Part shown: positions 1 to 35,747 of the stretch, one piece after another
Position numbering within the stretch: the stretch's first letter is position 1
Layout of the letters: each line of letters begins with the position of its first letter
NCBI RefSeq assembly: GCF_030625865.1
Contig: NZ_DAOUQB010000029.1
Location: 1 to 35,747, forward strand
Reading direction: 5' to 3'
Length of the DNA stretch: 35,747 nucleotides
From: Anaerotignum sp.
Lineage (GTDB): Bacteria; Bacillota; Clostridia; Lachnospirales; Anaerotignaceae
Notes under the pieces: model-generated
Database searches by the model: none
Seen by the model: only the letters and a program-made list of their open reading frames with translations
Told to the model about the DNA's origin: nothing
Position numbers and translations under genes: made by a program

Positions 1-56
1 AGCAGGCGTTTGATGGTGACATCAGTAAAGATGTCGGAATGTCCGTCAAAAATCAT
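1..56 (-). CDS. Membrane dipeptidase (peptidase M19), N-terminal fragment at window edge
   Basis: Only the first 18 codons are inside the window; the gene runs off the left edge on the minus strand. The ATG at 56 has a GAGGAG ribosome site a few bases upstream. The peptide begins M-I-F-D-G-H-S-D-I, and the H-x-D pair in this position is the first zinc-ligand motif of M19 (renal dipeptidase-like) metallopeptidases, which hydrolyse dipeptides. It follows the DUF819 membrane-protein gene by about 80 bases in the same direction and shares no visible promoter of its own, so the two are probably one transcript, suggesting transport plus hydrolysis of small peptides or amino-acid derivatives (inference). 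The identification rests on a very short segment. Confidence 0.6.
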   Translation of the reverse strand, partial: MIFDGHSDIFTDVTIKRL

Positions 57-138
57 ATTACTCCTCTTTTCGTCTCTTTAAAATCTCTTATGTTTACGCG
101 CCTAACAAATTTCCAATGACATAGCCCCGGGTACCAAC

Positions 139-1287
139 TCACATGATAGGACCTACCAGCTTAACCCAACCCTTGGAAATTGCCATTGCCGCCGCTGTCG
201 TAGGGCCGCCAATGTTCGCATTGGATGCAAGAATAATGTCTTCCAGATTGAATTTAAATAACTTGCCAAAAATAAAGCAGAAAAGCATATTTACAACAAC
301 CATAATTAAGCAAAATACAAATAGCATTGGAGCATTTTCCAAAATTTGTTTAATGGATGCAGGAACACCAATAACGAACAGGAACAAATAAATCAAATAT
401 GTACCAATTTCCTGGGTGCCTGCTGTTTTTTCAACATGCTTTGCACCAAATGTTGCAACAAGCATAGCTACTGTGGTCATAATTAAATATTTGTTACTTA
501 ATAATGCATTGATAATCTTCAAAGGGTCGTTGTTAGTAGGGATAATTACACCGAAAATTTTAGCAATTTCCACTGAAACCCAAACAATAATTGCACTGAT
601 TGCAAAATCAACTGCGATATCCCTTAAAGAGATAGGTTTTCTTTCCCAGTAAGCAGCAGCCTGTGTCTTTGCCGCCTCATCAACACCAACGCTTTCAACC
701 TCATCCAAGTGGGGATGTTTGTAGGCTTTGCGGAAGAAGCTGATGCCGGGAATAGCAATCAATACAAAGAAGTAACAAGCCATCAAAAGGTTATCTGCTA
801 CTGTTGTTGCGGCCACAACCTCTCCCGGTATTTCGAAAGAACCTGCCAATGTAGCAAAGTTAACGCCACCGCCAATGTAAGAGCCTGTCATCATTGCAGC
901 AACACTAGCCGGTTCAGGAACACTGTTTTTCAATAAATTGAATGCCAAAATTGCTGAACAAGTAGTGCCAATAGAGCCAATTAAAAAAATAAGCAATAAT
1001 TTTCCTGATTCCTTCCAAATTTTACGGATATCACACTGCAGCAGCAACAGGGGAATAGCCAAAGGTACCACATAACCCCAAATAATGTCATCAAACCAAG
1101 GGGCATTTGTAGGAATAATGTTAAAGTTTGTTAGTAATAACGCACCAATCAGAGCAATAATTGCACCTGACAGCTTTGATGCCCAAGCCCATGTCTGTTC
1201 TGCATAAATGGAAAATGCAACCCAGCCACAAGTAATGGCCATGAGTGCCCACGTATTGTCAGCACTAATTAATGTTGTACCAGTCAT
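139..1287 (-). CDS. DUF819 family integral membrane protein, C-terminus cut by an in-frame TGA
   Basis: The protein of 382 residues has about ten hydrophobic segments and matches the DUF819 family of putative carboxylate or amino-acid-type transporters; the conserved N-I-G-G-P-T-T-A-A-A-M-A motif lies near the C-terminus. The substrate is unknown. I place the start at the ATG at 1287 because a strong GGAGGAGG site lies just upstream; an upstream ATG at 1389 has no such site. The frame ends G-P-I-M-TGA, but reading on through the TGA gives V-G-T-R-G-Y-V-I-G-N-L-L-G-A and a stop at 94-96, which is what I recall as the normal end of this family. The last 14 codons are therefore probably lost by a nonsense mutation, or there is a base error. 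Transcription starts from the promoter near 1433-1461. Confidence 0.8.
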   Translation of the reverse strand: MTGTTLISADNTWALMAITCGWVAFSIYAEQTWAWASKLSGAIIALIGALLLTNFNIIPTNAPWFDDIIWGYVVPLAIPLLLLQCDIRKIWKESGKLLLIFLIGSIGTTCSAILAFNLLKNSVPEPASVAAMMTGSYIGGGVNFATLAGSFEIPGEVVAATTVADNLLMACYFFVLIAIPGISFFRKAYKHPHLDEVESVGVDEAAKTQAAAYWERKPISLRDIAVDFAISAIIVWVSVEIAKIFGVIIPTNNDPLKIINALLSNKYLIMTTVAMLVATFGAKHVEKTAGTQEIGTYLIYLFLFVIGVPASIKQILENAPMLFVFCLIMVVVNMLFCFIFGKLFKFNLEDIILASNANIGGPTTAAAMAISKGWVKLVGPIM

Positions 1288-1387
1288 AATATCTCCTCCT
1301 CCAAATAAAAATAAATCATGTAAAATTCCGCGTCTGCACTTTTGTTGCTGCAAAACAAAAATGTCAGAACAAGATTCCAAAAGAATC

Positions 1388-1421
1388 ATTCAATATTTTG
1401 AATTAATTCAATATCTTGAAT
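1388..1421 (-). promoter_or_regulatory. Two tandem palindromic operators in the DUF819 leader
   Basis: Two copies of a 6-4-6 palindrome, ATTCAA-N4-TTGAAT, lie at 1388-1403 and 1406-1421, separated by two bases. They fall immediately downstream of the predicted start of transcription (about 1426 on the minus strand), a position where a bound repressor would block elongation. The regulator is not in the window. Confidence 0.6.
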
Positions 1422-1432
1422 CTTTGTTCACA

Positions 1433-1461
1433 ATATTATCACCATTTTTTAAACCTGTCAA
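1433..1461 (-). promoter_or_regulatory. Sigma-A promoter for the DUF819-dipeptidase transcript
   Basis: On the minus strand a perfect TTGACA (1456-1461) is followed after 17 bases by TAATAT (1433-1438). The leader to the ATG at 1287 would be about 140 nt and includes the two palindromes at 1388-1421. The rest of the 1294-1639 gap is very A/T-rich with no gene that I can see. Confidence 0.75.
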
Positions 1462-1639
1462 TAACTCATATAACAAAACATTTATATCTTTATTATATTT
1501 TTTTCTATTTATTTTCATGCAAAACAAAAAAAATGTACAAATTCAATCATAAATTTTTTGTAGTATTAAACAAATATCCTAAAATAAATATCAATGTTTT
1601 TTTTAATAATTTAATAACTTTTTTTATTCTAAAATTTAA

Positions 1640-1666
1640 AAGGCCATGTCCCCCGGACATGGCCTT
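1640..1666 (-). terminator. Rho-independent terminator of pyk
   Basis: A 12-bp perfect stem (AAGGCCATGTCC with its complement) with a three-base loop lies 15 bases beyond the pyk stop and is followed on the minus strand by a T-rich tract. It separates pyk from the DUF819 promoter. Confidence 0.85.
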
Positions 1667-1681
1667 CAATATATGAAACAA

Positions 1682-3451
1682 TTAATTTTTTTGTTTTTCT
1701 CCAGGCAACCCTGCATAAACAAAACCTGTGGAAGCATCTACTGAAATCAATGCATCACCGGGAATAAAATCCGTTACTTTTGCATTACAAATAATCACGG
1801 GGATATCCAGTGCTCTTCCTGCAATTTCTGCATGACAGTCATCACTATGATCCATAGGACCCACAATAATGGCAGAAGCTTTTTGAATATAGGGCATAAA
1901 GTCATTATCCGTAGCTGATACAACCAGAATATCTCCTTTTTGAAAATTACGCTCCATATCCTCACGCATTCTTATGATTCTTGCTCTACCGCTGGCTTTT
2001 TTTGTCCCAACACCAATGCCTTTGCAAAGCACATCTCCAACGATATCCACACGAAGGGTATTGGTTGCTCCGCTTACACCAAGGGGCATACCCAATGCCA
2101 AGACAACCGTATCCCCGTTTTTCACAAGCCCGCTTGCCTGAATAATATTCATACCGGTATCAAAAACCTTTCCCTGGGGCAGTTTTTCTTTATGCAGCAT
2201 TGGTTTGCATCCCCAGACCAAATTAAGCTGACGCCAAACTTGATCGGTCATAGTTGCTGCAACAATAGGACAAATGGGTCTATGCTTCGATATCATTCTT
2301 GCAGTAAAACCTGACTGTGTTATGGTGCAAATACAAGCTGTATTCAATTCCGCAGCCGTTGTACAAGCAGCAAAACTAATTGCGTTAGTAATATTGGTTG
2401 TAACACCATCCGGCTGTCTGGTTAATAATTTGCTGTAATTAATACTGCTTTCTGCCTTCTCCGCAATACGCGCCATGGTTGCAACAGCCTCAAGGGGGTA
2501 ACTACCCGCTGCTGTTTCCCCAGAAAGCATAATAGAATCACTGCCATCAAAAATTGCATTTGCAACATCATTTGCTTCTGCTCTTGTTGGTCTTGGGCTA
2601 TTGACCATGCTTTCCAGCATTTGTGTAGCCGTAATAACCGGCTTACTACGTTGGTTGGCCTTTGCAATCAACTGCTTTTGAACCAAAGGCACTTCTTCTG
2701 GAGGAATCTCCACGCCCAAGTCCCCTCTGGCAACCATAATACCGTCAGAAACCTCTAAAATTTCATCGATGTGGTCTACACCCTCTTGATTTTCAATCTT
2801 CGCAATAATATGAATGCCCTCGCCGCCATTATCCTCTAATACTTTTCTGATTCTTGTTACATCAGAAGCAGAACGAATAAAGGATGCCGCTACAATATCA
2901 AAACCATTTGCAATTCCAAATTTTAAATCATCAATATCTTTTTCTGTTAAAGAGGGTAAATTCAATCTAATGCCAGGCAAATTTACACCTTTTCTTGAAC
3001 CAACCTTACCACCGTTTATAACGGAGCACTGCACCTCAGGGCCTGCAATGTGATCTACTTTAAGCTCAATTAAGCCATCATCAATTAATACTCGAGAACC
3101 GTTCTGTAAATCTTTCGGCAAATCTAAATAAGTTACAGATACCTTTTCCTTTGTTCCCTCCACTTCTTCCGTGGTTAATGTAAATTTGTCTCCCGGTTCC
3201 AGAAAAATTTTACCCTCGGCAAAGGTTTTAATTCTGATTTCCGGGCCTTTGGTGTCCAAAATCAACGGAATTGGCGCTCCCAGTTCCTCTCTGGCCTGCT
3301 TTAATTTTTTAATTGTTTCCCCGTGAGATTCGTAATTTCCGTGGGAAAAATTTACGCGGGCAGCATCCAACCCATTTTCAATTAATTTCTTCATAATTTC
3401 AACACTGTCGGTTGCTGGTCCCAGTGTGCAAACAATTTTTGTCCTGCGCAT
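1682..3451 (-). CDS. pyk: Pyruvate kinase with C-terminal PEP-utilising domain
   Basis: This cytosolic enzyme converts phosphoenolpyruvate and ADP to pyruvate and ATP, the last step of glycolysis. The 589-residue length is that of the long Bacillus-type enzyme (about 585) rather than the short 470-residue type. The N-terminus R-R-T-K-I-V-C-T-L-G-P-A, the I-I-A-K-I-E-N motif with the catalytic lysine near residue 220, the M-V-A-R-G-D-L-G-V motif near 240 and the T-A-T-Q-M-L-E-S-M motif mark the catalytic barrel. Residues from about 485 to 585 form the extra PEP-utiliser-like domain (C-H-A-E-I-A-G-R-A region). A GAGGAGG ribosome site precedes the ATG. It lies downstream of pfkA, but the 375-base repeat-containing spacer between them may separate the transcripts. 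Confidence 0.96.
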   Translation of the reverse strand: MRRTKIVCTLGPATDSVEIMKKLIENGLDAARVNFSHGNYESHGETIKKLKQAREELGAPIPLILDTKGPEIRIKTFAEGKIFLEPGDKFTLTTEEVEGTKEKVSVTYLDLPKDLQNGSRVLIDDGLIELKVDHIAGPEVQCSVINGGKVGSRKGVNLPGIRLNLPSLTEKDIDDLKFGIANGFDIVAASFIRSASDVTRIRKVLEDNGGEGIHIIAKIENQEGVDHIDEILEVSDGIMVARGDLGVEIPPEEVPLVQKQLIAKANQRSKPVITATQMLESMVNSPRPTRAEANDVANAIFDGSDSIMLSGETAAGSYPLEAVATMARIAEKAESSINYSKLLTRQPDGVTTNITNAISFAACTTAAELNTACICTITQSGFTARMISKHRPICPIVAATMTDQVWRQLNLVWGCKPMLHKEKLPQGKVFDTGMNIIQASGLVKNGDTVVLALGMPLGVSGATNTLRVDIVGDVLCKGIGVGTKKASGRARIIRMREDMERNFQKGDILVVSATDNDFMPYIQKASAIIVGPMDHSDDCHAEIAGRALDIPVIICNAKVTDFIPGDALISVDASTGFVYAGLPGEKQKN

Positions 3452-3621
3452 TGCAGTACCTCCTCTTTCTGTACAATTAATCTAATATAAAATGTAATTA
3501 AAAATTCTTAGATAAGTAGACGCTGGCTTTTGTTCTGAGAATCACTTTTCTTCCGCCGCAAAAGCCCCTTTCTTTTCCTAACTGTGTTTTCAACAGCCTA
3601 TATGCAGTAGAAATTTCCAGC

Positions 3622-3824
3622 CTCCTGCATACGTTTCTTCAAATCCCTCGCCTTAATCGGCAAGGAATGGAAGAAAGTCTTGTCTTCGACTATACGTAAA
3701 ATTATTTCATAATTTTACGTATAACGAACCATGTTTGCAACACCCGCATGCTCTCGGAGTTCTCTCCTCCTTCATGCGTTTCTTCAAATCCCTCTCCTTA
3801 ACCGGCAAGGAATGGAAGAAAGTC
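3622..3824. repeat. Repeat element in the pfkA-pyk spacer: two hairpin repeats around a perfect palindrome
   Basis: Two direct repeats of about 58 bases lie at 3622-3680 and 3767-3824 with only a few differences. Each can fold on itself into a long imperfect hairpin (TTTCTTCCATTCCTTGCC against GGCGAGGGATTTGAAGAAA in the minus-strand RNA). Between them a perfect 15-bp inverted repeat with a three-base spacer lies at 3691-3723 (TATACGTAAAATTAT arm). The second unit abuts the pfkA stop codon. The arrangement suggests a small non-autonomous mobile repeat (MITE/REP-like) or a processing and attenuation element between pfkA and pyk. The remaining spacer up to the pyk start (3452-3621) shows no gene. 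Confidence 0.7.
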
Positions 3825-3826
3825 CG

Positions 3827-4807
3827 TTAAATGGCAAGAATTTTAATTACATTGTATATATCTTGATTCAAATTTTTCTCCATCCCCATAGATTCCACCA
3901 GCTCAATGACCTCGTATCTTCCTTTATTAAAACTTACAACTTGATTTTGTTTTCCTTCCATAATGGCTTTTACGGCATGATAACCCATCATGGAAGCATG
4001 CATGCGGTCAATTGCTGTGGGACTTCCGCCTCTTTGCAAATGACCAAGGATGGTGGCTCTCGTCTGGATACCAGTAATATCTTGAATATCCTTTGCTAAT
4101 TTCTGCGTGCCGCCAACACCTTCCGCAACTACAATCAAATTATGCCTTTTTCCAATGCTTCTGTTCTCTAAAATTTGCTGAATTACCCTCTGGCTATTTA
4201 TAACATCCTTTGCTTCGGGAAACATAACATCCTCAGCGCCACCAACCATACCGCACCATACCGCAATATATCCGGCATCACGCCCCATAACCTCAACTAC
4301 TGAACAGCGTTCATGAGAACTGGAGGTATCTCTCAATTTATTCAAAGCATCCATCCCTGTATTCACGGCAGTGTCAAAACCAATGGTATACTCCGTGCTA
4401 TTCATGTCCAGATCTATTGTAGCAGGGATACCAATGCAATTGACCCCTAGCTTTGCCAATTCTGCCATGCCTTTATATGAGCCGTCACCACCAATAACAA
4501 TTAATGCGTCCAATCCTAAAATTTTGTAAATCGCCGCTGCTTTGTTCAGCCCTTCTTCCGTCATCATTTCAGGACAACGTGCCGTATGCAAAATTGTGCC
4601 GCCTAAGTTCATCACATTGGATACATCTTTGCTATGCATCTCCTTGATTTCGCCATTAATCAGACCATTATAACCTTTGCGTATGCCGGTCACCTGAATA
4701 TCGTTAAAAAGAGCCGTTCTTACGACTGCACGAATAGCAGCATTCATACCTGGGGCATCCCCACCGCTGGTTAACACACCGATTTTTTTAATCTTTTTCG
4801 TTTCCAT
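3827..4807 (-). CDS. pfkA: ATP-dependent 6-phosphofructokinase
   Basis: This enzyme phosphorylates fructose 6-phosphate to fructose 1,6-bisphosphate with ATP in the cytosol, the committed step of glycolysis. The 326-residue protein carries G-G-D-A-P-G-M-N-A near residue 13, G-G-D-G-S near 103 (the glycine after GGD argues for ATP rather than pyrophosphate), T-I-D-L-D near 130 with the catalytic aspartates, M-G-R-D-A-G-Y-I-A and L-G-H-L-Q-R-G-G-S-P. T-I-D-L-D instead of the common T-I-D-N-D is, from memory, frequent in clostridial enzymes. I prefer the ATG at 4807, eight bases after AGGAGG, over the GTG at 4810. It follows mtrB by 23 bases in the same direction and is probably co-transcribed with dnaE and mtrB. 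Confidence 0.96.
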   Translation of the reverse strand: METKKIKKIGVLTSGGDAPGMNAAIRAVVRTALFNDIQVTGIRKGYNGLINGEIKEMHSKDVSNVMNLGGTILHTARCPEMMTEEGLNKAAAIYKILGLDALIVIGGDGSYKGMAELAKLGVNCIGIPATIDLDMNSTEYTIGFDTAVNTGMDALNKLRDTSSSHERCSVVEVMGRDAGYIAVWCGMVGGAEDVMFPEAKDVINSQRVIQQILENRSIGKRHNLIVVAEGVGGTQKLAKDIQDITGIQTRATILGHLQRGGSPTAIDRMHASMMGYHAVKAIMEGKQNQVVSFNKGRYEVIELVESMGMEKNLNQDIYNVIKILAI

Positions 4808-4830
4808 CACATATTCCTCCTATCCCAAAT

Positions 4831-5073
4831 TTATTCCTTCTCCGATTTTTCCGTATGAATCACACCAAATTGCGTATAAATTTCCGCCTCACCTCTTACT
4901 TTAATGGCAGAAGTATTCGAAGTAAACTGAGCAATGAGAACCTCACCTTTATCAAGTTTTTCCGTATGGTGAATTTTTGTAACCTCACCTCGTGTAACCC
5001 CGATGATGCTTACACCCTTTTCCAGTGCCTTCACACAAATATATGGGGTATTTTCTACACTCTTTTCCTCCAT
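4831..5073 (-). CDS. mtrB: TRAP, tryptophan RNA-binding attenuation protein
   Basis: The 80-residue product aligns almost without gaps to Bacillus subtilis TRAP, which forms an 11-subunit ring that, with bound tryptophan, wraps RNA carrying eleven (G/U)AG repeats and so attenuates trp expression. The RNA-binding triad K37, K56, R58 of B. subtilis is present here as K39, K58 and R60 (A-I-K-V-R-G). Tryptophan-pocket positions are also kept: G25, T27, T32, H36, Q49, T51 and S55, within E-K-L-D-K-G-E-V and I-A-Q-F-T. The AGGAGGAG ribosome site overlaps the dnaE stop codon, so translation is probably coupled to dnaE. No trp gene or (G/U)AG-repeat target is visible in the window. The product is confident from sequence; its targets are unknown. 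Confidence 0.9.
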   Translation of the reverse strand: MEEKSVENTPYICVKALEKGVSIIGVTRGEVTKIHHTEKLDKGEVLIAQFTSNTSAIKVRGEAEIYTQFGVIHTEKSEKE

Positions 5074-5086
5074 ACGGCATCTCCTC

Positions 5087-8000
5087 CTAGCTGTCCTTTG
5101 CCACTACGTTGGCTTCTCCCAGTAAAAGCTTTAGCTCTTCCTGCAATTCCAAAGAACCATTTACCCAATACTTTCTTTCGGCTTTCATTTTATCTTTTGT
5201 TTTTTCTTGATAAATATAAACGGGAATATTCCCTTTATGTCTCATTAAAACCGCTATAATTTGCTGTAAAGAAATTTCTTTTCCGTTTTCAATTTTCAGC
5301 CACAAAGTCGTGGGTACTTTTTCTTCCTCCAACTGTAATACCTGAATTTGGGATGCAATGACTTTTGCTTCTCCATCAGCGGATACATTTGCTCTACCTT
5401 TAATCAGTATAACCGTTTCTTCCAGTAAAAGTTCGGAAAATTGCTGATAAACCTTTGGGAAAACAATGACTTCCACCGTTCCTCGAAAATCTTCAAGGGT
5501 TAAAAAAGCCATTTTGTCATTATTTCTTGTATATTTTACCGATACTCCTGCGATCATGCCCCCAATAATGACTTTGGTTTGATCCGCAATCTGCTGTCGC
5601 TCCTCGCCCTCTTCATCAGGCAAAAAATCCAAACTGTTGTGACTCGTTTTTCTGCTGAGTCTATCCTGATATTCTGCCAAAGGGTGACCGCTTACATAAA
5701 TCCCCAAAACCTCTTTCTCCATTGCCAGCTTATCTCTTGGCTCATACTCTGCCACCTTCGGTAAGTCGTCCTGTAGCTGATAGCTTTCTTCTCCCATATC
5801 CATTTCAAATAAATTCAACTGCCCGGCAATATTATTCTTTCTCGCCTGCCCAATTCCATCCAAAATGCTTTTATATATGGCCATATATTGACTTCTGGCA
5901 CCCCCCAAAGAGTCCATGGCCCCAGCTTTAATCAAGCTTTCAATACTGCGCTTATTGATTTCTCCCGTCTCCATTCGGTTACAAAAATCTGTCATAGACT
6001 GAAATGAAGCACCTTTTTTCCTTTCTGCAACCAAAGCATTTACAACACTGCGTCCCACATTTTTAATAGCGGCAAGCCCAAACCGTATTCTTCCTTTGGA
6101 AACAGAAAAGTGCCCATAACCCTCATTAATATCTGGCGGAAGCAATGCAATGCCCATTTTTTTGCATTCTTCAATATAGCTCGAGACCTTGCTTGCATTA
6201 TCCATAACGCTTGTCATCAATGCCGCCATAAATTCCACAGGATAATGAGCTTTGAGCCATGCCGTTTGATAGCCAACAACGGCATAGCAAGCCGCATGGC
6301 TTTTGTTAAAGGCATACTTAGCAAAATCCGTCATTTCATCAAATATTTTTTCCGCAACTTCCGCCGGAATCCCGTGTTTTACGCAACCGGGAACTTCCTC
6401 CCCAACGCCATATACGAAATTTTTTCTTTCTTCAGCCATAACCGCTGCTTTTTTCTTACTCATGGCACGGCGTACCAAATCGCTTCGTCCAAGACTATAG
6501 CCCGCCAAGTCTCGCACAATTTGCATAACCTGTTCTTGATATACAATACAGCCATACGTATTTTGCAAAATGGGTTCCAAACTTTCATGGGTATATTGAA
6601 TGTTCTCCGGGTTGTTTTTCCCCTTGATATACTTAGGGATAAAATCCATAGGGCCTGGGCGATACAAGGAAATCCCGGCAATCAAATCTTCCAGACGCTT
6701 GGGTTGAAGCTCTCGCATAAACTGTTTCATGCCCGCACTTTCCAACTGAAAAACGCCCTCCGTTTTCCCCTGACTAATCAGCTGATACACTTCCCCGTCA
6801 TCATCAGGGATTGCATCAATATCTATGGCAACACCATGAATACGCTCCACTTCTTGCACTGCATTCTGAATCACCGTTAGGGTACGCAAGCCAAGAAAGT
6901 CCATTTTTAAAATACCCAATTCCTCTAAAAGCGTCATGGTGTATTGCGTGTTGACCTGCCCATCATTGGCACTCAAAGGCACATACTCCATCACCGGTTC
7001 TTTACAAATTACAACCCCTGCCGCATGGGTAGAGGAATGCCTTGGCAACCCTTCCAAACGCAAGGAAGTATCAATCAACCGATGGGTATCCTCTTCTGTT
7101 TCATATGCCTTTTGCATATCAGGGTTCATGGTTAGGGCTTTTTTAATGGTAATCCCCAATTCTGTGGGAATCATTTTGGAAATCCGGTCAACCTCTGCAT
7201 AGGGCATAGCCAAAGCACGTCCTACATCCTTAATTGCTGCTCTGGCCGCCATAGTTCCAAAAGTAATAATCTGGGCAACGTGATCCTCCCCATACTTTTG
7301 AATTACATAGTCTATGACCTCCTGCCGACGCTCATAACAAAAATCAATATCAATATCCGGCATACTTACACGCTCAGGATTTAAAAACCGTTCAAATATC
7401 AAGTCATATTTTAATGGGTCAATGGTTGTAATAGATAAACAATAAGAAACCATACTCCCCGCCGCCGAACCACGCCCCGGGCCGACAATAATTCCGTTAT
7501 CTTTTGCATATTTGATAAAATCCCAAACGATAAGAAAATAATCCACATAACCCATATTTTCTATGGTAGAAAGCTCATATTCCAAACGTTCTTTCCACTC
7601 TTGTTTGCCCTGGGGATATTTTTCCCGAAAACCCGCCTCACAAATTTCCCTGAGATACTGCTGGGCTGTTTTTCCCTCCGGTACATCAAACCTAGGAAGC
7701 TTTAATTCATGAAAACGAAAAGAGACATTACATCTTTCTGCAATTTTTGCTGTGTTTTCCAAGGCCTGCGGAGCATAGGAAAATAAATCATACATTTCCT
7801 CTGGACTTTTCACATAAAACTGATCGCCCTCATAACGCATTCTGTCATCATCCAAAACCGTTTTTCCCGTCTGAATACAAAGCAAAATATCGTGAGGTTC
7901 CGCGTCCTCTTTATAAATATAATGGCTGTCATTTGTGGCAATCAAAGGGATCCCTGTTTCCTCGCTCATGCGAACCAAGGCCATGTTAACCTGCTTTTGC

Positions 8001-8569
8001 TCCCTCATGCCATGATCCTGAAGTTCCAGAAAGAAATTTCCCTCTCCAAAAATATCCAAATACTCCAAAGCTGATTCCTTTGCCTTTTCATAGGAAACCG
8101 TTAATATATTTCTGGCAACCTCTCCAGCCAAACAAGCACTGGAGGCAATAATTCCCTTATGATACTTTTTTAAAATAGCTTTGTCAACCCTTGGTTTATA
8201 ATAAAATCCATCAATAAATCCATAGGAAACCAGCTTTATTAAATTTTGATATCCCTCGTTGTTTTCAGCCAAAAGCACAAGGTGATAGTAACCCCCGCCT
8301 TTTCCATCCTTAACCAAGCGAGATTCTGCCGCCACATAAACCTCACAGCCGATTATAGGCTTCACCTCTGCCTCTAAAGCTGCCTTATAAAATTCTATAG
8401 CACCATACATCGCTCCATGATCCGTTATGGCAATGCTATCCATCCCCAACTCTTTTGTCCGTTGAACCAGTTCCTTTATCTTTGCAGAACCATCCAAAAG
8501 GCTATATTCCGTATGAACGTGCAGGTGCACAAAGGGCTTTGTCTGATTTGTATTTTCCATAAACTCCAT
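5087..8569 (-). CDS. dnaE: DNA polymerase III subunit alpha (DnaE type)
   Basis: This is the replicative C-family polymerase subunit that extends primers at the fork. The 1160-residue length fits DnaE. An N-terminal PHP domain starts with H-L-H-V-H (residues 15-19) and A-I-T-D-H-G-A-M-Y-G-A. The polymerase core has G-P-G-R-G-S-A-A-G near 365, the catalytic aspartates in P-D-I-D-I-D-F near 400 and a further aspartate in L-K-M-D-F-L-G-L-R near 555. A helix-hairpin-helix region and a C-terminal OB fold (I-G-G-M-I-A-G-V) follow. The ATG at 8569 has AGGAGGTG seven bases upstream. It heads a minus-strand cluster with mtrB and pfkA. Firmicutes also use PolC; which one leads synthesis here cannot be seen. 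Confidence 0.96.
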   Translation of the reverse strand: MEFMENTNQTKPFVHLHVHTEYSLLDGSAKIKELVQRTKELGMDSIAITDHGAMYGAIEFYKAALEAEVKPIIGCEVYVAAESRLVKDGKGGGYYHLVLLAENNEGYQNLIKLVSYGFIDGFYYKPRVDKAILKKYHKGIIASSACLAGEVARNILTVSYEKAKESALEYLDIFGEGNFFLELQDHGMREQKQVNMALVRMSEETGIPLIATNDSHYIYKEDAEPHDILLCIQTGKTVLDDDRMRYEGDQFYVKSPEEMYDLFSYAPQALENTAKIAERCNVSFRFHELKLPRFDVPEGKTAQQYLREICEAGFREKYPQGKQEWKERLEYELSTIENMGYVDYFLIVWDFIKYAKDNGIIVGPGRGSAAGSMVSYCLSITTIDPLKYDLIFERFLNPERVSMPDIDIDFCYERRQEVIDYVIQKYGEDHVAQIITFGTMAARAAIKDVGRALAMPYAEVDRISKMIPTELGITIKKALTMNPDMQKAYETEEDTHRLIDTSLRLEGLPRHSSTHAAGVVICKEPVMEYVPLSANDGQVNTQYTMTLLEELGILKMDFLGLRTLTVIQNAVQEVERIHGVAIDIDAIPDDDGEVYQLISQGKTEGVFQLESAGMKQFMRELQPKRLEDLIAGISLYRPGPMDFIPKYIKGKNNPENIQYTHESLEPILQNTYGCIVYQEQVMQIVRDLAGYSLGRSDLVRRAMSKKKAAVMAEERKNFVYGVGEEVPGCVKHGIPAEVAEKIFDEMTDFAKYAFNKSHAACYAVVGYQTAWLKAHYPVEFMAALMTSVMDNASKVSSYIEECKKMGIALLPPDINEGYGHFSVSKGRIRFGLAAIKNVGRSVVNALVAERKKGASFQSMTDFCNRMETGEINKRSIESLIKAGAMDSLGGARSQYMAIYKSILDGIGQARKNNIAGQLNLFEMDMGEESYQLQDDLPKVAEYEPRDKLAMEKEVLGIYVSGHPLAEYQDRLSRKTSHNSLDFLPDEEGEERQQIADQTKVIIGGMIAGVSVKYTRNNDKMAFLTLEDFRGTVEVIVFPKVYQQFSELLLEETVILIKGRANVSADGEAKVIASQIQVLQLEEEKVPTTLWLKIENGKEISLQQIIAVLMRHKGNIPVYIYQEKTKDKMKAERKYWVNGSLELQEELKLLLGEANVVAKDS

Positions 8570-8608
8570 TTTGCACCTCCTAAAACTAACTTTCGCAAAT
8601 TTTGTTTT

Positions 8609-8614
8609 ATTATA
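8609..8614 (-). promoter_or_regulatory. Candidate -10 box for the dnaE cluster
   Basis: A consensus TATAAT lies about 40 bases upstream of the dnaE ATG on the minus strand, but no good -35 hexamer is found at 16-18 bases. Apart from this and the terminator at 8936-8967, the 8570-8980 gap shows A/T-rich DNA with no convincing gene. Confidence 0.35.
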
Positions 8615-8935
8615 TCATAATTTTCCTGTATAAAAAAGAGAAAAAATAATTTCCGTCCCGGTGGGTCAAAATCATCCCATGCAAAATTGTCTAAAATAGC
8701 CATTCAAATGTAATACTATTTTTTGCGCCTGCAGTAATTATAATTCCTTATTTGTAAACCCCATAAAATTTAAGAAAGATTTATCTATACTTTATCACAG
8801 TAAAAGCAAATGTAACATATTGAAATTGAAAAATTTGCGTCTAAAAAGTTAAGGGTTTTAAACCAATTTTATCATTGCTCAATGAAATGCTTTTCATAAG
8901 TGCAGATTTCCGAAAGAAGTTCCCCAAAAATCCAT

Positions 8936-8967
8936 AAAAAAACAGCATACCATAACAGCACACTGTT
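8936..8967 (-). terminator. Terminator of the MacAB-like export cluster
   Basis: On the minus strand a 10-bp stem (AACAGTGTGC against GTATGCTGTT, with G-U pairs) and a seven-base loop is followed directly by a run of T. It lies 14 bases beyond the permease stop codon. Confidence 0.7.
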
Positions 8968-8980
8968 TTTAAATTTCATC

Positions 8981-10186
8981 TTATTCATATCGTAATGCAT
9001 CAACTGGGTCTTTTTTCGCAGCTTTTCTTGCAGGATATAGACCAAAACCCAAACCAACCATGGCAGAAAATGCAACAGCTACCAGTACAACAGTTGGCTT
9101 GACAACAACGCCAACCCCCACTACCATACCACCTATTGCAACAACAGAAATACCCAAAATAGTTCCGATAATACCCCCAGCCGCAGAAATTGCCGCTGCT
9201 TCAATCAAAAATTGAATCATAATATCTCGCGTTTTAGCGCCAAGGGCTTTTCGAATCCCGATTTCTCTTGTTCTCTCTGTTACAGATACCAGCATAATAT
9301 TCATAATACCAATTCCGCCAACCACCAAAGAGATTGCCGCAATGGCTCCAACCACTGCAGAAAGAGAGCCCAGCATTTTATCTATGGTTCCCATTTCCTC
9401 CTTTGCCGAATAACAAACCACGTTCTCTACATCCTGGTTTTTCATTCTCGCAATGTAGGACTGTATTCTGCTTTGCAGCTGTGTCATATTCTGATCTTCA
9501 GCCATACAGAAATATAATGACCATTGACTTTCATTTTCGTCCAGCAGAATACTTTCCGGAACATAAGCACTCGCAAAGGAGCCACCACTCATCAGCTTCA
9601 TCAGTGCCGAATCCGTATTTTGAAATACACCAATAACCAAAAGCTCTTCTACTTGGCTATTAATAGTAGATTTCACCGTTTTTCCCACGGCATTTTCCTG
9701 CCCAAAAATATTGAATGCAGTTGTGCTATCCAATACAACAAATTTTTTCTTTTCCAAAATATCTTTATCATTTAACATACGTCCATATATAATTTTAGGA
9801 TCTTCCATTTCAGTAGGATTTTCTGCTAACCCCGATAAATATACAGTTTCCGTTTTTCTGCCAACCTTTAAATCAGTCCTTGTCGAACTGCGAAAGCCAG
9901 CATATGTAACCGCTCCGTCCATTCCCTCCTTCAATTGATCTGCATCTTCTTTTGTAAACAAATTGCTTTCTGTATAAACATCATCCGGAGACATAATATA
10001 AGCATAAGCCAAACCAGAACCAACTTTTTCATATTCACCCGCTACTACACTTCGCATTGTATCCCCTAACGATACAATGGCAATAACCGAGCTAATACCA
10101 ATAATCATACCCAACATGGTTAAAAAGGAACGCATTTTATTGGCACAAATAGAAGACATTGCCAATTTAATATTTTCAAATATCAT
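8981..10186 (-). CDS. MacB-family ABC transporter permease
   Basis: This 401-residue membrane subunit has the MacB/FtsX layout: one N-terminal transmembrane helix (about residues 18-42), a large extracytoplasmic domain (about 45-270) and three helices near the C-terminus with the typical E-R-T-R-E-I-G-I-R-K-A-L-G-A loop. Members of this family work with an ATPase and an adaptor to export peptides, macrolides or bacteriocins by a mechanotransmission mechanism; the substrate here is unknown. The start ATG overlaps the end of the ATPase gene by four bases, so translation is coupled. It is the last gene of the three-gene cluster, followed by a terminator. Confidence 0.9.
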   Translation of the reverse strand: MIFENIKLAMSSICANKMRSFLTMLGMIIGISSVIAIVSLGDTMRSVVAGEYEKVGSGLAYAYIMSPDDVYTESNLFTKEDADQLKEGMDGAVTYAGFRSSTRTDLKVGRKTETVYLSGLAENPTEMEDPKIIYGRMLNDKDILEKKKFVVLDSTTAFNIFGQENAVGKTVKSTINSQVEELLVIGVFQNTDSALMKLMSGGSFASAYVPESILLDENESQWSLYFCMAEDQNMTQLQSRIQSYIARMKNQDVENVVCYSAKEEMGTIDKMLGSLSAVVGAIAAISLVVGGIGIMNIMLVSVTERTREIGIRKALGAKTRDIMIQFLIEAAAISAAGGIIGTILGISVVAIGGMVVGVGVVVKPTVVLVAVAFSAMVGLGFGLYPARKAAKKDPVDALRYE

Positions 10187-10878
10187 CCCTCCTTCACCAC
10201 CTTTTCATCACTGACAATCTGCCCGTCTTGAAAGCGAATGATTCGTTTTGTGCATTGGGCAATATCCTCTTCATGGGTAACAACAACCACCGTTGCGCCC
10301 TCATCATTCAGTTTTGTAAAAAAGTCCATAATTTCATGAGAGGAACGGGTATCCAGATTACCTGTCGGTTCATCGGCAAGGATAAGGGCAGGGTCATTTG
10401 CTAACGATCTTGCAATGGCAACCCTTTGCTTTTGCCCACCGGAAAGCTCATTGGGCATATGATGCACTCTTTCGCCCAGCCCAACCTTTTCCAATAAAGC
10501 AGTGGCCTTCGCTTTTCTCTCTTCCCCCTTCATTCCCCCATAGATCATGGGGATCTCCACATTTTTCAAGGCAGATGTACGGGGAATTAACTGAAACGCC
10601 TGGAAAACAAAGCCGATTTTCTTATTTCTGATTGCCGAAAGATCGTCCTCACCCTGATTTACAATGGGAATGCCATCCAATAAATAAGTTCCTTGAAAAC
10701 GTCTGTCCATACAGCCTAAAATATTCATTAAGGTAGATTTTCCTGAACCGGACTGACCCATAATTGCCACATACTCACCCTCGTTTATGGAAAGAGATAC
10801 ATTTCTCAGGGCATGCACCTGAATAGCCCCTGTGTCATAAATTTTATTTAATTCTTCTATTTTTATTACTTCCTTCAT
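10183..10878 (-). CDS. ABC transporter ATP-binding protein (MacB/LolD type)
   Basis: The 231-residue cytosolic ATPase energises the neighbouring permease. Walker A is G-Q-S-G-S-G-K-S-T near residue 40, the signature L-S-G-G-Q-K-Q-R near 143, and Walker [13 protein letters not shown] near 162, followed by the switch histidine in V-V-T-H-E. The D-E-P-T-G-N-L-D form is typical of the LolD/MacB subfamily. It begins ten bases after the adaptor gene and overlaps the permease gene by four bases, so all three are one operon. Confidence 0.95.
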
Positions 10879-10888
10879 AACGCACCTC

Positions 10889-12070
10889 CTACTGAGGAAT
10901 AACGGTCATTCCTTCCGTCAGCGCAAGGCTGGGGTTCAGAACAATCTGCTGTCCTTCGGTTAATTCACTCTCCTGAACTTCAATCAGAAGATCTGTTTCT
11001 AACCCAATTGTTACAGGCACGATATGAATCGTATTATCTTCCTTTACAGTATAAACTACAGTCGAGCCATCCTCCAATTCGCTTACCGCTTCATATGGCA
11101 CAGTTAATACCTGATCTGCCTTTGCAATATGAATGGTTGCTTTCGCCGTAATACCTGCTATTAGTTTTTCATTTGCACCCACAACCTCTATGTAAACAGG
11201 AATTACCCTCTGTGTGGAATTTGCGCCCTTACTTTCACCCGTTGGAGAAATGCGAGTTACAACGCCTTCTATGCTTTCCCCATCCAAAATATCAGCTGTA
11301 ATATCCACTTCCTGTCCTGTCTTAACCTTCGCAATATCCGTTTCATTTACCAACACCTTCATTTGTAACTTATCAATGTCTTCAATTACAAACATAGGCT
11401 TATCATCATCTGTTTCATCTGCAAAACGGCCGACCTTTGTATTCACACGGGTAACTGTACCATCAATCATACTGCGAATTTGACAATCTTCTAATGTTTC
11501 CGCTTCAATACTTATCTTGCGATTCATATTGTCCATTGTTTGTTTTTCAGAATCTGTTAAAACTGCAACATCATCCTTCACCGAAATGTCATCCAACTTT
11601 CTCTTTGCATCGTCCAATTCACTTTGGCTGGCTGCATTAATATCGAATAAAGCTTTAATGTCGTCATAATCCTTTTTTGCTTTATCATATTCTACCTGTC
11701 TATCCTCAAGCAACTCTTTTTGCTGCATTTGCAATAAAGTTTGTTCTCCTTTGCTAAGGCTCATCTGCTCCGTAAGATCAGAACTATCCAAAACGGCCAA
11801 CAATTGACCTTTTTTTACTTTATCCCCTTCTTTAACCAGCAGCTGTTTTACTTCATAATGTAATTTTGACACAACTTCTGTACTTTCCGTTCCTTCTAAA
11901 ACCGCTTTTAATTTTAAAACCTCTTCCATGTTTTGTTTTTCTACAAAAGAGGTGCTCACCATCATTCCCTCCGGTGCCTTATTTCCACCAAACACAACTT
12001 TTGCGCCAATAGCCACAACAATCAGTCCTGCAACGGCTATTAATATTTTCTTTTTCTTAGATAAAGCCAT
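10889..12070 (-). CDS. Efflux adaptor (HlyD/MacA family membrane-fusion protein)
   Basis: The 393-residue protein has an N-terminal membrane anchor (about residues 7-28, after K-K-K-K), a biotinyl-lipoyl-like segment (K-V-K-K-G-Q-L-L-A-V-L-D) near residue 80, a helical coiled-coil hairpin at about 95-190, and beta-barrel domains to the end. In a Gram-positive cell such proteins extend from the membrane and cooperate with a MacB-like permease. A GAGGAGG site precedes the ATG. It is the first gene of the export cluster; a TATAAT sequence lies about 35 bases upstream of the start, but no strong -35 box pairs with it. Confidence 0.9.
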   Translation of the reverse strand: MALSKKKKILIAVAGLIVVAIGAKVVFGGNKAPEGMMVSTSFVEKQNMEEVLKLKAVLEGTESTEVVSKLHYEVKQLLVKEGDKVKKGQLLAVLDSSDLTEQMSLSKGEQTLLQMQQKELLEDRQVEYDKAKKDYDDIKALFDINAASQSELDDAKRKLDDISVKDDVAVLTDSEKQTMDNMNRKISIEAETLEDCQIRSMIDGTVTRVNTKVGRFADETDDDKPMFVIEDIDKLQMKVLVNETDIAKVKTGQEVDITADILDGESIEGVVTRISPTGESKGANSTQRVIPVYIEVVGANEKLIAGITAKATIHIAKADQVLTVPYEAVSELEDGSTVVYTVKEDNTIHIVPVTIGLETDLLIEVQESELTEGQQIVLNPSLALTEGMTVIPQ

Positions 12071-12263
12071 ATAATTGCCTCCTCGGTTATTTTCATATGT
12101 TTTATTATATATTCCAAATACTAAAAAGTTTGGTAATATTTCTTAATATTCCTTTAATTTATTAAATTTTCTAATTTATGTAATATGTTCAATCCCATAT
12201 TTGAAATATTGCCATACCTTTATACAATTAACTGAAGCGCAATAAAACCTTTGTTCTACAAAA

Positions 12264-12290
12264 AAAGCGAGAAGCAATGCTTCTCGCTTT
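12264..12290 (-). terminator. Rho-independent terminator of nifJ
   Basis: A perfect stem (AAAGCGAGAAGC with its complement) with a three-base loop lies 22 bases beyond the nifJ stop and has A/T tracts on both sides, so it could also act in the other direction. The rest of 12071-12311 carries the upstream region of the adaptor gene and no gene. Confidence 0.85.
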
Positions 12291-12311
12291 AAAAATTAAA
12301 TTATTTTAGAA

Positions 12312-15971
<3,660 letters not shown>

Positions 15972-15984
15972 TATCAATCTTATC

Positions 15985-16833
15985 TTCTGTAAAAACGGTT
16001 GTTTTTTTACACGTTCATTATACAATCAAACTTTTCTCTTTTCAACTATTAAAAAAAATTTCAGCGTTATGTTTCTAACAAAACGCTTTTTGTTATCTTT
16101 GCTTAATACATTCTACCAAAAATAACTATTTTTATGCATTTTTAAAATAAAATGAAGAATTTTTGGCATTTTTATGTCTGACAAGCAGTCTGTTTTATAA
16201 ATATTCATCGCATAAAAACTCTCTAGGCACTTCAGTTTGACAATGTGCTGTCAATATATTTTTTATTTTTTTATTAAAAAATTTCCTCCTACTTCAAAAC
16301 GTTAAAGAAAAAAAAATTCTATCGTCTTTAGATTATCACGAAACGTTTTTTTAGTGAAAGAGATGAACAAAACCAGTATTTTTGACAATATTCTACTTTC
16401 TAAACTCAACATATAAAACCCTAAAAAGCCTGTAATCATAGGGTTTCCAGTTTGATTTCGAAGGGAATCCATGATGCTTTTTTTCCCTATGTTAAAAGGC
16501 ATCCCCAACCCTTTTCTTCATATAACTTTGCTACTAATATCCCTATTAGCATCATTCCCAACTCATAGACAAAGTGATTAATCCAGGGATTTCTTCTTTA
16601 TAGTAACTCTCGAGTAGGGACTCATCATACTTAATAAATATCCATGAAGTTGCATCAATCATACATTATTTTTTCTAAATACACCCTATTTTATTGTTAT
16701 TAATAAAACAGTCTTTTGCATTTTTTTGTAGAAATTAAGCGCTTTTTAGGAAAAAACTCATTCCGGATCCAAAATATATTTTATCATGTTCAGTATACCC
16801 GAAAACAGAACAAACATATGCGGAAGAAATCCT
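15985..16833. other. Long A/T-rich stretch without an intact gene; possible gene remnant at about 16300-16660
   Basis: Very A/T-rich DNA with no gene that I can support. On the minus strand between about 16660 and 16300, two overlapping frames read like a continuous membrane-type protein only if a frame change is allowed near 16570: a segment beginning M-I-D-A-T-S-W-I-F joins to N-H-F-V-Y-E-L-G-M-M-L-I-G, and a further change near 16500 joins to G-M-P-F-N-I-G-K-K. This could be a decayed gene. I do not recognise the family. Confidence 0.3.
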
Positions 16834-16879
16834 AAAAAAAGATGAAGAAGGAAGTCTTCGCCATGCTTCTTTCTTCATC
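16834..16879 (-). terminator. Terminator of the YkuD/copper-amine-oxidase-like gene pair
   Basis: On the minus strand a 14-bp stem (GATGAAGAAAGAAG against CTTCCTTCTTCATC, one G-U pair) is followed by seven T. It starts ten bases beyond the stop of the gene ending at 16889. Confidence 0.85.
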
Positions 16880-16888
16880 AGAAATCTT

Positions 16889-17902
16889 TTAAATGTCTCC
16901 ACAAAAGAGACTTTGATATTTTGTATTCCACTGGCCTTCCAATAAATCTCCATTCGCAGGGAGTAAAATAGGTAAAAGCTCAGCTTTTGTACTATCCAAA
17001 ATTACCAGCTCTTTTTGTTGTGAAATATAAAATATTGAACTGTCTATTAAATCGCCACTTTTCTTCAATTCCTGCACAGCATTTTCTGTCAGTATATCAG
17101 AAAGATTCACCTCTTTTTGCTGTCTAAAATCAATGTTTATCGTTTTATAAAAGGGTCGTTCTCCCTTTGATCCCTTCCAACAAAGGGAAAGAAAATCACC
17201 ATTTACAAAACCTTTTTCAATCTGAAGATGAAACACACTTTGTCCTTCTTCAACCATAAACTCATCTGCTAAAGACTGTATCGCTTGTCTGATTTCTTTA
17301 TTCAGCCCTTTTTCATAACGTACATCATTTAAACCCATAATAACGGGAATCTCCAAACTATATTCCTTTTCTTCATTTTTCCCCAGTAATATATCATTGG
17401 CAACAATTGGTGTAGAGCCATCTTTTGTTTTTAATGAAATTTGTTTTTTCTCACTGTTCCAATGAACTTCAATGGAAAAAAAATCAGAAAGCACAGAGGC
17501 CTCTGCATAAAGGCATCCGTTAATCATTTCCGGATCCGTGGGAAGCGTGATATTATATCCGTGCATTTGGGCTTTTGTGCTGCCTGTGGAAAGAATTAGT
17601 TTTTTACCCTTATAGCTGATGATTGTGCTCCTTGACTCCCTATCCCAAGTCACAGTTCCTCCCAATCCTTGGGCTACGTTTCTTACTGGCAACAATAACA
17701 TATCTTCCTCATCATAATATAAAGGTATATTCTCGCCCTCACTATATACCTTTGTTTGCTCTTCTTCCGTAATTTCTTCCTTAGGATTGGAAACCTCCAT
17801 TTCCAGCTCTTTCGCCTCAGTCAACCGCATAGAAAGAGCAATTGCTCCACATATCATTGCAGCCGAAACACATACAATTATGGCCGTTTTTTTCAGAATC
17901 AT
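16889..17902 (-). CDS. Secreted protein with copper-amine-oxidase-like N-terminal domain and DUF3298-like C-terminus
   Basis: The 337-residue product starts with a lysine pair and one hydrophobic segment (signal peptide or anchor, about residues 5-25), so it acts outside the membrane. Residues of about 45-150 (L-L-L-P-V-R-N-V-A-Q-G-L-G-G-T-V-T-W-D) are the copper amine oxidase-like stalk domain common in clostridial surface proteins; no catalytic copper site is expected. The C-terminal half (N-I-D-F-R-Q-Q-K-E-V-N-L-S-D-I-L) resembles the DUF3298/RsiV-like fold seen in lysozyme-binding anti-sigma factors and deacetylases. I choose the ATG at 17902, six bases after GAGG; an ATG at 17914 is possible. 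It follows the L,D-transpeptidase gene by about 45 bases and ends at a terminator, so both are one operon with a cell-wall role. The precise function is unknown. Confidence 0.7.
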   Translation of the reverse strand: MILKKTAIIVCVSAAMICGAIALSMRLTEAKELEMEVSNPKEEITEEEQTKVYSEGENIPLYYDEEDMLLLPVRNVAQGLGGTVTWDRESRSTIISYKGKKLILSTGSTKAQMHGYNITLPTDPEMINGCLYAEASVLSDFFSIEVHWNSEKKQISLKTKDGSTPIVANDILLGKNEEKEYSLEIPVIMGLNDVRYEKGLNKEIRQAIQSLADEFMVEEGQSVFHLQIEKGFVNGDFLSLCWKGSKGERPFYKTINIDFRQQKEVNLSDILTENAVQELKKSGDLIDSSIFYISQQKELVILDSTKAELLPILLPANGDLLEGQWNTKYQSLFCGDI

Positions 17903-17946
17903 GTTCTCCCTCATTCTCCTTTTTTAAAATAACGTAAATTTAATGA

Positions 17947-18918
17947 TCACTCATTGTCTGCAAAGATCACATCCGTCGTCCCAAGGAATAATTTCACCTG
18001 ATTTTCTCCCTCAGTCCCCTGATATTCCAAATCCATCTCCTGAAATGATGTATCCCAGCTTACTTTCGTCCCCGTTATACGACCCAAATCTTCTAAGTTA
18101 AAATAGACTTTCCCATCGTCTATATAATAGGATACTTTTCGTTTTTGACACTGAAATAAAACCTCCACATCTCCTTCTGCCTGCAATTTCTCAACATCTT
18201 CAGGCAATATAATTGTTACACCTAAAAGTCCGAATAGCAATTGGGCATCTTCAGACAATAAGGCATAATTTCCATCTTGATAAAATGTTTCAATTTTTCG
18301 TGTAGTTTTACCGATTTCCATATTCATTTCAAAAACCGTTCCCTTTTTCCAAGGGTTATCCACATCCGGATCCGTAGGATCCCAATTTCTTCTGGGATCA
18401 TTATAGTCTATTTTCAGTGTATTGGGAAGCAAAAGCGGTTGCAATTCATTACTTTTGTAAATATTTACAGTGGTTCCATATGGACAATTATCATAAATCC
18501 ACTTGGCATCTTCCACTGTCATTCTTATACATCCGTCTGATGCCGTTTCGCCCAGCTTATTATATTCTTCAAATTTTAAAGTGCTTTTATCTTGCTTTAA
18601 ATATGGAACAGAATGAAAAAGGATATGTCCTGTAATTCTGGTTGCATATTGTCCATAAACATTTCCAAATAAAGGGCGCCACACATATTGGTCGGATGTG
18701 TGGAAAGTTCCTAAAGGTGTGTCCTCCCCACTAGAGCAAGCAAAAGTTTTTTCAATCACTAAATAATCACCTTTTTCATCCATAGCGTAAACAATGACAA
18801 TATTTTGCCCCACATTCACAGCCACTTCATAAGGAAGTATTCCTTCTTCTGCTAGACATGGAACTTGCCAAATCAAAGTGCAAAAAAGCACGATCACACC
18901 AATAAGTTTTCTGTACAT
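17947..18918 (-). CDS. L,D-transpeptidase (YkuD domain), secreted, with copper-amine-oxidase-like domain
   Basis: This 323-residue exported enzyme has a signal peptide at residues 1-23 (ending C-L-A-E-E). The YkuD catalytic domain occupies about residues 35-160, with H-S-V-P-Y near 100 and the active-site S-D-G-C-I-R-M near 126-132, where the cysteine attacks peptidoglycan stem peptides to form 3-3 cross-links or attach proteins. The C-terminal part (about 230-320, G-R-I-T-G-T-K-V-S-W-D) resembles the copper amine oxidase stalk also found in the next gene, suggesting that the two proteins share a wall-binding mode. A GGAGG site precedes the ATG. First gene of a two-gene operon. Confidence 0.88.
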   Translation of the reverse strand: MYRKLIGVIVLFCTLIWQVPCLAEEGILPYEVAVNVGQNIVIVYAMDEKGDYLVIEKTFACSSGEDTPLGTFHTSDQYVWRPLFGNVYGQYATRITGHILFHSVPYLKQDKSTLKFEEYNKLGETASDGCIRMTVEDAKWIYDNCPYGTTVNIYKSNELQPLLLPNTLKIDYNDPRRNWDPTDPDVDNPWKKGTVFEMNMEIGKTTRKIETFYQDGNYALLSEDAQLLFGLLGVTIILPEDVEKLQAEGDVEVLFQCQKRKVSYYIDDGKVYFNLEDLGRITGTKVSWDTSFQEMDLEYQGTEGENQVKLFLGTTDVIFADNE

Positions 18919-19097
18919 CTAATCCTCCTTAAAATACAAATAAACAAAAAATGCCACACTTGGCTTATTATATTTCTTTTTGGCATAAAAAGAAAGAATT
19001 TTAAAAATTTTTTAAGAAAAGGTTTTTTCTGTACTAATTCTGATATAAAACGAATTAAAATTTCCTAATTTTTTTAAAATTGTAATATGTTTGTCAT

Positions 19098-19126
19098 TTG
19101 CCTTTTTCATAATTATATGGTATCAT
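19098..19126 (+). promoter_or_regulatory. Sigma-A promoter of smpB-ssrA
   Basis: TTGCCT (19098-19103) and TATCAT (19121-19126) are separated by exactly 17 bases on the plus strand, with the smpB start about 55 bases downstream. The divergent ykuD-side region (18919-19097) shows only A/T-rich DNA. Confidence 0.6.
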
Positions 19127-19180
19127 TCATGTTAGAGATTTCTCAGCAATTCATTAATGCAAGGAAAGGGTAGGTTTTTT

Positions 19181-19654
19181 ATGGCAAAGGGAAACGGTAC
19201 AAAGCTGATTGCACAAAATAAAAAAGCATATCATGAGTACTTTATTGAAGAAGTATTTCAAGCTGGAATCTCTTTAATAGGCACAGAAGTAAAAAGTCTG
19301 CGTGCAGGCAAGTGTAGTCTAAAAGAAAGTTTTATTCGCATTGAAAATGAAGAAGCTTTTATTTACAATATGCATATTAGCCCCTATGAGCAGGGAAATA
19401 TATTTAATAAAGATCCCCTTCGAGTGAGAAGACTTTTGCTTCATAAAAACCAAATCCGTAAAATTGCTCAAGAAAGCCAAGCTGCCGGTTATACCATCGT
19501 TCCACTTAAGGTATATTTTGACCGAAGTCTGGTAAAAATTGATATTGCTTTAGCAAAAGGCAAAAAGCTTTATGATAAGCGAGATACCATTGCGAAGAAT
19601 GATCAGAAACGTCAAGCTGAAAAAGATTTCAAAATTCGTAACCTTACCTTGTAA
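19181..19654 (+). CDS. smpB: SsrA-binding protein SmpB
   Basis: SmpB binds tmRNA and delivers it to stalled ribosomes for trans-translation. The 157-residue product carries the family motifs [11 protein letters not shown] near the start, [19 protein letters not shown] and the C-terminal tail [12 protein letters not shown] choose the ATG at 19181 (M-A-K-G-N-G-T-K-L), which begins like other SmpB proteins, rather than the ATG at 19157; AAGGGTAGG lies upstream. The stop is 23 bases from the start of ssrA, so RNA and protein partners are adjacent and probably co-transcribed. Confidence 0.97.
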
Positions 19655-19677
19655 TTTGAGTCAAACATTTTAATTAA

Positions 19678-20031
19678 GGGGATGTAATGGTTTCGACGGG
19701 AGTCTTGAAAATAGGGATAGCCATCCGCAGGCCGGTTAACTGCGTCATCAAGCCGGAAACTTTTAAAAAAGAAACGACAATAATAATTTAGCAATCGCTG
19801 CCTAATTGCGGCAGCCGTCGGCCTTTGATCACTCGCTGTCAGAGTAACCGGCGTCGACTAGGCGGGGCACTTTTTCACTTAAGCTTTGCGGTGAAAAAAG
19901 AATTATGAAGCTACTAAGGGATACAGCCTGTCAATCGGCGATATTCCAAGGGAATGTTAAAAGACTGACTGTGATGGGAGAAGTTCTTATGGATGGGTTT
20001 TCGGACAGGGGTTCGATTCCCCTCATCTCCA
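19678..20031 (+). ncRNA. ssrA: Transfer-messenger RNA (tmRNA)
   Basis: The 5' end GGGGATG pairs with CATCTCC at the 3' end to form the tRNA-like acceptor stem, and the T-arm GGTTCGATTCC is present near 20010. The tag reading frame ends at 19803-19805 (TAA) and can be read as K-R-N-D-N-N-N-L-A-I-A-A from 19767; an in-frame TAA at 19764 bounds it upstream, so the exact resume codon is uncertain. The tag ends in A-I-A-A, a normal proteolysis signal. After the discriminator A the genome continues with T, so CCA is not encoded and must be added. The 3' end is also the left edge of the foreign island. Confidence 0.96.
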
Positions 20032-20089
20032 TTTTTTTCTAGGTATTTTACAAAGCCTAGAAACTAGGGAAAACGCTGAATTATCAGCA

Positions 20090-20532
20090 TTTTGAAGCAT
20101 TTTATAAAATGCGTTCTGTGATACAAAAAGTTGCTCTGTGACATAAAAAAGGGGTTAAAAAAGCCCAAATATGTCACGAAATATGTCACGAAAACAGTAA
20201 AACAACCTCTTTTATAAGGGGTTGTTTTTGTTTATCATGCCTTGATTTAAAAACAGTCTCATGAAATATTAAAACATAAGAATATTACTTTAGGGATGTA
20301 GAGGTCAGAAGTTCAAATCTTGTCGCCTCATGACTTATAAAAGGCGTTGAAAATGTTCATTTAACAGTGTTTTTAGCACTTTTTTCTTTTTGTTTTTTCG
20401 TGTAAGTGGTTAGCTTAATTTTCAACTTTATCAAAGTCATTAAGGTGAGCTGCACCTAATTTGGGTCATAGAGAACGTAATTTCAAATTTTTAGTGCTCT
20501 TATAGTAATATCAAAGATATTGTCTATGTTAG
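20090..20532. other. Left-end island DNA with short repeats, a tRNA-3'-like fragment and no gene
   Basis: TGTGACATAAA near 20137, ATGTCACGAA at 20171-20180 and again ATGTCACGAA at 20183-20192 form direct and inverted copies of one motif, as expected of integrase arm-type sites. At about 20299-20330 a stretch reads like the T-arm and acceptor end of a tRNA (GAAGTTCAAATCTTGTCGCC), possibly the vestige of an older attachment site. No protein gene is visible. Confidence 0.4.
20199..20228. terminator. Hairpin with T tract in the left-end island DNA
   Basis: AACAACCTCT and AGGGGTTGTT form a 10-bp stem (one G-U) followed by TTTTTG on the plus strand. No adjacent intact gene ends here; it may be left over from a lost gene such as an integrase. 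Confidence 0.5.
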
Positions 20533-21369
20533 TTAAGCAATTTTCCCTCTAATGATTATAAGGTCTACATCCATTAACGCCTTATACAGTGCAGTTCTCC
20601 AAGAGTTCTTTTCATATTCATAATTACTTAAATAAATTTGTTCTATGTATGTGCGTAAATGTTCTTTACCACCCTTATCTAATATATTCTGAAACATAGA
20701 ATGATTAGCCGCAAGTTCTTCTACCGCCTTTTTGGAATATAGCTTGCCAAGTTCGAAAGCATTTAAATGGCTCGATAACCTGTAACTTAATTGTTTATCC
20801 GAAAGGTCACTGCAAACTCCAAATTCTATGTAAATTGGCTGCACTGATATAATTTTTGCAGAAAGCCACTCATTCGCTTGGCAATCATCATAGTAAGGAT
20901 GTAGTGTCATGTCAGAAGCGTGTTTAAAATCCATTGAACGTTTATTTTCATTGCAATCCCTGCAAGCCGGCACCAAGTTTTGCGGAGTAACTGCTAGGAA
21001 TGGGTATAAAGTTTTGGCTAAGTAGTGATCAAGCGTAGATACTTGACCAACACCACATATCGGACAAATTCCATTTTGCGCACTCAACTTAAGTCTATCA
21101 TAGTACTTTCTACCAGGCTGTCCCAACTTTGCGAATTTATCAGTATATAATTTTATCATATCCTCTTTGTTTAAGTCTTCTGTCACTTTAGTATGATTCT
21201 GCAACAAATGTGCCGTAGTACTCTCCATTTTTCTATTGAAGTCTTCCGAATATGCGGTTATTTTGGCAATGGCATTTAAATATTTCAAGTCACTTCCATC
21301 ACGCATATTACTCACGCAGCAATTGATAATCTCTCCAATTGACATTGTTGGTTTATCTATTTTTCGCAT
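20533..21369 (-). CDS. ptuB: HNH endonuclease of a Septu-type system (PtuB-like)
   Basis: The 278-residue product has an HNH nuclease core at about residues 100-140: C-P-I-C-G, then L-D-H-Y-L-A-K, N-L-V-P-A-C and C-R-D-C-N-E-N-K, followed by L-H-P-Y-Y-D-D, a layout I know from PtuB of Septu and related retron-associated nucleases. The four cysteines bind structural zinc; the D-H histidine is the general base. It starts four bases after the ATPase gene stop on the same strand, so the pair is translated together. The expected role is nucleic-acid cleavage on infection, controlled by the ATPase. The alternative is another ATPase-HNH defence family; no reverse transcriptase gene is present, so it is not a retron. 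Confidence 0.75.
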   Translation of the reverse strand: MRKIDKPTMSIGEIINCCVSNMRDGSDLKYLNAIAKITAYSEDFNRKMESTTAHLLQNHTKVTEDLNKEDMIKLYTDKFAKLGQPGRKYYDRLKLSAQNGICPICGVGQVSTLDHYLAKTLYPFLAVTPQNLVPACRDCNENKRSMDFKHASDMTLHPYYDDCQANEWLSAKIISVQPIYIEFGVCSDLSDKQLSYRLSSHLNAFELGKLYSKKAVEELAANHSMFQNILDKGGKEHLRTYIEQIYLSNYEYEKNSWRTALYKALMDVDLIIIRGKIA

Positions 21370-21373
21370 TACT

Positions 21374-22864
21374 TTACTCCTCCGTAAATTGAAGTGCCAT
21401 AACCTTTAGAATACCTAATGCCTCTGCCCCTAATTGTCCATCAAACTCATCTTTTGCAGTGTCATAGTCCCCGTGTTCCTTATTTAAAACATCGCTTAGC
21501 ATTTTATGAAAACCAGAATTTGTAACTTCTAGGCCAAACACTTCAGAGGTAAGGACACCTACATTTTCACCAAACGTTTCAATATGAGGTCGGTCTGCAG
21601 CTACTTCTTCCCCTGAACGCCGAATAATCCATACGCAACTTTTAGGAACCTCTTGCAATATCACAGGCGAATGAGTAGAAATAACTGCAACGCCATTTCT
21701 ATTTATTAGAAGTTGGGAAAGGGCCCTTGTAAATGCCGATAGTAGTGGTGGATGTAGATGTAGCTCCGGCTCATCCAACAATACTAATGTGCATTCTTCA
21801 ACCGTTTCAACTAAACGCGTTATTGTAAGTGCAACAATTTTATGGCCTGAACTCAGGGTATTAAATAGTTCTTTTATTGGTTGTTCGGCTTCACTACGAG
21901 TATAATTTTCCTTTATCCAATCAATGCAATCGATAATATTAATCTCTGAAAATATTGGGTCTGAATTTAAAATCCCTACTATTTTCTTCCAACGCTCATA
22001 ACGTGTTCGCTTTGTCATACATAATTTCATAGAGTACGCAAATTGCTGGTCAAGGCTCATCTCTTCTCCATCAGAAGTACTTTTAATTCCTATATAAGTA
22101 TACTTCATGTTATCATTATCCTGAACAGTAGGGAATTCATCAAAAGCGCTGAATGCCAAGCATACTATATTGGTGAAACGATTTCGTCTATTACCAAAAA
22201 CAAATTCTCCAAATCCACACTCTTCCCTATAAATCGTATTAATCATATTCTTAAGAACCCATGTTTTCCCGACACCATTTCGACCAATGAGAACATGAAT
22301 ATTTGTTGGGGGATTTGATTCTGGTACTACCGAAAATTTCAGTTGTGTAGAAGTGGTGTCATCGGAATTTGGGTAATTATACTTAAATTTATACCTAGTT
22401 AACTTAGCTCCACCATTTGCCATGCGTCGAAACTGATTTTCGATAGTTGAAATAGGTATACCTCTCGTAAGAGATGTTGAAAATACGTCCAAAGACATAT
22501 ATCGTTGTAATAAATCGGGTTTAAAAGCTATATCATTCAAGCTATTTAGTACAGTTTCTCGCTTCTTCACGCCCAATTTATTTAGAGAATCGTAATAATC
22601 TGTATCTTGTCCAAGACTAATAAACTTTTGCGAATCAAGGTGTTGAAATTCCTCCGGCAATTCAGGTATATTGGAAACCTTACCTGCTACCTGACCGATT
22701 TTAACCTGACCAATTTCTATAGTTTCTTTCTTTTTATTAATATAATAAAGTGTGTAAAGATTTTCATATCTCCACCAGTCATTCCAAGAATTATTATGCT
22801 GTAAAATGAAAGTACCTACTTTATATTCCTTATCATCTTCGCTATTGCAAATAAATAATGCCAA
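21374..22864 (-). CDS. ptuA: AAA/ABC-type ATPase of a Septu-type system (PtuA-like)
   Basis: This 496-residue protein has a single ABC/SMC-like ATPase fold: Walker A G-R-N-G-V-G-K-T near residue 195, signature L-S-S-G-H-K near 343, Walker B L-V-L-L-D-E-P-E-L-H-L-H-P near 365, and I-S-T-H-S-P near 397. There is no long coiled coil and no TOPRIM domain, which fits PtuA rather than OLD. The N-terminal 180 residues are unassigned. Translation appears to start at TTG (22864), seven bases after GAGGGG; no better ATG is nearby. It is directly followed by the HNH gene. In Septu, PtuA assembles with PtuB and gates its nuclease activity with nucleotide. Confidence 0.75.
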   Translation of the reverse strand: MALFICNSEDDKEYKVGTFILQHNNSWNDWWRYENLYTLYYINKKKETIEIGQVKIGQVAGKVSNIPELPEEFQHLDSQKFISLGQDTDYYDSLNKLGVKKRETVLNSLNDIAFKPDLLQRYMSLDVFSTSLTRGIPISTIENQFRRMANGGAKLTRYKFKYNYPNSDDTTSTQLKFSVVPESNPPTNIHVLIGRNGVGKTWVLKNMINTIYREECGFGEFVFGNRRNRFTNIVCLAFSAFDEFPTVQDNDNMKYTYIGIKSTSDGEEMSLDQQFAYSMKLCMTKRTRYERWKKIVGILNSDPIFSEINIIDCIDWIKENYTRSEAEQPIKELFNTLSSGHKIVALTITRLVETVEECTLVLLDEPELHLHPPLLSAFTRALSQLLINRNGVAVISTHSPVILQEVPKSCVWIIRRSGEEVAADRPHIETFGENVGVLTSEVFGLEVTNSGFHKMLSDVLNKEHGDYDTAKDEFDGQLGAEALGILKVMALQFTEE

Positions 22865-22891
22865 ATAATATCCCCTCTTCCTTAAAATCTC

Positions 22892-22919
22892 ATTATATAG
22901 TCAACATTTACATATGCAA
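22892..22919 (-). promoter_or_regulatory. Promoter of the Septu-type pair
   Basis: On the minus strand TTGCAT (22914-22919) and TATAAT (22892-22897) are 16 bases apart, about 30 bases upstream of the TTG start. The pair can therefore be transcribed independently of the genes upstream; the promoter overlaps the end of the small zinc-ribbon gene. Confidence 0.55.
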
Positions 22920-23140
22920 TCATTACCCTTTTCGGACCATTTGATGAGGACAATTAACCTGAATATCATAAATACCAACATCTCTCTGGTTGCAATTATG
23001 GGCCATGTTTTATGATATGGTATAGGTTCAGGTTTAAATTCAGGGGAATTAATATTTTGACGTTTTATCTCAAAGTAATTCCATTCAAATACTTTTCTGC
23101 ATTTTTCACAGGTATGAGTATCTGTTAATATAATAGGCAT
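22901..23140 (-). CDS. Small zinc-ribbon-like protein, probably frameshifted
   Basis: From the ATG at 23140, which has AAGGGAG seven bases upstream, the frame gives a 79-residue protein with a C-E-K-C knuckle near its start (T-H-T-C-E-K-C-R-K-V-F). The annotated frame ends at 22901 with an odd hydrophobic and cysteine-rich tail. In another frame, from about 23003, the sequence reads M-A-H-N-C-N-Q-R-D-V-G-I-Y-D, then Q-V-N-C-P-H-Q-M-V-R-K-G and a stop at 22923, which supplies the second pair of cysteines expected in a zinc ribbon. I infer a single-base frameshift near 23005. The function is unknown; it sits between the 499-residue gene (13 bases from its stop to the longer possible start) and the Septu pair. 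Confidence 0.45.
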   Translation of the reverse strand: MPIILTDTHTCEKCRKVFEWNYFEIKRQNINSPEFKPEPIPYHKTWPIIATREMLVFMIFRLIVLIKWSEKGNDCICKC

Positions 23141-23195
23141 GGCTTTCTCCCTTTCTAAACTTTTTTGAATGATAAATTTCATTAGTTTAAGATTT

Positions 23196-24695
23196 TTATG
23201 CTATTGATGCAGATGCTTTATTATCATTTCTACAGTCAATTAAAAAAATTGATTCACCAACCATACTTTCATATCCAGCGTTTATAACTATCTCCTTGGC
23301 TGATTGATATTCACCTTCAGAAAAGCAAAATATTGCTATTAAACTTCCATCGGTGCAATTTGCCGCTTCATATATTTTAACTTGAGTAAACACATGACTT
23401 AGTGTTGAATTACTTGCGAGTTTAAACTCAATAATGTTTTGATTGTGTTGTCCCATTGATACTATGAAATCAGCTTGACCTCTTCCATTATTTGCTTCCG
23501 CATCTACCTTATAATTAGTTTCGTACCAAACAAAGCGAAACAACCTTTGCAAATCATTTTCTTTGGCAATCTGTTTACCTTTAACATATAAGTTTTTATA
23601 ACCATCACACTCTTCAATAATGTGTTTGAAAAATTTCAATCTTTTTTTAGCTTCTTCTCTTGCTGATAATTTTTCTTCAAGAAGATATTTATTCGAAGCA
23701 AAAAGAGAAATCAAATTTTTTGAAGCTATTAAGAATTTTTCAAGTTGTTTGTTTAATTCTTGAGTACATTGCGATTTAATTTCAGTAGTATTTGTTTCTT
23801 GCAACTTAATATAGTAATCATATAGCTCTGGATACTCTCTCGCAATCTCTTTAAAAGCATCTTTCTCAATTTTCTGTATTGACTTCTCTCTAATAGCTCT
23901 TCGATTTTCCCTCTGAATTGTTTCATAATGTTGTACCGCCTGCATAATATAATTGTTTACGTATGTACGCAGACTTACATTTTTAATAACTGAACGAATC
24001 CGTTCGTGACTTTTATAAAAGTCATCTCTATTTATTGATGGCTCATCCTCTCTAAGAATATCAAATGGTGTTAGTAAAACATATTCAACTTGTCCCTTTT
24101 TATTATATACGAATGGAAGTAGATACTCCTTGCTTACAAAACTTTCTGTCTCATAATTAAAAAATGCTCTTTCAACAGGAAATATTCTGCACAAATCAGG
24201 ATTTATGTATTCTTTCGCAAAAGCTTCAGTGTATTCACAAAGAAAAAATTTTATTAAATTAACTGTCAAATCACTAATTTTATCCTTTCCACTTCCTTCA
24301 TAAAGTAACATGGTTTTTTCAATGTGTGGACTTTTAGATATTCCATTAGTGTCAAGTGCAAATCCAATATTATGAAATAGAAAATCGGCAAATTTATGTC
24401 CCAATGCCAATCCTTTGTTTCCTACTAAAGAATATCCTAACCAATTATTGGGGACTTCACTAAAATTGAACCATGCATCTATTTCTTTTGTTGAAATGCA
24501 TTGTTTCACTTTCATATATAGGAAATGAAAATATTTTATAATTTCTTCATGTAGAGATTTGTATTCTGGCTTATCACTATTAAAAATTAACATTGGGTCT
24601 ATAAACAAAGGAATATCACACACTAAAGAAATATCTACTGCACCATAAGCTTTTATCAAGTCTTCATCAACTTGAAATCTTTCTGAAAAAAACAT
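23196..24695 (-). CDS. Unassigned 499-residue protein with C-terminal PD-(D/E)XK nuclease signature
   Basis: I cannot assign a named family. The N-terminus has the distinctive Y-G-A-V-D-I-S-L-V-C-D-I-P-L-F-I-D-P. The middle (about residues 255-370) is charged and helical, probably coiled. Near residue 400-425 the pattern G-Q-A-D-F-I-V then I-I-E-F-K-L-A fits motif II and III of PD-(D/E)XK nucleases (aspartate, then E-x-K), followed by an alpha/beta segment (I-A-I-F-C-F-S-E-G-E). It therefore likely cuts DNA. It lies 58 bases downstream of the ABC-3C ATPase with its own GGGAGG ribosome site. It may be an independent single-gene defence factor, or an accessory of either neighbouring system. Shedu (DUF4263) was considered but the flanking motifs are not convincing. 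Confidence 0.6.
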   Translation of the reverse strand: MFFSERFQVDEDLIKAYGAVDISLVCDIPLFIDPMLIFNSDKPEYKSLHEEIIKYFHFLYMKVKQCISTKEIDAWFNFSEVPNNWLGYSLVGNKGLALGHKFADFLFHNIGFALDTNGISKSPHIEKTMLLYEGSGKDKISDLTVNLIKFFLCEYTEAFAKEYINPDLCRIFPVERAFFNYETESFVSKEYLLPFVYNKKGQVEYVLLTPFDILREDEPSINRDDFYKSHERIRSVIKNVSLRTYVNNYIMQAVQHYETIQRENRRAIREKSIQKIEKDAFKEIAREYPELYDYYIKLQETNTTEIKSQCTQELNKQLEKFLIASKNLISLFASNKYLLEEKLSAREEAKKRLKFFKHIIEECDGYKNLYVKGKQIAKENDLQRLFRFVWYETNYKVDAEANNGRGQADFIVSMGQHNQNIIEFKLASNSTLSHVFTQVKIYEAANCTDGSLIAIFCFSEGEYQSAKEIVINAGYESMVGESIFLIDCRNDNKASASIA

Positions 24696-24735
24696 AAAGA
24701 GTTCCTCCCGTCCTTAAATCTTAAAAATTTATTAG

Positions 24736-24751
24736 GTATATTAGAATATAC
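24736..24751. promoter_or_regulatory. Short palindrome between the ABC-3C ATPase and the 499-residue gene
   Basis: GTATAT-N4-ATATAC is a perfect 6-4-6 inverted repeat that lies about 40 bases upstream of the start of the 499-residue gene. It could be an operator or part of a weak promoter; being A/T-only it could also arise by chance. Confidence 0.3.
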
Positions 24752-24753
24752 AA

Positions 24754-26643
24754 TTAATGTAATGCATCATCAATCAGTCCTATTCTTCCATTTGGATCAA
24801 ACTCTACTCTAATATCATCTTTTGGAACAAAATCAGGGTATCCATTATTTACTACTATCAGCTGCATACTCTCTCCTAATTCTTGTTCAAATTCAATAAA
24901 AGTTTTAATTACTGAATTGAAAATTTCCTCATCTCTAAATTCTTCCTGTGATACATCTGCTCCTAGATTTTTTCTAGGACTATCAATCATCAATAAGTTT
25001 AAGTGATAATATTTGTCTGTATCTAAAGTTACATTTAATATTGCTAAATAATAAGCTATTACTATTAATGTCACTCCTCCTAAACTGCCTAGGTCATTAT
25101 ATTTCCTACCCCTTACATAAGGTAAATATGTCTTTGAGTCTATGTACCCAAAATCCAATTTGGGAAAATGAAATGCTTTTAAATAATTATTAAATACAGT
25201 CGATAGCTCTTTTGTGACTTCATTTTTATCATTTTGATCAGTTGAAATTTTACCTATATTTTTTCTAATGCTAGATAAATCATCCTCTTTATTTTTTAGC
25301 AATTTAAGAAGTCGTTCATGTTCTTCTAGCATTTGTAGATTAAAATCTAATTCATGTAACTGGCGATTGAATTTTCCCATTTCAAAATTTAAGTACTCTA
25401 TCTTTTCAATATATGGATTTATATACCCTTGTTGCAAATGTTCTAATTCACCCTCTTTCTCAGCTAACTCTTTGTTTTTCTCACTTATTTTTCTGTCAAA
25501 AGTATCACTTTTTGCTTGTTCAACCGAAATATGTTTTTTTAATTCCGTATGTCTGCTTTTTAATGAACTCATGTCTTTTTTTACTTGCAATAAATCACTA
25601 ATTTCACTTGACATATCACTACCACATAATTTACAATGAGTCTCTTCATTACGTTCCTTCAAAGTTTTAAGACAATTAGGACAAACAATAAAATTATACT
25701 TATTTATTTCAGGAACACCTAATAAAATCATTTTACATTTATCAACATCATTCTGATATTGATTTAATAGCAATCTAAGCTTTTCTATATATTCATCTTG
25801 ATCTAATTTTTGTTCAATAAAAGCCTTTAATTCCTGTTTCAACTTAACGACTTCATTTCTTAATAATCTGGTCGTTTCATTTCCTATAACTTTATCATTT
25901 TTCACTCTTGTCAGCTCATCATTTAATGATAAAATACGATCTTTTATTTCATTCTTCTTACTGCGATAAGTTGCTATATTTCCAATATCCGTTGTACTTA
26001 TAAATTTTTCTACACCCTCCAATTGAAGTTTAAAATTATCTTTTTCTACCGTTTTTTCTTTAAGTGTTGCTTTCAGCTCCGCTAACATATCATCATAAAC
26101 ATTAAAAATTATCTCAAAAGTACTTTTTCTTTTATTATTTTTAAACCAAATAGATTCACCCATTAAGTCTTCTGTATCAACTTCTGTCTGTTTCAAATAA
26201 GAAAATTTAAAAATATCTCTAAAGCTTAAATTTTGATTCATAATTTTTATATTTCCTAAGCCTAGCTTATTAATTAAAAATGATGATAGGGATTTTTCAT
26301 TACTTGGTACATCAAATTCAAAAGTATCCAGATATTTGTATGTTTCTGTCTCTTGATTCCACTCGTCAACTCTTATTGGTAACATAAACTCAAATAATTT
26401 TCTTGTAATCCTATATTTTTTTGATTCTATTTGAATTTCTAATTCAACATCTGTACATGATTCACCTATTTCAATATATGATTTATGAGAGTCTGATCCT
26501 AAAGCATAATCTATCATTTCTAAAATAGATGTTTTTCCTGTAGATGTTGGTCCAGAAATATAATTCAAACCTTGTTTAAATGTAACTACATAACTATTTT
26601 TTTTACCAACTAATCGCAATGCTTCAATATATAATCTAGTCAA
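24754..26643 (-). CDS. ABC-3C system SMC/Rad50-like ATPase (DUF3732 type)
   Basis: The product is about 629 residues. Walker A is G-P-T-S-T-G-K-T-S near residue 30. A long coiled coil (about 180-460) is interrupted near 317-342 by two zinc knuckles, C-P-N-C and C-K-L-C. The head closes with S-L-G-G-V-T near 525 (signature-like) and a Walker B segment L-L-M-I-D-S-P near 552, where serine replaces the usual catalytic glutamate. This pattern fits the DUF3732 ATPases of ABC-three-component systems, thought to sense DNA or phage and control the effector. I favour a TTG start at 26643: it overlaps the stop of the middle-component gene as TTGA and lies six bases after GGGAGGG. An ATG at 26658 is the alternative. 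Confidence 0.72.
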   Translation of the reverse strand: MTRLYIEALRLVGKKNSYVVTFKQGLNYISGPTSTGKTSILEMIDYALGSDSHKSYIEIGESCTDVELEIQIESKKYRITRKLFEFMLPIRVDEWNQETETYKYLDTFEFDVPSNEKSLSSFLINKLGLGNIKIMNQNLSFRDIFKFSYLKQTEVDTEDLMGESIWFKNNKRKSTFEIIFNVYDDMLAELKATLKEKTVEKDNFKLQLEGVEKFISTTDIGNIATYRSKKNEIKDRILSLNDELTRVKNDKVIGNETTRLLRNEVVKLKQELKAFIEQKLDQDEYIEKLRLLLNQYQNDVDKCKMILLGVPEINKYNFIVCPNCLKTLKERNEETHCKLCGSDMSSEISDLLQVKKDMSSLKSRHTELKKHISVEQAKSDTFDRKISEKNKELAEKEGELEHLQQGYINPYIEKIEYLNFEMGKFNRQLHELDFNLQMLEEHERLLKLLKNKEDDLSSIRKNIGKISTDQNDKNEVTKELSTVFNNYLKAFHFPKLDFGYIDSKTYLPYVRGRKYNDLGSLGGVTLIVIAYYLAILNVTLDTDKYYHLNLLMIDSPRKNLGADVSQEEFRDEEIFNSVIKTFIEFEQELGESMQLIVVNNGYPDFVPKDDIRVEFDPNGRIGLIDDALH

Positions 26644-27104
26644 TATTGGCCCTCCCATACATTTTTAGATCTATCAATAATATCTTCATTTATCTTTTTA
26701 TCAGACATCTTAATTACGTTATGCAAAATATATTCTCCAGCTTTTGAAAGTGAACTCATATACTCACATTCCATATTCTTCAAAGCCTTTTCGCCATATT
26801 GCTCTATATGATAAGTATTCGTTGAATAAGAAATCATTTTTTTTGATACTAAAATTGATAATACAGCATCATATAATGAATAATTTGGCTTCATAAAATA
26901 AAAAGCATATTTTTCGTCAAAATTTTGTCTCTTTCTTTCTTCTTCCGTCATAAATGGAAACCTCATATAAAAATCAAACATAACAATCTTTTTTCCTGTT
27001 AAATGAAACTTTTCTTTTGCCTTAAATATTTCTACTATTTTTAATACCCTGATTAACGTTAAATAAAAATCAAAAAACTCAATATTCTTAACCATTTCCG
27101 TCAT
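26640..27104 (-). CDS. ABC-3C middle component
   Basis: This 154-residue protein has no catalytic motif that I can see. It is mainly helical with charged and aromatic segments, including F-M-T-E-E-E-R-K-R-Q and a winged-helix-like C-terminal half. Its size and its place between a nuclease-type effector and a DUF3732-like ATPase are what is expected of the small middle component of ABC-three-component systems, which bridges ATPase and effector. I choose the ATG at 27104, nine bases after GGAGG and overlapping the effector gene; the ATG at 27152 would lengthen the overlap without a ribosome site. Both ends overlap neighbours, so all three genes are translationally coupled. The assignment is mostly by context. 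Confidence 0.65.
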   Translation of the reverse strand: MTEMVKNIEFFDFYLTLIRVLKIVEIFKAKEKFHLTGKKIVMFDFYMRFPFMTEEERKRQNFDEKYAFYFMKPNYSLYDAVLSILVSKKMISYSTNTYHIEQYGEKALKNMECEYMSSLSKAGEYILHNVIKMSDKKINEDIIDRSKNVWEGQY

Positions 27105-28056
27105 CTTTTTCTGCCTCCATATATAATTCCAGCTTTTGTATATAACCATCAACCCATCCTAATTTTTTGTCTTCCGCTAATTGATGTCGCATGCCTTTCT
27201 TTGCCAAAAGACTAATATCATTTGATGATTTCAATGTTGTTGTATCTAAATCTTCAATTCTTAAATATGTATTATTTGCAAGTTCGTTACCATCTGTTGG
27301 ATGTTTATACATATTGTATTGCGTCTTCCAGACACTTCGTAATTTTTTTTGAAGTTGGTTATAAGCGATTTCTTCCTTTGTCTGACCTTTACTCAATATC
27401 TTTTGTTTAGCAATTTCTGCATTAAAAAAATCATTTTTATAATCATCTATATCAAAAATATTTGCAGACTCCAACATCTTCACAAAGATGCAGTCCTTAT
27501 ATGAAATATCAGAAAAATCATTAATATCATATATTATTTCATTATATATACGAGCATTTTCTTCTTTCAAATAATTTTTAATTTCCTTAAGCGCTAAACG
27601 GAGATCTTCATCAAAAACTCTATCGTACATATCACACTCTTGAAGTATCATTAATAATCTACTTCCGTCCATTAGCTCTACTTTAAGATTATCATCCTGC
27701 TGCTTCTCCGTTTTCCAATTAGACCACCATTTATGGTTTTCTACTGTAAAAAGAATAGGAACACATAAATACCACTCAGCCACTTTGTATTTTTCTGTCA
27801 CCGTCTTATAAGATTCTTTTATTTGAGACTTTTGTGTAGCACCAATTCCATCAATAAAATATTTGCATTGGTAAACTATCATATGTTTATCTAAATCTCC
27901 CACCAATACATCAATTCCATCATCCCCTGGTGAAGCTTGAACAGCATATGCATTTTCAAACTTTTTTTGAAATAACTGTATACATATTTTCTCAAATATA
28001 TCTCTTGCACCATGGTCCCCGTATTTTTCTCTTAAATACCTGAAATCTCGTTCCAT
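27088..28056 (-). CDS. ABC-3C effector with Mrr-like restriction nuclease domain
   Basis: The 322-residue product has an N-terminal PD-(D/E)XK nuclease domain: G-D-D-G-I-D-V near residue 46 and Y-Q-C-K-Y-F near 63, the Q-x-K form seen in Mrr-like enzymes. The C-terminal part ends with R-H-Q-L-A-E-D-K-K-L-G-W-V near 288-300, similar to the H-Q-L...G-W signature that I know from the C-terminal domain of ABC-three-component effectors, which ties them to the middle component. It is the first gene of the three-gene set, with two palindromes upstream. The likely role is DNA cleavage after the ATPase detects invading DNA (inference from the family). Confidence 0.75.
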   Translation of the reverse strand: MERDFRYLREKYGDHGARDIFEKICIQLFQKKFENAYAVQASPGDDGIDVLVGDLDKHMIVYQCKYFIDGIGATQKSQIKESYKTVTEKYKVAEWYLCVPILFTVENHKWWSNWKTEKQQDDNLKVELMDGSRLLMILQECDMYDRVFDEDLRLALKEIKNYLKEENARIYNEIIYDINDFSDISYKDCIFVKMLESANIFDIDDYKNDFFNAEIAKQKILSKGQTKEEIAYNQLQKKLRSVWKTQYNMYKHPTDGNELANNTYLRIEDLDTTTLKSSNDISLLAKKGMRHQLAEDKKLGWVDGYIQKLELYMEAEKDDGNG

Positions 28057-28155
28057 AAAATACCATCCTTATAAAATCTTTATCCAAGTTCCCACAAAGA
28101 AAAATCAACATTTTTTCTATGCTAATCATTATAAAATGCCATAAGAGCTATTTTC

Positions 28156-28207
28156 TGTATAATATCATTATACACATTTATACAAATTCTTCCATAATTT
28201 TGTATAA
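28156..28207 (-). promoter_or_regulatory. Two inverted repeats upstream of the ABC-3C operon
   Basis: TGTATAAT-N3-ATTATACA (28156-28174) is a perfect 8-bp palindrome and contains TATAAT in the minus-strand orientation, so it overlaps the probable -10 box. A second inverted repeat lies at 28178-28207 (TTATACAAATT against AATTTTGTATAA). Together they look like a double operator about 100-150 bases upstream of the effector start. No regulator gene is adjacent. Confidence 0.55.
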
Positions 28208-28264
28208 TTTTATATGTTTAATAAAAAAAATTTCATTATATTTCTTTTTATTTAATTTTTTGTA

Positions 28265-28294
28265 AAAAAATAACCCCCTAAAGGGGGTTATTTT
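28265..28294 (-). terminator. Terminator after the methylase remnant
   Basis: A perfect stem (AAATAACCCCCT-type arm with its complement) is followed on the minus strand by seven T, 12 bases beyond the methylase-remnant stop. It insulates the ABC-3C promoter from upstream transcription. Confidence 0.85.
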
Positions 28295-28305
28295 CATAAT
28301 TATAA

Positions 28306-28735
28306 TTAATAATTCCTAATAATCAATTCCTTATATTTACTTCCTGTTTCACCCATGGTCAATTTTAAATTATGAGACCGCTCCACTTCTTCAATGACAA
28401 AATCCTTATAAAGCTCTCTGATAAATTCATCATCATTATATGATAAAATAAATTTTCCTTTGATACCTTTAACGTATCTCTCAACAAAATATGCATTTCT
28501 TCATTGAACACATCCTCACCTGTATCATAATACTTTTCCGTATTGTGATAAGGTGGAGCACAATAAAAGAGCGTCCCCTTTCCATCTTGGGCAGGAATTA
28601 ATTTTGTAAAACTCTTATTTTCGATCAGTACACCGTCAAGACGTTCTTTCACCTGGTGCAAAACATTTAAATCAACTGTCTTTCTAGCTCTGCAACCAAA
28701 AGAACTAACTGTTGCCCCATATTCTTTCGGAACTA
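28306..28735 (-). pseudogene. Remnant of a Dam-type (D12 class) N6-adenine DNA methyltransferase
   Basis: The minus strand reads E-Y-G-A-T-V-S-S-F-G-C, then V-L-I-E-N-K-S-F, L-F-Y-C-A-P-P-Y-H-N-T-E-K-Y-Y and R-D-T-L-K, all typical of the C-terminal two thirds of Dam-like enzymes. Three defects are visible: the N-terminal S-adenosylmethionine-binding part is missing upstream of about 28735; the catalytic D-P-P-Y is A-P-P-Y; and a one-base deletion near 28471 shifts the frame. After the shift the proper C-terminus resumes (G-I-K-G-K-F-I-L-S-Y-N-D-D-E-F) and runs to a stop at 28306. It is certainly not an active methylase and may once have protected against a linked restriction enzyme. Confidence 0.85.
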
Positions 28736-28750
28736 TTCAAAAGTATTTTT

Positions 28751-28903
28751 ATGATAATTGTGGCAGTAATCTCAGCAACATTTCTTCAATCGTTTTCAAA
28801 ATGGTCACCAGAAAAAGCTCTCTTAGTTTTTGAGTGCTGTGCCATTGTACTGATTGTTGTTTTGGTTGGGATTTGGTTGGACAAGCCATGGAGGAAAAAA
28901 TGA
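28751..28903 (+). CDS. Small two-helix membrane protein, possibly a fragment
   Basis: From the ATG at 28751 the frame encodes 50 residues with two hydrophobic segments (M-I-I-V-A-V-I-S-A-T and L-I-V-V-L-V-G-I-W-L) and a basic end K-P-W-R-K-K. The frame is open back to a TTG at 28712, but that part overlaps the methylase remnant and no ribosome site is visible for either start. It may be the 3' end of a longer gene whose beginning was replaced. I do not recognise it. Confidence 0.3.
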   Translation: MIIVAVISATFLQSFSKWSPEKALLVFECCAIVLIVVLVGIWLDKPWRKK

Positions 28904-28917
28904 AGAATTTATGCAAT

Positions 28918-28943
28918 AAAAAAGGCACTGGGAAACCCAGCAC
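28918..28943 (-). terminator. Hairpin with T tract in minus orientation
   Basis: On the minus strand GGTGCTGGG-TTT-CCCAGTGCC, with a small internal mismatch, is followed by TTTTTT. No minus-strand gene lies just upstream, so it may protect the remnant region or be a leftover. Confidence 0.45.
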
Positions 28944-29017
28944 CACATCCAAATTGATTATAGCATAAATTCATTTTTGAAACAAGATATTTCATATCGA
29001 ATACATAGGAGGTTTTT

Positions 29018-29146
29018 ATGAGTAAATTTGATGTTTGCCCAATTTGCGGAGCAACTTTGGACCATGGGGAAACCTGTGATTGTAATGGTGACTATAATAA
29101 GGAAGAAACACAGAAAATTTGTGATAAGGAAGAACAAAAAGAATAG
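29018..29146 (+). CDS. 42-residue zinc-knuckle protein of the mobile-element module
   Basis: The ATG at 29018 has AGGAGG six bases upstream. The product starts M-S-K-F-D-V-C-P-I-C-G-A-T-L and contains C-P-I-C and C-D-C, four cysteines placed like a small zinc ribbon, then an acidic and lysine-rich tail with one further cysteine. It is followed by a terminator at 29157-29195. Such short cysteine proteins accompany replication genes on small Firmicutes elements; the function is unknown. Confidence 0.65.
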   Translation: MSKFDVCPICGATLDHGETCDCNGDYNKEETQKICDKEEQKE

Positions 29147-29156
29147 GTAAAAAATG

Positions 29157-29195
29157 TGCCCCTCTCTTGCGGTGTCAAGGGTGGGGCAAGGTTTT
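29157..29195 (+). terminator. Terminator after the 42-residue protein gene
   Basis: TGCCCC and GGGGCA with an inner CTTG/CAAG stem form a hairpin followed by AGGTTTT. Its outer stem and flanks resemble the terminator at 29822-29862, suggesting that the two were copied from one another. Confidence 0.65.
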
Positions 29196-29230
29196 AATAA
29201 AATAGCGAGATGCGTTTGTGGGGTGAAAAT

Positions 29231-29788
29231 ATGAAGTTTTCTAAAATTACATCACTGGCAAAAAGAAATAAGACCGCAATATTAATGAAGGATGAAGATG
29301 GTCAACAATGGCTAAGCATTGGTAGTGCTGTCTATCGGTTGGAGAATATGCCTGTATTGGATGAGGACACCGTTTTAACTGTAATGGGTGTATCGGATGA
29401 TAAAAGGGAAAAGTGGCTGACAAGATGTGAAGAAGAATCTTCACGAATACTAAAAAATGACTTATCCGATGAGGTGGAGGTAACCGCAGAGGATGCGGGA
29501 ATTACCGTCATTTATGGGGGAAGCTTGCTCACGCCTATATACACATTTGATGGTGTTATTTGGATTGATACCGAATTAATGGCACCTACCGTGAAAAAGG
29601 AAACTGGTTACACACGATATTTTATTCGAAAAAGTGGTGGGGCAAGAGCCATTGCTGTGAAAGATGGGATGGTGCTGTCTGCTGTAATTATGGAGTATAG
29701 GCAAGGTAGAACATCTCTTTATGAAGCTTTGGATACACTTGCCGACAGATGCAGGGCTGAGGAGAGGCGTGACGCCGCAGAAAAATGA
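29231..29788 (+). CDS. Hypothetical protein of the mobile-element module (186 residues)
   Basis: I do not recognise a family. The product is soluble, acidic, without transmembrane segments or clear catalytic motifs; it begins M-K-F-S-K-I-T-S-L-A-K-R and has mixed alpha/beta character. I choose the ATG at 29231, five bases after GGGGTG; the ATG at 29210 lacks a site. It is bracketed by two similar terminators and precedes the rolling-circle Rep gene on the same strand, so it probably belongs to the same element. Confidence 0.6.
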   Translation: MKFSKITSLAKRNKTAILMKDEDGQQWLSIGSAVYRLENMPVLDEDTVLTVMGVSDDKREKWLTRCEEESSRILKNDLSDEVEVTAEDAGITVIYGGSLLTPIYTFDGVIWIDTELMAPTVKKETGYTRYFIRKSGGARAIAVKDGMVLSAVIMEYRQGRTSLYEALDTLADRCRAEERRDAAEK

Positions 29789-29821
29789 AGCGGGTCAAAT
29801 AAGCAAAATGAATAAATAAAA

Positions 29822-29863
29822 TGCCCCTCTCCTATAGGCGTAGGAAGAAGGGCGGGGCTTTTG
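29822..29863 (+). terminator. Terminator after the 186-residue protein gene
   Basis: GCCCCTCTC with GGGCGGGGC, plus an inner CCTA/TAGG stem, is followed by TTTT. The region from 29864 to 30049 holds a short inverted repeat (AACCCAAGAT at about 29869 with ATTTTGGGTT at 29921-29930) and no gene; it could contain the replication origin of the element. Confidence 0.6.
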
Positions 29864-30049
29864 ATAAAAACCCAAGATATAGTACTTATATTATACAACA
29901 TAGTACATCGTTTCACAAGTATTTTGGGTTGTTTTCCAAGTAAAAGCCTGTTTCTAAAACCTAGGAATTTAGGGGCAAAGTTGCCCTTTAACTCCTCGAT
30001 AACAAGATTAACATTAGGGCTATGGTTATTTATAGAAAGGGGTAAAGCA

Positions 30050-30853
30050 ATGCCAAGATATAGAAAACACATATGGGCAGGAGACGTATATGAGTGTGAG
30101 GAGTATTACTCCCCAAGAGCCATTGGAAAAAAATATAACAGAGGGCAAAATGAACTACTTACTTCCGAGGAACAGAAAGAACGAAATTTGAAATTGGCCA
30201 GAAGAAAATTATCCAGATTGATTAATGCAAATTTCAAACAGGGAGATTTGTTTATTACTCTTACATATCGAAATAGATTATCCCGGGAAGAAATCAAAAG
30301 AGAGCTGCGGAACTTTTTGAGCCGCTTAAGACGGTGGAGAAAGAAAAAAGGATTTTCTGCTATAAAGTACATCGTAGTAACAGAATCGGAAAGCGGGCGT
30401 GAGCATCATCATCTTTTGGTAAATGCCATGGATATTACTCTAAAGGAAATGACGAAATTGTGGGGGAACGGTAGAGTTATGATTTCCCAATTAGAACCGG
30501 GCGGAGATTATACAGGTCTGGCCAGATACATAACCAAGGAAAATGTAAAAGAGTATGAAAAAAGATGGTCCACCAGTAGAAATTTGGTACAACCAAGAGT
30601 TGTTGTGAAAAAAATAAATTCGGCCAACCCCAAAAAGAAACCCAAACCTCCCAAGGGGTTTTCTTTCATTTCTTTACCCCTTTCTAGACTTTTTACATTG
30701 ATTCTTTGCAATCTGTACAGAAGCTTTTACCTGTTTTTTTCTTATTTATTGAAGCTTAAGCTTTATCTTGATAGTCAGAAAGTTTCTCTAATAGGCTTTT
30801 CTGGTAGGCTTGGATTCTTTTGTTCCCCTCTCCACATGAGCCCCATGCAATGA
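30050..30853 (+). CDS. HUH rolling-circle replication initiator (Rep), abnormal C-terminal tail
   Basis: HUH endonucleases nick one DNA strand through a tyrosine and start rolling-circle replication or transposition. The ATG at 30050 follows GAAAGGGG. Motif 1 is F-I-T-L-T-Y near residue 66, motif 2 is E-H-H-H-L-L-V-N near 117-124 (the HUH metal site), and Y-I-T-K-E near 159 supplies the tyrosine and lysine. Up to K-P-K-P-P-K-G (about residue 204) the protein looks normal. Beyond that it turns into a hydrophobic, low-quality tail, crosses a hairpin near 30645-30665 and its last 98 bases run antisense to the DUF1643 gene. The native stop or C-terminus has probably been lost by frameshift or recombination. 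Confidence 0.72.
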   Translation: MPRYRKHIWAGDVYECEEYYSPRAIGKKYNRGQNELLTSEEQKERNLKLARRKLSRLINANFKQGDLFITLTYRNRLSREEIKRELRNFLSRLRRWRKKKGFSAIKYIVVTESESGREHHHLLVNAMDITLKEMTKLWGNGRVMISQLEPGGDYTGLARYITKENVKEYEKRWSTSRNLVQPRVVVKKINSANPKKKPKPPKGFSFISLPLSRLFTLILCNLYRSFYLFFSYLLKLKLYLDSQKVSLIGFSGRLGFFCSPLHMSPMQ

Positions 30854-31193
30854 TTGTTTTTTCGTTTTTTTCGTCTGCAATACACCTTTGAATGACCTCT
30901 TGGTTTTCCTTGTTGTAATCCTCTTCCGTTTTATCCACAATCAGCTTGTTGTAGTGAAGCTTTGAACCGAGGTTTACAAGGTCACACCCTCCATAGCCCA
31001 TAGCGTGGAGATTTTTGATTACTAGGCTTGTGGTTAGGTCTGTTACAATGCAGTTGGCTTCTGCTGGTGAAGTCATGATTACAACAGCCTTTGGCTTCTT
31101 CTCTTCCCATTCTAGGGTTAGCAAAAACTTGTGTTTCCTGTCCTTCGAAAAGGTGCATTTGCTTCTAATGGTTGCTTTTTCAGTGATGGGCAT
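30756..31193 (-). CDS. DUF1643 family protein
   Basis: The 145-residue product contains V-V-I-M-T-S-P-A-E-A-N, then D-L-V-N-L-G-S-K and I-I-A-W-G-S-C-G, the conserved pattern of DUF1643, a small soluble family of unknown function often carried by phages and mobile elements. The ATG at 31193 has AAAGGAGG upstream. The gene converges on the Rep gene and overlaps its tail. A truncated second copy of its first 19 codons and its upstream region lies at 34454-34630. Confidence 0.75.
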   Translation of the reverse strand: MPITEKATIRSKCTFSKDRKHKFLLTLEWEEKKPKAVVIMTSPAEANCIVTDLTTSLVIKNLHAMGYGGCDLVNLGSKLHYNKLIVDKTEEDYNKENQEVIQRCIADEKNEKTIIAWGSCGEGNKRIQAYQKSLLEKLSDYQDKA

Positions 31194-31257
31194 GGTTTGT
31201 CCTCCTTTAATATTATAGAACTGGTAATGTTCATGTTTATAATATTAGTTTATAGGA
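31128..31257. repeat. 5' end and upstream region of DUF1643, copy 1 of a diverged duplication
   Basis: This stretch matches 34501-34630 with scattered differences. It covers the first codons of the DUF1643 gene and about 60 bases upstream, including TATAATATT and the motif TTATAAACATGAACATTA on the minus strand. Confidence 0.7.
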
Positions 31258-31295
31258 GTGGTTGATTCGCATTATCTTACAAAAATTAGAAAAAT

Positions 31296-31324
31296 TTGAA
31301 ATTTATTATAATTAATTGTATAAT
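31296..31324 (+). promoter_or_regulatory. Sigma-A promoter of the OLD-family nuclease gene
   Basis: TTGAAA (31296-31301) and TATAAT (31319-31324) are separated by exactly 17 bases. The leader to the ATG at 31449 is about 118 nt and shows no obvious structured element. Confidence 0.7.
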
Positions 31325-31448
31325 ATGTGGGATCGATGTAGGCAAAATAATTTTGTTTTTAAAAATAATAGGAAACTAGATAGCAAAATTCTCAACTGTG
31401 TGGAGGTTTAATTAGTGATTTGTTAACTATACATTGGAGGAGTATTAA

Positions 31449-33269
31449 ATGAAATTATCTAAAATTAAGATTAAAAATTTCAGAACATTTGAAGAAGAGA
31501 AGACAATTGATATTTATGACTTTACTTCACTTATTGGTGCCAATAATTGCGGTAAATCAACCATTTTAAAAGCAATTGAACTATTTCTCAATCAGGAAAA
31601 GCCGATTGACTCTGACTGGTGTAAAACATGCACTGGTGACATTGAAATTACAGCAACATTTTCTGATATTCAAGAATGGGAAAGAGATTTACCAGGTGTA
31701 GCAGGAATAATCCAGGAAAATGAAATTAAGCTTAAGGCTACTTATGACAGGGAAACTAAAAAGCCCAAATATGAAGCATTTATTCAAATGGAGATAATCA
31801 ATGATATTAATATTAATGATAATTTTACTTCTATAAATAGTGAATACAAAGAGATACTTAAAAGCATTGGAATTACGACTGCAAATGAATGGAAAGCAGT
31901 AGCTAATAAAGAACGCTTTAAACAACATCTAAGAGATAATCATCCTGGTAAAATCAGACTTGAAACTGCTGATTGGACTTCCGAAAATATTAGCATTGAT
32001 GCTGCGTTAAAACAAGCAATACCACATGTTGAGATTCTACCAGCAGTACGTGATGCTAGTGAAGAAACAAAACCACAAGCAAAAACTACATTTGGCAAGC
32101 TTTTGAATACCATTATTTTGCCAGCGATTCAAAGCACTCAAGAATTTAGTGAATTGAAGACATCTGTAGCAAAACTATCTGCAAAGTTGAGAGCGAAAGG
32201 TGAGGAGAATGGGGCACCAGAAGCTATTAGTAAGATGGTTGGGGAAATAACTGAACGAATGTCTGAATTGGTCAATATTAAAGCCATTTTAGATATATCT
32301 GAACCAGATACAGAAAAGTTTCTTGGTTCTAATGCAATACTGAAGCTCGATGATGGAACAGAAACTGAAATATCATATCAAGGACATGGGGCGCAGAGAG
32401 CACTGATTTTTTCACTTATTGATATAATTGCAAATCAAAGTAATCAAATAACCAGGGGTGATGAAACTATTCATACCCGAGCAACTATACTTCTTTTTGA
32501 AGAACCTGAATTGTACTTGCATCCACATTTAATGAAAAGATTAAAAGAATCTTTAATAAAAATATCACAAAAACATTCATGGCAAGTAATTATAAGTACG
32601 CATTCTCCATTTTTAATAGATATAATAGAAAATCCAAAATCTTTAGTTTTACTTAGAAAGACTGAAGGAGTACTTGCACCAAATGTATCTCAGCTTAAGG
32701 AAATTCCATTTAGTGATGATTCAAAAGAGGCATTACGTGCAGCTTTAGATTTTCACCCAACAGTTACAGAAGCATTCTTTGCACAACGGGTTATACTAGT
32801 TGAAGGCGATACTGAAATTGCGGTCTTGAAACACACTAAAAAATTATATTCTAAATATGGAATTGATTCGAAAAAATATTACGATACAACAGTAGTTTCA
32901 TGTGGAGGTAAATGGACAATACCTGCAATTGCTCAAGTTATGACGAAACTTAATATACCATATAGAATAATCCATGATAATGATGCAAAAGGACGCACTG
33001 AAAAAGAATTAGCAGAAATTACATATCCAATAGATCCATATAAAGCAAATAATAAGATACAAGAATCAGTAGGAGACCCTACTAAAATATTCATTGTAAA
33101 AGATACTTTTGAAGATGTCTTATGGGAAAGAAGCGACAATGAGAAAGTTTCATCAAAGGATAAGCCGTATAAATCATGGAAAAGAATTAATGAACTAATT
33201 GAAACAGAGGATTTTGAAACTAAATTTCCAGAACTAAAGAAAATATACGAATTTGCATTTAATTGGTAA
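31449..33269 (+). CDS. OLD-family nuclease (ATPase plus TOPRIM)
   Basis: The 606-residue protein combines an ABC-type ATPase with a C-terminal TOPRIM nuclease, as in P2 OLD and GajA of Gabija. Walker A is G-A-N-N-C-G-K-S at residues 29-36, Walker B F-E-E-P-E-L-Y-L-H-P near 350 and S-T-H-S-P near 384. TOPRIM shows V-E-G-D-T-E near 453 and the metal-binding D-N-D near 510. GGAGGAG precedes the ATG. No UvrD-like helicase follows, so this is not a normal Gabija (class 2) system; instead two membrane-protein genes come next on the same strand. The expected role is nucleic-acid cleavage against phage, with ATP or nucleotide as regulator. Confidence 0.85.
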   Translation: MKLSKIKIKNFRTFEEEKTIDIYDFTSLIGANNCGKSTILKAIELFLNQEKPIDSDWCKTCTGDIEITATFSDIQEWERDLPGVAGIIQENEIKLKATYDRETKKPKYEAFIQMEIINDININDNFTSINSEYKEILKSIGITTANEWKAVANKERFKQHLRDNHPGKIRLETADWTSENISIDAALKQAIPHVEILPAVRDASEETKPQAKTTFGKLLNTIILPAIQSTQEFSELKTSVAKLSAKLRAKGEENGAPEAISKMVGEITERMSELVNIKAILDISEPDTEKFLGSNAILKLDDGTETEISYQGHGAQRALIFSLIDIIANQSNQITRGDETIHTRATILLFEEPELYLHPHLMKRLKESLIKISQKHSWQVIISTHSPFLIDIIENPKSLVLLRKTEGVLAPNVSQLKEIPFSDDSKEALRAALDFHPTVTEAFFAQRVILVEGDTEIAVLKHTKKLYSKYGIDSKKYYDTTVVSCGGKWTIPAIAQVMTKLNIPYRIIHDNDAKGRTEKELAEITYPIDPYKANNKIQESVGDPTKIFIVKDTFEDVLWERSDNEKVSSKDKPYKSWKRINELIETEDFETKFPELKKIYEFAFNW

Positions 33270-33346
33270 TTTTATTTTTGAAATGTATAGACTGCAATAT
33301 TTCTTGTACTTGTAAGAATTATATATAACAAACAGGGGTGATATTA

Positions 33347-34006
33347 TTGTTTTACTTGTTTTTTACAAAGTATAAAAATACATTACATAGAGGAAGTTTC
33401 AAAAACATTTCTCTTCCTGAATATGTAATGCTCTTCGTATTAGTAGTTAGCTTACTATTCTTACTATTTCAATCTTTTTTCGGAAAGTCAGTGATTTTAC
33501 TTTTAGTGTCGCTTCTGATTATAGGTATAGATACAATAATAATGATACTATACGAAAAAAAGAAGGAATTAAATCAGATTGACACACTAACTGAAGATTA
33601 CAAGCAAAATGTAATTTGTACGCTAATAGATTTACTAAAACAAGATACTTACAATTTATACACCGCCGAAGGGATTGAATGGTTAATTCATAGTTGCGAA
33701 ATACATATTGAGCCAAAGCAGTTTACCTCATTAAGCTCCACCATTTTCCCTATTTTTACATTAGCCTATGGTATTGCCATAAAAGATATGACTTCAGAAA
33801 AAGTATTAACTACAACAATTGGCATTATAGCATTGTTAGTTATATTTGCAATACTTAATAAATATATTTTCAGTATTATTAGAGAGACTCTCGCAAATCC
33901 TGATTTAAGGTTATCCAAGTATCTTAAAAGTGAGCTAGAGTATGTACGCATTCAGTATAGAAATGAAAATGAAATCCAAACTTTACAAAGCACGGAAATT
34001 TCATAA
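33347..34006 (+). CDS. Four-helix membrane protein downstream of the OLD nuclease
   Basis: I do not recognise the family. The 219-residue product has two hydrophobic hairpins: about residues 24-75 (V-M-L-F-V-L-V-V-S-L-L-F and L-L-L-V-S-L-L-I-I) and about 125-185 (I-F-P-I-F-T-L-A-Y and I-I-A-L-L-V-I-F-A-I), joined by a soluble charged loop. I prefer a TTG start at 33347, five bases after the strong AGGGGTGA site; the GTG at 33338 lies inside that site. It begins 77 bases after the OLD gene with no terminator between, so co-transcription is likely. Confidence 0.6.
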   Translation: MFYLFFTKYKNTLHRGSFKNISLPEYVMLFVLVVSLLFLLFQSFFGKSVILLLVSLLIIGIDTIIMILYEKKKELNQIDTLTEDYKQNVICTLIDLLKQDTYNLYTAEGIEWLIHSCEIHIEPKQFTSLSSTIFPIFTLAYGIAIKDMTSEKVLTTTIGIIALLVIFAILNKYIFSIIRETLANPDLRLSKYLKSELEYVRIQYRNENEIQTLQSTEIS

Positions 34007-34119
34007 TATAATCTCTTAATTTTCATATTTTTTTCTATGATTAAGAGGGAGTATGGAAACCGCAAAATATTATGTGTGCGTAGACCTCTCTTAAAAAGTA
34101 TTAGAATTGGAGAAAAGAC

Positions 34120-34392
34120 ATGAGCCAAAAATCATCCGAAGATTATGACATTAATAGTATAAAAACTCGTGTATGTGAAGAGCTAAAACACATAATTTGG
34201 GGCAATATAGGATTGTTTATTACGTTTTTAGGATTGATATTATACGAGTACACGCTTTATGCAAAATACCGGAATCCTGAAACAAACAATCTTGCAATAG
34301 CACATGATATTAATAAATATGCCATGACAATTATTATTCTACTTGTATTTCAAAACGTACATTGGATATCAAGAATTAGAAAACTTTGTTAA
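34120..34392 (+). CDS. Small two-helix membrane protein
   Basis: The 90-residue product has hydrophobic segments at about residues 28-48 (G-N-I-G-L-F-I-T-F-L-G-L-I-L) and 68-82 (M-T-I-I-I-L-L-V-F-Q). ATTGGAG lies a few bases before the ATG. It follows the four-helix protein by 113 bases on the same strand; part of the intervening sequence can fold, but no clear terminator is seen. The family is unknown. A role as a membrane partner of the OLD nuclease is only a guess. Confidence 0.5.
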   Translation: MSQKSSEDYDINSIKTRVCEELKHIIWGNIGLFITFLGLILYEYTLYAKYRNPETNNLAIAHDINKYAMTIIILLVFQNVHWISRIRKLC

Positions 34393-34453
34393 AAACGAAG
34401 GATAAGGATGAGTGTTAGCCATATTATATGACGAGGCTTTTATATATGGTGGT

Positions 34454-34630
34454 TCATGTACAGAAATCATATCCGAATTTAGTGGATACCTTAACCAGGT
34501 ACTTCCTGTCCTTTGAAAAGGTGCATTTACTTCTGATGGTTGCTTTTTCTGTAATTGGCATTGATATTTTCCCCTTTAGCATTATTGTATTAATAATGTT
34601 CAAGTTTATAATATTAATTTGTAGGAGGTT
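34454..34630 (-). pseudogene. Truncated DUF1643 copy with its upstream region
   Basis: On the minus strand the ATG at 34561 opens M-P-I-T-E-K-A-T-I-R-S-K-C-T-F-S-K-D-R-K, identical to the start of the intact DUF1643 protein at 31193, then diverges and stops at 34454 after 35 codons. The upstream region to about 34630 also matches copy 1. It is a dead 5' fragment left by duplication or recombination. Confidence 0.75.
34481..34506 (+). repeat. Direct repeat, left copy, flanking the LRV-repeat gene
   Basis: AGTGGATACCTTAA followed by (C)CAGGTACTTC occurs here and at 35566-35590, differing by one base of length. The left copy lies inside the truncated DUF1643 fragment. Confidence 0.65.
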
Positions 34631-34845
34631 TTTTTCTTTTATAAGATGAAGTTGCGAGTGAATATATGGAATACATTGGCATTTTATGCGATGTGGAGCT
34701 ATAATTAAATGAATGCTAAAGATAAGAAACTATGCTTACAATGAAATGATTTTATAATATATAGGAGCATTTTAAGCATAGTAGGATTTATAATAAGTAG
34801 CAATTGCAGAGTCTATACGAAGATTAAAATGGAGAAGATGATATT

Positions 34846-35496
34846 ATGACAAACGAGGAACTTGTAAAGGGTATAGCAAACAACACAATAAGTTTAGGAC
34901 ACATTACATCTGAACAGATAGAAGAACTAATAGAAAAAGAGATAAGTTCAGAATATATTTTAAGGTGTACAGACTATACTATTAGGTCATTAATAGCAAT
35001 GAATGATAAGTGGGCTGAATACTTTGCAAACGATAGTCGCAGAGAAGTACGTAAAGAGGTGGCTAAAAATAAACGTTGTTTAAAGGAACTAGCTAAAGAC
35101 GTGTCATATGAAGTCAGAGTTGAAGTAGCTAAGGCAGGTTTTAGTAACTTAGAGTTGGCTACAGATTCAGATTATAGAGTAAGAATGGCTGTAGCTAGTA
35201 TGGGTCTTTTTGGAGAGACACTAGTTAAAGACAAAGATTATAGAGTACGGGCTTCATTAGCAGATGCTGGTGTCATGCTAGACATATTAAAAGATGATGA
35301 AAACGATAATGTAAGGTCACGTGTAGCATCAAAAGGGGTTTATCCTGAACAATTTAGCAAAGACAAGGCTATCATAGTTAGAAATAATATAGCAAATTTC
35401 GAAAATGGCACTTTGAATTTAACACATGACACTAACCCTATGGTTAGGAGTACAGCAAAAATAGCTTCAAACTTAGAGAAGTATGCAGTAAAGTAG
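34846..35496 (+). CDS. LRV/HEAT-like repeat protein
   Basis: The 216-residue product has an N-terminal helical part of about 65 residues and then about six repeats of 23-24 residues with the pattern D-x-x-x-x-V-R-x-x-V-A (for example Y-E-V-R-V-E-V-A-K, Y-R-V-R-M-A-V-A-S, Y-R-V-R-A-S-L-A-D, N-V-R-S-R-V-A-S). This is the leucine-rich-variant or HEAT-like solenoid pattern, used for binding proteins or nucleic acids; no enzyme motif is seen. GGAGAAG precedes the ATG. The gene is enclosed by 25-base direct repeats and ends before a strong terminator, so it may have arrived as a single-gene cassette. Confidence 0.65.
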   Translation: MTNEELVKGIANNTISLGHITSEQIEELIEKEISSEYILRCTDYTIRSLIAMNDKWAEYFANDSRREVRKEVAKNKRCLKELAKDVSYEVRVEVAKAGFSNLELATDSDYRVRMAVASMGLFGETLVKDKDYRVRASLADAGVMLDILKDDENDNVRSRVASKGVYPEQFSKDKAIIVRNNIANFENGTLNLTHDTNPMVRSTAKIASNLEKYAVK

Positions 35497-35565
35497 TTTG
35501 TTGGTATACAATGTAATGGTTGATTGACTTAAGACCATATTTAGAATATGCTTGAGGGCGATTTA

Positions 35566-35590
35566 TAGTGGATACCTTAACAGGTACTTC
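35566..35590 (+). repeat. Direct repeat, right copy
   Basis: Matches 34481-34506 with one missing base. Together the copies enclose about 1.08 kb with the LRV-repeat gene. Confidence 0.65.
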
Positions 35591-35599
35591 ATCTCCATT

Positions 35600-35648
35600 G
35601 AAAGAACCCTCGAATTAAGCTTTTATAGGCTGATTCGAGGGTTCTTTC
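35600..35648. terminator. Strong bidirectional terminator
   Basis: GAAAGAACCCTCGAAT and ATTCGAGGGTTCTTTC form a perfect 16-bp stem around a short loop, with A and T tracts in the arms that serve both directions. The last 100 bases of the window after it show nothing that I can identify. Confidence 0.8.
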
Positions 35649-35747
35649 GTGCTTGAAATGGGGTTATCAGGGTGTTTTGGCTTTGATTTATGTACATCTG
35701 GTGGTTAGATAGTCGATTCCCTCAGAAATTGTGTTGTATTTCGTTTT

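Follow-up and report, generated by a model that had tools for sequence, protein, structure and literature searches.

A genuine TRAP gene at its ordinary clostridial place in Anaerotignum, with a trpX-like uptake operon behind a T-box as its likely target

In this study, a short gene of Anaerotignum sp. between dnaE and pfkA was found to be a genuine gene for TRAP (mtrB), and clostridial mtrB is ordinarily located at this position. TRAP is likely to target the transcript of an uptake system of the tryptophan type that is encoded outside the window, by which we mean the whole stretch of DNA analysed (35,747 nucleotides). The leader of this trpX-like operon carries an array of NAG triplets downstream of a T-box, and such arrays co-occur with TRAP among relatives. 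Probably, a functional TRAP represses trpX translation through this array, a control stacked in cis on the T-box.

The mtrB gene occupies positions 4831-5073 of the minus strand as an open reading frame (ORF) of 80 codons. Its product of 80 residues matched the Pfam profile PF02081 with 117.8 bits (cut-off 21.3) and the NCBIfam equivalog NF009724 with 120.8 bits (cut-off 117); in a sequence search of the PDB, 15 distinct entries matched at E ≤ 0.001, every one of them TRAP/MtrB. Because mtrB is the only PF02081 match in the entire genome (G000; 2.75 Mb, 84 contigs, completeness 99.5%), its TRAP identity is far beyond chance, as the sequence-only reading had proposed. A monomer model of modest quality, predicted from the single sequence (pLDDT 73.8, pTM 0.62), showed seven strands and the fold of a TRAP subunit, with 41 PDB matches at E ≤ 0.001, all of them TRAP. 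Alignment with Bacillus subtilis TRAP, whose numbering is used here, revealed K37, K56 and R58, which we take to be the RNA-binding residues; T25, G27, T30, Q47, T49, T52 and S53, the positions presumably lining the tryptophan pocket, were unchanged. Near the pocket, D29 is replaced by V, F32 by I and H51 by N. Thus, the K-K-R triad reported earlier stands, and the statement that all tryptophan-pocket residues are kept was slightly too strong. Position 32 is I in 24 of 25 TRAP sequences of the family and F in 30/30 sequences of the class; D29 is replaced in 23/25 family sequences, and D is found in 30/30 class sequences. D29V and F32I set the Anaerotignum protein apart from Bacillus TRAP; they are unusual for TRAP and speak against the repression proposed here. 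Formation of a tryptophan-binding ring of 11 or 12 subunits and RNA binding would nevertheless be expected of this protein.

All genes of the cluster are on the minus strand. Upstream of mtrB lies dnaE, encoding the alpha subunit of DNA polymerase III (5087..8569; NF005298, 1856 bits, cut-off 1260); pfkA, encoding 6-phosphofructokinase (3827..4810; TIGR02482, 373.4 bits, cut-off 371.35), follows downstream, and the pyruvate kinase gene pyk (1682..3451; TIGR01064, 598 bits, cut-off 306) is next. The AGGAGG ribosome site of mtrB (5083..5088) overlaps the dnaE stop codon TAG (5089-5087). The mtrB start codon ATG is at 5073-5071 and its stop codon at 4833-4831; the ATG of pfkA (4807-4805, with an in-frame GTG at 4810-4808) lies exactly 23 bases past that stop. 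Both spacings had been given correctly before. No terminator-like site was found between window positions 4800 and 5100, and co-transcription of mtrB with dnaE and pfkA would fit this terminator-free stretch and the spacing. Between 3200 and 9000, promoter-like sites (15 vs 15.5 in shuffles) and terminator-like sites (2 vs 5.3) were not above the shuffles and therefore say little.

The sequence-only reading regarded the dnaE-pfkA setting as special and suggested a survey of relatives. TRAP was present in 25/58 genomes of the family, and at all 25 loci mtrB sits between dnaE and pfkA, with 10-34 bases from the dnaE stop to the mtrB start; pyk is within the flank of 24. Across the class, TRAP was found in 89/391 sampled genomes. 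Among the best-scoring 30 of 90 TRAP matches there, a biased selection, mtrB has DnaE as a neighbour in 29 and PfkA in 23; every one of the 30 loci has one or both. With the synteny conserved across family and class, the setting is not special and most of the surprise is gone; what it offers is a simple genomic address for clostridial TRAP. It is conceivable that the cluster itself is functional and ties tryptophan sensing to replication or glycolysis, and the gene order kept in the 25 family loci and the short gaps behind dnaE would agree with this. We consider it highly improbable: the order is accounted for by simple inheritance, 7 of the 30 class loci (best 30 of 90) showed no pfkA within a flank of 1.5 kb, and there is no NAG array in this part of the window, where the best chain has three triplets. 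The setting is no evidence for such a tie, and the position probably just supplies mtrB with steady expression. Three triplets is also the best NAG chain of the window as a whole, which bears out the earlier remark that the targets are absent from it.

To locate arrays, the genome was scanned for four-triplet runs and the matches were given a chain score. The scan returned 6 matches vs 3 in the reversed control, and only the match on contig C13 chained to nine triplets. This array (G000:C13, 73388-73435, minus strand; TAGatGAGatGAGacTAGaccattTAGatGAGaaaaAAGgaGAGggTAGt-ATG, with the start ATG at 73385) overlies the Shine-Dalgarno sequence of a trpX-like lipoprotein gene; it consists of eight KAG triplets and one AAG, with spacers of 2 bases except for gaps of 6 and 4. 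It thus has the features of a TRAP target, taken as about 9-11 NAG triplets, mostly GAG/UAG, with spacers of 2-3 bases near a trp gene. The repeats anticipated before a trp or tryptophan-transport gene were therefore found, with nine rather than the predicted eleven and with two wider gaps; these gaps, the AAG and the shortfall from the classical eleven count against the trpX operon as target. The leader (85 bases) reached a chain score of 6.6, which none of its 20000 dinucleotide shuffles attained. It also ranked above all else in 6038 windows of the genome (243,074 bases counting both strands, partly picked by pattern matches), where the runner-up scored 4.2; the trpE and trpB2 leaders of the same genome scored 1.0 and 3.0. 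A hairpin (centroid -12.6 kcal/mol) is predicted to take up part of the array, a point against this target, yet the leader as a whole is no more stably folded than its shuffles (z 0.76); on balance, folding weighs little either way.

The first gene of the operon behind the array encodes the substrate-binding protein of an ABC system (PF04392, 234 bits); the genes after it encode a permease (PF02653) and an ATPase (PF00005). The first gene is named trpX-like here because its score against NF041285 (233.4 bits) is under the cut-off of 390. The best PDB relative of its product is a solute-binding protein of Clostridioides difficile, which we take to be tyrosine-binding. Both points speak against the TrpX assignment, and tryptophan is the putative substrate of the Anaerotignum transporter. 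A trp operon is also present in the genome, with trpE recognised by PF04715 and the order trpEGDCFBA read by eye. Near it, a NiCo riboswitch (L039, 12843-12921, minus strand; 50.5 bits) precedes a gene that looks cation-efflux-like by eye.

A T-box (RF00230; L033, 5009-5251, minus strand; 106.7 bits, gathering threshold 93) lies upstream of trpX and ends 72 bases before the array. T-boxes also precede the trp operon and trpB2 of this genome. In the Rfam alignments, UGG stands at the presumed specifier position of the T-boxes before trpX and trpE, a position we take to be that of the specifier codon. Among 20 trpX-type loci checked, 17 had an Rfam T-box upstream, whether or not they bore an array; the three without are L062-L064 of genus g7, which have the array alone. 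The array is thus stacked on a T-box in g1, the genus of Anaerotignum sp. studied here, and in g3, and stands alone in g7. Regulation by anti-TRAP (PF15777) was considered for the family and rejected: none of the 58 genomes held a match over the cut-off, with no match at all in our genome, and the search gave four weak matches, which scored 20.8-24.3 bits and lay in open frames 396-838 aa long. As anti-TRAP is not recognisable, the cis T-box may take its place.

These features suggest a double check in cis on the trpX-like operon. Plentiful free tryptophan would load TRAP, and the loaded TRAP would bind the nine NAG triplets over the Shine-Dalgarno sequence and keep ribosomes off, so that trpX translation would be blocked and uptake would fall. 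The tryptophan-type T-box upstream would pass transcription only in the presence of uncharged tRNA-Trp. tRNA charging would be read at transcription and free tryptophan at translation, and no anti-TRAP would be needed.

The distribution of the array in the family supports its link to TRAP. A chain score of at least 4 was found at 14 of 24 trpX-type loci in 22 TRAP-positive genomes and at none of 30 loci (out of 36 matches) in 25 TRAP-negative genomes, where the maximum was 2.4; the cut at 4 was chosen after seeing a gap between 2.6 and 4.0. In three TRAP-positive genomes (G008, G017 and G037), nothing of the trpX type was matched at E ≤ 1e-40. At 12 of the 14 array loci, none of 300 shuffles was as good; for the two loci at score 4.0, 3 and 7 shuffles were. 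The co-occurrence is significant (Fisher p 6e-7), with a p value that ignores relatedness, which weakens all counts of this kind. By genus, arrays were found in 7/7 TRAP-positive genomes of g1, 4/4 of g3, 0/1 of g4 (G018, a weak array only) and 0/7 of g2; in g7, each of three genomes has one array locus, and two more loci score 0 and 1.0. Within-genus contrasts are the fairest evidence: the array is missing from the TRAP-negative congeners, 0/1 in g1 (G021) and 0/3 in g3 (G010, G014 and G016). G021 (one contig) is 94% and G014 99% complete; with completeness down to 80% in G010 and 77% in G016, TRAP could be missing from these two assemblies. One exception is G013 (g3, 360 contigs), which gave no TRAP match, yet has an array before trpB2.

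All seven g2 relatives possess TRAP but no trpX array; this counts against the trpX operon as target, as do the weak array of G018 and the three TRAP-positive genomes that gave no trpX-type match. TRAP may have been kept mainly for another target, such as trpB2 or some unknown gene, with the trpX array minor or decaying. The arrays before trpB2 in g3 (G008, G009 and G013) and the ten-triplet array before a different operon in G002 (g2) point the same way, as does the trpB2 leader of our genome, whose score of 3.0 exceeds the TRAP-negative trpX maximum; moreover, the chain score covers part of that genome. We nevertheless hold this to be unlikely, since the trpX array is kept in all seven TRAP-positive genomes of g1 and the trpE leader scores just 1.0. 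An even less probable reading, to which we give very little weight, is that TRAP does not act on the array, which would then be a side effect of coding sequence or of a ribosome site rich in purines. An in-frame GTG does allow the array to be read as an N-terminal extension, and NAG runs arise by chance, with six-triplet runs in 59/302 TRAP-negative genomes of the class (hand tally). Against this stand the 20000 shuffles, the 30 array-free loci of TRAP-negative genomes, and the recurrence of the array with different spacing before a relative in g7 that is 33-37% identical. Repression of the trpX-like gene by TRAP is thus the reading we prefer.

Many array-less trpX leaders contain a short ORF with an Arg-Trp core after the T-box. 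Such ORFs (CGA-TGG) lie between the T-box terminator and trpX, for example at L049-L053, L056, L098, L099 and L252-L292. When 134 loci were searched, with no codon seed, for small ORFs containing Arg-, Lys- or Ser-Trp, 39 had an ATG, a ribosome site and Arg-Trp; CGA precedes TGG in 38 of them, and six of the 39 are leaders listed under two ids. Among 69 distinct leaders of TrpX proteins at least 60% identical to that of our genome, counted with a CGATGG seed, 11 had an array, 34 a CGA-TGG ORF, none both and 24 neither (Fisher p 4e-4); in six of these 24 the motif is present with no passing ORF. G021 and the seven g2 genomes carry the ORF, so that g2 has kept TRAP even with the Arg-Trp peptide at trpX; the three g3 TRAP-negative loci have neither device. 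The codon after TGG is CGN in 30/34 ORFs, with all four third bases used, a pattern suggesting that it is the peptide that counts. Base pairing to sequence further downstream was considered as a reason why CGATGGCG is conserved, and was rejected as weak (mean z -0.55, 40 leaders). There is about an even chance that in this group of Clostridia the trpX-type leader is modular, a T-box followed by an exchangeable tryptophan device, either the TRAP array or the Arg-Trp peptide, never seen together and swapped between lineages, a protein-based sensor against a ribosome-based one. If true, this would be a natural experiment on the replacement of regulatory modules. The stacking of T-box and TRAP site, together with this possible swap, is the part worth following.

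The Anaerotignum protein belongs to the same family as Bacillus TRAP, which blocks ribosome binding at trpG, trpP and ycbK (PMC11255114). Unlike these translational targets, the candidate target in Anaerotignum is an operon for ABC-type uptake with a T-box in front of it. The neighbours of mtrB also differ: they are dnaE and pfkA here, and the folate gene mtrA in Bacillus according to the sequence-only reading. The tRNA-Trp signal of B. subtilis enters via anti-TRAP (rtpA), which is controlled by a T-box (PMC11255114). Both systems combine tRNA-Trp charging, read by a T-box, with free tryptophan, read by TRAP; the B. subtilis T-box controls anti-TRAP in trans, whereas in Anaerotignum the T-box and TRAP site share one leader, a way to combine the two signals with no recognisable anti-TRAP. 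The rtpA leader, described there as a T-box followed by a tryptophan leader peptide (PMC11255114), is the closest precedent for the Arg-Trp peptide. In Streptococcus suis, a TrpX-type uptake gene, trpX, is under a T-box (PMC9382623); Anaerotignum shares both elements and adds a TRAP array after the T-box, and the term TRAP is absent from the main text of the S. suis paper. The literature covered, made up of listings and a few passages with most subscription papers outside its scope, described neither mtrB in the dnaE-pfkA interval, nor a leader that combines a T-box with a TRAP array, nor an Arg-Trp peptide at trpX. Work by Gutierrez-Preciado from 2005 may deal with TRAP in Clostridia.

Further candidate targets emerged in the family and class. 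No T-box was found by Rfam at the g3 trpB2 arrays, where in G013 only 101 bases upstream were covered. In g1, the seven trpB2 leaders have T-box-like sequence (the Rfam match being that of our genome) and no clear array, and a permease gene of G033 (g7) has an array in front of it. In the G002 array (L185; G002:C12, 21151-21198, minus strand), the ribosome site of a gene of the Asp/Glu racemase family (PF01177) is covered by ten NAG triplets; genes for an unassigned protein and an aminotransferase-like protein follow, with 2-oxoacid-oxidoreductase-like genes upstream; this operon is a possible TRAP target in g2. A leader sequence model recovered the 15 trpX sites used to build it and, in addition, picked up trpB2 of both G009 and G013 as well as the G002 operon. 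Because it gave some match at E ≤ 1 in all 58 genomes, TRAP-negative ones included, its weaker matches are mostly chance. Five-triplet runs were rejected as evidence: they occur in 35/58 family genomes, the reversed control is about as common, and several are tandem repeats that belong to coding regions.

At class level, runs of six DAG triplets were found in 52/89 TRAP-positive vs 59/302 TRAP-negative genomes (hand tally; Fisher p 8e-12). The reversed control, which GAG arrays partly match, gave 24/89 and 45/302 (hand tally), so the TRAP-negative matches are near background. Inspection of 21 TRAP-positive loci with a NAG run, mostly by eye but with confirmation of the AMP-binding enzyme and of one example for each type of trp gene, showed a trp gene next to 12 (trpE 3, trpD 1, TrpP-like 3, trpB 3, trpB2 2), an AMP-binding enzyme at one and unrelated genes at eight. 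At L318-L320, a hairpin and T run after the array before trpE were seen by eye, like the Bacillus attenuator. Clostridial TRAP thereby gains candidate targets in trpX-like and TrpP transporters, trpE, trpD, trpB and trpB2. The AMP-binding locus (L328; G257:C1:1290658-1290685), in a TRAP-positive genome, has its six-triplet NAG run over the start of a CoA ligase-like gene, which could serve tryptophan catabolism.

Elsewhere in the window, a tmRNA gene (19678-20034) is followed by defence-like genes up to 33269. Defence library matches were obtained for a PtuA/PDC-M01 pair (20533-22864), Lamassu LmuA-LmuB-LmuC (24754-28056) and an OLD-like nuclease (31449-33269); an ORF at 29861-30853 (plus strand), with no match in that library, resembles a rolling-circle replication initiator by eye. 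The tmRNA gene may be the integration site of these defence-like genes.
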